DNA from: Christiangramia sediminis | GTDB lineage: Bacteria > Bacteroidota > Bacteroidia > Flavobacteriales > Flavobacteriaceae | Direction of reading: 5' to 3' | Length of the DNA stretch: 64,000 nt | Assembly: GCF_020552705.1 (NCBI RefSeq) | Contig: NZ_JAJBZG010000001.1 | Coordinates: 124,001 to 188,000, forward strand | Part shown: positions 1-64,000 of the stretch, in pieces | Layout: every line of letters begins with the position of its first letter | Position numbering within the stretch: the stretch's first letter is position 1 | Notes under the pieces: model-generated | Seen by the model: only the letters and a program-made list of their open reading frames with translations | Databases searched by the model: none | What the model was told of the DNA's origin: nothing | Program-made: the position numbers and the translations under genes

Positions 1-1275
1 GTCACGATATTCTTTTCCTACGGGTCCAAGTTCTTCCTTCCACATTTTATGAAGCATCTGCAATTCCCGAAAAGCACGATTTACATCCTTTTCCTGAATA
101 AGCTCTTCTGCTCGGTCTATCACTTTTAGTTTTTGCTCGAGATTGTGTTTGAAATCCATATCCCTGAACTCCCTGTTCAAATGCAGGAAATCATAGAAAT
201 TCTCTACATGATGGTGATAGGTATTCCAAACATTGTTATAACGATCTCTTGGAATAGGACCGGCTGTACGCCATTTATCCTGAATTTCCTTAAAGTGATT
301 GTAGGTGGTATTAATGTTTTCTTCAACATCTAAAAGTCCTTTTAACTCTTCAATGAGTTCTAAACGGGTATGAAGATTATCATTAAGATCTTTTTTAAGG
401 CGCTTATAATAATTATTTCTTTGCTCCTTATAGTCAAAATACAGGGAATTGAAACGTTTTTTTAATGGAGTAGAGTAGTGGAAGTCTATGATATTTCCGC
501 CATCGGCAAGAAAATCTTCTTTTTTCTCTTCCATTTCCTCATCGAACTTCGCATTGAATTCAGACCGAATTTCTGCTACATGTTCTTTAATGGCTTGTAT
601 CTTCTCATTCTTTAAAAGCTTCTCTAGCTCATTGGCCAGATCCTCTTTATTCATAGAATGATAATCCTTTTTCTCAATATTATGGCGCTCACTGGCACTT
701 TCATCTTCACTGTCTTCAGCTACCGCACTGTCCATGTCTTCCTCATGGTTTCCGGAAGATTTCTTGTTCTCCCCAACAACAGCATCCCCTAAATCACTAT
801 CGGTGCCATCTTCAGTTTCTTCATTTTTCTTTGATTGGGATTCAGATTCTGAAACCATGGCATCTTCATGATCTGTGGATTCTGACAATTTTTGCTTTGT
901 CTTTAACTTTTTCCCAGATTTTCCTTCTTTAAATTCAGGTTCTTTAAAAAACGGATTCTCTATGTCCTCTGTTTCTTCCATATGAGTATATGGATCTTCA
1001 TCGGGATTTTTCTTTTCTCTGGAAATTTTATCTGAAGTTGCTTTTCCGGTCGCAGATTCATGAAGAATAGCATCTTCATGATCTGATTCTTCATTTTCAG
1101 CTCTATCTGGAGAGACTTCTTTTGAGTCTTCTGTTTTCACTTGGTCCACAGGCTTAGCAGTCGTTTCCTCATTGCTTTCCGCGGAAGTTTTCTCTTCAGG
1201 TATCTTCTTGTCTTTGTTTTCTAGATCTTCGGGGGAAAGGTTTTTCTTCTTGTTTTCATTTTCTTGCTGTGACAT
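1..1275 (-). CDS. DUF349 domain protein with acidic N-terminus (partial, 3' end outside window)
   Basis: The frame is open from an ATG at 1275 to the window edge, giving 425 codons without a stop, so the C-terminus is missing. The first 200 residues are low-complexity, acidic and Ser/Lys/Glu-rich, with recurring DHEDAI/DHEDAM-like blocks near residues 65, 135, 161 and 180. From about residue 208 the chain becomes a charged helical region with repeated Trp/Arg-containing units (for example FKEIQDKWRTAGPIPRDRYN), which is typical of DUF349 repeats. No signal peptide or membrane segment is visible, so a cytoplasmic location is likely. The biochemical function of the family in Bacteroidota is not established. 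Family call is by eye; start is supported by a promoter-like sequence 40-70 bp upstream. Confidence 0.8.
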   Translation of the reverse strand, partial: MSQQENENKKKNLSPEDLENKDKKIPEEKTSAESNEETTAKPVDQVKTEDSKEVSPDRAENEESDHEDAILHESATGKATSDKISREKKNPDEDPYTHMEETEDIENPFFKEPEFKEGKSGKKLKTKQKLSESTDHEDAMVSESESQSKKNEETEDGTDSDLGDAVVGENKKSSGNHEEDMDSAVAEDSEDESASERHNIEKKDYHSMNKEDLANELEKLLKNEKIQAIKEHVAEIRSEFNAKFDEEMEEKKEDFLADGGNIIDFHYSTPLKKRFNSLYFDYKEQRNNYYKRLKKDLNDNLHTRLELIEELKGLLDVEENINTTYNHFKEIQDKWRTAGPIPRDRYNNVWNTYHHHVENFYDFLHLNREFRDMDFKHNLEQKLKVIDRAEELIQEKDVNRAFRELQMLHKMWKEELGPVGKEYRD

Positions 1276-1314
1276 ATCTTTCAATGTTAAGGTTCCTCAT
1301 AGTCTATTAATTCT

Positions 1315-1345
1315 GAAAGATAACAACTCCCCTAAAATTGGACAA
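1315..1345 (-). promoter_or_regulatory. Possible promoter of the DUF349 gene
   Basis: On the minus strand TTG (1343-1345) is followed after 20 bp by TATCTTTC (1315-1322), one mismatch from the Bacteroidota -7 box TAnnTTTG. It lies 40 bp upstream of the ATG at 1275. Confidence 0.4.
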
Positions 1346-1394
1346 GGGATTGGTTTTATTTATGAGGACGCAATTGGGTATTTATTGAACTGAA

Positions 1395-2123
1395 TTAAGA
1401 ATTCCAGATATTCCATGCCTTTTCTGCCTGCAGCTTTAACATTTGTAGTCCGTTAATACTTTTTGCACCTTTTTCTGAAGCAAGCTGCATAAATTTTGTT
1501 TCTGAAGGATTATAGATCAGGTCGTAGATAAGATGTTTTTCAGAGATAAATTCAAAAGGAATTTGCGGATATTTTTCAATGTTGGGGGAAGTACCCAAAG
1601 GTGTGCAATTGATGATAAGCGTATGAGAAGCAATGATTTCCTGGTCTAGCTCTGTATAGGAGAGTTGATCTTTTTCACGCTTTCTGGATACGAATTTGAA
1701 ATCTATCTCCAGTAATTTCAAGGCATAGGCGATGGCTTTGGAAGCTCCGCCAGTACCCAGAATAAGCGCGGTTGAATGTTGCGGCTCCAGATGTGGTTTT
1801 ATAGATTCTAAAAAGCCCCAGTAATCTGTATTATATCCACACAAACTACCATCCTTTTCAAATTTGATGGTATTTACCGCTTTGATCTTTTCCGCATGCG
1901 GGTCCAGATAATCCAAATAGGGGATAATTTCTTCCTTGTATGGAATAGTTACATTGAGGCCCGAAATAATAGTATTCTGAATGACTTCGGGAAATTTTTC
2001 AATTTCAGGTATATCAAAATTTTTGTAATCAGCGTCAATATTTTCTTTACTGAATTTTTCAGAAAAAAACTTTCTGGAGAACGAATAGTCAATATTTTTG
2101 CCAATTAATCCGAAGCTTCTCAT
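1395..2123 (-). CDS. aroE: Shikimate dehydrogenase
   Basis: 242 residues. Catalyses NADPH-dependent reduction of 3-dehydroshikimate to shikimate in aromatic amino acid synthesis, in the cytoplasm. The N-terminal substrate domain carries the family signatures around SFSRKFFSEKF, NVTIPYKE (catalytic Lys) and AVNTI. GYNTDYWGF supplies the conserved Asp. A nucleotide-binding loop ILGTGGASKAIAYAL begins the second domain. It is about 30 residues shorter than the E. coli enzyme, as is common in this phylum. The start ATG overlaps the stop of the upstream DUF368 gene by 4 bp (ATGA), so the two are probably translated from one message. Confidence 0.95.
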   Translation of the reverse strand: MRSFGLIGKNIDYSFSRKFFSEKFSKENIDADYKNFDIPEIEKFPEVIQNTIISGLNVTIPYKEEIIPYLDYLDPHAEKIKAVNTIKFEKDGSLCGYNTDYWGFLESIKPHLEPQHSTALILGTGGASKAIAYALKLLEIDFKFVSRKREKDQLSYTELDQEIIASHTLIINCTPLGTSPNIEKYPQIPFEFISEKHLIYDLIYNPSETKFMQLASEKGAKSINGLQMLKLQAEKAWNIWNS

Positions 2124-3136
2124 GAGGTTGAATTTCTATTTTCATACCAGGCCAAACCCAATACGATAAAGATACCGACTACAATAAAGAAAATCGCAAG
2201 CCAGGTTTCTGCTGTGTGAAATGCAGGCCAGTACCGGTCATAATTGTCAATTATCCTGTTCCCTTCCCGGTCTATAAGGGTTTCTCCCAATTCGTTCACT
2301 TTGAATACCTTTTCTTTCCAGGGCCATACAACGCCTAGGGAACCCGTGATAAAGCCAATGATCACCGCAAAGGTTTCTTTTTTTCTGGTTTTTAAAACAT
2401 AACCTAAAAGGTGAGATAAAGACACGAGTCCGGCCAGGGACCCAAGGGCAAAAACAGCCAGGACCTGAAGCATTCGGATTCTTTCAGGATCTCCGGTGAA
2501 ACTAAAATCAAGCATGATCAATTCAGCCATGGTATCATACAGGGCATTCACAGAATCTACCAGTAACAGAACATAATTCCCCAAGAGAATAAGAATAAAA
2601 CTTCCGGAAAGTCCGGGTAAGGTCATTCCGGAAACGCTTATCATTCCGCATACAAAAACAAACCACAGATTATCATTTTCCCTGGCCGGCTCCAGAAAGC
2701 TTATCGCAATACCGCCAATGATCCCGAAAATTGCAAAGAGAATTGAATTTCTGTCCCATTCGTCAAAATCTTTACTGATATAATAAATAGAACCAATGAT
2801 CATCCCAAAAAAGGCAGACCATACATAGAGTTCATAATGGATAATGAGGTAATCTAGGGCCTTGGAAACACTAAAATAGCTAATGAGCATTCCCAGAATA
2901 AGAAGCCCTAAAAACTTTCCGTTTACATATTGATAGAGACTTCTAAATCTTCCTGATATTAGAAGTTTAAAGGCTTTTATATTAACTTTCTGAAGGGAGT
3001 AAATAAACTCTTCATAGAACCCTGCAACAAACGCAACCACACCACCAGAGACCCCCGGAACTTTGTTCGCGGCTCCCATGGCAAGACCCTTTAGCACCAA
3101 AAGGATCTTATCGGTAAACGTTCTAGTTTGCTGCAT
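2120..3136 (-). CDS. DUF368 family membrane protein (second of a tandem pair)
   Basis: 338 residues, polytopic membrane protein. The N-terminus has the DUF368 signature GLAMGAANKVPGVSGGVVAF (residues 13-32), and a second related motif, GMTLPGLSGSFILILLGNY, lies in the middle of the chain. This internal two-fold pattern is typical of the family. DUF368 proteins have been connected with undecaprenyl phosphate (C55-P) translocation (PopT-type proteins); applying that here is family knowledge, not something seen directly. The start overlaps the preceding paralogue by 14 bp and the end overlaps aroE by 4 bp, which implies one operon. Confidence 0.88.
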   Translation of the reverse strand: MQQTRTFTDKILLVLKGLAMGAANKVPGVSGGVVAFVAGFYEEFIYSLQKVNIKAFKLLISGRFRSLYQYVNGKFLGLLILGMLISYFSVSKALDYLIIHYELYVWSAFFGMIIGSIYYISKDFDEWDRNSILFAIFGIIGGIAISFLEPARENDNLWFVFVCGMISVSGMTLPGLSGSFILILLGNYVLLLVDSVNALYDTMAELIMLDFSFTGDPERIRMLQVLAVFALGSLAGLVSLSHLLGYVLKTRKKETFAVIIGFITGSLGVVWPWKEKVFKVNELGETLIDREGNRIIDNYDRYWPAFHTAETWLAIFFIVVGIFIVLGLAWYENRNSTS

Positions 3137-4061
3137 TGGCAGGTTCAGGTTTTTTGGTAGCTACCAATTCCAAAACAATAATAAGCAAAAAGCCGGCAAG
3201 CATAAGGAGTATTGCCCATAATGTTTGCGGATCTCCACTGAAATTCCAGGGCAGAACAGAAGCCTCTTTCAAAACTACCTCTTTATCTCCATACATAGCC
3301 GTTTCCAGGGTTTCTTTCCAGGGCCAGATCTTATTTAGTGAGCCAGCAATGAAACCGGTCAAAACTGCCAGGGTAATATTACTGTAATGTACGAACAGCC
3401 ATTTTAAAACTCTTGAAAAAGTGAGTAAACCAAATATGGCACCAACACCTACAATAGCCAGGGTTTTAATATCAAAATCATGAGCAGCTTCGGTTATTGA
3501 TTTATAGGCGCCTAAGAGCACAAGAATAAAAGCGCCAGATATTCCGGGTAAAATCATGGCACAAACGGCTATAGCCCCCGCAAAAAATAAAAATAAAGAA
3601 CTCGAATTTGGAGAAAGAGGAGGAAGACTCACAATATAAAATGCTACCGCCGCTCCAATGATAAGAGCTATAAATAATTTATAATTCCATTTTGGGATTT
3701 GCTTGGCTACAAACCAGATACTGGACAAAACAAGACCAAAGAAAAAGGACCAGATCAAAACAGGATGTGTCTCTAATAAATAATTTGCCAGCCGCATAAG
3801 GCTAACAAGACTAATTAGAATTCCGCAGAAAAGAGCCAGAATAAAATTTCCGTTCAGCTCTTTCCACATCGTTTTAAATCCGTCTTCTTTCCAGGTGGTT
3901 AAAAGAGAGGGTTTTACCCCGCTAATGGTAGAGATCAATTCTTCGTAAATTCCTGAAATAAATGCGATTGTTCCACCAGAGACTCCGGGAACAACATCTG
4001 CGGCCCCCATGGCCATTCCTTTTAGAGTAACCTTAAGGTAATCAGAAAAACTTCGCTGCAT
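3123..4061 (-). CDS. DUF368 family membrane protein (first of a tandem pair)
   Basis: 312 residues, polytopic. N-terminal GMAMGAADVVPGVSGGTIAF (residues 15-34) and a second motif AMILPGISGAFILVLLGAY match the downstream paralogue, so the pair arose by duplication. Possible role: polyprenyl-phosphate carrier translocation, as known for some DUF368 members. It is the first gene of the DUF368-DUF368-aroE transcription unit and has an exact -7 box 23 bp before its ATG. Its C-terminus is predicted to end in a short polar tail rich in Lys, Pro and Ala. Confidence 0.88.
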   Translation of the reverse strand: MQRSFSDYLKVTLKGMAMGAADVVPGVSGGTIAFISGIYEELISTISGVKPSLLTTWKEDGFKTMWKELNGNFILALFCGILISLVSLMRLANYLLETHPVLIWSFFFGLVLSSIWFVAKQIPKWNYKLFIALIIGAAVAFYIVSLPPLSPNSSSLFLFFAGAIAVCAMILPGISGAFILVLLGAYKSITEAAHDFDIKTLAIVGVGAIFGLLTFSRVLKWLFVHYSNITLAVLTGFIAGSLNKIWPWKETLETAMYGDKEVVLKEASVLPWNFSGDPQTLWAILLMLAGFLLIIVLELVATKKPEPANAAN

Positions 4062-4083
4062 CTTCTTTTTTTATCAATTTGCC

Positions 4084-4091
4084 CAAAGGTA
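4084..4091 (-). promoter_or_regulatory. TAnnTTTG promoter box for the DUF368-aroE operon
   Basis: TACCTTTG on the minus strand is an exact match to the Bacteroidota sigma-factor -7 consensus, 23 bp upstream of the ATG at 4061. No good TTG -33 element was seen at the usual distance. Confidence 0.55.
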
Positions 4092-4100
4092 GCAAAATAA

Positions 4101-5498
4101 CTAAGAGAGCTTTACGAAGGAATTTATAATTTGTTTGACGCTTTTTCGGTCAAAAATATTAGGAAAAAGTTCCTCTATAATGATATAATATTCTGAATCT
4201 ATCTTAAGAGCATTATTAAGGTGAAAATATCCTTTCTCGCCTTTATTGGTACAAAAGAACAAGCCAGCAAGACGGTATTCGATCTCCGCAGAGCCGGGAT
4301 AGAATTCAAGCGACTGTAACATGCTGGAAATAGCCGTTTCATACTCGCCAAGCCCAATAAGGATATCGCAACGTCTAATCCAGGTCTCCAGTTCATAATT
4401 GCCTAATTCCAGACTCTTTTTGTAGCCCTGTTCAGCTTCTTCGTAGAAGTTAAGCCTACTGTTGATCTTAGCATATCGCTTCCAGTAAAGAACGTTCTCT
4501 TCATCAATATTGATCGCTTTATTTATATAGTAAAGCGCCTTTTGAAAATTCAGTTTTTTAATATAGAAATCGGTAATGGCAATCCAGCCTTTATCCAACA
4601 AAGGATCTTCATGAACGGTTTGCTTATAATTTTTAAGGGCAAGATCCTCACAACCCAGTTTCTCAAAACACTTACCAATTCTTAAGTAAGCAAATGAGGT
4701 AGGATCTTCAAGTTCCAGGGTTATATTGTAATTTTCAACAGCCTCGTTGTAGCGTTTCAATTTCTCCAGTACTTTTCCTTTTTCAAGATATGCACCTACA
4801 AACCTGTCATCACTAATAATGGCAAAATCAAATGCTGCCAATGCCTTATTATAATCTTTCAGGTCAAAATATTGCTTTCCTACCTGATGCCATGCAACTT
4901 CGCAGTAAGGATGTTTGTTCAGGTAAAGGTTTAAGTATTCTATAGCTTCGGTCTTCTGATCCAGAAAATCGAAACAGTACATGATATTATATAAAGCAGA
5001 GTAATCTTCCTCATCTGCTTCGAGACATTTCATAAAACTATACTTGGCATTTTCAAAATCTTCCAGGAAGAGATATTCCATCCCTATGAGAGAAAATATT
5101 TCAGCATCTTCCAGCGTGATCTCAAGAGCTGCCTGTAGCATTTTTATAGCTTCCGCATGCATATCCCTTTTTGAATAGATCTGGGCTTTCTGAATATAGA
5201 TTTCCTCATTAGAAGACTCCAGTTCTTTCAGTTCATTCAAAATCCCATCTGCCAGGTCTAATTTATCCTCAAAAACAAGTATCTCCACTTTGAACAGTCT
5301 TAAATTCACTGAAGTAGGATGCTGAGCAAGACCAAGTTTGACTGCCTTTTTGGCAAGAGAGATCTTACCATTTTCAAGATAATGGTGGATAATGTTTTCA
5401 AACTCGTTTGAATCAAAGAATAAAACATCATTTGTTTTAAGCATAGATTCAAAGCGGTCAAGTGAGAAATTATCTTCTTCGTTATGGCTTAGCTGCAT
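4101..5498 (-). CDS. Tetratricopeptide repeat protein
   Basis: 465 residues built almost entirely of TPR units from about residue 30 to the C-terminus. Typical repeats with conserved Gly/Ala/Tyr spacing include KYSFMKCLEADEEDYSALYN, ALAAFDFAIISDDRFVGAYL and AVENYNITLELEDPTSFAYL. There is no signal peptide or transmembrane helix, so it is probably a cytoplasmic scaffold. Its partner is not visible from the sequence. It starts MQLSHNEEDNF at 5498 and is separated from the upstream aminotransferase by 91 bp. Flavobacterial genomes commonly carry a protein of this size and architecture, but no specific role is assigned here. Confidence 0.85.
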   Translation of the reverse strand: MQLSHNEEDNFSLDRFESMLKTNDVLFFDSNEFENIIHHYLENGKISLAKKAVKLGLAQHPTSVNLRLFKVEILVFEDKLDLADGILNELKELESSNEEIYIQKAQIYSKRDMHAEAIKMLQAALEITLEDAEIFSLIGMEYLFLEDFENAKYSFMKCLEADEEDYSALYNIMYCFDFLDQKTEAIEYLNLYLNKHPYCEVAWHQVGKQYFDLKDYNKALAAFDFAIISDDRFVGAYLEKGKVLEKLKRYNEAVENYNITLELEDPTSFAYLRIGKCFEKLGCEDLALKNYKQTVHEDPLLDKGWIAITDFYIKKLNFQKALYYINKAINIDEENVLYWKRYAKINSRLNFYEEAEQGYKKSLELGNYELETWIRRCDILIGLGEYETAISSMLQSLEFYPGSAEIEYRLAGLFFCTNKGEKGYFHLNNALKIDSEYYIIIEELFPNIFDRKSVKQIINSFVKLS

Positions 5499-5589
5499 AA
5501 GAGAGTGATTAAGGGATTTCTTCTGTATTAAAGTTATAAATGATTAAAGGCGATTTCGGGAATATGTTACATTGTTGTTAACAAATTAA

Positions 5590-6786
5590 TTAACAGCCGG
5601 TAATCTCATTTTTTATTTCATTCAATATGTCAACAATAATGCCACATCCTTGCATAATTTCTTCGTCAGAAATTGTCAAGGGTGGAGTGAGTCGTACCGC
5701 ACGTTTTTCGAATAACAGCCAGAATAAGATTAACTGTTTTTCTTTGGCTTTCAGGATGAGTTGATCGGCGATTTCGGGAGATTCCAGCATTATGGCCAGC
5801 ATTAATCCTTTACCTCTTATTTCCTTTATAAGAGTATGTTGTAAGTGTTTTCTGAATAATTTTTCCTTTTCTAAAGTCTTTGGAATAAGATCAGATTCGG
5901 TTATTTCTTTTAAAGTAGCCAGTGCCGCTGCGGCAATCAAAGGGTTTCCGCCAAAGGTGGTAATATGACCAAGCTTGGGGTTGTCGCTCAAGAGATCCAT
6001 TAATTCACCTGAGGCTGCAAATGCGCCAATAGGTAAACCTCCACCCATTCCTTTTCCTAGTGCAACAATGTCAGGTACCACCTCGAAATTTTCAAACCCA
6101 AAAAGTTTTCCTGTCCGGCCAAAACCGGGTTGAATTTCATCTAATATTAAAAGAGCCCCAACTTCTTCACAACGGGCTTTCACTTTTTTAAGATAATTAT
6201 TTACAGGCATTATAAATCCGGCCCCACCCTGTATAGTCTCTAAAATAACGGCCGCAGTCTTGGAGGTTATTTGCGAAATATCTCCTTCATTATTAAACTC
6301 AATAAAGGCAATATCCCCTATAAGTGGTCTGAAAGGTTTTACTCTTTCTTCCAGATCCATTAAACTTAAAGAACCCATGGTGTTCCCGTGGTAGGCCTTT
6401 TTTGCGGCAATAATCTCCGTTCTCCCAGTCGCTCTTCGGGCAAGTTTCATGGCTCCTTCAATAGCCTCGGTTCCAGAATTTACCAGATAGGTTTTTTCTA
6501 AAGGACCGGGTAAATGTTTGGCCAGTAATTTAGTTAGATCAACTGCCGGTTTCTGCGCATATTCTCCATATACCATCACATGCAGATACTTATCTGCCTG
6601 CTCTTTAATTGCTGAAACGATTTTGGGATGTGAATGTCCCAGGCTACAGGCTGAAACACCTGCTACGAAATCCAGGTGCTTTTTTCCATCGGTAGTCATT
6701 ATATAAGACCCGTTTGCATGAGAAACTTCTAATGCCAGAGGATGAGGAGTGGTCTGGGCCTGATATTTTAAAAAATCTTCCTTCAA
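5590..6786 (-). CDS. Class III aminotransferase (acetylornithine/ornithine-type)
   Basis: 398 residues. PLP-dependent transaminase of fold type I. It shows GTEAIEGAMKLARRATGR in the cofactor-binding region, LDEIQPGFGRTG with the cofactor-contacting Asp, and ALGKGMGGGLPIGA with the Schiff-base lysine. Overall length and motifs fit the acetylornithine/ornithine/4-aminobutyrate group; the exact substrate cannot be read from the sequence. It directly follows the OstA-like gene (1 bp gap), so the two probably share a transcript even though their functions differ. No other arginine biosynthesis gene is nearby, which weakens an argD call. Confidence 0.88.
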   Translation of the reverse strand: MKEDFLKYQAQTTPHPLALEVSHANGSYIMTTDGKKHLDFVAGVSACSLGHSHPKIVSAIKEQADKYLHVMVYGEYAQKPAVDLTKLLAKHLPGPLEKTYLVNSGTEAIEGAMKLARRATGRTEIIAAKKAYHGNTMGSLSLMDLEERVKPFRPLIGDIAFIEFNNEGDISQITSKTAAVILETIQGGAGFIMPVNNYLKKVKARCEEVGALLILDEIQPGFGRTGKLFGFENFEVVPDIVALGKGMGGGLPIGAFAASGELMDLLSDNPKLGHITTFGGNPLIAAAALATLKEITESDLIPKTLEKEKLFRKHLQHTLIKEIRGKGLMLAIMLESPEIADQLILKAKEKQLILFWLLFEKRAVRLTPPLTISDEEIMQGCGIIVDILNEIKNEITGC

Positions 6787-6787
6787 T

Positions 6788-8584
6788 TTAATTATCCTTT
6801 TTCTGCGGAATTGTGTTTACAGAATCTGCTTTCCTAGAAGTCTCGACTTTCAAAGAATCAAGTATTTTTTCTGATTTGATTTTAAGCGTATCCACTTTTC
6901 TGTTCTTTAAAACTTTCGGGTTTAACCTTGAATTTTCATCCAGTAGCAGATCATCTTCTTCTCGTTCATCAAAAAATTCTTCAGGCTCATCTGGAAGGGG
7001 AATTCCTTTAATCCTGGTTAATTCCGGTTCAGGTTTTCCCTCAAACAAACCTTCTTTTGAAAGTATCCTTTCCTCGCCACGCCAGTTAAAACCTTGTAAT
7101 TTTCTGGCATTTGGGGGGAAATCTGCTTCCGGAGTAAGATTTCCGTCTACCTGATTATAATAATAAATGTCTTCAATTTGCTGATCTGCGAAAAGAATTC
7201 GAATGGAACTTGCCAGGGTTTTGTTGATCCCGATCAATTCATTTTCGCTATTCCGCATATAATTTAAGGTTTCGGTATTTTTATCGATCACCACTTCATA
7301 AAGCTCATTTTCTCTAAAATACCCGGTAAGTATCTTTCCTTTTAGCTGATTGTAACCTTCAATACTATCCTTCTGAATAAGAAAAGCGTTATCAAAGACT
7401 AATAAAGAATCAAGCTGCTCGGTTTTAGGATTGCTCTGAAGGTGAATGCTGTCACCGGTAATTTGATTTTCAGCAGACCATAGAACAGGCTTTCCATTAG
7501 CCTTCCTGCTAATATTGATGAGTTTTGTGAGCCCCGATTGCTGATTAGAATAAATAGAATCACTTCTCCCACTCATTGTATTTTCTCCGGTTTGATCTTC
7601 TTTGAAGATCCTCACATCATAAAATCCCCTGAGTATACGTTTTTCCGGTTTTCCAGTGATCATGATCGTATCGCTATGTATAAATAAGGTATCACGATCC
7701 TGAAGACTGGCCGCAAGAGCTTTTTTTGTGATAAATACAGAATCTTTATCCCTGTAAACTTCCGCATAATGACCGCTAACTCTACTGTCGTTTATAGTAT
7801 CTATTACCCGGATATTATTAGTTGCTGAAGCGAAGCTGTTCTTTCTATTAAAATAAAGACTATCTCCTTTAAGTATCCTGTTGTCATAATTGATCTGGGA
7901 ATTCTTAACGAAATACCCATTATCTGCCCTTGTATCATAGAATCCGCGTTCACAGTAAACGGTGCTTGTTTCACTAACAATGGTTGAAGGACCATATAAA
8001 TAAGCATGACCGCTTTCAGAATAAAAATCTAATTGTTCAGAATTGATCTTATATTCAGGATTGGTGACTACCACATTATTTACAAAGCTGTATTTATCTT
8101 CTTCCATAAAATACCTGCCGATTGTACTGGTAAGGACGCTGGCAGTATCGGTAACTTTTCCTCCGCTTCTATAATATGCCTGTTGCTTGATTCTGTCAAA
8201 AAACAGACTGTCAGTTTCAAGGGTAGTTTGAGGTCTTGTCATTTTAACCTTGCCACTGGCAAAGGCAAATTCAGTATCTCCATTATATTCCGCATAATTG
8301 CTGGTCATACGTACACTATCGCCCTGTTGCATACGAATATTCCCGTAAGCCTTGAAGAAATTAGCCTCTTTATAGAATACAGCATTATCACACCAAACCT
8401 CGATCCCATCATGATCAAAATAGACCTGGTTATCTACTTTGCTTAAAATAAGCGCTCCAGGATATCTTTGTTCATTTTTTAAGGTTCTATCAGAATCATA
8501 ATTTATTTCCTGATTGGTCTGAGCACTAGCAAAGACTGAAATAAACAATATGAGGAAAAATAAAGAGGTAGAATATCGTTTCAA
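6788..8584 (-). CDS. OstA-like (LptA/LptD N-domain type) envelope protein
   Basis: 598 residues with a cleavable signal peptide (residues 1-21, ending FASAQ). The body is a series of short beta-strand units with recurrent patterns such as YGNIRMQQGDSVRMTSNYAEY and GNTMSGRSDSIYS-like turns, which is the OstA/LptA jelly-roll repeat. Proteins of this fold carry lipopolysaccharide across the periplasm. By family knowledge this one may act in LPS transport in Bacteroidota, but it lacks a clear C-terminal LptD barrel. The C-terminus (from about residue 525) is acidic, then Lys-rich and probably disordered. It has its own -7 box just upstream and is followed by the aminotransferase. Confidence 0.8.
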   Translation of the reverse strand: MKRYSTSLFFLILFISVFASAQTNQEINYDSDRTLKNEQRYPGALILSKVDNQVYFDHDGIEVWCDNAVFYKEANFFKAYGNIRMQQGDSVRMTSNYAEYNGDTEFAFASGKVKMTRPQTTLETDSLFFDRIKQQAYYRSGGKVTDTASVLTSTIGRYFMEEDKYSFVNNVVVTNPEYKINSEQLDFYSESGHAYLYGPSTIVSETSTVYCERGFYDTRADNGYFVKNSQINYDNRILKGDSLYFNRKNSFASATNNIRVIDTINDSRVSGHYAEVYRDKDSVFITKKALAASLQDRDTLFIHSDTIMITGKPEKRILRGFYDVRIFKEDQTGENTMSGRSDSIYSNQQSGLTKLINISRKANGKPVLWSAENQITGDSIHLQSNPKTEQLDSLLVFDNAFLIQKDSIEGYNQLKGKILTGYFRENELYEVVIDKNTETLNYMRNSENELIGINKTLASSIRILFADQQIEDIYYYNQVDGNLTPEADFPPNARKLQGFNWRGEERILSKEGLFEGKPEPELTRIKGIPLPDEPEEFFDEREEDDLLLDENSRLNPKVLKNRKVDTLKIKSEKILDSLKVETSRKADSVNTIPQKKDN

Positions 8585-8597
8585 TCTGATTTTTTTT

Positions 8598-8605
8598 CAA
8601 AAGTA
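8598..8605 (-). promoter_or_regulatory. TAnnTTTG promoter box for the OstA-like gene
   Basis: TACTTTTG on the minus strand, an exact consensus match, 14 bp upstream of the ATG at 8584. No TTG was found at the -33 position. Confidence 0.45.
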
Positions 8606-8809
8606 GTCAAAATCCACGGATAGTATTTTTTAGGTATAAACGTTTTAAAAAGTAACATTGAAAAAAAATTAACTTAAATAAAACCGAATAACTTCCTGTA
8701 AATCCTAAAGCTTTCTAAATTTTCCGGGTTTTAAGACAACCTTAACGCTTGTTAGCAATCCAAAAGCTGTTTCCCATCGTAGGTTTATTTAGAAACTAAA
8801 ATTTTAATT

Positions 8810-9598
8810 ATGAAAAAACCCTTAGTCAAGGTGGATGTAGTAAATGCATCTTCCAAAGATTCGAAAAACAATTCGCGAAGGAAGTTCATTAGAATGAGTG
8901 GACTTGGAATAGCAGGATCCAGCTTTTTACTGTATGGATGTAGCGATGATGACATGTTTAATCCCGGTGGAGAAGTGGTAGATCCAAATCCAGATCCAAA
9001 CCCAAATCCAAATCCAGAAGTATTTGATCTTGGAAGTGGAGATGTAGGTATTCTTAACTATGCTTATGCCTTAGAACAGCTTGAAGCTGCTTTTTATATT
9101 CAGGTAAGAGCTGGAGGATATTATGCTGGTGCTCCTCAGGAAGAAAAAGATCTTTTTGATGATCTTTATAATCATGAGGTTATTCACCGTGATTTCTTTA
9201 AAGCTGCTATTACTGCAGCAGCCGGAGAAGAAAATACACTTCCTGATCTAGAATTTGATGTTTCATCAGTAGATTTTAATAGTAGAGATTCAGTTTTGGC
9301 TACAGCAATGGCATTAGAAGATACCGGCGTTGGAGCTTACAATGGTGCAGGAGATAGAATCGCTGACGCTACTTATTTAACCTTAGCAGGTAAAATTGTT
9401 TCTGTGGAAGCAAGACATGCTTCAGCTATTAGATCATTGATTAATCCAGATTCAGCAGATTTCGCTGGAGATGACGTAATTGATGAAAATGGATTGGATC
9501 TTGCTTATGATCCTTCAGAAGTATTTGAAATTGCCGGAGGATTTATTGTTACTGAATTTACAGCGAACAATCTTCCAGAACCAATGACAGGAGCATAA
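8810..9598 (+). CDS. Tat-exported ferritin-like lipoprotein
   Basis: 262 residues. The N-terminus has a twin-arginine motif (SRRKFIRM, residues 22-29), a hydrophobic stretch and a lipobox ending at Cys44. A Pro/Asn/Asp repeat linker follows (residues 58-69). The remainder is a four-helix ferritin-like domain (Ferritin_2 type). Candidate metal ligands are Glu89 or Glu92 (LEQLEAAFY), Glu123 and His126 (HEVIH), Glu170 (LEDTG), and Glu200 and His203 (VEARH). This implies a folded, metal-loaded protein exported by Tat and anchored in the envelope. Function is unproven; relatives are annotated as desiccation-related. It is followed 25 bp later by a paralogue. Confidence 0.85.
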   Translation: MKKPLVKVDVVNASSKDSKNNSRRKFIRMSGLGIAGSSFLLYGCSDDDMFNPGGEVVDPNPDPNPNPNPEVFDLGSGDVGILNYAYALEQLEAAFYIQVRAGGYYAGAPQEEKDLFDDLYNHEVIHRDFFKAAITAAAGEENTLPDLEFDVSSVDFNSRDSVLATAMALEDTGVGAYNGAGDRIADATYLTLAGKIVSVEARHASAIRSLINPDSADFAGDDVIDENGLDLAYDPSEVFEIAGGFIVTEFTANNLPEPMTGA

Positions 9599-9623
9599 TC
9601 TACTAACACCTAAAAAAATAATT

Positions 9624-10475
9624 ATGAGTATAATAAAATTATTAGATGATTTTTCATCTGAAAAACTAACAACAAAATCTTCTTCAAGAAGGGAGATGTT
9701 TAATACCCTGGGTTCTTTTGGTAAAAAAGCGGCTGCGGCAGCTGTACCATTTGGACTTGCAACTTCAGGGAAGGCAAAAGCAGCCACGGCAGCTTTCTTT
9801 CAGGAAAACTCAGCAGTAGACGCGCTACAACTTGCACTTACATTAGAATATCTTGAAGCTGAATTTTATATAAAAGCTTTAGAATCTGGAGTATTACCTG
9901 CAGGAAGAGCCGAAACTGTGTATATGCAAATTTCTAAGCATGAAACAGCTCACGTTGAATTTTTAAAAGCAGGTTTAGAAGGTGCTGGAGCTACTCCGGT
10001 ATCATCACCAACTTTTGATTTTACTGCAGGTGGAGCTTTTGACCCATTTAATGATAATGGAATTGGACAGGAAACTGCTTATGCACAATTACTTGCATTA
10101 GCACAGGCCTTTGAAGATACTGGGGTTAGAGCCTATAAAGGACAGGCAGCTAATTTAATGGGAACAGCTTTCCTTGAGCCAGCTCTTCAAATTCATTCTG
10201 TAGAGGCGCGACATGCTTCTGAGATTAGAAGAATTCGTGGTCTGGAAGGTTGGATAACCTTAAATAACAGAGGAGCAGGAATGCCCGAAGCAACCCAGGC
10301 AGTCTATGACGGAGAGGAAAATGTAATGCAGGGAGGAGTAGATGTTACATCTCTTGATTTTGCAGATCCTATAGTTGGTGATGTTGCAGAAGCGGTTAGT
10401 CAAGCTTTTGATGAACCCATCAATGCTGCAACTGCAAATGCAATTGCAGGTCTATTTATAGTTTCAGAAGAATAG
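9624..10475 (+). CDS. Tat-exported ferritin-like protein (paralogue)
   Basis: 283 residues. An N-terminal SSRREMF twin-arginine-like motif (around residues 21-27) precedes an Ala-rich hydrophobic segment (to about residue 54), so Tat export is likely. No lipobox cysteine is present, so it should be soluble in the periplasm, unlike its neighbour. The ferritin-like helices keep the same ligand motifs: LEYLEAEFY, KHETAHVEF, FEDTGVRAY and SVEARHAS. The two genes form an operon ending at a strong hairpin at 10501. A heteromeric complex of a tethered and a soluble subunit is a reasonable inference but not shown. Confidence 0.85.
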   Translation: MSIIKLLDDFSSEKLTTKSSSRREMFNTLGSFGKKAAAAAVPFGLATSGKAKAATAAFFQENSAVDALQLALTLEYLEAEFYIKALESGVLPAGRAETVYMQISKHETAHVEFLKAGLEGAGATPVSSPTFDFTAGGAFDPFNDNGIGQETAYAQLLALAQAFEDTGVRAYKGQAANLMGTAFLEPALQIHSVEARHASEIRRIRGLEGWITLNNRGAGMPEATQAVYDGEENVMQGGVDVTSLDFADPIVGDVAEAVSQAFDEPINAATANAIAGLFIVSEE

Positions 10476-10494
10476 AAAATAATCTATATCTAAT

Positions 10495-10527
10495 AAAAAA
10501 GGAACGCATTTGCGTTCCTTTTTTTGT
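10495..10527. terminator. Bidirectional intrinsic terminator between ferritin-like genes and purA
   Basis: The 8-bp stem GGAACGCA/TGCGTTCC (10501-10518) has A-runs upstream and T-runs downstream, so it can end transcripts from both convergent units. Confidence 0.9.
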
Positions 10528-10573
10528 TTTATAATACAAACTTCAACAGTTTCTTAAAACAGGGGAGCTTTTA

Positions 10574-11845
10574 TTATCTCTGAATTGTTTGTTTTCTATC
10601 TGGTCCCACAGAAACTATAGTGATAGGTGTTTCAAGTTCTTTCTCCAGAAATTCCACGTACTCATTAAATTCCTTAGGAAGAGAAGAAGCATCGGTCATT
10701 TTCGTAAGATCTTCTTTCCATCCTTTTACCTCTGTATAAATTGGTTCAATGTTTTCAGGTTCTATATTATAAGGAAGATGGGTAATTTCCTCTCCTTTAT
10801 ATTTATAAGAGGTACAAACTTTTAAAGTGTCAAATCCGCTTAGAACATCCCCTTTCATCATAATAAGCTGGGTAATTCCATTTACCTGCACGGCATATTT
10901 CAATGCAACAAGATCCAGCCATCCACAACGTCTTTTTCTACCGGTGGTAGCACCAAACTCATTCCCGATGCGTCCCATCTTTTCTCCTACTTCATCAAAA
11001 AGTTCAGTAGGGAAGGGGCCGCTTCCAACTCTCGTTGTATAGGCTTTGAAAATACCAAAAGCTTCTCCAATTTCTCTTGGAGCTACTCCCAGCCCGGTGC
11101 ATGCCCCGGCGGCAGTGGTATTAGAAGAAGTCACGAAGGGGTAGGTCCCAAAGTCAATATCAAGTAAGGATCCCTGAGCTCCTTCAGCAAGGATACTTTT
11201 ACCAGATTTCATGGCCTGGTGTAAGTATTCTTCACTGTCAATAAAAGTTAGGGATTTTAAAGTTTCAACAGCATTACAGAATTCCTTTTCTAATTCTTTT
11301 AGATCATACTGAACATCTACATCATAGAAAGCGATCATTTTCTCATGTTTATCGGCAAGGGCACGATATCTGTCTTTCCAGTCTTCCAGTTCAAGGTCTC
11401 CTACACGCAAACCATTTCTTCCGGTCTTATCCATATAAGTTGGACCTATACCTTTAAGTGTAGAACCAATTTTCGCTTTTCCTTTTGAAGCTTCTGAAGC
11501 TGCATCCAGTAAACGATGGGTTGGAAGAATAAGGTGGGCTTTCCTTGAAATCACCAGTTTTGACTTGTAGTCTATATTGTGTTTCGCAAGATTGTCCAGT
11601 TCTCTTTTGAAGATAACGGGGTCTATCACGACACCATTACCTACAAGGTTAATACTATCATCATGAAAAATACCTGAAGGAATGGTATGTAAAACGTGTT
11701 TTTGACCATCGAACTCCAAAGTATGTCCTGCATTTGGACCGCCTTGAAAACGGGCAATAATATCGTATTTGGAGGTTAGAACGTCAACTATTTTTCCTTT
11801 TCCTTCGTCACCCCATTGAAGACCTAGTAGTAAATCTACTGCCAT
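10574..11845 (-). CDS. purA: Adenylosuccinate synthetase
   Basis: 423 residues, full length. Joins IMP and aspartate with GTP hydrolysis in AMP synthesis. Visible signatures are the glycine-rich loop LQWGDEGKGKIVD with catalytic Asp13, NAGHT with His41, GIGPTYMDKTGRNGLRVGDL, and the C-terminal GTP-binding region TIVSVGPDRKQTI. It lies 12 bp downstream of the Fur-family gene and, with relA/spoT, forms a cluster frequent in flavobacteria. Transcription probably ends at the shared hairpin at 10501. Confidence 0.97.
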   Translation of the reverse strand: MAVDLLLGLQWGDEGKGKIVDVLTSKYDIIARFQGGPNAGHTLEFDGQKHVLHTIPSGIFHDDSINLVGNGVVIDPVIFKRELDNLAKHNIDYKSKLVISRKAHLILPTHRLLDAASEASKGKAKIGSTLKGIGPTYMDKTGRNGLRVGDLELEDWKDRYRALADKHEKMIAFYDVDVQYDLKELEKEFCNAVETLKSLTFIDSEEYLHQAMKSGKSILAEGAQGSLLDIDFGTYPFVTSSNTTAAGACTGLGVAPREIGEAFGIFKAYTTRVGSGPFPTELFDEVGEKMGRIGNEFGATTGRKRRCGWLDLVALKYAVQVNGITQLIMMKGDVLSGFDTLKVCTSYKYKGEEITHLPYNIEPENIEPIYTEVKGWKEDLTKMTDASSLPKEFNEYVEFLEKELETPITIVSVGPDRKQTIQR

Positions 11846-11857
11846 GAATTTTTGAAC

Positions 11858-12313
11858 TTAATTGGTTGATTTTTTGTTTCCGTAGAAATATAAAGAATGT
11901 TTATTGATCTCAATATCAAAAACCTCTTCTATTGTTTGTTTAATGCTTTGTATCCTAGGATCGCAGAATTCTATCACTTCTCCGGTATCTGTAAGGATGA
12001 TATGATCGTGCTGCCTGTCAAAATATGATTTTTCATATTGAGACTGGTTCTGGCCGAACTGATGTTTTCTAACTAATCCGCACTCTAATAACAATTCTAT
12101 CGTGTTATATAAAGTTGCACGACTTACGCGATATTTTTTGTTCTTCATTTTAATATAAAGAGACTCAATATCAAAATGATCGTCTGCATTGTAGATCTCC
12201 TGAAGTATGGCAAAACGTTCTGGTGTCTTACGATGCCCTTTATCTTCAAGATACTTGGTGAAAACATTTTTTACGACCGCCTGATCGTTTTTATTTGCGA
12301 CTTTTTTACTCAT
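11858..12313 (-). CDS. Fur-family transcriptional regulator
   Basis: 151 residues from the ATG at 12313 ([11 protein letters not shown]). A longer reading from a TTG at 12322 is unlikely because it would place the start against a promoter -7 box. The N-terminal winged helix contains [16 protein letters not shown] and the recognition segment [14 protein letters not shown]. The dimerisation part has [20 protein letters not shown]. The metal-binding HDH is kept, but the CxxC structural zinc pair common in Fur is replaced by LTDT. The regulated metal or signal (iron, zinc, peroxide) cannot be deduced. Confidence 0.88.
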
Positions 12314-12324
12314 AATTTGCAATG

Positions 12325-12332
12325 CAAAGGTA
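12325..12332 (-). promoter_or_regulatory. TAnnTTTG promoter box for the Fur-family gene
   Basis: TACCTTTG on the minus strand, exact consensus, 11 bp before the ATG at 12313 and just after the relA/spoT stop. It supports the ATG start and allows fur-purA transcription independent of relA/spoT. Confidence 0.5.
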
Positions 12333-12337
12333 AAAGT

Positions 12338-14548
12338 TTATTCACGGCTAACCTTGTCTATCCCGTTAATTTTTTTCAGCCTTTGAATGATGGTATTCAG
12401 GATATTATTATTCTTTACAACCAGGGTGATCCTTCCGCTAAATACTCCGTCTGAACTGTCAAAATTTAGATTTCGCATATTTACATGCATATTGCTCGAA
12501 ATCTCCTGGGTGATCTCGCTTACCAGCCCCAAATTGTCTATTCCCTGTAGTTTGATAACCGCCTTAAAATCTTGTTGAGAACTGTCTATCCATTTTGCCT
12601 GAATGATCCTGTATGCATAATTACTTTGCAACTGTAAGGCATTGGGACAGTCTTTTTTGTGAACTTTTATTCCGTCGTTTACCGAAATAAACCCGAAGAC
12701 ATTATCCCCCGGAATTGGGTTGCAACAATTGGACAATTTGTATTCAAGTTTTTCTTCTTCCTTACCAAATACAAGCTGATCATATTTGGCAGTGATCTCG
12801 TCTTTATTGAGATCTGAAGCCACCTGTGGCTTTTTGATCTTGCTTTTGAAATAACTCACCAGCGAGTTACTTCTGGAAGAAGCAAAATCTTTGAGCATCT
12901 GGTTGTCTATTTTACCAATACCTACCCGGTAAAAAAGATCCAGACTGGTTTTTAAATTGAAAAATACCACCAGTTCATTGATAGATTTTTCGTTGAATTG
13001 GATCTTTTGGGCTTTCAGTTTTCTTGCGAGTACTGCTTTTCCTTCCTCGGCAATTTCCTTTTTCTCGTCCTTTAGAGAGGATTTTATCTTTGCCCTGGCT
13101 CGTGCTGTATTTGCATAATCCAGCCAGTTGATATTTGGCTTGGCATTTTCTGAAGTAATAATCTCAACCTGGTCCCCACTTTTTAGTTCATGACTCAATG
13201 GAACCAGTTTGTTATTTACCCGCGAGCCTCTGGTGTGCAATCCAATTTCGGTATGAATGCTGAACGCAAAATCGAGGGGAGTAGAACCTTTCGGTAAGGA
13301 TTTAAGGTCTCCCTGAGGTGTGAACACAAAAATTTCTTTAGAATAAAGGTTAAGTTTGAATTGCTCCACAAAGTCCACGGCATTAACATCTGAACTTTCC
13401 AGGGCTTCCTGTAAACGGGTTACCCATTCTTCAAAACCTCTTTCTTCTTTACTTTCACTACCCTGTTTATACTTATAGTGCGCGGCATAACCTTTTTCAG
13501 CGATTTCATTCATTCGCTCACTTCTAATTTGAACTTCCACCCAGCGACCTTTTGGTCCCATCACCGTAATGTGTAAAGCTTCATAACCTGTAGATTTTGG
13601 AGAAGAGATCCAGTCTCGTAAACGCGTGGGATTAGGTCTGAAATGATCTGTAACTATTGAATATATTTTCCAGGCAAGAAATTTCTCCTGGGAAGGCTCA
13701 CTCTTATAAATTATTCGAATAGCAAATTTGTCATAGATCTCATCAAAATCTATATTCTGGGTCTTGATCTTTTTATTAATAGAATAAATAGACTTTGGCC
13801 TCCCTTTTATCTCATATTCCAGGCTTTCCTGGTCCAGGGAGTCCTGAATGATCTTACTGAATTCTTTAATATAAAGATCCTGGTCCTCTTTACTTTCTTT
13901 AATTTTTGTAAGAATATCACTGTACACGTCAGGTTCAGTATACTTAAGTCCCAGATCCTCAAGTTCGGTTTTGATATTGTAAAGACCTATTCTGTGGGCA
14001 AGAGGAGCGTAAATATAAAGCGTTTCTGAAGCGATCTTTACCTGCTTATCAGGTCGCATCGCATCCATGGTTTGCATATTATGCAAACGGTCTGCGATCT
14101 TGATGATGATCACTCTCACATCATCATTTAAAGTGAGCAGCATTTTTCTGAAGTTCTCAGCCTGAAGAGAAACATTCATGTCTTTTTTAAGACTGGAAAT
14201 CTTGGTGAGTCCATCCACGATTTTAGCAACCGTATCTCCAAACATTTCCTTTAGATCTGCCAGGGTATATTTAGTGTCTTCTACCACGTCATGGAGCAGG
14301 GCAGCGGCAATAGAAGTTGCATCGAGGCCAATTTCTGAAGCTACGATCTTAGCCACAGCAATTGGATGAAAAATATAGGCTTCTCCAGATTTTCTTCGCT
14401 GATCTTTATGGGCATCAACCGCTGTATCAAACGCAAGTCTAATGAGTTTTTTATCATCATCAGAAAGGGTTTGATAACTTATACGCAGCAGTTCTTTATA
14501 CTGCTTGGCAATCTGTTTGTTTTCTTTTACTATAGCCGCCTCTGTCAT
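12338..14548 (-). CDS. RelA/SpoT family (p)ppGpp synthetase/hydrolase
   Basis: 736 residues, the long bifunctional Rel architecture. An HD hydrolase domain lies at about residues 45-200, with His61, and His86-Asp87 in LLHDVVED. A synthetase domain follows (about 235-370; GRPKSIYSINKKI, STGYEALHITV, VEVQIRS). Then come a TGS domain (near residue 405, VFTPQGDLKSLPKGSTPLDF), a helical/zinc-finger-like region containing NCCNPIPGD, and a C-terminal ACT domain. It controls the stringent response alarmone. Both catalytic motif sets look intact, so hydrolase and synthetase activity are both expected. It sits upstream of the Fur-family gene and purA. Confidence 0.95.
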   Translation of the reverse strand: MTEAAIVKENKQIAKQYKELLRISYQTLSDDDKKLIRLAFDTAVDAHKDQRRKSGEAYIFHPIAVAKIVASEIGLDATSIAAALLHDVVEDTKYTLADLKEMFGDTVAKIVDGLTKISSLKKDMNVSLQAENFRKMLLTLNDDVRVIIIKIADRLHNMQTMDAMRPDKQVKIASETLYIYAPLAHRIGLYNIKTELEDLGLKYTEPDVYSDILTKIKESKEDQDLYIKEFSKIIQDSLDQESLEYEIKGRPKSIYSINKKIKTQNIDFDEIYDKFAIRIIYKSEPSQEKFLAWKIYSIVTDHFRPNPTRLRDWISSPKSTGYEALHITVMGPKGRWVEVQIRSERMNEIAEKGYAAHYKYKQGSESKEERGFEEWVTRLQEALESSDVNAVDFVEQFKLNLYSKEIFVFTPQGDLKSLPKGSTPLDFAFSIHTEIGLHTRGSRVNNKLVPLSHELKSGDQVEIITSENAKPNINWLDYANTARARAKIKSSLKDEKKEIAEEGKAVLARKLKAQKIQFNEKSINELVVFFNLKTSLDLFYRVGIGKIDNQMLKDFASSRSNSLVSYFKSKIKKPQVASDLNKDEITAKYDQLVFGKEEEKLEYKLSNCCNPIPGDNVFGFISVNDGIKVHKKDCPNALQLQSNYAYRIIQAKWIDSSQQDFKAVIKLQGIDNLGLVSEITQEISSNMHVNMRNLNFDSSDGVFSGRITLVVKNNNILNTIIQRLKKINGIDKVSRE

Positions 14549-14583
14549 AGGTTAAAAATACAATTAAGATTAAAAGGAAACAA

Positions 14584-15822
14584 CTAATTACCAGCTTTCA
14601 AATTACGATAACGCTGTAAGAGACTGGGATGAGAGTAATGTACAAAAATATAAGCTTTATGCGGAGTTAAGTTGCTCAGGGTATTTTTCGATAACTTTTT
14701 AAGACTGGAGATCAGGGAATTACCATTGTAGGTGATTCTGGCAAAATTATCTGCCTGATACTCGAATTTTCGGGAAATATAATTCATGATAAGCCCGGTT
14801 ATTTCTGAAATAGGACTATATAAAATTCCAAAGGCTACCAGCCCAATATGAAAACTGGGTACAGCAACACCCAAAGCCTGAGATAATAACGGATTTCCTA
14901 CAAAAAGGGATAATAACCATAGGGTAAAACCAGTGGTTAGAACCGAAACTACCAGGTTAACAATAATATGGTTCTTTTTATAATGACCTACCTCGTGGGC
15001 CAGCACCGCAACTATTTCTTCTTCTTCCAGGTCGTTGATCAAATTATCATAGAGAGTGATCCTTTTTTCACTTCCAAATCCTGAAAAGTAGGCATTCGCT
15101 TTGGTGCTTCTTTTCGAACCATCGATTACAAAGATATTATCAAGTTGAAATCCAACACTTTTTGCGTATGCTTCAATTTTTGATCTTAGTGAGCCATCCT
15201 TTAGCGGAGTTTGCTTATTAAATAACGGCACAATAAGTTTGGCATAAAACATATTCATAAAGACTGAAAATACAGCTACAAGGATCCAGGCATACCACCA
15301 GAAATCATTCCCGGCAAACTGATAGAACCAGACGATAAGTGCAAGGATTCCACCGCCTATAATAGCGCCCATAGCCAAAGCCTTCAGTTTATCGAGTAGA
15401 AATGTTCCTTTAGTGGTCTTATTGAAACCATATTTTTCTTCAATTACAAAGGTACTGTACCAGGAAAAAGGTGTCATTAGAATATCGCTACCCAACATGA
15501 TAATTCCGAAAAAAATGAGGGCAATTAGAATGGCATTATTAATAATGCTTCTGGCTATTTCATCCACATAAGCGAATCCGTCAAAAACGATAAAACCCAA
15601 TGTTAGCAGAACCGAAAAAGTAGAAGTGATCAAACCGAATTTAAACCTCTCTTTTTTGTATCGCTGGGATTTCTCGTACTCTTCCGAATCGTAAACATCT
15701 TCTAATTCCTGGGGAACAGGATCATTAAAATGTCTTGCATTTAGAGCATCAAGAATCTTATCGATAATAAAGTCGACCATGATAATGGCAATGATGATGT
15801 AAAAAAGTGTTTCCGGTGTCAA
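14584..15822 (-). CDS. M48 family (Ste24-like) membrane zinc metalloprotease
   Basis: 412 residues. Multi-spanning membrane protein with the zinc motif HEVGHYKKNH near residue 275 and a downstream FEYQADNFA motif supplying the third ligand. The N-terminal half has several hydrophobic helices and the region before the catalytic site reads KANAYFSGFG, as in Ste24/CAAX-protease-type peptidases. Bacterial members are thought to act in membrane protein quality control rather than on prenylated proteins. It lies in a minus-strand run between a methyltransferase gene and relA/spoT (35 bp away). Confidence 0.92.
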   Translation of the reverse strand: MTPETLFYIIIAIIMVDFIIDKILDALNARHFNDPVPQELEDVYDSEEYEKSQRYKKERFKFGLITSTFSVLLTLGFIVFDGFAYVDEIARSIINNAILIALIFFGIIMLGSDILMTPFSWYSTFVIEEKYGFNKTTKGTFLLDKLKALAMGAIIGGGILALIVWFYQFAGNDFWWYAWILVAVFSVFMNMFYAKLIVPLFNKQTPLKDGSLRSKIEAYAKSVGFQLDNIFVIDGSKRSTKANAYFSGFGSEKRITLYDNLINDLEEEEIVAVLAHEVGHYKKNHIIVNLVVSVLTTGFTLWLLSLFVGNPLLSQALGVAVPSFHIGLVAFGILYSPISEITGLIMNYISRKFEYQADNFARITYNGNSLISSLKKLSKNTLSNLTPHKAYIFVHYSHPSLLQRYRNLKAGN

Positions 15823-15834
15823 GTGCTTCAGGGT

Positions 15835-16650
15835 TTATTCAGGATGAATAATTCGTTGTCTTTTTGCTTCAAAAATAAGAATTCCGGCTGCAACTGAAAC
15901 GTTCATAGAGTCTATTTCACCGTGCATGGGAATAATGATATTTTGGGTGGAATTTGCCAGCCATTCCTCACTTAGTCCCGTGGCTTCTGTTCCCATTACA
16001 ATGGCCGATGCTTTCTTGAAGTTTATATCATGATAAGCTTTTGAGGCTTGCAGGGCAGCAGCATAAATTTCAATTTTCTGTTTCTTTAGAAAATCGATGA
16101 TTTCCGAAGTGGTTCCGGTAGCGATCTTATTTGTAAAAACACATCCAACACTGCTACGTATGATATTGGGATTATAGAAGTCTGTTTTTGGATTGGCTAT
16201 GATAACGGCATCTACGGCTGCGGCATCTGCTGTTCGCAAAATAGCACCAATATTGCCAGGTTTTTCAGGAGCTTCCGCAACAAGAATTAGAGGAGAATCA
16301 TTCTCAAAACTTAAATTTTCAAGCTTATGATCTATAGCCTGGAAAACAGCAATTAGGCCTTCAGTACTTCCCCGATAGGCGATCTTATCATAAACTTCTT
16401 TGCTTATTTCTGTAATTTCAGCAGCTTCCCTATCATTTGCTTTAGCCATTTCAACTACTTCCTGAAAGTTTACTAATTCAGGAACAAAATAGAGGTGAAG
16501 AGGTTGATATTTTCCTTTAATGGCAAGATTTACTTCTCTTTTTCCTTCTACAATAAAAGATCGTTCTTTTCTGCGGTTGCGGGATTTTTCCTGTAACTGG
16601 AGCAGCCATTTTATTTCCTTGTTCTGAGGGCTGGTGATCTGTTTAAACAT
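15835..16650 (-). CDS. TrmH/SpoU family RNA 2'-O-methyltransferase
   Basis: 271 residues. An N-terminal substrate-binding domain (RRKERSFIVEGKREVNLAI) is followed by a SPOUT knot with the three signature motifs: EAPEKPGNIGAILRTADAAA, AIVMGTEATGLSEEW and IPMHGEIDSMNVSVAAGIL. These bind S-adenosylmethionine and place the ribose hydroxyl for methylation. The target (rRNA or tRNA) cannot be fixed from sequence. The stop is 12 bp from the next gene, so it may be cotranscribed with the M48 protease. Confidence 0.93.
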   Translation of the reverse strand: MFKQITSPQNKEIKWLLQLQEKSRNRRKERSFIVEGKREVNLAIKGKYQPLHLYFVPELVNFQEVVEMAKANDREAAEITEISKEVYDKIAYRGSTEGLIAVFQAIDHKLENLSFENDSPLILVAEAPEKPGNIGAILRTADAAAVDAVIIANPKTDFYNPNIIRSSVGCVFTNKIATGTTSEIIDFLKKQKIEIYAAALQASKAYHDINFKKASAIVMGTEATGLSEEWLANSTQNIIIPMHGEIDSMNVSVAAGILIFEAKRQRIIHPE

Positions 16651-16679
16651 AGGCGTAAAATTACATAGATATTGAGCAT

Positions 16680-16706
16680 AAAAAAAGCCTCTGAAATTTC
16701 AGAGGC
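16680..16706 (-). terminator. Intrinsic terminator after the amidohydrolase cluster
   Basis: GCCTCTGAAATTTCAGAGGC (16687-16706) is a perfect inverted repeat, followed on the minus strand by a T-run. Confidence 0.88.
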
Positions 16707-16727
16707 TTATCAAATTTAATTAAAAAA

Positions 16728-18041
16728 TTATTTACTTTCCTGATCCTTATATTTTTTGGAATATCTTTTCCAAAGTTCAGTTTGATGAGTTTCAAGACTT
16801 ACCTCTCTGCCATCTATAAATGCATGGGAAAGAATATTTGTTCTCATGTCCAGCGCATCACCTTCAGAAATAAATAAAGTTGCCGATTTGCCCTTTTCCA
16901 GGCTTCCGTATTTATCATCTATTCCCAAAATTTTTGCGGTATTGGAGGTGATCAGTTTTAACGCTTCTTCCTTATCCATACCAAATGCTGCCACTGTACC
17001 GGCATAAAACGGTAAATTCCTGGTATTCATTCTCTCCATTTGTCCACTACTTTCCAGCGCTACCAGAACCCCTGCATCCTGAAGTAGTTTTGCTAATTTA
17101 TAGGGGTAGTCGTAATCCTCGTAAGCTTTGTTTGGAGTACTGTGCGGGCGGTTTACAAGAACCGGAATATCATTGGATTTTAATTCTTTTGCCACGCCCA
17201 AAGCATCATAGCCTCCCACGATCACCAGACCTTTAAGAGCATGGTCTTTTTTGAATTGGATCACGTCCATGATCTCTTTTTCACCATTAACATGAACAAA
17301 AACTTTTTTATTTCCATTGAAAACAGAATCCATCGCGAGATATGGAAGATTTTTGTAATCTCTTTCCCCCGCAAGGTAAGCTTTCGATGAAGTAAAGAAA
17401 TCGGAAAGTTTTTGAATGTTTTCCTGGTATTCTTTGTTTGCTTTTAAGCCAGGTTCCTCATCTCTCCACCAGCGGCCTCTTCTAAAAGCATCTGGCCAGT
17501 TGATGTGAAGTCCGTCATTTTCTTTTACCACCGCATCTTCCCAGTTCCATGCATCAAATTGTACGATTGATGAAGTACCAGAAATAAGTCCGCCTCTTGG
17601 TACAATCTGTCCTAAAAGCACCCCGTTAGGTCTCATGGATTCCACGATCTTGCTCTCTGCATTATAAGCGATCAAACTTCTCACATTGGGAAGCATTTCT
17701 CCCATTTCATCATCATCTTCAGTAGCTTTAACGGCAGCGATTTCTACCAGTCCAAGTGTTGAATTTGGTGCGATAAAACCGGGATAAACATGCTTGCCTT
17801 TAGCATTAATGATCTTTCCGGGATTTTGTCTTTTGGTAAGATTGGCAGCGATCACTTCAGTTATTACACCGTCTTCAAATATGATAAGACTATTCTCTAT
17901 CACCTCACCATTTCCTAAATGTGCAGTAGCCCCCACGATGGTTACAGGTTCAGATTGTTTGTCGGCAGGTGTTTGCTGGGCAAAAGTCTTACCTGAAATT
18001 ACCAGGAGTATTATTAAAATATATGTATTAAATCTTTTCAT
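16728..18041 (-). CDS. Exported amidohydrolase (imidazolonepropionase-like)
   Basis: 437 residues with a signal peptide (residues 1-21, ending TFAQQ). The chain has the composite-domain start of amidohydrolases (VTIVGATAHLGNGEVIENS, GKHVYPGFIAPNSTLGLVEI) and the C-terminal region ALKLITSNTAKILGIDDKYG. The usual first metal motif HxH after the first strand is replaced by APNS, so the metal centre may be incomplete and activity is uncertain. It follows the two pieces of a larger amidohydrolase by 12 bp and precedes a terminator, closing an operon. Confidence 0.85.
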   Translation of the reverse strand: MKRFNTYILIILLVISGKTFAQQTPADKQSEPVTIVGATAHLGNGEVIENSLIIFEDGVITEVIAANLTKRQNPGKIINAKGKHVYPGFIAPNSTLGLVEIAAVKATEDDDEMGEMLPNVRSLIAYNAESKIVESMRPNGVLLGQIVPRGGLISGTSSIVQFDAWNWEDAVVKENDGLHINWPDAFRRGRWWRDEEPGLKANKEYQENIQKLSDFFTSSKAYLAGERDYKNLPYLAMDSVFNGNKKVFVHVNGEKEIMDVIQFKKDHALKGLVIVGGYDALGVAKELKSNDIPVLVNRPHSTPNKAYEDYDYPYKLAKLLQDAGVLVALESSGQMERMNTRNLPFYAGTVAAFGMDKEEALKLITSNTAKILGIDDKYGSLEKGKSATLFISEGDALDMRTNILSHAFIDGREVSLETHQTELWKRYSKKYKDQESK

Positions 18042-18053
18042 TTTCTCTAATTT

Positions 18054-19388
18054 TTATTGAACCTCTTCTAAAAGATCACAATGAACATGTTGCTTTTCCT
18101 TTTTTGTAACAGGTTGAGTTTTCACTCCATTATTTTTAGCTTTCAACATCTGACCAATTAGTTGGTTACGCTCTTCTCTTATCTGCTTTCTCATTTGCTC
18201 ATCACGTTCAATGTCAAAATAGACAACACCTTCGATCATGGTTTTTTCAGGTTTGGCATAAATAGAAAGAGGGTGGTTGTTCCAAAGAACAAGATCTGCC
18301 TGTTTTCCTGTTTTTATACTTCCCACAAGATCATCTACATGTAAAAGTTTCGCCGGGTTGATCGTTACCATTTTCCAGGCATCTTCTTCACTCATCCCGC
18401 CATATTTCACACTTTTCGCAGCTTCCTGATTCAGTCTTCTACTCATTTCACCATCGTCACTATTTATGGCCACGGTGATCCCCACATCGTTCATGATTGA
18501 AGCGTTGTAAGGAATTGCGTCATTTACTTCATATTTATAAGCCCACCAGTCAGAAAAAGTCGAAGCCCCAACGCCGTGTTCTTTCATTTTATCGGCTACT
18601 TTGTAACCTTCCAGAATATGTGTAAAGGTATTGATGTTGAAATCGAATTGTTCGGCAACTTTCATCAGCATATTGATCTCACTTTGAATATAAGAGTGAG
18701 AAGTTACAAAGCGTTCTCCATTCAGGATCTCAACCAGAGTTTCCATTTCCAGGTCTTTTCTGAAATCTTCTCCACCTTTATTCTTTTCAGTTTCGTAAGC
18801 TCGCGCCTGACTGAAATAATCAACAAACACCTGTTCCACGCCCATACGAGTCTGTGGAAATCGATTTCCACTCCAGTTAGACTGTTTTACGTTTTCACCA
18901 AGAGCAAATTTTATAAATGGTGGCGCCTGCTCAAAGATGAGATCTTCTGCAGATTCTCCCCATTTTAATTTCAAGATAGCTGAGCGCCCTCCAATAGGAT
19001 TCGCTGAACCATGTAAAAGCTGAATAGTGGTAACTCCACCGGCCAGGTCTCGGTAGATGCCAATATCTGTAGGATCTACAACGTCTTCCATGTTTACTTC
19101 AGCTGAAGAATTATGACCTGCTTCATTGATATCTGAAGCAGCAAGATGTGAATGCTCATCGATGATCCCCGCAGTTAAATGTTTGCCCGTAGCATCCACA
19201 ACTTGTGCGCCGCCAGCATTTAAATCCTGTCCAATACGGGAAATTTCTCCATTTTTGACCAGTACATCGGTATTTTCCAAAACACCTTCCTCTTCACTGG
19301 TCCAAACCGTAGCATTTTTGAAGAGAATATTTTCCTGCTTAGGTTTATCTTTAAAACCATAGGCGATATTTGGATAAGTAACCGGCAT
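18054..19388 (-). CDS. Amidohydrolase, C-terminal piece of a frameshift-split gene
   Basis: 444 residues from an ATG at 19388. It begins inside what looks like the middle of an approximately 1,000-residue amidohydrolase, and includes the catalytic-type segment GKHLTAGIIDEHSHLAASD (metal-binding HSH), later VTSHSYIQSEINMLM, and a C-terminal NPAKLLHVDDLVGSIKTG. No signal peptide is present, although the neighbouring proteins are exported. Its reading frame stays open upstream of the ATG through an acidic Lys/Asp-rich linker and joins the 5' piece if one base is restored near 19511-19523. The ATG overlaps the upstream stop (TAATG), so coupled re-initiation is an alternative. Confidence 0.8.
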   Translation of the reverse strand: MPVTYPNIAYGFKDKPKQENILFKNATVWTSEEEGVLENTDVLVKNGEISRIGQDLNAGGAQVVDATGKHLTAGIIDEHSHLAASDINEAGHNSSAEVNMEDVVDPTDIGIYRDLAGGVTTIQLLHGSANPIGGRSAILKLKWGESAEDLIFEQAPPFIKFALGENVKQSNWSGNRFPQTRMGVEQVFVDYFSQARAYETEKNKGGEDFRKDLEMETLVEILNGERFVTSHSYIQSEINMLMKVAEQFDFNINTFTHILEGYKVADKMKEHGVGASTFSDWWAYKYEVNDAIPYNASIMNDVGITVAINSDDGEMSRRLNQEAAKSVKYGGMSEEDAWKMVTINPAKLLHVDDLVGSIKTGKQADLVLWNNHPLSIYAKPEKTMIEGVVYFDIERDEQMRKQIREERNQLIGQMLKAKNNGVKTQPVTKKEKQHVHCDLLEEVQ

Positions 19389-21025
19389 TATTTTAGGTGT
19401 ATCCTGATCCTTCTTATCCTTGTCTTTTTTATTTGTTTCAGAATCGGTCTTTTTTGTAGCCTGGAAAGTCGTTTCACTTCCATTTGGAAGTATTGCTTTT
19501 CCTGAGATCGTATTGCTGGGGCAGGAACGCTCGCTACAAGTCTGATGAATTCGGTTTTTGTAGTATCTGGGGAAGAGAGTAGGAGATTCATCCAGTTATC
19601 TTCAAAACTTAGCTTGGAACCGATCTTACTGTTTTCCATTTTCACTTCTGCTTTAGGTTTTGAAGCTTCTCCGGTAATATCAAGTTGATATTCTTTTCCG
19701 TTTATTTTTAAGTCGTATTTACCGGTAATATTGGTAATGTCCATATTTTCAAGAACTTTCTTCTCTCCCTGGATCCAGTTCTCATATAGTGTGGTTTCCT
19801 TGTCAAAATAATCTCCAGAAGTGATCAGGAAATTTGCCCAGGCTCCTTCTTTGATCACTCCAAGTTTATCAGCCTGTCCAATTGTTTTTGCCGGAATCGT
19901 AGTAAGTGCGGCTAAAGCAGCTTCTTTGCTTAATCCGTATTCTACTGCTTTTATAAGATTCGATTTAAAATCTTTTTCAGCATCTATAGAATTCGTGGTG
20001 ATGGTAAAAGGAACTTTATTATCTGATAACATTTTCAGATTTGCTGGTGCCTGATTCCATTCTCTCATTTCTTCCAGACTTAAATATCCTGTTAGGTAAG
20101 GATCTTCCACATCGTAAGCTTCCGGAAATTTTAATGGCACAATATAAGTAGCATTTGAAGCCTTTATTTTATCGAGTCTCTGGTATTCATTACCACTTCC
20201 TAAAATTACATATTGAACCCCGAATTCATCTCCAAGTTTATCTGCTCTAAGTTCATTCAGGAGATTGTCACTGGTAAATATCTGGACAAGATCTTTGTTA
20301 TTATTGAATGCCTCCAAAGCAAGATCCTTGTTATCAGCATTTCCTTTTGAGTACCATTCAGCATCCAAATAGGTCTGGCGTATTAAAGCCATGGTCCCCA
20401 TGATAGAAGTTGGATAAGATTGTCTTGATTGTACGCTTTTGTCAAATGAAAAATATTGCGAAGATTTGTCATTAAGTATGCGGTCACCTTCACTTACTTC
20501 AGGAGTAAGTGCAACCAACATTCCGGTTCCTCTCACTATACCATCAGGAACATGTGTATTCACCACCCCAAAACCTGCTTTATGATATTTTTCAGCTTCC
20601 TTTGAGTCAAAATTAAAATGTGAAACAGCATCGGTTTCAGGCCTAATGTGGTCATTCCAGTAATAACCTTCGCGGGATGCATCATATTGGGGGCCGTTCC
20701 CGCCTTCAGCTCTTTTTGGTTTCGGAATTCCAAAATCACTGTAAAGATCAATAAATGAAGGATAAACTTCCTTTCCTCTTAAATCAATTACAATACTGTT
20801 CTTTGGAATATTTATAGATTTTCCAACAGAAGTGATCTTTCCATCTTTAACAGCGAACATTCCATTATTGATCAGCGTTTGAGGATCAACATGAATTTTA
20901 GCATTTTTAAAAACAGTGTAATTGGTGTTTCGGGTCTTCACACCATCATTTTTCGGGAAGTATTCCTGGGCTTGCATCGAAAAGGCACCGAGGAAAACTC
21001 CCAAAATCAGTAATTTTAATTTCAT
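19388..21025 (-). CDS. Amidohydrolase, N-terminal piece of a frameshift-split gene
   Basis: 545 residues with a signal peptide (residues 1-19, ending SMQAQ). It carries amidohydrolase composite-domain motifs (IVIDLRGKEVYPSFIDLYSDFG) and a C-terminal-type segment KEAALAALTTIPAKTIGQAD, so it is a complete but divergent amidohydrolase-like half. The last 35 or so residues (after VASVPAP) are unnaturally Arg/Lys/Ile-rich. The adjacent frame there encodes a better continuation (NTISGKAILPNGSETTFQ) leading into the next gene. This pattern indicates a one-base deletion, or a sequence error, in a single long exported enzyme. Confidence 0.8.
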   Translation of the reverse strand: MKLKLLILGVFLGAFSMQAQEYFPKNDGVKTRNTNYTVFKNAKIHVDPQTLINNGMFAVKDGKITSVGKSINIPKNSIVIDLRGKEVYPSFIDLYSDFGIPKPKRAEGGNGPQYDASREGYYWNDHIRPETDAVSHFNFDSKEAEKYHKAGFGVVNTHVPDGIVRGTGMLVALTPEVSEGDRILNDKSSQYFSFDKSVQSRQSYPTSIMGTMALIRQTYLDAEWYSKGNADNKDLALEAFNNNKDLVQIFTSDNLLNELRADKLGDEFGVQYVILGSGNEYQRLDKIKASNATYIVPLKFPEAYDVEDPYLTGYLSLEEMREWNQAPANLKMLSDNKVPFTITTNSIDAEKDFKSNLIKAVEYGLSKEAALAALTTIPAKTIGQADKLGVIKEGAWANFLITSGDYFDKETTLYENWIQGEKKVLENMDITNITGKYDLKINGKEYQLDITGEASKPKAEVKMENSKIGSKLSFEDNWMNLLLSSPDTTKTEFIRLVASVPAPAIRSQEKQYFQMEVKRLSRLQKRPILKQIKKTRIRRIRIHLK

Positions 21026-21110
21026 AAAAATAGGGTGGTTTTAAGATAAATAAGATTGCTCTAAATTTTAAGAGCCTTAAAGTACTAAAATTTGAATAAT
21101 TTCAGGGGAA

Positions 21111-22184
21111 TTATAGTGCGTTTCGAGTGTCGTCGAAATAATTTACCAGTAAGGCGACTACATAGCTGTAACTTTTCATCCCGTCTGCCTGATTATTTAC
21201 AATAAGATAGCGGTTATAAGTTGCCTTGAAAACTGGCTCGAAAGGATTGGTGTGCTGCTTCCAGAATGCATCTACCTCCCGGTAATTTTCCAGGATTCCC
21301 ACATTCATAGTAGCTATAAGTTCATCTGCTTTCGCCTGGTCACGTCTATATAGTTCACTTAGACAATAGCTAAGCGCAAAGGTATATCCAGAATACCTGA
21401 ATTTTTTATTGGGATGGTTCATGGTGACCAGACAGGCAATAAAATTTGCTTCATTTTCTTTGGCGAAACCTAATTGATGTCCCACCTCATGACTTGCAGT
21501 AGTGGGGATCTTATATTTTACTATGATCGTGTTTACTTGCGCTTCATTGGTCAAAGGATTTAGATAGCCATTAAAGCCCATATAAGTAAGTGGTAAACTA
21601 TACAAAGATCTTTTTAAAGCCGGAGCCGGGTAGGTAAGTTCAGGAAATTCCTTTTCAATATGTTCGTACCCATCCAACGTGATCTCGAATAATTCCTTTT
21701 TAGTGTATTCATAATCTACTTTAGAGGAATCATTTTCAGCTAATTCTGAATGTATCTGGTTTGATCTTTCAATTAAGGTTTCGGTAAGTTTAATGAGTTT
21801 TTCTGTAGTATAATCTTTTTCAATTTCCAGGCTTTCATGTAGCGGAAGACGGTAATAGTTGAATCCCCAGAATAAATGGAAACAGAAATAAATGATGGAA
21901 AGACTTGCAAGTGCATCAGGGATCCAGAGTCTCGGACTTCTGAATTTTTGAGAAAATCTTCTTTTAATCCATACTATTAATAAAATGACTAAAAGAGCAT
22001 ATAGAAAATCACCTAAAGAAAATGGAACGAATCCCAGGCTAAACCTCATTATTTTCGAAATAACAGGGTATAAGCCATTAGAATAATATTCTTCTACAAA
22101 ACTGGAATGGCCTGAAAGTAAATTAATACCTATAATTTGTACCGGTAGCAGGATCGCAAGTAGTAAGACAGATTTTCTCTTCAC
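21111..22184 (-). CDS. DUF3810 family membrane protein with HExxH motif
   Basis: 357 residues. Two or three N-terminal transmembrane helices (about residues 5-25, 50-75 and 90-110) precede a globular domain with the zinc-peptidase-like motif TASHEVGHQLGFAKENEANF. This contains HExxH and a downstream Glu that could be the third ligand. The family is common in Bacteroidota and named DUF3810. A membrane-bound metallopeptidase is inferred from the motif only. It is divergently transcribed from pepD. Confidence 0.85.
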   Translation of the reverse strand: MKRKSVLLLAILLPVQIIGINLLSGHSSFVEEYYSNGLYPVISKIMRFSLGFVPFSLGDFLYALLVILLIVWIKRRFSQKFRSPRLWIPDALASLSIIYFCFHLFWGFNYYRLPLHESLEIEKDYTTEKLIKLTETLIERSNQIHSELAENDSSKVDYEYTKKELFEITLDGYEHIEKEFPELTYPAPALKRSLYSLPLTYMGFNGYLNPLTNEAQVNTIIVKYKIPTTASHEVGHQLGFAKENEANFIACLVTMNHPNKKFRYSGYTFALSYCLSELYRRDQAKADELIATMNVGILENYREVDAFWKQHTNPFEPVFKATYNRYLIVNNQADGMKSYSYVVALLVNYFDDTRNAL

Positions 22185-22241
22185 GGTCTAAAAATACAAA
22201 TATTCGGCAGGTGTCAAATTTTAGAAATCGGTAAAATCGAA

Positions 22242-22249
22242 TACCTTTG
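22242..22249 (+). promoter_or_regulatory. TAnnTTTG promoter box for pepD
   Basis: TACCTTTG is an exact consensus match 23 bp before the ATG at 22273. It overlaps a GTG at 22249 that would otherwise allow a longer protein, so it decides the start. Confidence 0.6.
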
Positions 22250-22272
22250 TGAAGATACCAAAATTTAGATCA

Positions 22273-23733
22273 ATGAATGAAGAAATAAGAGCGCTGGAAC
22301 CCAAAGTATTGTGGAATAAATTCGCAGACCTGAATGCCGTTCCCAGACCTTCCAAGAAAGAAGAACGCGTTATAGAGTTTATTAAGAATTTCGGGAATAA
22401 CCTGGATCTTAAGACTGAAGTGGATGGTGTTGGTAATGTGGTAATATACAAGCCTGCCACCAAAGGAATGGAGAGTCGGAAAAAGATCGTTTTGCAGGCT
22501 CACCTGGATATGGTTCATCAAAAAAATAATGATACCGACTTTGATTTTGAAAGTCAGGGTATAGATATGTATGTAGATGGTGACTGGGTTCGGGCAAAGG
22601 GAACTACCCTTGGAGCGGACAATGGTCTTGGTGTTGCCACCATGATGGCGATCCTTGAAAGCGATTCTATAGAGCATCCTGCAATTGAGGCTTTATTTAC
22701 TATAGATGAAGAAACCGGGATGACCGGGGCCAAAGGTTTGAGTCCAGATCTGCTGGAAGGAGATATTCTCTTGAACCTGGATACTGAAGAAGATGACGAG
22801 ATAGGCATAGGATGTGCCGGAGGAGTAGATATTACCGCGACGAAGAATTATGAAGAGGAGAAAATGCCTGATGCTTACCGAAGCTATTCGATAAAGATAA
22901 AAGGGCTTATGGGTGGACACTCAGGCATGGATATTATTAAAGGCCTTGGGAATGCTAATAAGTTGATGAATCGTTTACTGGTTAATACTTCGGAAGAGCT
23001 TAAAATGAGGATCGCTGAAATAAATGGGGGAGGACTCAGAAATGCCATTCCCAGAGAAAGTGAAGCGATCATAGCCATTCCCGATACCGAAGAGGAAAGT
23101 TTTAAAAAGGAGTTTGAGCTAAGAGCAGAAAAGATCAAAGCTGAATATGCTTCTTTAGAGCCTAATCTATCTATAGATCTTCAGCTGGAAACTTCCCAAC
23201 ATAAAATAATGGATCTTAAATCACAACGTGAAGTGCTGCTTGCTCTTGCGGGAGCACATAATGGGGTGTATAGAATGAGTCCCGAAATTAAAGGTTTGGT
23301 AGAAGCTTCTAATAATGTAGCAAAGGTTAGCCTTAAAGGAGGAGAAATTCATATTAAATGTCTTACCAGAAGTTCGGTAGAATCCAGTAAGGATGATCTT
23401 GCTGATTCTTTGAGAGCTGTATTTGAACTGGCAGGTTTCGAGGTAAAGCTTTCAGGAGAATATCCGGGATGGGCTCCAAACAGCGATTCTGCGATCCTGA
23501 AAACACTTGATGAGATCTACCAGAAAGTAAATGGAACAAAAGCCGATATTGCTGCCTGCCATGCAGGATTGGAATGTGGAATCATTGGGAGTCATTATCC
23601 TAATATGGATATGATCTCATTTGGACCAACCATTAGAGGAGCTCATTCTCCCGATGAAAGAGCAAGTATTAAGTCTGCTCAGAAATACTGGAATTTCTTA
23701 CTGGAAGTTTTGAAAAATATCCCTGAGAACTAA
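22273..23733 (+). CDS. pepD: Aminoacyl-histidine dipeptidase (cytosolic Xaa-His dipeptidase)
   Basis: 486 residues from the ATG at 22273 (MNEEIRALEP); the upstream in-frame GTG at 22249 lies in the promoter. M20/M28-type dinuclear zinc peptidase with QAHLDMVHQ, TLGADNGLG, TIDEETGMTGA and a C-terminal GPTIRGAHSPDERASI motif. It cleaves Xaa-His dipeptides such as carnosine-like substrates. Spacing and length match PepD. It ends 27 bp before a bidirectional terminator. Confidence 0.95.
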   Translation: MNEEIRALEPKVLWNKFADLNAVPRPSKKEERVIEFIKNFGNNLDLKTEVDGVGNVVIYKPATKGMESRKKIVLQAHLDMVHQKNNDTDFDFESQGIDMYVDGDWVRAKGTTLGADNGLGVATMMAILESDSIEHPAIEALFTIDEETGMTGAKGLSPDLLEGDILLNLDTEEDDEIGIGCAGGVDITATKNYEEEKMPDAYRSYSIKIKGLMGGHSGMDIIKGLGNANKLMNRLLVNTSEELKMRIAEINGGGLRNAIPRESEAIIAIPDTEEESFKKEFELRAEKIKAEYASLEPNLSIDLQLETSQHKIMDLKSQREVLLALAGAHNGVYRMSPEIKGLVEASNNVAKVSLKGGEIHIKCLTRSSVESSKDDLADSLRAVFELAGFEVKLSGEYPGWAPNSDSAILKTLDEIYQKVNGTKADIAACHAGLECGIIGSHYPNMDMISFGPTIRGAHSPDERASIKSAQKYWNFLLEVLKNIPEN

Positions 23734-23755
23734 ATTTTAGATTAGGTTGAAAATA

Positions 23756-23790
23756 AAAAAATCCCTTAACGAGCGTTAAGGGATTTTTTT
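23756..23790. terminator. Bidirectional terminator between pepD and the cyclophilin-FKBP gene
   Basis: A perfect 11-bp stem ATCCCTTAACG/CGTTAAGGGAT (23761-23784) has a 2-nt loop, a preceding A-run and a following T-run. Confidence 0.92.
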
Positions 23791-23806
23791 ATCAATTGAA
23801 TTAAGA

Positions 23807-24937
23807 TTATTCAGCAGTTTCAGCGATCTCTACTAATTCAATTCTGAAAATTAGATCGGTATTTGGAGGGATTGCTCTTCCATATCCTCTTTCTCCATAT
23901 CCAAGATGACTTGGGATGAAAGCAACCACTTTATCTCCCACTTTCATTTGTTGCACTGCTTCTTTAAATCCTGGGATCATTGGAGCATCAGGACCGTAAT
24001 CCATGGTCATTGGAGCATATAATCCCTGAGAATCTCTTCGGTGATCATAAACCCCTACTTCTTGAGCAAGTTCTTTGCTATTGGTGTCAAACACTCTTCC
24101 ATCGGCAAAATAACCTTCATAATTAACCTTTACTTTCTGGCCATTTTTAGGTTTTTGTCCGTCTCCTTTGTTCTCAAAGTAAATTTTTAATCCGCTTTCT
24201 AAGGAATCTGCCTCAGCTTTTAGTTTTTCGAATTCTTCTACTTTCTTCGCGGCCATGCCTTCCATCTTTTTGACTTCAGCTTCTTTTTCAGCCTCTATAT
24301 CTGCCAGCTCATTTTCAAAAACCTTGGGGGCATCGAAATTTTTTGCTGCACTTCCTTTTCTAATGATATTTACTTCCTTCATCACGATATCCTTCACAGG
24401 GCGATCACGCGGGCCTGTTTCAGTCTTACCAATAGAATCAACCACATCCTGGCCTTTTACCACTTTTCCGAATACAGTATGTCTTCCATCTAACTGGGCA
24501 ACCGGGCCTAAAGTGATAAAGAACTGACTTCCGTTTGTTCCGGGACCGGCATTAGCCATAGAAAGGATTCCTTTAGTATCATGACTTAATGAATCTACGA
24601 ACTCATCTGGATACTTATAACCAGGTCCACCACTTCCGGTTCCGGTAGGATCTCCACCCTGGATCACAAATCCGTCGATCACTCGGTGGAAAATAAGTCC
24701 GTCATAATATTTTTTGTCCTTATAAGTACTATCGGCCATTTTACTGGTTCCTTCTGCAAGAGAAACAAAGCTGGCCACAGTCATAGGGGTTTCCTCAAAA
24801 TATAATTCAGCTACAACTGGTCCCATAGAAGTATTAAATTCGGCATACATTCCATCTTCCAGTTCAGGGTATTCATCATTGCACGAGAATAATGATAGTG
24901 CTACTGTTAATAGTAAAAAGATACTTTTTGTCTTCAT
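23807..24937 (-). CDS. Cyclophilin-FKBP fusion peptidyl-prolyl isomerase lipoprotein
   Basis: 376 residues. Lipoprotein signal with Cys19 (SLFSC). Residues about 28-190 form a cyclophilin domain (FHRVIDGFVIQGGDPTGTGS, GTNGSQFFITLG). A Lys/Glu-rich helical linker (about 200-250) follows, then an FKBP domain (about 258-376; GQKVKVNYEGYFADGRVFD, MIPGFKEAVQQMKVGDKVVA, YGRAIPPNTDLIFRIELVEI). Two unrelated prolyl isomerase folds on one anchored chain point to a role in folding exported proteins. It lies downstream of gldI, another FKBP-type lipoprotein, with 90 bp between them. Confidence 0.92.
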   Translation of the reverse strand: MKTKSIFLLLTVALSLFSCNDEYPELEDGMYAEFNTSMGPVVAELYFEETPMTVASFVSLAEGTSKMADSTYKDKKYYDGLIFHRVIDGFVIQGGDPTGTGSGGPGYKYPDEFVDSLSHDTKGILSMANAGPGTNGSQFFITLGPVAQLDGRHTVFGKVVKGQDVVDSIGKTETGPRDRPVKDIVMKEVNIIRKGSAAKNFDAPKVFENELADIEAEKEAEVKKMEGMAAKKVEEFEKLKAEADSLESGLKIYFENKGDGQKPKNGQKVKVNYEGYFADGRVFDTNSKELAQEVGVYDHRRDSQGLYAPMTMDYGPDAPMIPGFKEAVQQMKVGDKVVAFIPSHLGYGERGYGRAIPPNTDLIFRIELVEIAETAE

Positions 24938-25027
24938 TTGTAATATTTGATTTTTGTAGTTTGTGAGATGTAATTCGCCACAAATTATTTCGATATCTAC
25001 CGAAATAGGGCTTGGTTTATTTAATTC

Positions 25028-25585
25028 TTAATTATTGGGTTCGTTTGATTCTTCTTTTATGCTATGCAAAGTGACCTTGGTAGTGATTGGCACGTTACTT
25101 CCAATTTTATTTTTATCGCCATAATAACCGAAAGCTTTATGAGATGGAAAAAGGAAAGTCACAGTTTCTCCTTCTTTCATTAGTTTTAGGCCCTGTCTTA
25201 AGCCGGTAAATAATTTTTCCTTATCTATGGCATATTCCCGGGTAGGTTTTTCTCCTTCCGCATAAATAGGCTCTCCCTCTATACTTGAAATTGAATAGTC
25301 AAAAACCACCACGTCACCAAACTCAGGTGTTTTCGTATTTAAAGTGTCGGTAGATTTTTTGTTATAATAATACCAGAAACCGTCTGCTGAAGTTAGAAAT
25401 TCAGTATCAGTATCTTTTCCCATTTGTTTTTTGATATAATCTTCCTCTTTTGCGATCATCTCTTTGTTCTTTTCTACAGACTCGTCGATGTAGGAACCGC
25501 TGTTTTGTGAAACGGGACGTCTTGCTTCCGGAGATTTACAACCGACAGCAAAAAGGATCAATATCAATAGACTTAAAATTCTCAT
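25028..25585 (-). CDS. gldI: Gliding motility-associated FKBP-type isomerase lipoprotein
   Basis: 185 residues, lipoprotein signal with Cys16 (FAVGC). The C-terminal half is FKBP-like (GDVVVFDYSISSIEGEPIYA, LRQGLKLMKEGETVTFLFPS, VPITTKVTLHSI). Position directly after a DHH phosphoesterase gene and before another isomerase lipoprotein matches flavobacterial gldI loci, where GldI is needed for gliding. The start ATG overlaps the upstream stop by 4 bp. Presence of gldI is consistent with, but does not prove, gliding motility and type IX secretion in this organism. Confidence 0.85.
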   Translation of the reverse strand: MRILSLLILILFAVGCKSPEARRPVSQNSGSYIDESVEKNKEMIAKEEDYIKKQMGKDTDTEFLTSADGFWYYYNKKSTDTLNTKTPEFGDVVVFDYSISSIEGEPIYAEGEKPTREYAIDKEKLFTGLRQGLKLMKEGETVTFLFPSHKAFGYYGDKNKIGSNVPITTKVTLHSIKEESNEPNN

Positions 25586-26598
25586 TTTTTTAGCTGTTCT
25601 GAATATTGAGGTAGGATCTTATTGAATTTTACAATGGTATCATTCAGGGAAATATCACTTTTTCCACCTGCAGCGTTAATATGACCGCCACCTTCAAAAT
25701 GCGCACGCGCAAATTTATTAACGTCAAAATCTCCTTTAGATCTGAAGGACATTTTAACAAGATCTTCATTCTCTTTTTCTATGAATATTACCGCAAAAAT
25801 AATTCCATCCAGTGAAAGACCGTAATTCACAAAACCTTCGGTGTCTCCTTTCTGAAAATTATGCCGATCTAGTTCTTCCTGAGAAAGACTTATGTATGCC
25901 GTTCTTAATTCCTTATTAACTTTTAAATTCTGAAGTGCGGTGCCTAATAACTGCAATTTATTTTCAGAATTAGTATCATGAATATTATTGTGAATCAAGG
26001 CGTTTTCAGCTCCTTTATCTATAAGATCTGCAATAGCCCTGTGTGTATCGCTGGAAGTTGAGCTAAAGCGAAAAGATCCGGTATCGGTCATGATGCCCGT
26101 GTAAAGGCAGGTAGCGATTTCGGGGGTGATCTTTTTATTGGCTCTAAGCTTGTTAATGAACTTATAAACCATCTCACAGGTAGAACTCATTTTAGAATCA
26201 CTATAGGTATAATGAGCATAATCTGAAGGTTCCTGGTGGTGATCTATCATTACAAATAAAGCATCAGACGCCAGTAATGAATCCTGCATTGCTCCACATC
26301 TGGAAAGATTATTGAAATCCAGGGTAAAAACTATCTCAGCTTCAGAAATAAGCTGATCTGCTTTTTCCTTTTCGGCTTCATAAACGATCACATCTTCGTT
26401 GCCGGGAAGCCATTTTAAGAAATGTGGGTAATCATTAGGAGCGATAACTGTGGCTTTATGACCTTTATCTCGTAAGAAATGCATTAATCCCAGAGTAGAA
26501 CCCATCGCATCCCCATCGGGACCTTTGTGGGGGACTATCACTATATTATCTGCTTTGGCTAGTTCAGCCGTTATTTCCAGTATTCTTGTATCTATCAT
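25582..26598 (-). CDS. DHH/DHHA1 phosphoesterase (NrnA-like oligoribonuclease/pAp phosphatase)
   Basis: 338 residues. DHH domain motifs HKGPDGDAMGS (residues 24-34), LDFNNLSRCG, and MIDHHQEPSDY giving the name motif. The C-terminal DHHA1 domain contains MSFRSKGDFDVNKFARAHFEGGGHINAAGG. Manganese-dependent enzymes of this type degrade short RNAs and 3'-phosphoadenosine 5'-phosphate. It is the first gene of a transcription unit with gldI and the isomerase fusion. It is divergent from the PhoD-like gene. Confidence 0.92.
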   Translation of the reverse strand: MIDTRILEITAELAKADNIVIVPHKGPDGDAMGSTLGLMHFLRDKGHKATVIAPNDYPHFLKWLPGNEDVIVYEAEKEKADQLISEAEIVFTLDFNNLSRCGAMQDSLLASDALFVMIDHHQEPSDYAHYTYSDSKMSSTCEMVYKFINKLRANKKITPEIATCLYTGIMTDTGSFRFSSTSSDTHRAIADLIDKGAENALIHNNIHDTNSENKLQLLGTALQNLKVNKELRTAYISLSQEELDRHNFQKGDTEGFVNYGLSLDGIIFAVIFIEKENEDLVKMSFRSKGDFDVNKFARAHFEGGGHINAAGGKSDISLNDTIVKFNKILPQYSEQLKK

Positions 26599-26649
26599 AT
26601 TCAGGGCTAAATATACAATTTAATAATACTTAAGAAATACTGGAAGCTT

Positions 26650-26657
26650 TAAATTTG
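26650..26657 (+). promoter_or_regulatory. TAnnTTTG promoter box for the PhoD-like gene
   Basis: TAAATTTG, exact consensus, 18 bp before the ATG at 26676. It rules out a longer reading from a TTG at 26655. Confidence 0.55.
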
Positions 26658-26675
26658 TACTCCAAAGATCAACCG

Positions 26676-27692
26676 ATGAAAATATTATTTAAGCTATTAC
26701 CCGTGTTTTTTCTATTCCTGTCCTGCGGAAGTTCCCCTTCTGTAAATAAAGAATCTGAAGCAGATTTTACGATCGCTTTTGGTAGCTGTAACCGGGAAGA
26801 TTCACCACAAATATTATGGAATCCTATACTGAAGAATAATCCGGACGTATTTTTATGGGGAGGGGATAATATATATTCTGACACCGATAATGCTGAAAAA
26901 ATGAAAGCGGAATACTTGCAACAGAAGAATAATGCCGGATATCAAAAATTACTAAATGAAGTGACAGTTCTTGGCACCTGGGATGATCATGATTACGGAC
27001 TAAATGATGGCGGAAAAGAATGGAGTTTTAAAGAAGTAAGTCAGCAGTTATTCCTGGATTTTATGGAGGTGGCAGAGAATATTCCACGAAGAAATAGGGA
27101 AGGAGTATATCATGCTGAAGTATTTGACACGCCGGAAGGAAGTATAAAAGTGATTCTTTTGGATACAAGGTATTTTAGGGATGCACTGCTTAAAAGTGAA
27201 GATCCCAATAAAAGATATGAACCTTCCAGTGGAACGATTTTGGGAGATACTCAATGGCAATGGCTGGCGGAAGAACTTGAAAATAGCGAGGCAGATTTTA
27301 ACGTAATCATGTCCAGTATCCAGATCCTTTCAGCAGAGCACGGATTTGAAAAATGGGCAAATTTCCCTTCAGAAGTTGAAAAACTTAAAGATTTGCTTAT
27401 CTCTTCCGAAGCTAAAAATGTGATTCTCTTAAGTGGAGATCGTCATATTTCAGAATTTTCAGCAACCAAAGTAGAAGGCCTTAATTACCCATTAGTTGAT
27501 TTTACTTCCAGCGGACTGACTCATACCTATGAAGATTTCAGCGGAGAGCCCAATAAATATAGAGTAGGAGAGGTGGTTAAAAATAAAAGTTTTGGTTTAT
27601 TGAAGTTCGATTTTGAGAAGAATAAAGTTCAACTTGAAATGAGAGGTGTAAAGAATAAATTACAACAGGATTATTTGCTTGAATTCCAGTAG
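26676..27692 (+). CDS. PhoD-like alkaline phosphatase/phosphodiesterase lipoprotein
   Basis: 338 residues from ATG 26676. The new N-terminus MKILFKLLPVFFLFLSC is a clean lipoprotein signal with Cys17, which supports this start. The metallophosphatase domain shows IAFGSCNREDSPQ, LWGGDNIYSD, GTWDDHDYG, LDTRYFRD and LLSGDRHISEFS, the metal-ligand pattern of the PhoD family. Envelope-anchored phosphomonoesterase or phosphodiesterase activity is likely; the substrate is unknown. Confidence 0.9.
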   Translation: MKILFKLLPVFFLFLSCGSSPSVNKESEADFTIAFGSCNREDSPQILWNPILKNNPDVFLWGGDNIYSDTDNAEKMKAEYLQQKNNAGYQKLLNEVTVLGTWDDHDYGLNDGGKEWSFKEVSQQLFLDFMEVAENIPRRNREGVYHAEVFDTPEGSIKVILLDTRYFRDALLKSEDPNKRYEPSSGTILGDTQWQWLAEELENSEADFNVIMSSIQILSAEHGFEKWANFPSEVEKLKDLLISSEAKNVILLSGDRHISEFSATKVEGLNYPLVDFTSSGLTHTYEDFSGEPNKYRVGEVVKNKSFGLLKFDFEKNKVQLEMRGVKNKLQQDYLLEFQ

Positions 27693-27715
27693 GGAAACAT
27701 AAAAGCTTAAAGGGC

Positions 27716-27745
27716 TTGTATATGGAAAGGAATTATTTATTTTTG
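27716..27745 (+). promoter_or_regulatory. Promoter of ndk (TTG-N19-TATTTTTG)
   Basis: TTG at 27716-27718 and TATTTTTG at 27738-27745 match both elements of the Bacteroidota promoter with 19-bp spacing. They lie 22 bp before the ndk ATG. Confidence 0.7.
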
Positions 27746-27767
27746 CAGCAAATTTAAAAACCATACA

Positions 27768-28187
27768 ATGGCAGATAATAGAACATTCACCATGATTAAG
27801 CCAGATGCAGTAGAGAACGGGCATATTGGTGGAATACTAGACCAGATCACAGCTTCAGGATTTAGAATCGTAGCGATGAAACTTACTCAAATGACTCAGA
27901 GAGATGCGGAGACTTTTTATGCAGTGCATAAAGAGCGTCCTTTTTTCGGGGAATTAGTTGAATTCATGACTCGTGGTCCTATCGTTGCGGCTATTCTTGA
28001 AAAAGACAACGCCGTAGAAGATTTTAGAACACTTATCGGAGCTACCAACCCGGAAGATGCTGCTGAAGGAACTATCAGAAAAAAATACGCTACCAGCATT
28101 GGAGAAAATGCCGTTCACGGAAGTGATAGCGATGAGAATGCACAAATTGAAGGTGCTTTCCATTTTGCAGGTAGAGAGATGTTCTAA
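27768..28187 (+). CDS. ndk: Nucleoside diphosphate kinase
   Basis: 139 residues. Transfers phosphate between nucleoside tri- and diphosphates through a phospho-histidine. Motifs: [20 protein letters not shown] with the ATP-binding Lys, and the active-site region [13 protein letters not shown] with catalytic His. The length is typical. A single-gene unit with its own promoter and terminator. Confidence 0.98.
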
Positions 28188-28206
28188 TTGAACAATTTCA
28201 ATAAAT

Positions 28207-28239
28207 ACAAAAACCGGACTTTCTGAGTCCGGTTTTTTT
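28207..28239. terminator. Bidirectional terminator after ndk
   Basis: A 9-bp stem AACCGGACT/AGTCCGGTT (28212-28234) has a 5-nt loop, an A-run before and T-run after. Confidence 0.9.
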
Positions 28240-28254
28240 ATGCTTTTTTTTTGA

Positions 28255-28324
28255 ACGGATGCTGAAACGAGTTCAGCATAACGGTTTTTTTAGGACGTCA
28301 CCCTGAACTTGAATCAAGGGTCTG
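28255..28324. repeat. Intergenic palindromic repeat element
   Basis: A perfect 8-bp hairpin ATGCTGAA-ACGAG-TTCAGCAT (28259-28279) is followed by an imperfect palindrome CCCTGAACTTGAATCAAGGG (28301-28320). This resembles the short interspersed 'cgtcaccctgaacttg' elements commonly seen between flavobacterial genes. Family membership is recalled, not searched; only one copy was noticed in this window. Confidence 0.5.
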
Positions 28325-28325
28325 C

Positions 28326-28559
28326 CTATTTTATAAGTGGCTCTTTTCGAAATAGCCATTTTAGCTGAGTTCTGCTGCCATTTTCTGTTTGTACCTTATT
28401 TAGTCTTGGGCAAAGTATGATCGTGAAAACACCAGCAATTAGGAGGTTGTAAAGATGATCCAGTTCAGGAAATAAATTCTCCAGTAAATATTGACTTCCT
28501 ATGAACAGGGTGAAAAATGCTATAAAATAGATTACAAAAATTTTTAGGGTATGCTTCAT
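28326..28559 (-). CDS. Small two-helix membrane protein, function unknown
   Basis: 77 residues, start MKHTLKIFVIYF. Two hydrophobic helices (about residues 5-26 and 38-53) are separated by a short loop and followed by a basic tail (PRLNKV...WLFRKEPL). No family recognised. It lies 24 bp after the DUF721 gene in the recF-lipoprotein-DUF721 run and is probably its last member. Intact length and operon position favour a real gene. Confidence 0.6.
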   Translation of the reverse strand: MKHTLKIFVIYFIAFFTLFIGSQYLLENLFPELDHLYNLLIAGVFTIILCPRLNKVQTENGSRTQLKWLFRKEPLIK

Positions 28560-28583
28560 TTTAAATGATTTTTTTACTTCTCA

Positions 28584-28886
28584 CTATCTCAACACCAGTT
28601 TAGAAATTATCTTCTGTCCCATCTCCTCATTCAGGTTTCTAATGATCTTTTCTTTTCCGTAACTCAGTTCTTCTCTCAAAACCGAAGAACTTAACTGAAC
28701 GTAAAGCGTGTCCTTTTTCAGCATTAAATTTGTCGTGTATTTTTCAATCGCCGGTCCCATCTGGCTGTTCCAGACGTCTCTAACCTTTACCTGGTTCAGG
28801 CCTTTAGTATCCAGTTTATTCTCATCTACGAAACTCTTGAGCAGGTCGCCCAGTTTCATTTCCTCATTCTTGCGTCTCTTCTTCAT
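28584..28886 (-). CDS. DUF721 (DciA-like) protein
   Basis: 100 residues. Core motif VRDVWNSQMGPAIEKYTTNLMLKKDTLYVQ and the following LSSSVLREELSYGKEKII fit DUF721, whose best-known member DciA helps load the replicative helicase. The position next to recF agrees with a DNA replication/repair context. The start is chosen at [11 protein letters not shown]; a start at MKLGDLL (28856) is also possible. It overlaps the preceding lipoprotein gene by 23 bp with the longer start, so the shorter one is plausible. Confidence 0.8.
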   Translation of the reverse strand: MKKRRKNEEMKLGDLLKSFVDENKLDTKGLNQVKVRDVWNSQMGPAIEKYTTNLMLKKDTLYVQLSSSVLREELSYGKEKIIRNLNEEMGQKIISKLVLR

Positions 28887-29304
28887 CTTGGCTTAGTAAA
28901 GGTTCATATCTCTGGTAGTAGTATTTTTTATCGTCCCGGTTAAGGATTACCAATTCATCTTCTGTAGCTTCCAGGACTTCTTCTTTCCATTTATCAAACG
29001 GAGTCTCATAATAAAGAAAAAGGCTGTTATCTTCGATTTTAGCGGTAATTTTTTCTGAATTATTTGAATTTTCGATAAACCCGCCATCGATCTTTGGTTT
29101 CAGTTTTTTTCTGAATCCGATGGAATCCTTGATCTCAATATAATCTATATATTGGCTTAGGCTGTATTCTATTACCGAATCATTTTCCATTTCTACTTTT
29201 TCAATTTGCCAGTAACCGTTGAGGTTCTTTAATTGTTCCTGCGGATCATTTTCTGAACAGGAAACCAGGACGATAATTGAAAATATGAGGATCAGTTTTT
29301 TCAA
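28864..29304 (-). CDS. Lipocalin-like lipoprotein
   Basis: 146 residues, lipoprotein signal ending at Cys16 (VLVSC). The mature part begins with a lipocalin-like [20 protein letters not shown] followed by alternating beta strands, and ends in an acidic tail (SQDEEETQE). Such small beta-barrel lipoproteins are common in Bacteroidota; the ligand is unknown. The start overlaps the recF stop by 4 bp, so it is translated from the recF message. Confidence 0.7.
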
Positions 29305-30380
29305 AGCTTAAAAATTTTATAAGATTGGTCGCTGGATTTTACTACTTTTTCTGTTCTGTCTGCATGCGTGTCGCTTAAAAATATCTGTCCCAGTTCATCA
29401 GTAGCTACCAGAGCTACAATATGAGCCACGCGGTTTTCATCCAGTTTATCAAAAATATCATCCAGCAATAAAATAGGATTTACCTGACTTATCTGCTTAA
29501 TAAAATCGAATTGCGCCAGTTTTAAAGCGATCAAAAATGATTTCTGTTGGCCCTGGGATCCGAATTTCTTGATAGGATGGCCTTCGATCTCAAAACTAAG
29601 ATCATCTTTATGAGTTCCCACCGAAGTATATTGTAAAGCCATGTCTTTTTGAAGATTCTCTTCCAGTAGATTGGAAAGGGAATTATCAAATAGCTGACTT
29701 CTATAATTTATATCTACTACCTCCTTGTTATTGGTGATATCTGAATATCTTTTATTGAATATTGGAATGAATTCTTTCAGAAATTCTTTTCTTTTTTCAA
29801 AAAGATCCTGTCCCAAATTGCTCATTTGAAGATTGTAAACTTCCAGCGTATCTCTTTCAAAAGTATTATTAGCCGCGAAATACTTTAAGAGTGAATTCCG
29901 CTGGGAAACCAGTTTGGTGTATTGTAAAAGTTTGTTGAGGTATGCATGATCACTCTGGGAGATTACGCCATCCATAAACTTTCTGCGGGTTTCTGAACCT
30001 TCGATGATGAGGTCTCTGTCTGCAGGGGAAATTATAACCGTAGGAATAAACCCTATATGATCACTTACTTTATCGTAAGCTTTATTGTTCCTCTTAATGA
30101 TCTTTTTCTGTCCTTTCTTGGCACTGGCAAGAATATTCTCTATTTTTTCATTCTTTTCAAAGGCTCCTTCAATGACAAAGAAATCGGAATCGTGATTGAT
30201 ATTTTGAGAAGTGATCGGGTTGAAATAACTTTTCCCGAAAGAAAGATGGTAAATACTATCTAAAACGTTGGTTTTTCCTACCCCATTATTACCCACCAGG
30301 CAGTTGATTTTTTCATCGAATTCAAATTCAGCCGTCTTAAGATTCTTATAATTAAGCAGGCTAAGATTTTTTAAATGCAT
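29301..30380 (-). CDS. recF: DNA replication/repair protein RecF
   Basis: 359 residues from the ATG at 30380 ([14 protein letters not shown]). The 29 residues that a start at 30467 would add do not resemble RecF. ABC-type ATPase of recombination and gap repair: Walker [12 protein letters not shown], signature [18 protein letters not shown], Walker [14 protein letters not shown]. First gene of a recF-lipoprotein-DUF721-small membrane protein run. Confidence 0.96.
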
Positions 30381-30499
30381 AAGTCGCTGTGTTTCAGCTG
30401 TAATTTCATTAATTGCAGGATGCAGGATCGAGCTGCAAAAGGACTTCAAATTATTCAAAAAATACAAATATTTTCTCTTTTAATTTTCACAAAAAATTA

Positions 30500-30507
30500 T
30501 ATTTTTG
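30500..30507 (+). promoter_or_regulatory. TAnnTTTG promoter box for the TPR-ribH unit
   Basis: TATTTTTG, exact consensus, 20 bp before the ATG at 30528; no TTG at -33 was found. Confidence 0.5.
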
Positions 30508-30527
30508 CCACGCATTAAAAATTTTTT

Positions 30528-31301
30528 ATGGCAACGTATAAGAAAAAAGGATACAAGCCTTCCAATAAGGAGGAAAGAGAACAAATAGCAGAACAGGAGT
30601 CTACCACTGCAGAAGTTTTTAACACTTTAGACGAAGGAGCAAGTAAGACTGAAACCTGGGTCGCCGATAATCAGAAGTATATCTATATTATCGTTGGGGT
30701 TGCTATTGTTGCCGTTTTAGGATATTTAGGTTACAACCGTTTTATTCATGAGCCAAACCAAAATGAGGCTGCGAATGAAATGGCGCAGGCAGAGAACTAT
30801 ATGGCTTCTGCTCTTAGGGCTAATGGAGCACAGAGTGATTCTTTATATAACCTTGCGTTGAACGGAGGAGAAGGTAAATACGGATTTTTAGACATTATAG
30901 ATAACTACGGTGGGACCGATGCTGCAAACCTTGCACATTACAATGCCGGATTTGCTTACCTTAGAACTGGTAAATATCAGGAAGCTATTGAGCAGTTAGA
31001 AGGATTTGATAGTGATGATGAGATTTTTTCTGCTTTGGCAACCGGAGGAATTGGAGATGCTTTTATGCAATTAGAGCAGCCTGAGGAGGCTCTTGGATAT
31101 TATGAAAAAGCTGCTGAAATGAGAGCTAATTCATTCACTACACCAAGATTTTTATTAAAAGCGGCCATCACCGCAATAGAGATAGGTGATGCAGATGCTG
31201 CTGAAGAATACCTGCTTCAAATAGAAGACGAGTATTCAGATGCTCCAGAGGCAGACAAGGTGCCAATTTACCTTGGTCAGGCCCGCGCTATGAAAAACTA
31301 A
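30528..31301 (+). CDS. Membrane-anchored TPR protein (YfgM-like)
   Basis: 257 residues. A polar N-terminus (Lys/Glu-rich) is followed by one transmembrane helix (about residues 52-70, IYIIVGVAIVAVLGYLGY), then TPR-like repeats (for example ALGYYEKAAEMRANSFTTPR). This layout resembles YfgM, a periplasmic chaperone-associated protein, but the identity is by architecture only. It ends 3 bp before ribH and is probably cotranscribed. Confidence 0.82.
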   Translation: MATYKKKGYKPSNKEEREQIAEQESTTAEVFNTLDEGASKTETWVADNQKYIYIIVGVAIVAVLGYLGYNRFIHEPNQNEAANEMAQAENYMASALRANGAQSDSLYNLALNGGEGKYGFLDIIDNYGGTDAANLAHYNAGFAYLRTGKYQEAIEQLEGFDSDDEIFSALATGGIGDAFMQLEQPEEALGYYEKAAEMRANSFTTPRFLLKAAITAIEIGDADAAEEYLLQIEDEYSDAPEADKVPIYLGQARAMKN

Positions 31302-31304
31302 ATT

Positions 31305-31811
31305 ATGGCTACAGAAGGTAAAAACCTTTCACAATACGATAAAAACACGATCCCAAACGCGAAAGATTTTCGGTTTGGGATCGTTGTTTCTGAGTGGAAC
31401 GATGAGATTACGGAAGGACTTTTTCAGGGTGCATTTGATGCATGGATAGAGAATGGAGTTCAGAAAGAGAATATTGTAAGATGGAATGTTCCCGGAAGTT
31501 TTGAGCTTATTTACGGTTGCAAAAAAATGCAGGAAAGCTTTGAGATGCTCGATGCTATCGTGGCAGTGGGGAATGTGATCCAGGGAGAGACCAAACATTT
31601 CGATTTTGTGTGTGAAGGTGTCACGCAGGGGATCAAGGATCTCAATATTCAGACAGATATTCCCGTTATTTTTTGTGTACTTACAGATAATAATATTGAG
31701 CAATCCCGAGCGCGCAGTGGAGGTGAACATGGTAATAAAGGAACCGAAGCTGCCATCGCAGCCATTAAAATGGCACAGTTACGAAAGGATGCTAAATTCT
31801 ACAAAGGTTAA
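31305..31811 (+). CDS. ribH: 6,7-dimethyl-8-ribityllumazine synthase
   Basis: 168 residues. Penultimate step of riboflavin synthesis, forming the lumazine from a pyrimidine and a butanone phosphate. Motifs: FGIVVSEWNDEITEGLFQGA, WNVPGSFELIYGCKKM, AVGNVIQGETKHFDFVCEGV with the catalytic His, and PVIFCVLTDNNIEQSRARSG. The length and order match the family. Downstream of the TPR gene by 3 bp. Confidence 0.97.
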   Translation: MATEGKNLSQYDKNTIPNAKDFRFGIVVSEWNDEITEGLFQGAFDAWIENGVQKENIVRWNVPGSFELIYGCKKMQESFEMLDAIVAVGNVIQGETKHFDFVCEGVTQGIKDLNIQTDIPVIFCVLTDNNIEQSRARSGGEHGNKGTEAAIAAIKMAQLRKDAKFYKG

Positions 31812-31883
31812 ATCAATAGCTTTTAGGCTTTCAAAACGGCATTGTTATTGCTTTCTTTATTAATACTCTAAGACTTCGGATTT

Positions 31884-31916
31884 TTGAAGCATTTTGAGTA
31901 AATTTGAATCAGCAAA
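31884..31916 (+). promoter_or_regulatory. Promoter of the mutL-rhomboid operon (TTG-N22-TAAATTTG)
   Basis: TTG 31884-31886 and TAAATTTG 31909-31916 lie 13 bp before the TTG start at 31929, giving the downstream genes their own promoter. Confidence 0.55.
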
Positions 31917-31928
31917 CAATCTACAGTT

Positions 31929-32222
31929 TTGAAAATCAATCTCGGCAAAATCAGAAAAAATACCAGGTATAACTATACCCCACGCTACTATAAGGGCAAG
32001 GAGGCCGGTAATATCTATGATTTTGATTCTAAATTCAATAAATACAGAGAGACTACCAATGCGATAGACTTTGGTTCTCAGTGGGCTGAGGCACGTGATT
32101 CCAGTCGACACCGAGGTAACCGAAGTATTAATCGTCGTGTGATCTATATTATTGTTATTTTGCTTTTCATATGTCTGTGGATATTAGATTTTGATTTATC
32201 CATTTTCTCGAATCCCCGTTAA
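31929..32222 (+). CDS. Small membrane-anchored protein upstream of mutL
   Basis: 97 residues. The start is probably TTG at 31929 since no ATG exists in frame before the conserved part. A polar Tyr/Arg/Lys-rich N-terminus (NTRYNYTPRYYKGKEAGNIY) is followed by a single C-terminal helix (about residues 70-88) and a short tail ending DFDLSIFSNPR. Similar small proteins sit between ribH and mutL in other flavobacteria, where automatic pipelines label them by neighbour. No function is known. It abuts mutL. Confidence 0.7.
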   Translation: MKINLGKIRKNTRYNYTPRYYKGKEAGNIYDFDSKFNKYRETTNAIDFGSQWAEARDSSRHRGNRSINRRVIYIIVILLFICLWILDFDLSIFSNPR

Positions 32223-34076
32223 ATGAGTGACATAATTCAACTGTTGCCCGATCATGTTGCCAACCAGATCGCTGCGGGTGAAGTGGTGCAACGTCCGGCT
32301 TCAGTAATAAAAGAACTTCTCGAAAATTCCATAGATGCAAATGCCACCCGAATCCAGGTGGTGATCAAAGATGCCGGTAAAACGCTGGTTCAGATCATTG
32401 ATGACGGAATAGGCATGAGCCTTACCGACGCGAGAATGAGCTTCGAAAGACATGCAACTTCCAAGATAAAATTAGCAGACGATCTTTTTTCTCTTAAAAC
32501 CAAGGGCTTTCGTGGAGAAGCATTAGCCTCTATTGCTGCAATTGCCCATGTGGAATTAAGAACAAAGACTGAAAATGATGAGGTGGGAACCTGTTTAAAA
32601 GTGGAAGGTAGTCAGGTGGTTTCCCAGGATGCCTGTGTAACCCCTAAGGGAACAAATATTTGTGTAAAGAACCTATTTTATAATATACCTGCCCGGCGTA
32701 ATTTTCTGAAATCTGATAATGTAGAAACTCGTCATATCATCGACGAATTTCAAAGAGTGGCCTTTGCCCACCCTAATATCAGTTTTTCTCTTACCCACAA
32801 TGGGAGTGAATTATTTCAATTACCAATTACCAATTTCAGGCAGCGTATCACAAATATTCTAGGAGGTAAGACCAATGAAAAACTGGTTCCTGTAGAAGAG
32901 GATACTGAAATTGTCAAGATATCTGGCTTTGTTGGTAAACCCGAATTTGCCAAAAAAAGCAGGGGAGAACAATTCTTTTTTGTAAATGACAGATTTATAA
33001 AGAGCGCTTATCTAAATCATGCAGTGACCGCTTCTTTTGAAGGTTTGCTCAAAGATAAAAGCTATCCAAGTTATTTTCTTTACCTGGAAGTAGATCCAAA
33101 GTCTATAGATATCAATATCCATCCAACTAAAACGGAGATCAAATTTGATGATGAGCATGCTTTATACGCTATTCTGAAAAGCTCTATCAAACATAGTCTG
33201 GGCCAGTTTAATGTTGCCCCCATCTTAGATTTTGAAAGGGACTCCGGCTTAGATACTCCTTATGATTATAAAAATAAAGATGCTGATGCTCCACAGGTAG
33301 AGGTGGACCGGAATTTTAATCCTTTCCAGACCGAGAATAATTTCAAGGCTCAATATTCAGGCGGAGGAAATTATAAAAGAGAAAAGCCTGCGGAATGGGA
33401 AAGCCTTTACTCAGGAATGCATTCTGAAACCGATACCGACATAGATATACGTCAGGTTGAATTTGAAAGTGAGGAGGTGACCGGGAATTTATTCGGAGCC
33501 AAAGAAGAACAGACAGAGAAGTCTACTTTCCAGGTTCAGAAAAAATATATCGTTTCTACTTTAAAGAGCGGGATCCTGGTGATAGATCAGCACAGAGCAC
33601 ATACCCGGGTTTTATATGAAGAATTATTGAAAAATATAACCGTCTCATCTGCAGTGAGTCAACAGTTATTATTTCCTTTAAGGCTTCAATTCAATTCTCA
33701 TGAGGTTGAAATGCTGAAAGAGATCAAAGATTCCCTGGAGCAAACAGGATTTGTATTTTCAGCCATTAATAATGCTGAGGTCGAAATAAGTGGGATTCCA
33801 ACCTTAATTTCAGAAAGTGAAGTGGAAATTTTACTGGAACAATTACTGGCAGATTTTGAAAAAGATGTACCTGATAATGGTTTCTCGCAAACCGATCTTC
33901 TGGCAAAATCCCTGGCTAATTCAATGGCCGTGCGTTCAGGAACTTTATTAAATTCTACTGAACAACAACATATTGTAAACCGATTATTTGCCTGTAAAGA
34001 ACCGGCGCTTAGTCCATTTAATAAAACCGTGTTCACCACCTTATCTGTGGATGAACTGGATAAAAAATTTGCCTGA
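32223..34076 (+). CDS. mutL: DNA mismatch repair protein MutL
   Basis: 617 residues. N-terminal GHKL ATPase motifs: IKELLENSIDANAT, IDDGIGM, HATSKI and TKGFRGEALASIAAIA. The C-terminal dimerisation region includes LVIDQHRAHTRVLYEELL and ends near FACKEPALSPF. A QHRAHTRV motif and ACKEP near the end resemble the metal-binding region of endonuclease-type MutL, but a full DQHAxxE(x)4E motif is not present, so nuclease activity is uncertain. Its stop overlaps the rhomboid start (TGATG). Confidence 0.97.
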   Translation: MSDIIQLLPDHVANQIAAGEVVQRPASVIKELLENSIDANATRIQVVIKDAGKTLVQIIDDGIGMSLTDARMSFERHATSKIKLADDLFSLKTKGFRGEALASIAAIAHVELRTKTENDEVGTCLKVEGSQVVSQDACVTPKGTNICVKNLFYNIPARRNFLKSDNVETRHIIDEFQRVAFAHPNISFSLTHNGSELFQLPITNFRQRITNILGGKTNEKLVPVEEDTEIVKISGFVGKPEFAKKSRGEQFFFVNDRFIKSAYLNHAVTASFEGLLKDKSYPSYFLYLEVDPKSIDINIHPTKTEIKFDDEHALYAILKSSIKHSLGQFNVAPILDFERDSGLDTPYDYKNKDADAPQVEVDRNFNPFQTENNFKAQYSGGGNYKREKPAEWESLYSGMHSETDTDIDIRQVEFESEEVTGNLFGAKEEQTEKSTFQVQKKYIVSTLKSGILVIDQHRAHTRVLYEELLKNITVSSAVSQQLLFPLRLQFNSHEVEMLKEIKDSLEQTGFVFSAINNAEVEISGIPTLISESEVEILLEQLLADFEKDVPDNGFSQTDLLAKSLANSMAVRSGTLLNSTEQQHIVNRLFACKEPALSPFNKTVFTTLSVDELDKKFA

Positions 34077-34825
34077 TGGGAAGAATGACAGAAACCGTGA
34101 AGGTTCTCCTGATTATAAATGTAATTTTCTTTATTGGTAGCCAGCTTATTGGTGACGTAGCTTACGAGTATTTTGCCCTGTGGTTCGTTAAGAATCCAAA
34201 CTTTCAATTCTGGCAGATTGTAACCCATATGTTCATGCATGGCGGTTTTATGCATATACTTTTTAATATGTATGCTCTCTGGGCCTTTGGAAGTCCTATA
34301 GAACAAATGCTGGGTAAAAAGCGATTTATATTTTTCTACTTTTCCGCGGGAATAGGAGCGGCACTTTTACATACCCTGGTTAATTTCTATGCTTATCAGA
34401 AAGGCTTCAATGGTTTGCTGGAACTAGGATGGACACCACCGGAAATCATGAATTTTGTGGAACAGGCTTATACCACCAATAGGTTTAGAATACCGGAGGG
34501 AATAGAAGAAGGAACTTTGCGTTCTATGCTGGAGGCATTTTCTAATCCTGCAGTTGGAGCCTCTGGAGCTATTTACGGAGTCCTGGTGGCCTTCGGGATG
34601 ATGTTCCCTAATGTAGAATTATTTTTACTTTTTGTGCCTGTACCAATTAAAGCCAAGTATTTTATTCCCGGATTAATTGCCTTAGATTTGTTTTCTGGCT
34701 TCACCGGCTATTCTATATTTGGAGGCTCCATTGCACATTTTGCACACATTGGAGGTGCCTTATTTGGATTTTTAATGATGTATTACTGGAAGAAGAATCA
34801 GTTTAACGATAACCGCTGGTATTAA
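34076..34825 (+). CDS. Rhomboid intramembrane serine protease (first)
   Basis: 249 residues, about six transmembrane helices. Catalytic serine motif VGASGAIYGVL near residues 162-172 and catalytic His in FAHIGGALFGF, plus HGGFMHILFNMYALWAFG typical of loop 1. Cleaves substrates inside the membrane. Overlaps mutL by 1 bp and the second rhomboid by 1 bp (TAATG), implying coupled translation. Confidence 0.93.
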   Translation: MGRMTETVKVLLIINVIFFIGSQLIGDVAYEYFALWFVKNPNFQFWQIVTHMFMHGGFMHILFNMYALWAFGSPIEQMLGKKRFIFFYFSAGIGAALLHTLVNFYAYQKGFNGLLELGWTPPEIMNFVEQAYTTNRFRIPEGIEEGTLRSMLEAFSNPAVGASGAIYGVLVAFGMMFPNVELFLLFVPVPIKAKYFIPGLIALDLFSGFTGYSIFGGSIAHFAHIGGALFGFLMMYYWKKNQFNDNRWY

Positions 34826-35724
34826 TGAGATCATCAGATAGAATTAGATATAAAATCCAGACCGCTACGGTCACCGAAAAGCTCATTGCCATCAATGTGC
34901 TGGTCTTTATATTGTTCTTTTTGCTGAAAACCATTGCCTTTCTTTTTCAGCTCCCATCAGATTTTTTGGTAGAATGGTTCGTTTTTCCAAAAGAACCCAT
35001 GGAGTTCCTAATGAAACCCTGGTCTATAATCACCTATTCATTTTTACATAGCGGGATTTGGCATATTTTATCTAATATGTTGATCCTGTATTTTTCCGGA
35101 ATCTATTTTCTGAATTATTTTTCACCCAAACGTTTACTGAATTATTATTTTCTGGGAGTCATTATAGGAGCCCTGGTCTATATGCTAAGTTATAACCTGT
35201 TTCCTGCATTTCAGGGCACAGGTCGTTCCTATCTAATGGGTGCTTCTGCAGGTGTCATGGCCGTACTTATAGGGATTGCTGCTCATGTACCCAATATGAG
35301 AGTGAGACTTATGTTGATTGGGAGTGTGAAATTCTGGTGGATCGCTGCTTTTTTACTGGTGATAGATATTATTCAAATCCCGATGGGGAATGCCGGTGGA
35401 CATCTTGCTCATTTGGGCGGGGCGGCACTGGGTTATCTATATACCACGCAACTTCAGAAGGGAAATGATATTGGGAAATGGTTTGAAAATATTATGGACT
35501 CTATAGCCGCGCTTTTTAAACCCCGGGAACGTAAAGCCAGGATGAAAACCGTACACCGTACAGGAAAAACTACAAGTTCAGGGAATAAGTCGAAAACCAA
35601 TTTTGACAAGAACGAAAAGCAGAAAAGAGTAGATGCTATTCTTGATAAGATAAGCAAAAGTGGTTATGAAAGTTTGAGTAAGGAAGAGAAAGACTTTCTA
35701 TTTAAAGCTGGCAAAGAAGATTAG
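34825..35724 (+). CDS. Rhomboid-family protease with cytoplasmic tail (second)
   Basis: 299 residues. Rhomboid fold with HSGIWHILSNMLILYFSG, serine motif MGASAGVMAVLIG and His in HLAHLGGAALGY. After the last helix (about residue 205) comes a basic Lys/Arg-rich soluble extension ending in a helical AILDKISKSGYESLSKEEKD segment. The paired arrangement with another rhomboid is common in flavobacteria. Substrates unknown. The next gene starts directly at the stop. Confidence 0.9.
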   Translation: MRSSDRIRYKIQTATVTEKLIAINVLVFILFFLLKTIAFLFQLPSDFLVEWFVFPKEPMEFLMKPWSIITYSFLHSGIWHILSNMLILYFSGIYFLNYFSPKRLLNYYFLGVIIGALVYMLSYNLFPAFQGTGRSYLMGASAGVMAVLIGIAAHVPNMRVRLMLIGSVKFWWIAAFLLVIDIIQIPMGNAGGHLAHLGGAALGYLYTTQLQKGNDIGKWFENIMDSIAALFKPRERKARMKTVHRTGKTTSSGNKSKTNFDKNEKQKRVDAILDKISKSGYESLSKEEKDFLFKAGKED

Positions 35725-36759
35725 ATGAAAAAGCTAGGTCTCTTTGACAAATTTATCTTTGTCCTGAATTCTCTTGCAGCTACGGCCTTGCTTTTTTCTT
35801 ATTTGCTACCTCTAATTCCGCCTAAATCATTTCCATTACTCTCAGTTTTAAGCCTGGGTGTTCCTGTGCTTATTATTTTGAATGCACTTTTTTTGATCTA
35901 CTGGCTTTTACGAATTAAAAGACAGCTATTTCTTTCATTGATCATCCTGCTCCTGGGATATAATTACGTGACCAGTTTTGTAAGATTTTCCGGATCTGAA
36001 ACCGATGAAAAAGGAGTAGCAGATTTTTCCCTGATGAGCTACAATGTAAGAATGTTCAATGCTTATGAATGGTCGCCTAGAAAAGATCTTCCTGAAAAGA
36101 TCACTGACTTTATAAAAGAGCAAAATCCTGATATTCTCTGTGTGCAGGAACACTATATTGGGGCAGCTGAACTTGCTGATGTTTATCCTTATGAGTTTGT
36201 GAAATTAAAAGGCAAAAATGCTGAATTTGGGTCGGCGATATTCTCTAAGTATCCTATTATTAATCAGGCTTCCCTGGATTTTCCACAGAACGGGAACAAT
36301 AATGCGATCTATACCGATATCGTGATTGATAAAAAAGATACAGTACGTGTTTTTAATGTGCATTTTCAGTCTTTAAATATCAAACCCGGAATAAATGACC
36401 TTCAGAAAGAAGATTCCAAGAAATTACTGGGACGAATAGGTTATGGCTTTTCTTTACAGCAGGAACAGGCAGAGATGCTCCTTGAAGAGGTTAATAAATC
36501 TCCTTATAAAACTATAATCGCCGGCGATTTTAATAATACCAGTTTTTCATATATCTATGATTTGATAGAGCAGGATGGAAGATTCAATGATGCTTTCCTG
36601 GAAGCCGGTTCCGGATTTGGGAAGAGTTTTAAACTTAATTACTTTCCGCTGCGGATAGACTTTCTCCTTATTCAAAATAATATGGAGATTACTGAATTCA
36701 ACAAATTCGATGTTGATTATTCAGATCATTATCCGGTCTTAACCAAGATCGGACTGTAA
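35725..36759 (+). CDS. Membrane-anchored endonuclease/exonuclease/phosphatase family protein
   Basis: 344 residues. Three N-terminal hydrophobic helices (about residues 10-88) anchor the protein. The remainder is an EEP domain with MSYNVRMFN, ILCVQEHYIG (metal Glu), IIAGDFNNTSFSYIYD and DYSDHYPVLTKIGL (catalytic Asp-His). Possible substrates are phosphodiesters or phosphoinositide-like lipids; not determined. Last gene of the mutL-rhomboid operon; its 3' end overlaps the convergent WbqC gene by 21 bp. Confidence 0.88.
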   Translation: MKKLGLFDKFIFVLNSLAATALLFSYLLPLIPPKSFPLLSVLSLGVPVLIILNALFLIYWLLRIKRQLFLSLIILLLGYNYVTSFVRFSGSETDEKGVADFSLMSYNVRMFNAYEWSPRKDLPEKITDFIKEQNPDILCVQEHYIGAAELADVYPYEFVKLKGKNAEFGSAIFSKYPIINQASLDFPQNGNNNAIYTDIVIDKKDTVRVFNVHFQSLNIKPGINDLQKEDSKKLLGRIGYGFSLQQEQAEMLLEEVNKSPYKTIIAGDFNNTSFSYIYDLIEQDGRFNDAFLEAGSGFGKSFKLNYFPLRIDFLLIQNNMEITEFNKFDVDYSDHYPVLTKIGL

Positions 36760-37389
36760 TTTCTGTTCCTGCAGATAGCTTAAGGCAGCATTCCCTTCAT
36801 TAAAAATTAAGTCCAGTATACATAAATTAGACAGAAAACCAGCTCTAACTTCAAAAACCTGAGTATAAGCCGTGTTTTTAAAGAAAGGCTTTGACTTAGC
36901 ATTCACCAGACCCCTATGATTAATCTGCTTTTCTGGCTTCAGAATAAATTCTTCAGTTTTATCAAAATCAAAGTCGATCTGAAGACATTCTGCAACGAAT
37001 TCCATGCAATGATAATTCAGGTCCATTAAATATTTGAACTGCTTATCATATATAGGGTATAAATCATCTTCATAGAATTCAAAGAAAGGAGAGGTTTGAT
37101 AGGAAGCCTTAAAAGCCCGCCAGTGCTGTTTCTGCCAGTCAAAATCATTTTCGATCTGTATATCTTTATATTTTTGATGGTTTTTGGTACTTATGCCTAA
37201 GGCAGCTCTGTGCTTTATAGGAATATTAAGCGTTAGCTTGCCATTTGCATCATAGATATACATCCGGTTGCGGTAGGTTTGCTTTTGGTAATTATCCTCG
37301 TTCTCAAAAACTACTTCTTCAGCATTTACATGAGCTACCCATTGGCTTATAGGCCCAAAGTAAGAGGGATGTAATAAAACCGACTTCAT
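36739..37389 (-). CDS. WbqC family protein
   Basis: 216 residues from ATG 37389 (MKSVLLHPSYFGPISQW). The longer reading to 37428 would run into lepB. WbqC motifs: YFGPISQWVAHVNAEEV, TYRNRMYIYDANGKLTLNIP, and WRAFKASYQTSPFFEFYEDD. WbqC proteins are often associated with O-antigen or other glycan loci but have no settled biochemical role. It follows lepB by 5 bp in the parA-parB-DUF5683-dapB-lepB-WbqC order seen in flavobacteria. Confidence 0.88.
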   Translation of the reverse strand: MKSVLLHPSYFGPISQWVAHVNAEEVVFENEDNYQKQTYRNRMYIYDANGKLTLNIPIKHRAALGISTKNHQKYKDIQIENDFDWQKQHWRAFKASYQTSPFFEFYEDDLYPIYDKQFKYLMDLNYHCMEFVAECLQIDFDFDKTEEFILKPEKQINHRGLVNAKSKPFFKNTAYTQVFEVRAGFLSNLCILDLIFNEGNAALSYLQEQKLQSDLG

Positions 37390-37394
37390 GTGGA

Positions 37395-38960
37395 TTAGGC
37401 TTCTCTGCGTTTTTTGAAATATCTCCATCCGAAGAATATCACCAGGATAATAAGGAAATAGGGCAGAAATGAAGTTGGATCACCATCTCCTTTAACGGTC
37501 GTAAAAACCCGTTCCCATCTTATCTTATCAAATCCACTGGCATTGGAATCCCAGCTTAACCATATAAAAACTGGTTTTCCTACAATATGATTCGCCGGTA
37601 CATATCCCCAGACTCGGCTGTCTTCGGAGTTATTTCGGTTGTCACCCATCATCCAGTAGTAATCCTGTTTAAAGGTATAAGAGTCTATTGGTTGCCCATT
37701 TAGTAAGACCTGGGTGCCGTTAACTTTAAGTTTATTATCCAGTCCGAATTCTGAACCTTCATAAGTTTCAATAATTTCCTTGTAGAAGGTCATGCTTTCG
37801 GGTGTGATAGCTACGGTCACCCCTTTTTCCGGAATATAAATAGGTCCTAAATTATCATTGTTCCAGTTCCTTTTCCCATCGTTCGGGAACAGGCTGGGAT
37901 TTTTAACCCCTGCAGAATCTACATACTTCCTGATAGAAGCTACATTTGGATGATTTTTAAAACGTTCAAAAGTTTCATCAGATAACGACTGAATAAGAAA
38001 GGCATTATTATTAGGGTTATAGGAATATCCATCGGTGATATCGTATAGTTTGTATAAACTTTGCGGGTTAAATGGCTGACCTTTAGTCTGGCCTACATAA
38101 GAGAACTGAGGTTTGGCTCTGTCTGGCAGCTCTAATTGCTTACCATTAATATGCACATAGCCGTCCACTACAGATAAAGAATCACCAGGAATCCCGACGG
38201 CTCTTTTTACGTAATTGGACTTTTTATCTATAGGTTTTTTAAAATGCTTTCCAGATCTGTCAAAGAACTTCCTAACCGTATCTACCGGCCAGTTAAACAC
38301 CACAATATCATTCCGTTCCACTTCTTCAAATCCCGGAAATCTTAAATAAGGGATCTGAGGTTTATTCAAATAAGATTTAACTCCAAGAACAGGAATCGTA
38401 TCATGAACCATTGGGAAAGCTACGGCAGTTTTTGGCACCCTTGCTCCATAATGAAATTTACTCACAAAAAGGAAATCACCTACCAATAAAGTCTTTTCCA
38501 GCGAAGAGGTTGGGATCGTAAAAGGCTGCATAAAATAAGTATGTACAATAGTAGCCGCGATCACCGCAAATAGTACTGAACTTATCCATTCCCCGGCTTC
38601 TGATCTTGGTTTAAGGTCACGGTCTGCGATGTAGGCATTATCTGTAGCATAATTAACATAATAGATATAAAGCCCCAGAGTAAGAATTACGGCAAAGGTT
38701 TCTGCTGTGGAATTTCTACCGAAACTTCTAATGGTCTCCACCCAGATTACCGGAATAATTATAAGGTTTACAATAGGAATGAACATTAAAACAACCCACC
38801 ACTTAGGCCGGTTGATTATCTTCATTAATATAATTGCATTGTAAACAGGGATCGCTGCTTCCCAGGCTTTTCTACCTGCTCTTTGATATAATTTCCAGGT
38901 TCCCAAAAAATGAATTACCTGGATAATCAGGAAGAAAATAAACCATTCGGTAAAAGTCAT
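37395..38960 (-). CDS. lepB: Signal peptidase I, long Bacteroidota form
   Basis: 521 residues, much longer than E. coli LepB (324). Several hydrophobic N-terminal helices (to about residue 150), then the catalytic region IPTSSLEKTLLVGDFLFVSK with the nucleophile serine, and YVKRAVGIPGDSLSV with the general-base lysine. Box E-like MMGDNRNNSEDSRVWGYVP lies near the C-terminus. One more helix follows near the end (LPYFLIILVIFFGWRYF). A long insert between the Lys box and the GDNRNNS box accounts for the extra length. Cleaves signal peptides of exported proteins. Confidence 0.95.
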   Translation of the reverse strand: MTFTEWFIFFLIIQVIHFLGTWKLYQRAGRKAWEAAIPVYNAIILMKIINRPKWWVVLMFIPIVNLIIIPVIWVETIRSFGRNSTAETFAVILTLGLYIYYVNYATDNAYIADRDLKPRSEAGEWISSVLFAVIAATIVHTYFMQPFTIPTSSLEKTLLVGDFLFVSKFHYGARVPKTAVAFPMVHDTIPVLGVKSYLNKPQIPYLRFPGFEEVERNDIVVFNWPVDTVRKFFDRSGKHFKKPIDKKSNYVKRAVGIPGDSLSVVDGYVHINGKQLELPDRAKPQFSYVGQTKGQPFNPQSLYKLYDITDGYSYNPNNNAFLIQSLSDETFERFKNHPNVASIRKYVDSAGVKNPSLFPNDGKRNWNNDNLGPIYIPEKGVTVAITPESMTFYKEIIETYEGSEFGLDNKLKVNGTQVLLNGQPIDSYTFKQDYYWMMGDNRNNSEDSRVWGYVPANHIVGKPVFIWLSWDSNASGFDKIRWERVFTTVKGDGDPTSFLPYFLIILVIFFGWRYFKKRREA

Positions 38961-39011
38961 AGTATCTATTCTTTACAGTATAAGGCAGATTTTGCCCTGA
39001 ATTGTTACATA

Positions 39012-39731
39012 TTAATTTTTAAAAAGATCTGACAGAACATCTTTCATAGTAAAAATGCCTGTTTTGTCTTTCAGAAATTCTGCAGCGACTACAGCACCGA
39101 GAGCAAATCCCTCACGAGATTTTGCAGTATGAACTATATCTATTTTATCTATAGAAGATTCGTAGGTCACCGTATGCGTTCCGGGAACATTTTCTTCTCT
39201 TTTGGCGTTAATCGGGATTTCATCTTTATCTGCATCTTCCAGTTGCCAGCCTTTCAATTTCGAGTTTTCTTCCAGGATCTGTTGAGCCAGGGTTATAGCC
39301 GTTCCACTGGGAGCATCGAGTTTTTGGACATGATGAATCTCTTCAATATTTACTGAATAATCTTCCAGACCCTGCATCATTTCTGCCAACTTTTTATTCA
39401 GCTCAAAGAATACGTTTACGCCCAGACTATAGTTGGAAGCATAAATAAATCCTGAATTATTTTCGTTACAGATCTTTTTGGCTTTCTCATAGTCATCCAG
39501 CCATCCGGTGGTACCACTCACTACCGGAATATTATTTTTAAAACAGCTAGTGATATTTTTAAATGCCGCTTTCGGGACGCTAAAATCTATCGCAATATCA
39601 ATATCCAGATCACTTAATTCGTGATTTTCAATATCATCATTGACTTTTAGAACAATTTTATGCCCACGGTTTTCAGCAATTTTCTCAATGGTCTTTCCCA
39701 TTTTTCCGTAACCTAAAAGCGCTATATTCAT
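39012..39731 (-). CDS. dapB: 4-hydroxy-tetrahydrodipicolinate reductase
   Basis: 239 residues from ATG 39731 (MNIALLGYGKMGKTIE). The longer ORF start at 39794 would overlap the DUF5683 gene and add no family sequence. NAD(P)H-binding GYGKMGK near residue 8, SGTTGW, and catalytic/substrate-binding EIHHVQKLDAPSGTAITLA. Lysine/diaminopimelate pathway enzyme. 1 bp after DUF5683. Confidence 0.95.
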   Translation of the reverse strand: MNIALLGYGKMGKTIEKIAENRGHKIVLKVNDDIENHELSDLDIDIAIDFSVPKAAFKNITSCFKNNIPVVSGTTGWLDDYEKAKKICNENNSGFIYASNYSLGVNVFFELNKKLAEMMQGLEDYSVNIEEIHHVQKLDAPSGTAITLAQQILEENSKLKGWQLEDADKDEIPINAKREENVPGTHTVTYESSIDKIDIVHTAKSREGFALGAVVAAEFLKDKTGIFTMKDVLSDLFKN

Positions 39732-39732
39732 T

Positions 39733-40323
39733 TTAAAATCTATAATTAAGTGTAAGTCCGTAATTTGTTTTTCCTGAAAAAGCATCGTAATCAAGATCCG
39801 GTTTTACTGAAAGATCTTCATCTACATTAAATTGCCTCAAATGAGCCTCTACGTTGGCATCAACAATATTCAGGATATAAACCCCAACAGTTACGAGAAT
39901 AGAAATTTCTTTGTTTTTCTGAAAAAGTTCCTGGGCCCTGATCAATCCATCCGTTGAGATTCTTTGAACACCATTAATTGTAAACTCATCGGGTCTTCCG
40001 GCCAGCCGATTCTTATAAGCATCCCGATACCTATCATATTGCTTATCATTTTTTAGATAGAAATATACCCCGGTTCCAATTCCACCATAGGCAAGTGGGA
40101 TCTTCCAGTAACTGCCATTATAAGCCTGTCCTAATCCGGGTAATATTGCTGAATAGAATGCTGCTTTGGAAGGAGCCAATGCATTATAAGGCTCGTATTC
40201 TTTTTCTTTTACTTCTTCTTCCGTAGTTTTTTCTGAAGTTACTGCAAGTGAGTCCTGCTGCGCTGAAACCAGCGAAATGATGAACAGAAAAAAGAATAAG
40301 AAAAAGTTGGTTTTACTCTGCAC
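39733..40323 (-). CDS. DUF5683 family membrane protein
   Basis: 196 residues. A signal peptide/helix (residues 1-21, SLVSAQ) precedes a conserved core with SKAAFYSAILPGLGQAYNGS and WKIPLAYGGIGTGVYFY, then a helix near residue 145. The C-terminus ends as a beta strand (YGLTLNYRF), resembling an outer-membrane or periplasmic-facing segment. Unknown function; conserved downstream of parB in flavobacteria. Start overlaps the parB stop by 11 bp. Confidence 0.85.
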   Translation of the reverse strand: MQSKTNFFLFFFLFIISLVSAQQDSLAVTSEKTTEEEVKEKEYEPYNALAPSKAAFYSAILPGLGQAYNGSYWKIPLAYGGIGTGVYFYLKNDKQYDRYRDAYKNRLAGRPDEFTINGVQRISTDGLIRAQELFQKNKEISILVTVGVYILNIVDANVEAHLRQFNVDEDLSVKPDLDYDAFSGKTNYGLTLNYRF

Positions 40324-41218
40324 CCCGGATTAATTTTTTGAGTCTTTCGAAATCTTCTTCCGAAGAAAATGGGATAGTTAGTTTTCCGCTACCTTTTTTG
40401 GTAACTTTTACATCCACTTTTGCCCCCAGATATTCACTAAATTCTTTTATTCCTTTTTTATAGGTTTTAGGAACGGTAGCCTTCTTGGTTGAAGCGGGAG
40501 AAGATTTTCCATCGCTATTCAATTCCCGAACTAATTGTTCCGTTTCCCGTACAGAAAGTGATTTCTGAAGTATCTTTTCGTAAATCTCTAATTGCTTCTG
40601 AGTATCATCGATATTGATAAGCGCTCTACCGTGGCCCATACTTAAAAAACCATCACGCATTCCTGTTTGAATGATAGGATCAAGTTTTAAAAGCCTTAGA
40701 TAATTTGCAATAGTAGATCTATTCTTACCAATTCTTTCACTTAATTGCTCCTGCGTTAATTGAATTTCATCAATAAGTCTCTGATAAGACAACGAGATTT
40801 CAATAGGATCAAGATCCTGTCTCTGGATATTCTCTACAAGAGCCATTTCCAGAGATTCCTGGTCGTTGGCAATCCTAATATAGGCCGGAATGGTTTCCAG
40901 ACCTACCAGTTTGGAAGCTCTGTATCTTCTTTCACCAGATACCAGCTGATATTTACCAAAATCAAGCTTTCTTACCGTAATTGGCTGAATAACCCCAAGC
41001 TCACGAATAGAAGAAGCCAATTCTTTCAGAGAATCTTCATTGAAACTGGTTCTTGGCTGAAAAGGATTTACTTCAATAGAAGACATCTCTAATTCAACAA
41101 TATGACCAACTAGCTTGTCAGCATTCTTGTCTTCAGCAGATTTTATATCATTATCAGGATCTTTCAGTAGGGCTGAAAGTCCTCGTCCTAATGCTTGTTT
41201 TTTAGTAGCCTTGGCCAT
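40313..41218 (-). CDS. parB: Chromosome partitioning protein ParB
   Basis: 301 residues. N-terminal ALGRGLSALL, ParB/Srx CTPase fold with EVNPFQPRTSF and SGERRYRASKLVGLETIPAY, HTH domain LSERIGKNRSTIANYLRLLKL, and a C-terminal dimerisation region. Binds centromere-like parS sites, works with ParA 5 bp upstream. No parS palindrome was recognised in this window. Confidence 0.96.
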   Translation of the reverse strand: MAKATKKQALGRGLSALLKDPDNDIKSAEDKNADKLVGHIVELEMSSIEVNPFQPRTSFNEDSLKELASSIRELGVIQPITVRKLDFGKYQLVSGERRYRASKLVGLETIPAYIRIANDQESLEMALVENIQRQDLDPIEISLSYQRLIDEIQLTQEQLSERIGKNRSTIANYLRLLKLDPIIQTGMRDGFLSMGHGRALINIDDTQKQLEIYEKILQKSLSVRETEQLVRELNSDGKSSPASTKKATVPKTYKKGIKEFSEYLGAKVDVKVTKKGSGKLTIPFSSEEDFERLKKLIRGAE

Positions 41219-41223
41219 CTTTG

Positions 41224-41985
41224 TTAGTTTTTCTTGATAATTTCATGTGCCAGACTTAGATAATTGCTGGCTCCTTTGCTGGAAGCATCGTAATTGATGA
41301 TGCTTTCTCCATAACTGGGGGCTTCACTTAAACGTACATTTCGCTGAATGATTGTTTCAAAAACCATTTCATCAAAATGTTTCTTCACCTCTTCCACCAC
41401 CTGATTTGAAAGTCTTAATCTTGAATCATACATAGTTAATAAAAGGCCTTCAATATCCAGTTTATTATTATGGATCTTCTGCACACTTTTTATAGTGTTC
41501 AAAAGCTTTCCAAGTCCTTCCAGTGCAAAATACTCACATTGTATAGGGATTATAACAGAATCTGACGCCGTAAGGGCATTCAGGGTTAATAATCCAAGAG
41601 AAGGAGCACAGTCTATTAAGATGAAGTCATATTTATCTCTAAGAGGCTCTATAGCCTTTTTCAGCATGGACTCTCTGTTTTCCTGATCTACCAATTCAAT
41701 CTCAATAGCTACAAGATCTATATGGGCAGGAATAATGTCCAGATTTGGAGAGCTGGTCTGCAGGATAGCATCTTCAGCTTTGATAGAATGTTCCAGCAGC
41801 TGATAAGTGCCATTCTCTACCTCTTCAACATCTATTCCCAGGCCTGAAGTAGCATTGGCCTGAGGATCGGCGTCAATCAATAATATTTTTTTTTCCAGAA
41901 CTCCCAGCGAAGCTGCGAGGTTCACAGATGTTGTGGTTTTTCCCACGCCTCCCTTTTGGTTGGCAATAGCAATGATTTTACCCAT
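41224..41985 (-). CDS. parA: Chromosome partitioning ATPase ParA
   Basis: 253 residues. Deviant Walker A KGGVGKTTTSVNLAASLG with the signature lysine, LLIDADPQANATSG, and FILIDCAPSLGLLTLNAL (Walker B). Soj/ParA type ATPase that segregates the chromosomal origin with ParB. First gene of the parA-parB-DUF5683-dapB-lepB-WbqC run. Confidence 0.97.
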   Translation of the reverse strand: MGKIIAIANQKGGVGKTTTSVNLAASLGVLEKKILLIDADPQANATSGLGIDVEEVENGTYQLLEHSIKAEDAILQTSSPNLDIIPAHIDLVAIEIELVDQENRESMLKKAIEPLRDKYDFILIDCAPSLGLLTLNALTASDSVIIPIQCEYFALEGLGKLLNTIKSVQKIHNNKLDIEGLLLTMYDSRLRLSNQVVEEVKKHFDEMVFETIIQRNVRLSEAPSYGESIINYDASSKGASNYLSLAHEIIKKN

Positions 41986-42159
41986 TAAATGTGTATGATT
42001 TTTGAAAGGTAAAAATACAATTTATTATAGGTTTAGAAAATGAAATTGTTAACAGCTTCTAAAGAAAAAACCGGGTAAAATCCTAATATTATCGGGACTT
42101 CAACCGGAATTTAAATTATTCGAAAGGTTTTTTGTTGAAAACTGAAGAATAAAGAAGCT

Positions 42160-43041
42160 CTAATTAGACTTCTTCGACTTGATCATTTGCTCCAGCACAT
42201 CCCACATTTCTTCAGGAACATCTTCCAGTAAATTGAATTGTCCTGCGCCTTTTAACCATTCTCCGCCATCTATAGTGACTACTTCACCATTCATATAGGC
42301 TGAAAAGTCTGAAGCCAGGTAAGCGGCAAGGTTTGCCAGTTCCTGGTGATCTCCCACACGTTTAAGCGGAACTTTTTTAGCCAGGTCAAATTTCTCTTTT
42401 AAGTCTCCAGGTAACAATCTGTCCCATGCACCTTTAGTTGGAAATGGTCCCGGCGCGATGGCGTTCGATCTAATCCCATATTTCGCCCATTCTACCGCAA
42501 GTGACCTGGTCATAGCCAGAACCCCTGCTTTAGCTGTAGCACTGGGAACAACATAAGCTGATCCTGTCCAGGCGTAAGTGGTTACAATATTCAGAATGGT
42601 TTTATTTTCTTCCTTTTGATCGATCCAATGTTTACCTAGAGCCAGGGTACAGTTCTTACTTCCTTTAAGCACAATGTCGATGATGGTATCAAAGGCATTG
42701 GCACTTAGTCTTTCGGTTGGTGAGATAAAGTTTCCTGCGGCATTATTAAGAAGTATATCTACTGAACCAAATTCGGTAATAACCTTATCACGCATTGCTT
42801 CAACCTGATCGTAATGTCTTACATCACACTGAACTGCAAAACACTTTCCACCGGTCTCTTCTTCAAGTTCCTTAACCGTATTTTCCAGTTTTTCAATATT
42901 TCGGGAAGTAATTGCAACTTTGGCTCCCAATTCCAGGAAATATTTGGTCATCGATTTTCCAAGTCCGCTACCACCACCGGTAACGATAATATTTTTTCCT
43001 TCAAGTGCATCGTCCCGAAGCATTTTTTTCTTTAAGTCCAT
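42160..43041 (-). CDS. SDR family oxidoreductase (2,4-dienoyl-CoA reductase-like)
   Basis: 293 residues from ATG 43041; the start at 43083 would overlap the mutase stop and add only 14 non-conserved residues, and MLRDDALEG (43023) is also possible. NAD(P)-binding IVTGGGSGLGKSMTKYF, NNAAGN, and the catalytic region SATAKAGVLAMTRSLAVEWAKY. The usual Tyr of YxxxK is Ser (SATAK), as in DECR-type enzymes where another residue serves. Fatty acid oxidation role inferred from family and from methylmalonyl-CoA mutase next door. Confidence 0.85.
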   Translation of the reverse strand: MDLKKKMLRDDALEGKNIIVTGGGSGLGKSMTKYFLELGAKVAITSRNIEKLENTVKELEEETGGKCFAVQCDVRHYDQVEAMRDKVITEFGSVDILLNNAAGNFISPTERLSANAFDTIIDIVLKGSKNCTLALGKHWIDQKEENKTILNIVTTYAWTGSAYVVPSATAKAGVLAMTRSLAVEWAKYGIRSNAIAPGPFPTKGAWDRLLPGDLKEKFDLAKKVPLKRVGDHQELANLAAYLASDFSAYMNGEVVTIDGGEWLKGAGQFNLLEDVPEEMWDVLEQMIKSKKSN

Positions 43042-43072
43042 ATTGTTGGTTGGTTTTAGAAAGTTTAAATCT

Positions 43073-45205
43073 TTACTCGTCAATTAAAATTTCCAGCAAT
43101 TGTATTGCTGCATCACTGATCTTGGTTCCGGGACCAAATACGGCAACGGCTCCGGCATCGAACAGAAATTGATAATCCTGTGAAGGAATTACTCCTCCCA
43201 CGATCACCATAATATCTTCTCTACCAAGTTTTTTAAGCTCATCAATTACCTGCGGAACCAGGGTTTTATGTCCGGCAGCCAGCGAAGAAACTCCCAGGAT
43301 ATGCACATCATTTTCTACTGCCTGCTGAGCTGCTTCTGCAGGAGTCTGGAATAACGGGCCTATGTCTACATCAAAACCAAGATCGGCGTAACCCGTGGCC
43401 ACTACTTTTGCTCCTCGATCGTGACCATCCTGTCCCATTTTAGCAACCATGATCCTTGGTCTTCGACCGTCTATCTCAGCAAATTTATCTGCCAGTTCCC
43501 TGGCTTTTTTAAATGAACTATTATCTTTCATTTCTTTTGAATATACTCCACTAAAGGATTGGATTTTGGCTTTATATCTTCCATAAACATCCTCTAAAGC
43601 ATCACTTATCTCTCCAAGGCTCGCTCTTTCTCGAGCAGCTTCTACTGCAAGTGCCAGTAAATTAGCATTTTCTTCTTTAGCAGCCTTTCTTAGATCTTCC
43701 AGAGTCTGTTGTACTTTTTCTTCGTTTCTCTCTGCTCTTATTTTTTCAAGCCTGGAAACCTGTTGTTTTCTTACCGTTTGGTTGTCTACTTCCAGGGTAA
43801 CCAGTTCGTCTTCCTTTTCCAGTCTGTATTTATTAACCCCAACAATTACATCGGTCTCGCTATCTATTCTTGCCTGTTTTTTTGCGGAAGCTTCTTCAAT
43901 TCGCATTTTTGGAATTCCGCCTTCAATAGCTTTGGTCATCCCCCCAAGCTCTTCGACTTCTTCAATAAGTGCCCATGCTTTTTCAGCGATCTCTTCAGTT
44001 AGTTTTTCTACATAAAAGCTTCCTGCCCATGGATCTACCGTTTTAGTGATATTAGTTTCCTGCTGTAGATATAACTGAGTATTCCTGGCAATCCTGGCCG
44101 AAAAATCTGTCGGTAGAGCGATTGCTTCATCGAGGGCATTCGTATGTAAACTCTGCGTTCCACCAAAAGCTGCTGCGGCTGCTTCAATACAGGTTCTAGC
44201 TACATTATTGAACGGGTCCTGCTCGGTTAAACTCCATCCACTGGTTTGGGAATGTGTTCTCAAGGAAAGGGATTTAGGATTTTCAGGATTGAATTGTTTA
44301 ACCAGTTTCGCCCATAACATTCTTCCGGCACGCATTTTGGCGATCTCCATAAAATGGTTCATGCCAATAGCCCAGAAAAATGAAAGTCTTGGCGCAAAAC
44401 TGTCAATATCCATTCCAGCATCCAGACCTTTTCTTATATATTCCAGTCCGTCAGCTAATGTATATGCAAGTTCGATATCACAGGTTGCACCGGCTTCCTG
44501 CATATGATATCCGGAAATACTTATACTGTTGAATTTTGGCATATTTTGAGAAGTATACTCAAATATGTCTGAAATGATCTTCATCGAAGGAGTAGGAGGG
44601 TAGATGTACGTATTTCTCACCATAAATTCCTTCAGGATATCATTCTGTATTGTTCCCGATAGTAACTCAGGTTTTACCCCCTGTTCCTCGGCGGCAACAA
44701 TATAAAATGCCATAATAGGAAGTACAGCTCCGTTCATGGTCATGGAAACCGACATTTTATCCAGCGGGATCTGATCGAATAATATCTTCATATCCTCTAC
44801 AGAATCGATGGCAACTCCTGCCTTTCCAACATCACCAACCACACGATCATGATCTGAATCATAACCGCGGTGGGTAGGCAAATCAAATGCTACGGAAAGG
44901 CCTTTCTGGCCTGCAGCGAGATTTCTTCTGTAAAAAGCGTTACTTTCTTCAGCCGTAGAAAATCCGGCATATTGACGGATGGTCCAGGGACGGGTTACAT
45001 ACATAGTGCTGTAAGGTCCACGTAGATAAGGTGGAATTCCTGCAGCAAAATTTAGATGTTCAGCTTCTGAAATATCTTCTTTGGAATACGAGGTTTTGAT
45101 CTCTATTTCCTCGGGCGTCTTAAAAGTTTCCTTTTCCGATTCCGGTTTTCTATTAGAGAAATCCTTTTCGGCAAGGCTTATATTTTGAAGATCTTTGCGT
45201 TGCAT
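43073..45205 (-). CDS. scpA: Methylmalonyl-CoA mutase, large (catalytic) subunit
   Basis: 710 residues. Catalytic TIM barrel (about residues 50-540; [40 protein letters not shown]) and a C-terminal B12-binding domain with [20 protein letters not shown], whose His ligates adenosylcobalamin, and [13 protein letters not shown]. Interconverts methylmalonyl-CoA and succinyl-CoA, linking propionate, odd-chain fatty acid and branched amino acid breakdown to the TCA cycle. Follows its small subunit by 11 bp. Confidence 0.97.
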
Positions 45206-45216
45206 AAATCTTGATT

Positions 45217-46620
45217 TTATTGGGTTGGCTGGCTTTGTTTTTCTTCTTCTAATCTCTGTTGTTCACTCTCTTCACTCAGCCGTTTTTCAAGTATGGGTTC
45301 CAGTAAAGTCTTTCTGGGATTTCTTTTCAGAAAAGGATAAAGTTCAATATCATCCTGCATTCTGTCCTGTGGATTTTCAAACTTATTGGTTCCTATAAGA
45401 ATAAGATCTCCATTGTTGAATTTTTCCTGTTCTTCCGCAGCGCTTTCCTTTAATTTCTTCTGAATAATTCCCGCTTTTAACTCTTTGAGAAATCCACCAG
45501 CTTTTTCAATTTCCTTGAAAATCTCTAAGGCTTTTTCCGCAAGTTGTTTAGTAAGAGATTCAATGTAGTAAGTACCTTCAGCAACATTCCCTACCTTATC
45601 CAGATAGCTTTCATTTCTCATGATCAACAATTGGTTTCGCGCAATTCGATCGCCAAACTCATTGTCTTTATGATATATCGCATCGTACGGCATATTGCAA
45701 ATAGCATCGGCTCCTCCAAGGATCGCACTCATACTTTCGGTAGTGGTACGCAGCAAATTCACATTGAAATCATATAAAGTCTTAGTACGTTTTGTTGGTT
45801 GTGCGATCACGTGACAGGTTGTGTTAAATCCAAACTCTTTTGCGACCGTGGCAAATAACCATCTAAGTGCTCTGATCTTTGAAATTTCAAAGAAATAATC
45901 TGAGCCTGTAGAAACTTTAAATTGAAATTTGAATTCTTTTTTAAAATCATCTGAAAGATCCAATTCAGCTAAATCATTAAAATATTCTGTAGCCTGGGCG
46001 ATGGAATAAGCCAGTTGCTGTGGAATATTTGCCCCGGCATTTTGGAATAAGCCAAGATTAATGCTTACAAGCGATTCAAAATTTTTGGAATTCTTGATGA
46101 TTTTATCAAGTTCTTCGTGGTCTGACTTTAGATTGTCGAACCAATTTCCAGTTCTGGCAAGTTTACCGATAATATCTGTCTGGAGAAAGATCTTTAATTT
46201 TTTGTCTGAAATTATTCTATCCAGTTCCTGAATATATTCTGAGTCAAGAAATTCAGGTTCTAAATAAATCGAAATATCTTCAGGAAGCTTATTTAATAAT
46301 TCAGCGCAATCGATTTCTTTAGAAGGTAAAATAAACCAGATGGCTTCGGTACCTTTCTGAAGTTTCTCCAAAGCTTTTTTATTGGCGTGTTCTTCTGAAG
46401 TAACATATATTTTCTCGCAAATATTCCAGTGTGCAGGATTTGAAACTTTTAAGGTCTCTTCTACATCTTCAGAAGAATAGAAAGGTTTTATATTTATACC
46501 GTGGAGCGTTTTAGTGACGAGTTTCTCGTTATAATCTGCACCCTTGAGATCTGCCTGGATCTTTTGTTTCCATTGTTTTGCAGAAACTTCTTCAAAGTCC
46601 TGAAATAACAATTCTTTCAT
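45217..46620 (-). CDS. mutA: Methylmalonyl-CoA mutase, small subunit
   Basis: 467 residues, shorter than the large subunit and without the B12-binding C-terminal domain. Conserved barrel segments: [38 protein letters not shown], and [20 protein letters not shown]. It supports but does not bind the cofactor. Last residues are Gln/Glu-rich ([18 protein letters not shown]). The DxHxxG cobalamin motif is absent, as expected. Confidence 0.95.
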
Positions 46621-46656
46621 TATTAGTTGATTTTGAGGGGAAAGTTTGGCGAAGCT

Positions 46657-46971
46657 TTAGTTTACAGTATCATATTCGATAATATAAATATCTTCATCGG
46701 CCCTTTTCATATAATATTTTTGCCGGGCGAATTTTTCAAGTTCTACCGAATCCTGAAGCTTTTCAATGACCGCCTTATCTTTCGCTATTTCCGTTTGATA
46801 ATAATTCTTGTTGTCCTGCAATTCATCTATTTCCTGATCCAGTTCATGATGAATAAACCATGAATTGGTGTCGAGGAAGAACATCCACCCCATAAATACC
46901 AAACTTATCAGTACATATTTGTTACTCATAAATCTGAACCAGGGTTTATTACGCAGGTCTTTAAATTTCAT
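46657..46971 (-). CDS. Septum formation initiator family protein (DivIC/FtsB)
   Basis: 104 residues. A short cytoplasmic basic N-terminus, one transmembrane helix (about residues 18-36, VLISLVFMGWMFFLDTNSW) and an extracytoplasmic coiled coil (about 40-80, LDQEIDELQDNKNYYQTEIA) followed by EKFARQKYYMKRADEDIYII, the signature of DivIC/FtsB. Acts in the divisome. It lies between udk and mutA. Confidence 0.9.
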   Translation of the reverse strand: MKFKDLRNKPWFRFMSNKYVLISLVFMGWMFFLDTNSWFIHHELDQEIDELQDNKNYYQTEIAKDKAVIEKLQDSVELEKFARQKYYMKRADEDIYIIEYDTVN

Positions 46972-46989
46972 ATGCTTAAATATACAAAA

Positions 46990-47598
46990 TTAGGTTAAGC
47001 GATCTTTGATTATAGTCTGAACGATATCAACAGCAACCGTATTGTAACGATTGGTAGGAATAATGATATCTGCGAACTCTTTAGTTGGTTCTATAAATTG
47101 CTGGTGCATTGGCTTTAAAGTAGTTTGATATCTCCATAGCACTTCTTCCAGATCACGACCACGTTCTGCAATATCGCGCTTTAATCTGCGAATCAGTCTT
47201 TCATCACTATCAGCATGAACGTAGATCTTAATATCAAATAATTCTCGAATTTCAGGATGGGTTAAAATGAGAATCCCTTCAACGATCACTACCTTTCTGG
47301 GTTTTATCTCTATGGTTTCACCAGTTCTATTGTGTTCTTTAAAAGAATAAACCGGCTGTTGAATGTTATTTCCAGATCTTAATTCTATTAAATGTTCCGC
47401 TAGAAGTTCAAAGTCGATTGATTTGGGATGATCAAAATTTATCTTTTTTCGGTCTTCAAAAGAAAGGTGCGAAGTATCCTGATAATAAGAGTCCTGTGAA
47501 ATTACATCTACTTCTTCGTGTTTTAGTTCTTCGGTGATCTGATTTACTACCGTAGTTTTCCCGCTTCCCGTACCACCGGCAATACCAATTATAAGCAT
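46990..47598 (-). CDS. udk: Uridine kinase
   Basis: 202 residues. P-loop GIAGGTGSGKTTVVNQI (residues 5-21), QDSYYQD, FDHPKSIDFELL, VIVEGILIL and DSDERLIRRLKRDIAERGR. Phosphorylates uridine and cytidine for pyrimidine salvage. Has its own exact -7 box upstream and is followed by divIC with 18 bp spacing. Confidence 0.97.
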   Translation of the reverse strand: MLIIGIAGGTGSGKTTVVNQITEELKHEEVDVISQDSYYQDTSHLSFEDRKKINFDHPKSIDFELLAEHLIELRSGNNIQQPVYSFKEHNRTGETIEIKPRKVVIVEGILILTHPEIRELFDIKIYVHADSDERLIRRLKRDIAERGRDLEEVLWRYQTTLKPMHQQFIEPTKEFADIIIPTNRYNTVAVDIVQTIIKDRLT

Positions 47599-47614
47599 AG
47601 AGTTAAAATTTGCG

Positions 47615-47622
47615 CAAAGGTA
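47615..47622 (-). promoter_or_regulatory. TAnnTTTG promoter box for udk
   Basis: TACCTTTG on the minus strand, exact consensus, 17 bp before the ATG at 47598. Confidence 0.55.
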
Positions 47623-47689
47623 ATACTAGTTTTTAAAAACTTTTTGAACATTTCAGCTTGAATTCTATAAAAATGAATTCAATCAAAAT

Positions 47690-47717
47690 AAAAAAACCGA
47701 ACTAAATATAGTCCGGT
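47690..47717 (-). terminator. Intrinsic terminator after the cytochrome c gene
   Basis: Minus-strand ACCGGACT-atattt-AGTTCGGT hairpin (47696-47717; one G-U pair) followed by a T-run. Confidence 0.8.
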
Positions 47718-47742
47718 TTATGTTTTGAAGGTGAAAAGAAAG

Positions 47743-48210
47743 TTATTCAGTCGCTTCTTGAATAGCGGCCACTTCCTCTTCTGTAACCATATCCTTTATA
47801 TTATTGCTCCAGGAGTTCATTACGTAATTCATAGCGTCTGCCACTTCCTTATCGCTCAGTCCCATCGGGGTCATAATATTATCATATTTTTCTCCATTAA
47901 CTTCAATAGGTCCTTGCATCCCGTATTTCACTCCTCGTATGCTTTCTTCCCTTTTTTCAGTAAGCCAGTTTGAGCCATCCAGGGGAGGGTAGGTTCCCGC
48001 AATACCTTTTCCGTTAGGCAGGTGACAGGTAACGCAAAGATCATTATAGATAACTTTTCCTCTTTCTATACTTGCAGTAAGCGGGGTTTTTTCGCTGGAT
48101 TTTTCTGAAGACGGAATCACATAAGATTCTTCTTCTTTATCATTTTCCTTTTTGTCTGATTTGCAAGCGACCAGTGCAATTAGGCCGAAAATAAAAAGCA
48201 ACTTTCTCAT
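47743..48210 (-). CDS. Cytochrome c lipoprotein
   Basis: 155 residues. Lipoprotein signal with Cys16 (ALVAC), a charged linker, then a class I cytochrome c domain with CVTCH (Cys59, Cys62, His63) and probable axial Met116 in MTPMG. It lies 2 bp after a PQQ-type sugar dehydrogenase gene, so it is a good candidate for that enzyme's electron acceptor. Terminated at 47690-47717. Confidence 0.92.
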   Translation of the reverse strand: MRKLLFIFGLIALVACKSDKKENDKEEESYVIPSSEKSSEKTPLTASIERGKVIYNDLCVTCHLPNGKGIAGTYPPLDGSNWLTEKREESIRGVKYGMQGPIEVNGEKYDNIMTPMGLSDKEVADAMNYVMNSWSNNIKDMVTEEEVAAIQEATE

Positions 48211-48212
48211 TT

Positions 48213-49406
48213 TTATTGTTTGTTAGTTAGTTTAGCAATTCCTTTTCCTTCTATGGCTACATAGATATTTCCGTCGGGTCCCTGTCTAACATCTCTCATT
48301 CTTCCAGAGTCTTCCAGCAATTTAATTCTTTTTTTGATCTTTTTACCGTCAAGTTCCAAAAGTTCCAGGTATTGAAATTTTAGAGAGCCTACCAAAAGAT
48401 TACCTTTTAATTCGGGAAACTTATCTGAAGTAACATAGGCAAATCCACTTGGAGCGATAGAAGGCAACCAATAGAAGATAGGATCTTCCATATCTGGTTT
48501 AGACCTTTCGTCTGTAATTGAGGTACCGCTATAGTTTTCACCATAGGTCACTACGGGCCAGCCATAATTAGCTCCTTTTTTAACTACATTTATTTCATCT
48601 CCGCCCTTTGGGCCATGCTCATGTACCCAGATCTCACCGGTTTCAGGATTCAAAATCATTCCCTGAGGATTACGATGACCATAAGAATAAATGGCTTCTA
48701 CCGCATTTTCCTGTCCAGCAAATGGATTATCTGAAGGTATACTTCCATCATCATTCAATCTATAAACCTTCCCATTATCACGGGTAATATCTTGCGGATT
48801 AACATCGCGTTCCCCACGTTCCCCGGCACTGAAATATAAATACCCCTCTTTATCAAAAGCGATCCTTGAACCAAAATGCTGTCCTTTAGTAGTATTTGGG
48901 GAAGCTTTATAAAGAACCTCTTTATTTGTGAGTTGATTGCCTTCTAATTTAGTGCGCATCAAGGCAGTATTACCGCCATCTCCTTCACCTTCTTTTGAAG
49001 CATAACTGAAATAGATCCAAGCATTGCTTTCGTAATCTGGATGTATAACTACATCTAATAATCCGCCCTGGCCACGATCATAAACTTCTGGTCCTCCCTG
49101 AATTTCAGTTTTCTTACCGTCCTTAAAATGAATAATATCACCATTCTTTTCAGTAATAAGCATACTGTCATCGGGTAGAAAAGTAAAGCCCCATGGGATC
49201 TTAAGGCCTTCTACCACCATTTCATAAGAATACTTATCTGAACTTTCGGCAGGAATAGGATCCGGAACTTCAGTGGGTTCCTGAGTTTGTTCTTCTCCAG
49301 TTTCTTCCACATTTTCTTCGACCTGCGCCTTATCAGAATTAGTATCATTCTCACCACAGGCAATTAGACTCAAAGCAAGTCCCGAAACCATTAAAAATCT
49401 TTTCAT
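48213..49406 (-). CDS. PQQ-dependent sugar dehydrogenase (soluble GDH/YliI-like) lipoprotein
   Basis: 397 residues. Lipoprotein signal with Cys17 (SLIAC) followed by an acidic Glu/Thr linker. The six-bladed propeller domain of the GSDH family starts near residue 58 (GLKIPWGFTFLPDDSMLITE), with LDVVIHPDYESNAWIYFSY, GQHFGSRIAFDKEGYLYFSA, YGHRNPQGMILNPETGEIWV and EHGPKGGDEIN, which hold the catalytic His and cofactor contacts. Oxidises aldoses using PQQ. PQQ synthesis genes are not in this window. Confidence 0.92.
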   Translation of the reverse strand: MKRFLMVSGLALSLIACGENDTNSDKAQVEENVEETGEEQTQEPTEVPDPIPAESSDKYSYEMVVEGLKIPWGFTFLPDDSMLITEKNGDIIHFKDGKKTEIQGGPEVYDRGQGGLLDVVIHPDYESNAWIYFSYASKEGEGDGGNTALMRTKLEGNQLTNKEVLYKASPNTTKGQHFGSRIAFDKEGYLYFSAGERGERDVNPQDITRDNGKVYRLNDDGSIPSDNPFAGQENAVEAIYSYGHRNPQGMILNPETGEIWVHEHGPKGGDEINVVKKGANYGWPVVTYGENYSGTSITDERSKPDMEDPIFYWLPSIAPSGFAYVTSDKFPELKGNLLVGSLKFQYLELLELDGKKIKKRIKLLEDSGRMRDVRQGPDGNIYVAIEGKGIAKLTNKQ

Positions 49407-49470
49407 AGAATAAAATTAAGGGTATTAAAAGCATTAAGCGAACTAAGATATAAAAAATTAAAAGTTTTCA

Positions 49471-49499
49471 TTGCGGGAGATGAATAATTCTTATATTTG
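49471..49499 (+). promoter_or_regulatory. Promoter of the tRNA-Pro/GIY-YIG locus (TTG-N18-TATATTTG)
   Basis: TTG 49471-49473 and TATATTTG 49492-49499 fit the two-part consensus. It lies 30 bp upstream of the truncated tRNA copy, so it was presumably the original tRNA-Pro promoter. Confidence 0.65.
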
Positions 49500-49528
49500 C
49501 CGCCCAATAATGGTTGAAAGATCATTTT

Positions 49529-49556
49529 CGGGGTGTAGCGTAGCCCGGTTATCGCG
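49529..49556 (+). repeat. Direct repeat, left copy (tRNA-Pro 5' end)
   Basis: A 28-bp perfect repeat of 49831-49858; the copies are 302 bp apart and flank the GIY-YIG gene. Confidence 0.95.
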
Positions 49557-49590
49557 TCCCGCCTGAAGCGGGAAGGTCGCCGAAGCCTAA
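49529..49590 (+). pseudogene. Degenerate tRNA-Pro copy (5' half)
   Basis: Positions 49529-49556 are identical over 28 bp to the acceptor 5' strand and D-arm of the intact tRNA-Pro at 49831. Beyond that the sequence still folds as a stem-loop (TCCCG-CCTGAAG-CGGGA) where the anticodon arm should be, then reads AGGTCGC (AGGCCGC in the intact gene), but a proper T-arm and the 3' acceptor strand are absent. The loop also lacks the invariant T33. It should not make a working tRNA-Pro. Confidence 0.75.
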
Positions 49591-49602
49591 GTGAAAAAGG
49601 AA

Positions 49603-49845
49603 ATGTTTGTATACATTCTTTTTAGCGAAAAAAGTTCAAGATATTATGTAGGTCAGACTACAGATATCATAGAAAGATTGAAAAGACACAATTCAGGGAG
49701 AGTAAAATCTACTAAGCATGGATTACCCTGGAAAATTGTTTTGTGCATGGAAGTTTTAAATCGATCTGAAGCAGTACTTTTAGAGTCGAAAATTAAAAAA
49801 CGAGGTGCAAAACGATATATAGATGACCATCGGGGTGTAGCGTAG
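49603..49845 (+). CDS. GIY-YIG nuclease family protein inserted at tRNA-Pro
   Basis: 80 residues from ATG 49603 (MFVYILFSEKS); a GTG at 49591 would add four residues. The domain shows VYIL (GIY position), YYVGQTTDI (YIG position), conserved Arg in IIERLKRHNSG, and the catalytic-type Glu in NRSEAVLLESKIKKRG. It is a minimal UvrC/Slx1-type nuclease domain without a separate DNA-binding domain. The last five residues (HRGVA) and the stop are encoded within or next to the 5' end of the intact tRNA-Pro. It is transcribed in the tRNA direction. Homing-like behaviour is inferred from the layout only. Confidence 0.85.
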   Translation: MFVYILFSEKSSRYYVGQTTDIIERLKRHNSGRVKSTKHGLPWKIVLCMEVLNRSEAVLLESKIKKRGAKRYIDDHRGVA

Positions 49846-49858
49846 CCCGGTTATCGCG
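49831..49858 (+). repeat. Direct repeat, right copy (tRNA-Pro 5' end)
   Basis: A 28-bp perfect match of 49529-49556, forming the first 28 bases of the intact tRNA. Confidence 0.95.
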
Positions 49859-49905
49859 CCTGCTTTGGGAGCAGGAGGCCGCAGGTTCGAATCCTGCCAC
49901 CCCGA
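49831..49905 (+). tRNA. tRNA-Pro (anticodon TGG)
   Basis: 75 nt cloverleaf. Acceptor CGGGGTG/CACCCCG, anticodon stem CCTGC/GCAGG with loop TTTGGGA giving anticodon TGG, T-arm GCAGG-TTCGAAT-CCTGC, discriminator A at 49905. CCA is not encoded. Its first 15 bases overlap the 3' end of the GIY-YIG gene. Confidence 0.97.
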
Positions 49906-49928
49906 CGAACCACCTCATAAGTGGATAC

Positions 49929-49966
49929 AAAACACTGTTAATCTCTTGATTTTCAGTGTTTTTTTA
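49929..49966 (+). terminator. Probable terminator after tRNA-Pro
   Basis: AACACTG ... CAGTGTT stem (16-nt loop) followed by a T-rich tract. Confidence 0.55.
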
Positions 49967-50150
49967 TTTTGTACCATTCTATCTGATCTTTTATAACTTC
50001 CCGTGCTTCCGTAAATTCTTTTTTAATCTCATTTCTTTACCTTCGATAACTATTCTCGTTAATTAATTTTCGTGGATAAAAATCAATTATTTATGCCTCG
50101 ATTGGTTTGCGCAGTTTTAACTTTAGTGCATCATAACTTTCAATAGCAGC

Positions 50151-50732
50151 ATGTTTCAAAACTTCACCCAGTATTTAATCGAAAAGTTTCATGTAAAGGA
50201 ACCGGACGTCGCTTTAATTCCTGAGTTGGTCCAAGAGAAATATATCTCTTCGGGAACTTTTCTGTTAAAACCGGGCGAGATATGCCAGCATACGTTTTTT
50301 GTGGAAAAAGGTCTGTTTCGATTGTATTCTCTTTCAGAAAATGGAAAGGAACATATACTACAGTTTGCTTCTGAAAACTGGTTGTTGAGCGATCGTGATA
50401 GTGTTTTCTTTAAAGAACCTTCGAAATTTTATATTGAAGCTATTGAAGATTCCATACTAATTCCCATGGATGAAGAAATCTTCAGAAAGATTGCCGAATT
50501 AAGTCCTAATTTCAGCAAAAACAATGAGATTTTACTTCACAACCACATACGACATTTAAACCAGCGGATTAACCTGCTCCTAAGTGCTTCCGCTAAAAAG
50601 AGGTACATGGAATTCATTAAATTATATCCTGATCTACAGCTGCGCATACCCCAGTGGATGGTCGCTTCTTATCTGGGAATTACTCCGGAAAGCCTAAGCA
50701 GAGTTCGCCGTGACCTAGCAAGCAATACCTAA
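50151..50732 (+). CDS. Crp/Fnr family transcriptional regulator
   Basis: 193 residues. An N-terminal cyclic-nucleotide-binding-type beta roll (about residues 25-115; GTFLLKPGEICQHTFFVEKG, LQFASENWLLSDRDSVF) and a C-terminal HTH (IPQWMVASYLGITPESLSRV). The phosphate-binding RxA motif for cAMP is not evident, as usual in Bacteroidota members, so the ligand is unknown. No Cys cluster is seen, so it is not an iron-sulfur FNR. It lies just upstream of GNAT and pirin genes that it may control. Confidence 0.9.
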   Translation: MFQNFTQYLIEKFHVKEPDVALIPELVQEKYISSGTFLLKPGEICQHTFFVEKGLFRLYSLSENGKEHILQFASENWLLSDRDSVFFKEPSKFYIEAIEDSILIPMDEEIFRKIAELSPNFSKNNEILLHNHIRHLNQRINLLLSASAKKRYMEFIKLYPDLQLRIPQWMVASYLGITPESLSRVRRDLASNT

Positions 50733-50803
50733 TTGCATTTCTTACCATAGATCAAGAGAGATTAAGGTGGTATCTTCTAAGTTTGTAGTAAATATTAGAA
50801 GCC

Positions 50804-51091
50804 ATGCCATACACATTACATCAAAATGTTGAAAAAAACAGATTCGAGGTCACACACCAGGATCTGGTCGCTTTCGTAGATTATAAACTTCATAAAGACG
50901 AAATAAGCTTTATTCATACTGAAGTTCCCAGGGAACTAAGTGGAAAAGGAATAGGAAGTTTTTTAGCTAAAAATGTCCTGGAATATGCTAAAGACAAGCA
51001 CTTAAAGGTAAAACCTTATTGTCCTTTTATTAAAGCATATATAGATAAACATGAGGAGTATCAGGCTATTTCATTGTTCCACGAGAACTGA
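50804..51091 (+). CDS. GNAT family N-acetyltransferase (short YjdJ/GCN5-like)
   Basis: 95 residues. Compact acetyltransferase fold with the acetyl-CoA loop VPRELSGKGIGSFLAKNVLE (residues 46-65) and CPFIKAYIDKHEEYQ near the C-terminus, the pattern of small human NATD1/bacterial YjdJ-type proteins. Substrate unknown. It sits between the Crp-like regulator and pirin on the same strand. Confidence 0.87.
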   Translation: MPYTLHQNVEKNRFEVTHQDLVAFVDYKLHKDEISFIHTEVPRELSGKGIGSFLAKNVLEYAKDKHLKVKPYCPFIKAYIDKHEEYQAISLFHEN

Positions 51092-51136
51092 AAATAGGTT
51101 TAAAGAATTTAGATTTCAATTATAAATTTAATAGTG

Positions 51137-52015
51137 ATGAATACAAAAAATATAGAATTGATCGCAAGTCCACGTGCTCCGCACTTTGTAGGAGATGGAT
51201 TCAGAGTTCATAACTTTATTCCCAGTGGATTTAGAATGGATATGGAGCGCATGAGCCCATTTATTTTCCTGGATTATAACTCCAAATTCAATTTTCCACC
51301 CTCTGATAAGCCAAAGGGAGTAGGAGTGCATCCGCACAGGGGTTTTGAAACGGTTACGATCGCTTACAAAGGAAAAGTAGCCCACCATGATAGCAGCGGA
51401 GGCGGCGGAATTATTGGTGAAGGGGACGTTCAATGGATGACTGCCGCTTCAGGAGTTCTTCATAAAGAATATCATGAGGAAGAATTTAGCAGGAAAGGTG
51501 GCGATTTTCAAATGGTTCAATTATGGGTGAATCTCCCGGCAAAAGATAAGATGTCCAAACCAAAGTATCAGGCTATTTCCAAGGATAGAATGGGGACCTA
51601 TCAATTGCCAAATGATGGAGGTACCATTGAAGTTATTGCTGGTGATTTTAAAGATGTTATAGGACCTGCAAGTACTTTTACACCTTTACATATGTCTAAT
51701 GCCATATTAAATAAAGGAGCAAAGGCAGAATTTTCTTTTCCCGCAGAGTATAATACGGGCGCCCTGGTCATTGAGGGTAGCATAAAGGTGAATGATCTGG
51801 AAGTCGCAAATACCGATCATTTTGTACTGTTTGAGAATGCCGGGGAAACTTTTAGCATAGAAGCGCTAGAAAACGCGGTTGTTTTAATAATAAGTGGAGA
51901 ACCTATCAAAGAACCTATTGCAGCCCAAGGACCTTTCGTAATGAATACAAAACAGGAAATTCTTGAGGCCATAAATGATTTTAATATGGGAAAATTCGGT
52001 TATCTTGAAGATTAA
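51137..52015 (+). CDS. Pirin family protein
   Basis: 292 residues from ATG 51137; a GTG at 51134 is the only other start. Bicupin pirin fold with metal motif GVHPHRGFETVTIAYKG (His65, His67) and ASGVLHKEYHEEEF supplying further His/Glu ligands. Some pirins oxidise quercetin-like compounds or act as redox sensors; the role here is open. A hairpin follows the stop. Second pirin remnant directly downstream. Confidence 0.92.
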   Translation: MNTKNIELIASPRAPHFVGDGFRVHNFIPSGFRMDMERMSPFIFLDYNSKFNFPPSDKPKGVGVHPHRGFETVTIAYKGKVAHHDSSGGGGIIGEGDVQWMTAASGVLHKEYHEEEFSRKGGDFQMVQLWVNLPAKDKMSKPKYQAISKDRMGTYQLPNDGGTIEVIAGDFKDVIGPASTFTPLHMSNAILNKGAKAEFSFPAEYNTGALVIEGSIKVNDLEVANTDHFVLFENAGETFSIEALENAVVLIISGEPIKEPIAAQGPFVMNTKQEILEAINDFNMGKFGYLED

Positions 52016-52033
52016 TTAATAACTGGAATAGAT

Positions 52034-52080
52034 GGAAATAGCCGGAATAACTTCATTCTGGCTATTCCATTTTAAATTTC
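52034..52080 (+). terminator. Probable terminator after the intact pirin gene
   Basis: A 12-bp stem AATAGCCGGAAT/ATTCTGGCTATT (52037-52066, one G-U pair) is followed by a T-rich stretch. It shows that a reading frame beginning at 52032 is not the true start of the next gene. Confidence 0.7.
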
Positions 52081-52094
52081 AGGAATATCTGTTT

Positions 52095-52217
52095 ATGTCA
52101 AATATAAAAACTATCGTGCCTGAAAGAGCAGCCAACATTGGAAATTTCCTGGTGGGTAGGCTATTGCCATTCAGGGAGAAAAGAATGATAGGTACCTTTC
52201 AAGTTAAAATGAGATGA
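52095..52217 (+). pseudogene. Truncated second pirin gene (N-terminal remnant)
   Basis: 40 codons from ATG 52095. The first 35 (including AANIGNFLVGRLLPFREKRM) look like the start of a different pirin subfamily, in which the sequence would normally go on for about 290 residues. After GTF the similarity stops and the frame ends at once (QVKMR). The stop overlaps the next gene's ATG (ATGA). A deletion joining pirin to the TMEM175-like gene best explains this. Family call by memory of pirin N-termini. Confidence 0.65.
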
Positions 52218-52786
52218 AAACAGGCAGACTGGAAGCATTTAGTGACGGAGTGCTCGCCATTGTGATCACGATCATGGTGCTGGAAATGAAAGCTCCCGAG
52301 GAAACTAACTTAAAAGCTTTGCTGGATGTATTTCCGGTATTTCTTAGTTATCTATTGAGTTTCATCTATCTGGGAATCTACTGGAATAATCACCACCATC
52401 TCTTACAGGCCACTCAAAAAGTTAACGGTAAGATTCTATGGGCTAATTTACATCTTCTCTTCTGGTTGTCCCTCATTCCTTTTGCGACAAGCTGGGTTGG
52501 AGAAAATTATGAGGTGAGTGAACCCATTGCCTTATATGCATTCATATTGCTAATGTCGGCAATTGCCTACTGGCTACTGGAAATTGAACTTATAAAATTT
52601 CATGACGAAAACTCTCCTTTAAAAAAGATCACGCAGCGAGGTACTAAAGAATATCTGTCCATAATAATTTATGTTCTTGCTATACCTGTGGCGTTCTTTA
52701 ATTCCTGGATATCCATAGCCTGTTTTATAATAGTCGCAATTTTATGGATCGTACCAGACAAACGTTTAGAAAAATTTTCAATTTAG
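52214..52786 (+). CDS. TMEM175-like (DUF1211) potassium channel family protein
   Basis: 190 residues, about six transmembrane helices. The family signature RLEAFSDGVLAIVITIMVLE (residues 5-24) with the FSDG selectivity-linked motif is intact, and YWNNHHHLL lies in helix 3. Bacterial members form tetrameric K+ leak channels. Its ATG overlaps the stop of the pirin remnant, so its native promoter may have been lost in the deletion. Confidence 0.9.
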   Translation: MKTGRLEAFSDGVLAIVITIMVLEMKAPEETNLKALLDVFPVFLSYLLSFIYLGIYWNNHHHLLQATQKVNGKILWANLHLLFWLSLIPFATSWVGENYEVSEPIALYAFILLMSAIAYWLLEIELIKFHDENSPLKKITQRGTKEYLSIIIYVLAIPVAFFNSWISIACFIIVAILWIVPDKRLEKFSI

Positions 52787-52803
52787 GAAGCTTGTTTAAT
52801 AGT

Positions 52804-53169
52804 CTATATTTCTATCATCGAATCCCCAATATAGAGTAATTCAAAAATTATAGCCCAGTTCTTGGCGAAATGCATGGATTCAAGCATCATAATTTCCCTG
52901 TCTTTTATTGCCCAGAATTTATGTATTGTGAACGAAGCAATAACTAAAAACAAGCACAATGCTCCAAGACCAAAAAGCAAAAAGTAGCCGGAAATTAAAC
53001 TTAATCCGCCGAGACATAAAAATATCCCGCTTAACTTCACCATTAATTTAGAAGCTAACAAACTTCTTTTTTCCGCGTATTCTTCAATGATTTTTGAATT
53101 AAAAAAGTGATTGATGCCATTGATGAGAAAGAAAATTCCCAGTAGTATGAGGAGTACCTGTTTTATCAT
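52804..53169 (-). CDS. DoxX-like small membrane protein
   Basis: 121 residues, four predicted helices. N-terminal LLILLGIFFLINGINHFFNS and a later MVKLSGIFLCLGGLSLISGY, HKFWAIKDRE and FAKNWAIIFELL fit the DoxX/DoxD family. Function in Bacteroidota unclear. Convergent with the TMEM175-like gene, 17 bp apart, and divergent from the response regulator. Confidence 0.8.
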   Translation of the reverse strand: MIKQVLLILLGIFFLINGINHFFNSKIIEEYAEKRSLLASKLMVKLSGIFLCLGGLSLISGYFLLFGLGALCLFLVIASFTIHKFWAIKDREIMMLESMHFAKNWAIIFELLYIGDSMIEI

Positions 53170-53486
53170 TTAATTTCGTGGTTGTAGTTTTGAAGATACT
53201 GGATTTTAAGAATATATTTCCTGTATCTATAAATATAAATTAGTGGACTACAGGCTTTATCTAATGTCTGTAATTTATTCTGAACCCGACTAAATAAAGC
53301 CCGGGCATCTTTTCAACACATATTTATATTTTCAATAAACTGTGATTTTTCTCATATTCCCAATTCTTTCCAGCTTTCACTTCTATTTTAACTCGCTATA
53401 TTTAAACTTATGAAATGAGTATAACAGGAATATAATGCGAACACCAGTGAAGATATGCGAATTGTAAAATCAATAAATATCCACAT
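53170..53486. other. Intergenic region with no recognised gene
   Basis: About 317 bp, AT-rich, between the divergent DoxX-like gene and the response regulator. It holds only weak promoter-like sequences (TATATTTA at 53397-53404). No tRNA, repeat or conserved ORF was seen; the longest in-frame stretch near 53433 is nine codons. Confidence 0.6.
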
Positions 53487-54164
53487 ATGAAAATTCTTAT
53501 CATAGAGGATGAAAAAGATATGCTTCAGAATATGCAGGAAACTCTCGTAAAAGAGAATTACCTTGTAGAAACTGCCAGCGATCTCAATGCTGCTATTTCA
53601 AAGGTGGGGGTATATGATTATGACTGTATATTACTGGATATAAATCTGCCTGATGGCAGCGGAATGGAGATCCTTAATTTTCTAAAGGAGAATGAAAAGA
53701 CAGAAGGAGTGATTATAGTTTCCGCGAGAAATTCTGTAGATGACCGCATTACCGGATTGAATACCGGAGCTGATGATTATATTGCGAAACCATTTCATAT
53801 GGCAGAGTTGAACGCCCGTGTAAAGGCGCTGCTACGAAGAAAAAAGTTTGACGGGAGTGAGCTTCTGAAAATTGGAAATATAAGTATAGATACTGAAAAA
53901 CATATCGCACAAACCGGGTATGGAGAGATGGAATTAAATCGAAAAGAATTCGATATTCTAACATATCTGGCAACCAACCAGAATAGATTGGTCAGTAAAT
54001 CTGCCCTCGCAGAGCATGTTTGGGGAGATCACATAGATCAGGCTGATAGTTTTGAATTCATTTATTCTCAGATAAAGAACTTAAGAAAAAAGCTCAAAGA
54101 CGTTAGGGCAGAGGTGGAAATCAAAGCTGTGTATGGAATTGGTTATAAACTTACTTTAACTTGA
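53487..54164 (+). CDS. OmpR-family response regulator
   Basis: 225 residues. Receiver domain with acidic Glu7-Asp8, phospho-acceptor Asp51 (CILLDINLPDGSG), and the switch Lys in DDYIAKPFHMAEL. C-terminal winged helix ends in YGIGYKLTLT, with LTYLATNQNRLVSKSALAEH and IYSQIKNLRKKL. All key receiver residues are present. Overlaps the kinase gene at its 3' end. Confidence 0.95.
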   Translation: MKILIIEDEKDMLQNMQETLVKENYLVETASDLNAAISKVGVYDYDCILLDINLPDGSGMEILNFLKENEKTEGVIIVSARNSVDDRITGLNTGADDYIAKPFHMAELNARVKALLRRKKFDGSELLKIGNISIDTEKHIAQTGYGEMELNRKEFDILTYLATNQNRLVSKSALAEHVWGDHIDQADSFEFIYSQIKNLRKKLKDVRAEVEIKAVYGIGYKLTLT

Positions 54165-55432
54165 AATTACTCAATTATACTTCTAAATATTTCGCCTTTC
54201 TCCTGTTTTTTGTTCTAACAGGTTGGGCGGTTATTTTTTACTTTCAGATGCTGGATGAGATCTATGACAGCATGGATGACGGACTGGAAAACCAGAAGAT
54301 GCTGGTAATTAGAAATTCAAAACAGCAGGATGCGATCAATATTAAACCCGAATTCGGAGATGGCTATTACACATTATATAGTATTAGCGAAAGATCGGCA
54401 TTGGGTTTCAAGGATTCTTATCGCGATACATTAATGTATATGCAAAATGAGAAAGATTATGAACCTGTACGTTTGCTTGAAAGTGTTTTTAAAAAGGGAG
54501 ATGAATATTATAAGGTAAAAATCATAACTTCTATGGTAGAAGAAGATGATCTTATAGAAGATCTTCTTTTTTCAATCATCTGGTTATATCTTGGTTTGAT
54601 CTTCAGTATTATCATCCTGAATAATCTGATTTTGAAAAAAGTCTGGAATCCATTTTATAAACTCATCGGCAATCTTCGGAAATTTAAAATTGAAAATGAT
54701 ACGGAGATAGAACTACCAGACTCGAAAATTGAAGAATTCAACATCCTAAATGAGAATATTCAAACTTTAATAAGCAAATCGGTTAAAAGCTATCGCAGTC
54801 AGAAACAATTTATTGAAAATGCATCCCATGAGTTACAAACTCCCATTGCGATAAGCATCAATAAACTTGAATTATTGCTGGAAGATAATGGACTTGAGGA
54901 ATCCCAGGCTAATAGAATAATCTCTGTTATCGAAAATCTGGAACGACTCTCCAGGTTTAATCAGTCATTATTATTATTGTCAAAAATTGAGAATAAGCAG
55001 TTTCCAAATGTGGATGAAATTAATTTCAATGAGTTAACCCAAAGCATTGTGGCCGATTTTGAGGACCTTCTGATACATAGAAATATTGAAATTGAGATTG
55101 AAAGTATCGATGAGCTTAATTTTTCAATAAATCCCGATCTGGCCCAGATCTTATTGACAAACCTTATTAAAAATGCGATCCTTCATAATGCTGATTCAGG
55201 GAAAATTAAGATCAGGATCACTTCCGGAAAATGGCAAATTTCGAATCCGGGAAAAATTGCTTTGATAGAAAAAGATCTCTTCGCGCGTTTTCAAAAAGTG
55301 AAAGATAATTCACATTCTTCAGGACTGGGGCTGGCGATTTCCAGAGCCATTGCAGAGCTTTATCAACTGGAACTTTCCTATACTTTTGGAGATGCTCACA
55401 TCTTCAAAATAGATTTTCCTCAGCACAAATAA
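54161..55432 (+). CDS. Sensor histidine kinase
   Basis: 423 residues. The start is TTG at 54161, overlapping the regulator's TGA stop by 4 bp. A later Met (MLDEIYD) would delete the first transmembrane helix, so TTG is preferred. Two helices (about residues 10-28 and 137-158) flank a periplasmic sensor of about 110 residues. H-box NASHELQTPIAISINKLELL, N-box LLTNLIKNAILHN, and G-box HSSGLGLAISRAIAELY are present; the G1 box is reduced to ISNPGKI. Ligand unknown. Confidence 0.93.
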   Translation: MKLLNYTSKYFAFLLFFVLTGWAVIFYFQMLDEIYDSMDDGLENQKMLVIRNSKQQDAINIKPEFGDGYYTLYSISERSALGFKDSYRDTLMYMQNEKDYEPVRLLESVFKKGDEYYKVKIITSMVEEDDLIEDLLFSIIWLYLGLIFSIIILNNLILKKVWNPFYKLIGNLRKFKIENDTEIELPDSKIEEFNILNENIQTLISKSVKSYRSQKQFIENASHELQTPIAISINKLELLLEDNGLEESQANRIISVIENLERLSRFNQSLLLLSKIENKQFPNVDEINFNELTQSIVADFEDLLIHRNIEIEIESIDELNFSINPDLAQILLTNLIKNAILHNADSGKIKIRITSGKWQISNPGKIALIEKDLFARFQKVKDNSHSSGLGLAISRAIAELYQLELSYTFGDAHIFKIDFPQHK

Positions 55433-55494
55433 ATAAATTCCAGATTCTTTACAGTTTTCAGTCTCATATTTGATTCAAATTAAAAATTGAAATT

Positions 55495-55941
55495 ATGAGA
55501 AGACTAGTTTTTATGAGCCTATTCGCCGTATTTTTTATCACTGGCTGTGCCCAGAAAAATGTAACCAAGGCGGAAATTCCATCGGTTGTGTTAAATGCAT
55601 TTAAAGCTGAATTTGATAATCCTGAGAACTCTGAATGGGAAATGGAGGGAAATGATTTTGAAGTGGAATTTGATATTGCAGAGGTAGAGCATAAAGCACT
55701 TCTGGATAGTGACGGTAAACTTTTAAAATATAAGAAAGATATTACCCAGGCAGATCTTCCTAAAGCAGTCGTTGCTATTCTTGAAGCAGAATTTTCAGAT
55801 AAAAAATATGACGATTTTGAACTTCTAAATATCAATGGCGAAGAATACTACCAGATAGAAATCGATGAAACACTGAGAGATAAAAATATAGTTTTTACCG
55901 CTTCTGGTGAAAATGCTACAGATATTCCGGTATGGGATTAA
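55495..55941 (+). CDS. PepSY-like lipoprotein
   Basis: 148 residues, lipoprotein signal with Cys18 (FITGC). Two PepSY-like repeats (VVLNAFKAEFDNPENSEWEM and AVVAILEAEFSDKKYDDFEL) each followed by a beta-strand pair. This matches the putative beta-lactamase-inhibitor-like PepSY fold (PF11396-type) frequent in Bacteroidota. Located 62 bp after a two-component kinase and probably controlled by it; proteins of this type are often found beside such kinases. Confidence 0.82.
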   Translation: MRRLVFMSLFAVFFITGCAQKNVTKAEIPSVVLNAFKAEFDNPENSEWEMEGNDFEVEFDIAEVEHKALLDSDGKLLKYKKDITQADLPKAVVAILEAEFSDKKYDDFELLNINGEEYYQIEIDETLRDKNIVFTASGENATDIPVWD

Positions 55942-56810
55942 TCCAAAATTTGAAAAAGATGACCAGGAAAATTCTGGGAATTGTGGCGATCGTCCTTGTT
56001 TTGGCAGGGATCGTCGCTTTTTCCTTCAGCAATAAATTTGAAAAAGGTATCGCCAGCAAAGCTAACGCTGAGCGTGAATATACCATCAAGAATAAGTGGG
56101 ATCTTCCTGAAGTTCTGGAAGAAGTTTCCGGGATTCATTATTATGCTCCTAATAAACTGGCCAGTGTACAGGATGAAGATGGGACAATATTTATTTATGA
56201 TCTGGACAAAAAAGAAATTGAAAAGGAGATAAATTTTGCCGGAAGTGGGGATTATGAAGCCTTGACCATCAAAGATCAGGATGCTTATGTCTTAAGAAGT
56301 GATGGTGTTCTTTTTGAAATAAAAAATTTTTTAAAAAATCCCAAAATAATAAAATATGATCCGGACATAGATCACTCGGTAAATTTTGAAGGGCTATGTT
56401 TTGCTAAGGAATCTGGTAAACTTTTAATGATCACCAAGGAGGAGGATGTTGAAGATGGGGTCAAGAATGTTTATAGTTTTGATCTTACCAGCAAAAGTTT
56501 TGATAAGAGCGTCCCCTTTAAGCTGGAGACCGAAAAAGGTATTTTCAAGGATTATAAAGGTTCGTTTAGACCTTCCGAAATTGAGATCAATCCGAAAACT
56601 GGAGAGTATTATGTTTTAGACGGGAAAAACCCCAGGTTACTGATCCTAAATTCATCATTTAAAGTACTGCGATTAATCAGCCTGGACGAAGATGATTTTG
56701 AACAACCGGAAGGGATAAGTTTTGATGATGAGGGAAGATTGTTTATTTCCAATGAGGCAGGTAAGAATGATGCCAATATTCTGGAAATTCATTTAAATCC
56801 CGATAAGTAA
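55932..56810 (+). CDS. SdiA-regulated-like beta-propeller protein, membrane-anchored
   Basis: 292 residues with start ATG 55932 (overlapping the PepSY gene by 10 bp); ATG 55959 (MTRKILGIV) is an alternative. One N-terminal helix or signal anchor (about residues 13-30). The remainder is a beta-propeller-like chain (VSGIHYYAPNKLASVQDEDG, LTIKDQDAYVLRSDGVLFEI, PEGISFDDEGRLFISNEAGK) that fits the SdiA-regulated/SMP-30-like group. Function unknown. Its stop overlaps the next gene's ATG. Confidence 0.8.
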   Translation: MGLIQNLKKMTRKILGIVAIVLVLAGIVAFSFSNKFEKGIASKANAEREYTIKNKWDLPEVLEEVSGIHYYAPNKLASVQDEDGTIFIYDLDKKEIEKEINFAGSGDYEALTIKDQDAYVLRSDGVLFEIKNFLKNPKIIKYDPDIDHSVNFEGLCFAKESGKLLMITKEEDVEDGVKNVYSFDLTSKSFDKSVPFKLETEKGIFKDYKGSFRPSEIEINPKTGEYYVLDGKNPRLLILNSSFKVLRLISLDEDDFEQPEGISFDDEGRLFISNEAGKNDANILEIHLNPDK

Positions 56811-57514
56811 TGGATAGCGTTGTTCTGGAAGAGAAGAATATCAAACAAAGCAAACTGCCCCTATATCTTTCTCTTATTATAGTCGCTTTGATCGTGGTCG
56901 CCTATTTTTTTATTCCTTCTGCGCAAAATTTTATGGATGAAGCATGGAGCGTCCTCACGAGCGGTGATAATCAAAAGATACAGCAATGGTTTAAGGGATT
57001 TGGCTGGATTGCCCCATTATTATTGATCCTGGCGATGGTTGCCCAGATGTTTCTCATTGTGATCCCAACTATAGCTTTGATGGTGGTAAGTATTTTAGCT
57101 TATGGCCCCATTTGGGGAAGTATCATTGTGTTGATAGCAGTTTTTACAGCCTCGACAGTAGGTTACTCTATAGGAAGATATTTTGGGCCCGGGATGGTTG
57201 AGAAGATCATTGGCCATAAATCTGAAAAGAAGGTAGCTGATTTTCTGGAAACTTATGGTTTCTGGGCAATTTTCATTACCAGGTTAAATCCGTTTCTTTC
57301 TAATGATGCCATTAGTTTTGTAGCAGGTATTCTGAAGATGAGTTATAGAAAATTTATAACTGCTACTATCACCGGGATAGCCCCATTAACGATATTTATT
57401 GCCATTTTGGGTAAGAGTACGCAAGGTTTAAAAACGGGTTTACTATGGGGTTCCATAGTGAGTCTAGTACTTTTTGGGGCTTATATTTACTGGGATAAAA
57501 AGATCAGGAATTGA
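56810..57514 (+). CDS. TVP38/TMEM64 (DedA superfamily) membrane protein
   Basis: 234 residues, about six helices. VTT-domain motifs: SIIVLIAVFTASTVGYSIGR, FGPGMVEKII and FLETYGFWAIFITRLNPFLS, with SFVAGILKMSYRKF. DedA-type proteins are linked to lipid scrambling and membrane homeostasis. Last gene of a PepSY-propeller-TVP38 operon; start overlaps the preceding stop by 1 bp. A terminator follows. Confidence 0.9.
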   Translation: MDSVVLEEKNIKQSKLPLYLSLIIVALIVVAYFFIPSAQNFMDEAWSVLTSGDNQKIQQWFKGFGWIAPLLLILAMVAQMFLIVIPTIALMVVSILAYGPIWGSIIVLIAVFTASTVGYSIGRYFGPGMVEKIIGHKSEKKVADFLETYGFWAIFITRLNPFLSNDAISFVAGILKMSYRKFITATITGIAPLTIFIAILGKSTQGLKTGLLWGSIVSLVLFGAYIYWDKKIRN

Positions 57515-57556
57515 TATTCTTATAGGAATATTTTTATAATGAATTTTCAGAAATAA

Positions 57557-57590
57557 AAAAGCCCCGAGGAAATCCTCAGGGCTTTTCAGG
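57557..57590. terminator. Bidirectional terminator between TVP38 and the large lipoprotein gene
   Basis: GCCCCGAGGA-AA-TCCTCAGGGC hairpin (57561-57582, one mismatch) with an upstream A-run and downstream TTTT. Confidence 0.8.
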
Positions 57591-57607
57591 TTAAATATTA
57601 GAATAAT

Positions 57608-59626
57608 CTAGTTATTATAAAGGTATAATGAAGATGCAGCTGTAAGATCATTTTCCAGATCTGGTGCAACATTACCTGTAAGATTTAGAGCATCTGAAAA
57701 TGCAAGTACTTTACCGTTTCCTACTTCGGCAATAAATACCGTTTGAGTTTTGTTATCATAAGCAATATCAATAGGGTTACCTAATAATGTTGCTGCACCT
57801 GCAACTCTGGTCTGGTCACTTTGCGCGATCATACCACCATCAGAAACAGCATCTAGCTTTGTGCTGAAATCCTGGATTACCTGGAATCCACCATCTGTAC
57901 TCGCATTAGCAGCATCACCAATATCGGTAAGTACTAATACATCATCCGCTTCACTATAATCGATTCCGTGAGTTCTAACAATTCCACCAACGGTAATTCT
58001 CTTATCCGCAGTGATCATTCCGTCCATATCATTATCAAGGAAATCATTGAATACAGCGATATCACTTGAGTTATCTACCACCGCAATAAGGTCTCCTCCT
58101 TTGAAAGTGATCCCCCAAACATTGAATCCTGGATTAAACGTATTTTCTAAAGTAAATGAAGACCCATCGTAAGAATAGACATAGAACATATGCATGTCAT
58201 TATCTGAAACTACCACATGATTTCCAAAAACTGCAATTTCCCTAGGGCTCATTAGTTCAGCATCACTGGTAAAATCGGCAGTCGCAGAACCACCATCCAT
58301 AGTTCCTGAAAAACCTGAATAATATTCAAGCATCATTCCAGATCTTGAAGCCTGGATAACTGCATCGTTCGTAGCTGAATAATAAATACCTTCAGCGGCG
58401 CTTGCGTCTGTCATCACAGATTTTATTAGTGCTCCGGAAGCATCATAAACGCTTATATTTCCATCAGAATTATTGGTCACATAAAGTTCGGTCATTCTAT
58501 TTGCAGAAGCCATCCCCGTATTCCCGTCTGTTTCATCACTTGAGAAATAAATCGAAGAAGCTGAAGTAAGGTCCATAGTATATGAAGGAGCAATATCTCC
58601 ACCATCACCAAAACCGGTAAATCCTAAAACTTTTCCATTTCCAATTTCAGAAATATAAACGGCATCCTCTTCAGAATCATAAGCTACATCAATAGGATTA
58701 CCTAGCATGGTTGAAGCTCCGGCAACTCTGGTTTGCATATCAAGAGTCAATAATTCCCCATCAGATAATGCATCAAATTTTGTTGAGAAATCATCAATCA
58801 CATGAAAACCACCATCATCAGTCGCGTTTGCAGCATCACCAATATCAGTTAAGACCATGACATCGTCTGTACCATCATAAGTAAGACCGTGAGTTCTTAC
58901 AATACCTTCAATAGTTACTCTTTTAGACGGCATCATCATACCATCAGCAAGATTTGCTTCAAAATCATAAAATACTGCCAGGTCACTGCTTGAATCTACC
59001 ACAGCATACAGGTCTTCACCTTTAAAAGTAACTCCCCAAACCGGGAATGGTACTTCTACAGTATTCATTAAAGAAAAACCGCTACCATTATTAGAATAAA
59101 CATAAAACTTATTAGAACCATTATCAGATACCACATAAGTAGATCCGTTAACAGCCAATTCACGAGGGCTTTCCAAATCTGCAGAGCTACTGTAAGCTGC
59201 AGTTACATCTGTATCTGTAGTAAAGGTGCTAATATCTGAATAAGCGTCTAAACGCATATCAGATCTTGAAGCCTGAACTACCATATCGTTTGCAGCATCA
59301 TAATAGATACCTTCTGCTGCGGTAGCATCAGTTGTAAAAGTTACCAGTGAATCTCCAGTAACACTATAAAGAGAAATGTTTCCGTTCTCGTTATTAGTTA
59401 CAAACAGTTGAGCACGTCTTCCAGCTTGCTCTTCGCAAGGTTCACAAGAACCACCACAATCAACTCCGGTTTCATCTCCGTTCATCACTCCATCAGAACA
59501 AGTAGCCATTGCGGGCATATCATCCGCAGTTTCCATAAAATTATCATCATCAGAGCATGATGCTAATAATGCTACGATCGAAAATGCGAACGCGAATTTA
59601 TAAATTTTTAAAAATGACTTTTTCAT
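57608..59626 (-). CDS. Large lipoprotein with a duplicated propeller-like domain
   Basis: 672 residues, lipoprotein signal with Cys24 (LLASC). A short Cys-rich motif follows (DGVMNGDETGVDCGGSC, with Cys43, 57, 61, 64), of a kind repeated in Bacteroidota surface proteins. From residue 72 the chain is two copies of an approximately 300-residue unit; compare ELYVTNNSDGNISVYDASGA with QLFVTNNENGNISLYSVTGD, and QASRSDMRLDAYSD with QASRSGMMLEYYSG. Each half resembles a beta-propeller of NHL/SMP-30 type. Extracellular binding or enzymatic role is possible but unproven. Confidence 0.8.
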   Translation of the reverse strand: MKKSFLKIYKFAFAFSIVALLASCSDDDNFMETADDMPAMATCSDGVMNGDETGVDCGGSCEPCEEQAGRRAQLFVTNNENGNISLYSVTGDSLVTFTTDATAAEGIYYDAANDMVVQASRSDMRLDAYSDISTFTTDTDVTAAYSSSADLESPRELAVNGSTYVVSDNGSNKFYVYSNNGSGFSLMNTVEVPFPVWGVTFKGEDLYAVVDSSSDLAVFYDFEANLADGMMMPSKRVTIEGIVRTHGLTYDGTDDVMVLTDIGDAANATDDGGFHVIDDFSTKFDALSDGELLTLDMQTRVAGASTMLGNPIDVAYDSEEDAVYISEIGNGKVLGFTGFGDGGDIAPSYTMDLTSASSIYFSSDETDGNTGMASANRMTELYVTNNSDGNISVYDASGALIKSVMTDASAAEGIYYSATNDAVIQASRSGMMLEYYSGFSGTMDGGSATADFTSDAELMSPREIAVFGNHVVVSDNDMHMFYVYSYDGSSFTLENTFNPGFNVWGITFKGGDLIAVVDNSSDIAVFNDFLDNDMDGMITADKRITVGGIVRTHGIDYSEADDVLVLTDIGDAANASTDGGFQVIQDFSTKLDAVSDGGMIAQSDQTRVAGAATLLGNPIDIAYDNKTQTVFIAEVGNGKVLAFSDALNLTGNVAPDLENDLTAASSLYLYNN

Positions 59627-59795
59627 AATATTATTTAATTGGTTTATATACCCATACTTACGGGAGTTAGTGAATTGAAGATGTGAAGGAAAACCGAAAC
59701 TTGTGTTAAAAGAGGATTTTTCAAAACTGAAGAAAATTAAGAGGGTGTCTACTCAGAAAATATGAACCTTTTCAAGAATTGATATCATGATTTAG

Positions 59796-59867
59796 TTACA
59801 TTTTGTAAAATAAACTTGACATATTAAAAAAAGCATTTATATTTGTAAAACAAACTTTACATCAAAT
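59796..59867 (+). promoter_or_regulatory. Operator-like repeats and promoter of the membrane protein/XRE pair
   Basis: Promoter: TTG 59816-59818, 19-bp spacer, TATATTTG 59838-59845 (exact). Two 22-bp direct repeats (59801-59822 and 59841-59862) match at 19 of 22 positions. Each has an inverted TGTAAA-N6-TTTACA (or TTGACA) arrangement. One overlaps the -33 element and the other overlaps the -7 box and start region. Spacing is 40 bp. This is what a repressor binding two sites would need. Confidence 0.65.
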
Positions 59868-59881
59868 CAAATGAGTTAATT

Positions 59882-60289
59882 ATGAAAGCAAAAGAAAATC
59901 ATGGCGAAGTACAGAAGAAAAACGTCAGAGGTCTTGCTCTTTGGACATTCTTATGGACCATCAGTGTCGCGGTAGTTACTTTCGGATCTCAATATGTTTG
60001 GGATAGCAAAGTCCTTACTGGGGTTTCAATTTTAATTTCCACTGTTCTGGGAATAGGAATGATTCGAGCCAACATCAAGTATTTACTGTCGCTTGACGAA
60101 TTACAAAGAAAAATCCAAATGGATGCTATGGGTATAGCTCTGGGAATTGCTTTAGTTGGGGGAATTAGTTATGCTTTATTAGATACTACCAATGTAATTA
60201 GTCAGGATGCAGAAATCTCATACCTAATTATTCTTATTGGGTTAAGTTATATGGCCGCAGTATTAATTGGAAATGCGCGATATAAATGA
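59882..60289 (+). CDS. Four-helix membrane protein paired with an XRE regulator
   Basis: 135 residues. Hydrophobic helices at about residues 16-36, 44-62, 80-100 and 111-130, with a conserved polar loop YLLSLDELQRKIQMDAMGIA before helix 3. No established family name is certain. Its stop overlaps the XRE gene's ATG (ATGA), a typical layout of a small membrane protein controlled by its own HTH partner. Confidence 0.75.
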   Translation: MKAKENHGEVQKKNVRGLALWTFLWTISVAVVTFGSQYVWDSKVLTGVSILISTVLGIGMIRANIKYLLSLDELQRKIQMDAMGIALGIALVGGISYALLDTTNVISQDAEISYLIILIGLSYMAAVLIGNARYK

Positions 60290-60480
60290 AGAACCGACTC
60301 AAAGTATTAAGGGCTGAACATGATATGACCCAGGCACAACTGGCAGATGAAACCGGCGTTTCCCGCCAAACCATCAATGCAATAGAAAAAGGGAAGTTCG
60401 ATCCCAGTTTACCCCTGGCGTTTAGATTCGCCAAACTTTTCAAACTAAAGATCGAAGAGATTTTTCAGGATGAGGAATAA
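60286..60480 (+). CDS. XRE-family helix-turn-helix regulator
   Basis: 64 residues, essentially one HTH domain (EHDMTQAQLADETGVSRQTI, AIEKGKFDPSLPLAFRFAKL). The size and ending (KIEEIFQDEE) match the small YozG-like repressors that are cotranscribed with a membrane protein. The 22-bp repeats upstream of the pair are its likely operators. Terminator immediately after. Confidence 0.9.
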   Translation: MKNRLKVLRAEHDMTQAQLADETGVSRQTINAIEKGKFDPSLPLAFRFAKLFKLKIEEIFQDEE

Positions 60481-60483
60481 AAT

Positions 60484-60512
60484 AAGCCGGAATATTACTT
60501 CCGGCTTTTTTG
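60484..60512 (+). terminator. Intrinsic terminator after the XRE gene
   Basis: A 9-bp perfect stem AAGCCGGAA/TTCCGGCTT (60484-60507) with a 6-nt loop, followed by a T-run. Confidence 0.92.
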
Positions 60513-60710
60513 TTATTAGGATTTAAATCCAGCCTGACCAAATTTTTTTAATAAATGTTGAAAAAAATTTCAACAAATTAAATCCAATTATAGTATTCTT
60601 GCGTAAAACATTAGTAGATAGAATTATCCATGAACTATAATTTACCGAAAGGTTTTTCTTACTCAAATTGATATCTTTTAATATAAAAATGGGTAAAAGG
60701 TCTAAATTGA

Positions 60711-60739
60711 TTGATTTTCAGATGTATTTAGTATATTTC
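60711..60739 (+). promoter_or_regulatory. Possible promoter of the receiver-HEAT-glycosyltransferase operon
   Basis: TTG 60711-60713, 18-bp spacer, TATATTTC 60732-60739 (one mismatch from TAnnTTTG). 17 bp before the ATG at 60757. Confidence 0.45.
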
Positions 60740-60756
60740 AATACAAATAATTTCGA

Positions 60757-61110
60757 ATGCGAAAGGTTCTGGTAATTCAAGAAGACATAATTATTTTAAA
60801 GATTCTTGAAAGACTTGTAATTACAAATGAATTTGAATGCAAGGCTATTAGATCTTTAAATGCTTTAACTATTGAAGACCAGCAAACCAATTTTGATTTT
60901 ATTATAACTGATATTTTGTTTGAAGGGATAGCCCCCCTTGAATTTGTTGCACAGGTTCAGGAAATTATTCCTCACAAGAATTTACTGGTGGTGACCAATA
61001 TGGGACAGGATAAGATAAAAATGGAAATCTTCGCCCTAAGAGGGATTACCGGTTTTTATGCTGTACCCATAGATCTAGATGAAATTGAATATATCATACA
61101 AGCCTACTAA
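60757..61110 (+). CDS. Receiver-like protein lacking the conserved lysine
   Basis: 117 residues, a stand-alone receiver domain. Acidic pair Glu9-Asp10, likely phosphorylatable Asp52 (FIITDILFEG) and Thr80 (VVTNMG) are kept, but the conserved Lys before Pro is Val103 (GFYAVPIDLDE). No output domain. It starts an operon with a HEAT protein and a glycosyltransferase, so it may act as a local regulator of polysaccharide synthesis. Phosphorylation without the Lys is possible but signalling is usually impaired. Confidence 0.75.
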   Translation: MRKVLVIQEDIIILKILERLVITNEFECKAIRSLNALTIEDQQTNFDFIITDILFEGIAPLEFVAQVQEIIPHKNLLVVTNMGQDKIKMEIFALRGITGFYAVPIDLDEIEYIIQAY

Positions 61111-62163
61111 ATGAACGAAACGAACGTATCGTACTTTATAGGCTTCGTTTTATCAATCCTCGTAATTTACTGGATTTCGATAGCTGTAAGTGTAATTTAT
61201 CGAAAAATACGAGTAAAACAAATTTCCCGTATCGAGCATACTTTTGCCGATGTGGTAAGTCGTTATTTGTATAATGATCCTTTGAATCCTTTAAGTATTA
61301 GTGAAATAAATGAGACACTCAAATCGGTTGGGATCAGGCCTCATAATAAAAATAACATACAGTATCTTATAAGTCTTATGATACGTACGCAAAGAACAAT
61401 TTTAGGGGGAAATTATATCAAAATTAAAAAGCTTTATACCCAGATTCCACCCTATAATGCTTCTTTCTCCAAAATTTCCAGCTGGAACTGGTATCGTCGT
61501 GCCAGGGGCATAAGAGAAATATATGAAATGAATCAATCGCAATATTTGGATGAAGTTGTGAAGTTTCGAAACCACCGAAATATATTTGTAAGAAGAGAAG
61601 CGCAAATTGCAATGGTAGTCTTTCTGGGCTGGGAATCCTTGAGATTTTTGCCTTACCTGAAGCGAAATATGACCCTATGGCAACAAATTAAAATTGTAGA
61701 AAAATTATATGATCATTACCCAAAACCTGAATTAAAATTCTTGCATAGAGCCTATAAAACAGATAAGTTATTTGGAAAAAAGCTCTTGATGCGAATTATC
61801 AGGAAGTTTCAGTTACATTCAGAAACCGATTTTATTCTGGAACATCTTATTCATGAGGACTATGAAGTAAGGGAAACCGCAATTTATTGTTTGCAAACCT
61901 TTGCTGTTTCCTCTGAGAGAATGAATTTTATTAAGCAGATCTATGAAAAAGTCACAGACTCATCTCAGCAGGCTCAACTTTTGAATTATATATTCGAAAA
62001 CTCTGATATTGACCTAGATTTTTATTTACAACAACTATATGGTCCAAATGAAGAACTAAAGCTTAATGTGGCAGAAATTCTTTGGAACAACGGTTATAAA
62101 GAGAAAGTACAGGAATTCTATTATCAACAATACAGCAAAAAAGAGGAACTAAATGCTCAATGA
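61111..62163 (+). CDS. Membrane-anchored HEAT-repeat-like protein
   Basis: 350 residues. One N-terminal helix (about residues 7-30, SYFIGFVLSILVIYWISIAV). From about residue 130 a series of helical pairs reading EVVKFRNHRNIFVRREAQIA, ILEHLIHEDYEVRETAIYCL and LYGPNEELKLNVAEILWNNG fits HEAT-type repeats. No catalytic motif. The gene starts right at the receiver stop and overlaps the glycosyltransferase by 11 bp. A scaffold for the synthase is an inference. Confidence 0.8.
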   Translation: MNETNVSYFIGFVLSILVIYWISIAVSVIYRKIRVKQISRIEHTFADVVSRYLYNDPLNPLSISEINETLKSVGIRPHNKNNIQYLISLMIRTQRTILGGNYIKIKKLYTQIPPYNASFSKISSWNWYRRARGIREIYEMNQSQYLDEVVKFRNHRNIFVRREAQIAMVVFLGWESLRFLPYLKRNMTLWQQIKIVEKLYDHYPKPELKFLHRAYKTDKLFGKKLLMRIIRKFQLHSETDFILEHLIHEDYEVRETAIYCLQTFAVSSERMNFIKQIYEKVTDSSQQAQLLNYIFENSDIDLDFYLQQLYGPNEELKLNVAEILWNNGYKEKVQEFYYQQYSKKEELNAQ

Positions 62164-63604
62164 TCTTGCAAAATTTTTTAGTAGTGAGTATGTTTTCATC
62201 GCTGCTAATTATGTTTTTTTTGCTTACGGGATCATACTCATGAGCTTTTATCTCACCGGGGTGATCCTGGCTAGCAGAGCAATTAAAAGGAATAAGAAAA
62301 AAGCTCGGTTTTTACAGGTAAACGACATTGTGAGTGCTACCGATATTCCATCAGTCTCTGTAATAGCACCGGCCTATAACGAGGGTTTGACTATCATTGA
62401 AAATGTAAAAAGTTTACTTTCAATTCAGTATCCCTACTACGAGCTAATTCTGGTAAATGATGGGAGCAAGGATGATTCTCTGGAAAAACTGATTAAGGAA
62501 TTTAAACTGGAGCGTAAGGATGCGACTTTCATTACTCAGCCTATACCTACAGCTACTGTAAATCATATTTATAAAAGCACCTTATCCAAGTTTACTCATC
62601 TTACCGTTTTAGATAAGAATAATGGAGGTCGTGCAGATGCCCTAAATGCGGGAATCAATTTTGCAACCTCTGAACTGGTGGTGTGTACCGATGCAGATTG
62701 TATTATTGAGCAGGATGCGCTTCTAAAAATGGTTCGCCCTTATTTAGAAGAATATAATAAAGAAATTATCGCTTGTGGTGGAGGCATTGGAATTGCTAAT
62801 GATTCAGTGGTAAGAAACGGGGTATTACAGGAACTAAGACTACCCACTAACCTTGTGCCTATGGTTCAGGTTGTAGAATATATACGTGCTTTTCTACTAG
62901 GCCGTATGGCCTGGAGTGAAATAAACGGGCTGATGTTGGTTTCCGGAGCATTTGGGATGTATCCCCGCAAGCGTGTGGTTGAAGTAAATGGATTTGATGC
63001 AAAAACTGTAGGGGAAGATCTTGAATTATGTATTAGACTTAGACGTTTAATGGAAGAAAAAAAGATTCCTTACAAGGTTGTTTATTTACCTGAAACACTT
63101 TGCTGGACTGAGGGCCCACCAGACTATAATATTCTAATAAAACAAAGAGATCGCTGGGCGAGAGGTCTTTGGGAAACATTAAAGATCCATAAAAAATTAT
63201 TCCTTAATCCAAAGTACCGGTATATGGGTATACTTTATTATCCATATTGGTTATTTTTCGAATTTGGAGCACCTATCATCGAATTTTTTGGACTCATCTG
63301 TATTATAGCCTTCGCCTTTTTCGGGATGATAAACTGGTCTATGGCGATTCTATTATTTACAGCTGCTTACATCGTAGGTTGTGTATTTTCCACTGCAGCA
63401 ATCTTTATGTATGTAAAGAATTTTAATCATTATGATAAGCCTAAACAAATTATAGAGTTATTGCTAGCAGCTTATCTCGAGCCATTTCTTTACCATCCAA
63501 TCCTGGTTTATGGCCAAATGAAGGGATACTATAAAAAGATCTTCGGAATTAAATCCGGGTGGGGTACAATGACTAGAAAAGGTTTTAAGGTTTCTGATAC
63601 TTAA
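62153..63604 (+). CDS. Processive family 2 glycosyltransferase (PgaC/hyaluronan-synthase-like)
   Basis: 483 residues, one N-terminal helix (about 15-37) and three or four C-terminal helices (from about 350). GT-A motifs: IAPAYNEGLTIIENVKSLLS, ELILVNDGSKDD, CTDADCIIEQDALL (DxD), GEDLELCIRLRR, and the processive signature QRDRWARGLWETL (QxxRW). This indicates synthesis of a beta-linked polysaccharide with export through its own membrane part. The product (poly-GlcNAc, cellulose, other) is not decidable. It converges on a YaiO-like gene, 3' ends overlapping by 4 bp. Confidence 0.92.
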   Translation: MLNDLAKFFSSEYVFIAANYVFFAYGIILMSFYLTGVILASRAIKRNKKKARFLQVNDIVSATDIPSVSVIAPAYNEGLTIIENVKSLLSIQYPYYELILVNDGSKDDSLEKLIKEFKLERKDATFITQPIPTATVNHIYKSTLSKFTHLTVLDKNNGGRADALNAGINFATSELVVCTDADCIIEQDALLKMVRPYLEEYNKEIIACGGGIGIANDSVVRNGVLQELRLPTNLVPMVQVVEYIRAFLLGRMAWSEINGLMLVSGAFGMYPRKRVVEVNGFDAKTVGEDLELCIRLRRLMEEKKIPYKVVYLPETLCWTEGPPDYNILIKQRDRWARGLWETLKIHKKLFLNPKYRYMGILYYPYWLFFEFGAPIIEFFGLICIIAFAFFGMINWSMAILLFTAAYIVGCVFSTAAIFMYVKNFNHYDKPKQIIELLLAAYLEPFLYHPILVYGQMKGYYKKIFGIKSGWGTMTRKGFKVSDT

Positions 63605-64000
63605 AACCTGAATCTATAACCTATATTTCCAATAATTTGATTGCCATCCCGGTTTGAAGTGACTTCTTCAAAAAGATATCCTGCGCCCACCTGAAAGATG
63701 TGACGAGGTCCAATGGTGAAATTTATTCCCAGGTTAGAGTAATAAGCTTCTAACGCTGGATTTTCCTGTACCTGGGTGAAGATGGTACTTTCATCTGGAG
63801 AGATTCCTGTTCCCAGGCGTAGAAATAAAAAATTGTCTGTATTATTTAGATAATATCGAAGATTGAACTGATAATTTTGAGTTAGTTGATCGTTTATTTC
63901 TGGACCCAGAAAGACCCGGGAATTTAGATAGAATTTCCCTGTATACATGGTGAGACCAATGATTCCTGAAAAATAATCCTCATTAGAAAAATGTAATAAT
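63601..64000 (-). CDS. YaiO-like outer membrane protein (partial, 5' end outside window)
   Basis: 133 codons visible. The frame runs open past an internal ATG at 63948 to the window edge, so the start lies beyond 64000. The visible part is a string of amphipathic beta strands (GKFYLNSRVFLGPEINDQ, QFNLRYYLNNTDNFLFLRLG, GPRHIFQVGAGYLFEEV) ending in an outer-membrane-type terminal strand GNIGYRFRF. This resembles the YaiO barrel family. Convergent to the glycosyltransferase, so a shared exopolysaccharide role is plausible. Confidence 0.75.
   Translation of the reverse strand, partial: LLHFSNEDYFSGIIGLTMYTGKFYLNSRVFLGPEINDQLTQNYQFNLRYYLNNTDNFLFLRLGTGISPDESTIFTQVQENPALEAYYSNLGINFTIGPRHIFQVGAGYLFEEVTSNRDGNQIIGNIGYRFRF

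Follow-up and report, generated by a model that had tools for sequence, protein, structure and literature searches.

Our results support the model that a 302-bp unit in the genome of Christiangramia sediminis is one member of a family of homing-endonuclease-like cassettes that are minimal and selfish, reside in tRNA genes and leave the tRNA intact. We consider this reading likely (probability roughly 0.68), with the cutting and the movement that it entails inferred. The unit lies on the + strand, as do all features described here, at positions 49529-49830 of the window (the whole 64,000-nucleotide stretch that we analyzed), and it abuts on its right an intact tRNA-Pro(TGG) gene (49831-49906; Rfam match 49831-49905, 69.2 bits), identical full-length copies of which are present in most genomes of the genus. 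A repeat search of the window identified an exact 28-nt direct repeat (49529-49556 and 49831-49858) with a spacing of 302 bp, embedded in a longer 38-nt repeat of 89% identity. The left copy, which forms the left end of the unit, matches nt 1-28 of the tRNA over all 28 nt (100%). Reading the sequence onward, there follow a 17-nt hairpin, TCCCG-CCTGAAG-CGGGA (49557-49573), that replaces the anticodon arm of the tRNA and is paired in an RNA fold of the left copy, and then the tRNA-like 7 nt AGGTCGC, where the tRNA has AGGCCGC, with the leader of the nuclease ORF (49574-49602). The units of three other genomes (G001, G009 and G004) carry a hairpin identical or nearly identical to this one. The ORF itself (49603-49845) encodes an 80-residue GIY-YIG nuclease, as identified by Pfam, an AlphaFold model and conserved residues, and it runs 15 nt into the intact tRNA such that its final codons and its stop, a TAG at tRNA nt 13-15, are tRNA bases. 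At another locus (L148) two extra bases 5' of the tRNA shift the nuclease stop to tRNA nt 8-10.

The promoter region of the tRNA-Pro gene (49471-49499) includes a -7 box, TATATTTG, at 49492-49499, which we take to be a Bacteroidota-type promoter element, and a stretch resembling this region precedes the tRNA at most of the orthologous sites that we printed. The box lies 5' of the left copy and is the only TAnnTTTG box on the + strand within 49400-49840; the likely tRNA promoter must therefore read through the unit. Accordingly, we think it likely that the tRNA-Pro transcript passes through the unit from this upstream promoter, although the promoter type rests on general knowledge and there are no transcription data. 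Between the promoter and the left copy is the leader that normally sits just 5' of the tRNA start (49510-49528); it forms a hairpin with perfect 4-5 bp stems in several relatives, whereas the window's own leader has only a 3-bp stem. Downstream of the tRNA, an inverted-repeat search found a terminator-like inverted repeat that is followed by a T run read from the sequence (49929-49962). An earlier note, made from the window sequence alone, had described the 28-base repeat, the intact right-hand tRNA, the ORF ending in tRNA bases and the readthrough layout, and all of these held. It took the left copy to be the first 28 bases of the tRNA, and this we correct: the copy is longer, continuing through the hairpin into AGGTCGC. 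The copy alignment of the window unit itself ends at nt 28, and the likeness of AGGTCGC was read by eye.

The nuclease unit is patchy at this site and is not fixed in the genus. In our set of 24 genomes, the tRNA-Pro site, anchored on the upstream dehydrogenase gene, was readable in 21 (G008, G019 and G020 could not be placed, and the contig ends inside the tRNA in G004, G021 and G012). Four of the 21 carry the nuclease unit (G000, which is the window genome, G001, G009 and G004), 12 are empty (G014, G022, G017, G011, G005, G018, G023, G002, G016, G010, G006 and G012) and five have nothing beyond short units or remnants that lack the nuclease (G015, G013, G007, G003 and G021). At the empty sites nothing separates the leader from the one intact tRNA-Pro, and a second 28-mer was limited to nuclease-bearing loci among those scanned for it. 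The earlier note had predicted such clean presence and absence among relatives, and would have been refuted by both repeats persisting without the nuclease or by a cassette fixed in all relatives; neither was seen. Two of the nuclease-bearing sites, in G009 and G004, carry a further short unit, without a nuclease, on the left side of the nuclease-bearing one. In a tree of the neighboring gene, G000 groups with G007, which has a short unit and no nuclease, G001 and G009 group with the empty G018, and G004 groups with the empty G010. Repeated gain and repeated loss from an ancestral insertion are both possible histories of this site. The most similar pair of units, those of G001 (Christiangramia aestuarii) and G009 (C. 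gaetbulicola), differ by two mismatches in 300 bp while the upstream gene is 87% identical. This pair is not usable as proof of transfer, as the downstream ORFs are also very similar (dS of 0.03, 0.08 and 0.23; 93-100% identity from +500 to +1300).

The second tRNA-Pro locus lacked a nuclease wherever we read it in the genus; nuclease-less units occur there in G013 and G003, and G008 has such units at both tRNA-Pro loci. At L039, L049, L050, L053, L055, L130, L132 and L134, tRNA-Pro is preceded by stacks of short nuclease-less units that start with the 5' end of this tRNA (CGGGGTGTAG). Many of the units end in a tRNA-adjacent hairpin whose arms covary (AATTGC/GCAATT, AAATAGCT/AGCTATTT and TTTAGC/GCTAAA). 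The window genome's own second tRNA-Pro locus is L145; there the 40 nt that precede the tRNA resemble the tail of a short unit, with a AATTGTGCAAACAATT hairpin, and there is no second CGGGGTGTAG in the 600 bases upstream.

A second target in the genus is tRNA-Phe, a site that we could read in all 24 genomes. Nuclease cassettes lie downstream of this tRNA in G016, G015, G009 and G013; in G002 the nuclease match is weaker and comes with a distal tRNA fragment. G010 has a partial match where a contig ends, and a separate contig (L101) carries three further copies of the nuclease together with 3' fragments of tRNA-Phe. G018 is empty here and its relative G009 has a two-nuclease array, and the G018 flank past the terminator resumes in G009 past the distal fragment and terminator. 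G013 and G010 have native-type terminators in duplicate, and in G009 an element-type terminator is present on either side. The native-type duplications could also have arisen by local duplication.

Beyond the genus, a family search returned matches in 153 of 397 genomes. We read 110 family loci, taken nearly in rank order from the match list; those left unread include at least G235:C6, G289:C6, G371:C7, G407:C2, G418:C1, G283:C1 and G249:C11:116122. A tRNA gene lies within 25 bp in 66 of the 110, within 120 bp in 88 and within 500 bp in 103, and four of the seven loci without a tRNA within 500 bp are near a contig end (L160, L173, L180 and L181). In all 176 of the matches that have a tRNA within 500 bp, the nuclease and the nearest tRNA share a strand. 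As a control, low-scoring small GIY-YIG genes of the genus had no tRNA within 500 bp at any of 47 loci, while 13 of 15 higher-scoring genus loci had one within 120 bp. This control is imperfect, since genes were split by their score against a profile built on tRNA-linked proteins, and there is an exception: a GIY-YIG gene scoring 53 (L321, in G002) adjoins tRNA-Arg with a tRNA copy. In a sample of the Bacteroidota, 163 of 395 genomes had matches and 26 of 29 newly read loci had a predicted tRNA within 500 bp. These 29 loci are a returned subset of the matches, several are from the same family, one (L312) repeats another (L189), and the tRNA-Cys in L299 and other odd tRNA predictions were taken unverified. 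A named scan yielded 36 loci, among them loci from Gillisia, Arenibacter, Lutibacter, Algibacter and one metagenome-assembled genome (MAG) of Spirosoma, and loci with partial tRNA copies from MAGs that are labelled Omnitrophota, Saganbacteria and Dojkabacteria (L284, L285 and L286). Related GIY-YIG genes lie within ~130 bp of tRNA genes at L284-L289, labelled as these three groups, WWE3, Wolfebacteria and an unplaced bacterium, with clear tRNA copies in L284-L286 only. Binning errors are possible in these MAG assignments. Among phages and plasmids, the only matches to the nuclease were four phage and two plasmid records, all from Listeria and ~41-42% identical. Placement beside tRNA genes and a patchy distribution are shown for these nuclease cassettes, and the expectation in the earlier note that the same nuclease would be found beside other tRNA genes was borne out at many of them.

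The tRNA target differs between genomes, and nuclease lineages are associated with particular isotypes. On a tree of 157 nuclease proteins, 142 of them labelled, tRNA isotype and side together required 43 changes against a shuffled mean of 99.5, with none of 200 shuffles as low. Individually, Pro (5' side) required 11 changes against 42.9, Arg 10 against 22.6 and Phe 2 against 6.9; the Ser, Leu and Asn labels, with few rows each, did not cluster. The strength of this signal is inflated by near-copies and few columns, near-identical loci that two collections hold for the same organisms are each included, and the His, Ser(gct), Gly and some Pro 3' labels are partly artefacts of the nearest-tRNA rule or of contig ends. 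A Gillisia MAG has the unit at two tRNA-Pro(TGG) loci, with coding sequences 96.7% identical, and the genes neighboring these loci match the window site and the window genome's second tRNA-Pro site. Between the window and Gillisia, the nuclease is 86% identical at the amino acid level with a dS of 0.38, and the adjacent dehydrogenase is 75% identical with a dS of 2.5, near saturation; the cassette has therefore diverged less than its neighbor. These data are consistent with spread between species and between loci, although they remain short of proof.

The nuclease scores 51.7 bits against Pfam GIY-YIG (PF01541; cut-off 22.6), and Y15, G17, R25, H29, E61 and K65 are invariant across 31 aligned sequences. 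With a score above the curated cut-off and the catalytic R25 and E61 conserved, it qualifies as a member of the superfamily, although the third catalytic residue, an Asn, could not be placed. The AlphaFold model of the 80 residues is one compact domain (mean pLDDT 94.5), in which there is no DNA-binding module separate from the catalytic domain, unlike I-TevI, which carries extra DNA-binding modules beside its catalytic domain (PMC2988022). The best Foldseek match is UPF0213 protein BH0048 (PDB 1zg2; E 1.2e-3, 31% identity), and the best matches among solved structures also include Slx1 and the I-TevI catalytic domain, all of them weak and none at E<=0.001. Slx1 cuts branched DNA, and structure-aided recognition of tRNA-gene hairpins by the nuclease is therefore conceivable; this possibility rests on analogy, without binding data.

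The gene is under constraint (dN/dS of 0.21-0.31 between the window nuclease gene and its relatives) and some copies are decaying, with a stop in 12 of 155 family matches. Conservation and constraint of the protein, together with the likely co-transcription with the tRNA at the window site, would also be expected of a host function, in which a cellular enzyme is kept by tRNA genes, for example to act on their locus or transcript, and is passed on vertically but often lost. We regard this explanation as unlikely: presence is patchy inside one genus, the tRNA concerned varies among genomes, some copies decay, the nuclease is less diverged than the adjacent gene, and just one of the six PF01541 matches in the window genome shares a locus with a tRNA.

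The architecture of the units is consistent across the family. A partial copy of the same tRNA is present on the far side of the nuclease in 109 of 123 units (200 shuffles each, p<0.01). These copies span eleven isotypes, with His and Ser represented once each, and the 14 units in which no significant copy was detected include three of the four beside tRNA-His. The test left out nucleases scoring below 55, regions with N runs, six loci that duplicate others, and units whose tRNA lay farther away than 60 bp for the 5' type or 160 bp for the 3' type. Two forms exist, one with the nuclease 5' of the tRNA and 5' fragments, the other with the nuclease 3' of the tRNA and 3' fragments. Copies of the 5' type start at tRNA nt 1-2 in 68 of 86 and end at nt 22 (14), nt 27-28 (14), nt 32-39 (21) or nt 51 (21), while 19 of the 23 copies of the 3' type stop no more than 2 nt from the 3' end of the tRNA.

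Many copies are also altered by hairpins. In many Arg, Ala, Met and Leu copies a hairpin is inserted at tRNA nt 22|23 or 8-11, and in others it replaces an arm, the anticodon arm in the window and the T arm in L148. Insertions of at least 10 nt are present in 47 of the 109 copies, and the insertion folds better than shuffles (p<=0.05) in 31 of the 109. Stems of at least 6 occur in 98 of the 109 copy regions versus 208 of 545 random windows from the same loci; long perfect stems (at least 9) are not in excess (7/109 versus 30/545). The idea that these hairpins belong to a genome-wide repeat family was rejected: CCTGCCTG-N(2-12)-CAGGCAGG, the one palindrome type scanned, has 11 sites, confined to four of the 24 genus genomes, and is absent from the window genome. 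By reading, four of these sites are beside tRNA genes (two with a GIY-YIG gene), two flank a tRNA-less GIY-YIG gene and five do neither. L357 (G008) is a locus without a tRNA; its GIY-YIG gene, which scores lower, has the same 20-bp palindrome on each side, and this palindrome also occurs inside some tRNA copies. L359 and L355 contain 5' ends of tRNA-Arg (nt 1-22) and, by reading, tRNA-Trp that are interrupted by a palindrome; these directly precede intact tRNA genes without a nuclease.

The altered copies raise the possibility of toxin-antitoxin-like addiction, in which the nuclease acts on tRNA-like RNA and the altered tRNA copy serves as a decoy or antidote RNA. In its favor, at least one copy (L148) folds as a complete cloverleaf with its T arm replaced (z -2.59). 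The window's left copy was rejected as a folded tRNA-like RNA: it folds no better than shuffles (z -0.39). Rfam reports no match at this copy at E<=1, the interval 49300-50100 yielding solely the intact tRNA. Many copies comprise only the 5' or 3' part of a tRNA, and the GIY-YIG superfamily is described as nicking or cleaving DNA (PMC2988022). We consider addiction very unlikely.

Arrays of two to five nucleases are found at 24 of the 110 family loci, some with near-constant spacing (for example 349, 349, 349). Tandem 5' fragments of tRNA-Arg and tRNA-Pro, spaced 78 and 66-81 bp, occur at L245 and L161, respectively; each run contains an N stretch and a hairpin, lacks a nuclease and lies immediately before an intact tRNA. 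Near-constant array spacing is what tandem duplication would produce and, with the existence of nuclease-less units that start with the tRNA 5' end and the duplicated native-type terminators in G013 and G010, it is compatible with a passive passenger, whereby nuclease and tRNA fragments spread or duplicate by ordinary homologous or slipped recombination and the nuclease has no role in its own movement. Against this are the constraint on the nuclease, the tracking of tRNA isotype by nuclease groups, and the occurrence of one gene type at many isotypes in several phyla, which is hard to obtain passively; the nuclease-less units could themselves be derivatives. The passive explanation thus appears unlikely to us, and we favor the selfish-cassette model.

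The closest known systems are phage SegB and the fungal mitochondrial mobile ORFs. SegB has been implicated in the breakage of DNA that contains tRNA genes, and it causes a tRNA-segB unit to amplify in tandem (PMC13096335, PMC2988022). The 5' end of the tRNA and the 3' end of segB share microhomology, and no isotype preference is reported (PMC13096335). The window family resembles SegB and other free-standing GIY-YIG homing endonucleases of T-even phages in its GIY-YIG catalytic fold and in the location of the gene among tRNA genes, and it shares with them a gene outside introns that is polymorphic for presence at a conserved target. Unlike SegB, its proteins are single domains (80 aa in the window), its lineages track isotype, it resides in bacterial chromosomes and its units each include a partial, often hairpin-altered tRNA copy. 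The fungal mobile ORFs, of the Allomyces atp6 type and in Glomus atp6, atp9, cox2 and nad3, the atp9 case encoding a GIY-YIG enzyme, similarly place an endonuclease ORF between a functional gene end and the displaced native copy, so that the host gene is restored; they differ in targeting protein genes in mitochondria and in carrying a foreign end (PMC3630166). The relevant passages of that study mention no tRNA, hairpin-altered copy or array. The cassette layout fits the Allomyces type, but the tRNA-Pro copies are identical and a carried substitute end is therefore indistinguishable there from a target duplication, two alternatives that the earlier note had offered and that remain undecided. 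Tyrosine recombinases insert genomic islands into tRNA genes such that a partial tRNA duplication flanks the insert and the tRNA stays functional. The window unit shares these properties but lacks a recombinase, the GIY-YIG gene being the sole listed ORF of at least 50 aa that overlaps the 302 bp. The unit does not qualify as a group I intron with a homing endonuclease, as the tRNA is uninterrupted and Rfam finds no intron in 49300-50100 (E<=1). Small UPF0213-type proteins such as BH0048 provide the best structural match, but the other small GIY-YIG genes of the genus, whose UPF0213 identity is not established, differ from the window family in lacking a nearby tRNA at all 47 control loci. In the open-licence literature that we searched, judged mostly by title and the start of the abstract, we found no description of chromosomal GIY-YIG genes with partial tRNA copies.

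How such cassettes would move is inferred. We envision a cassette composed of a single-domain GIY-YIG gene and part of its target tRNA gene, a part that a hairpin often interrupts or alters. The nuclease of the cassette would break an intact tRNA gene of the isotype specific to its lineage. Repair of the break by recombination with a cassette-bearing template, the tRNA halves providing homology, would place the cassette beside the tRNA, with an intact tRNA rebuilt on one side and a partial copy on the other. The altered copy would be a poor tRNA or target while the intact tRNA would remain a target or recombination site, and further cassettes, nuclease-bearing or not, could stack into tandem arrays. 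Recombination between the repeats may delete a cassette and restore the empty site. Cleavage, insertion driven by repair, clean excision and a role for the hairpins are all predictions of this scheme, and the proposal in the earlier note of a self-inserting element that cuts and restores a tRNA gene is thus supported with the cutting still inferred. Weighing against the model, no cleavage or movement has been observed, DNA-binding modules of the I-TevI type are absent, and the intact tRNA should still be cuttable, leaving self-protection unexplained.

A bolder reading, to which we give even odds, is that these cassettes constitute an unrecognized class of bacterial mobile element of ~300-400 bp, with one gene, lineage-specific for one or a few tRNA isotypes, bearing a partial, often hairpin-altered tRNA copy, stacking into arrays and shedding nuclease-less derivatives, across the Bacteroidota and several other phyla. 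If the model is correct, it would raise the question of how the intact tRNA avoids being cut. It would also explain the tRNA fragments and tRNA-linked arrays in Bacteroidota genomes, offer compact and possibly tRNA-specific nucleases for study, and provide a testable chromosomal counterpart of SegB-driven amplification in phages. The tRNA genes of many bacteria would then be a habitat for tiny, one-gene selfish elements that exploit an essential gene while sparing it.
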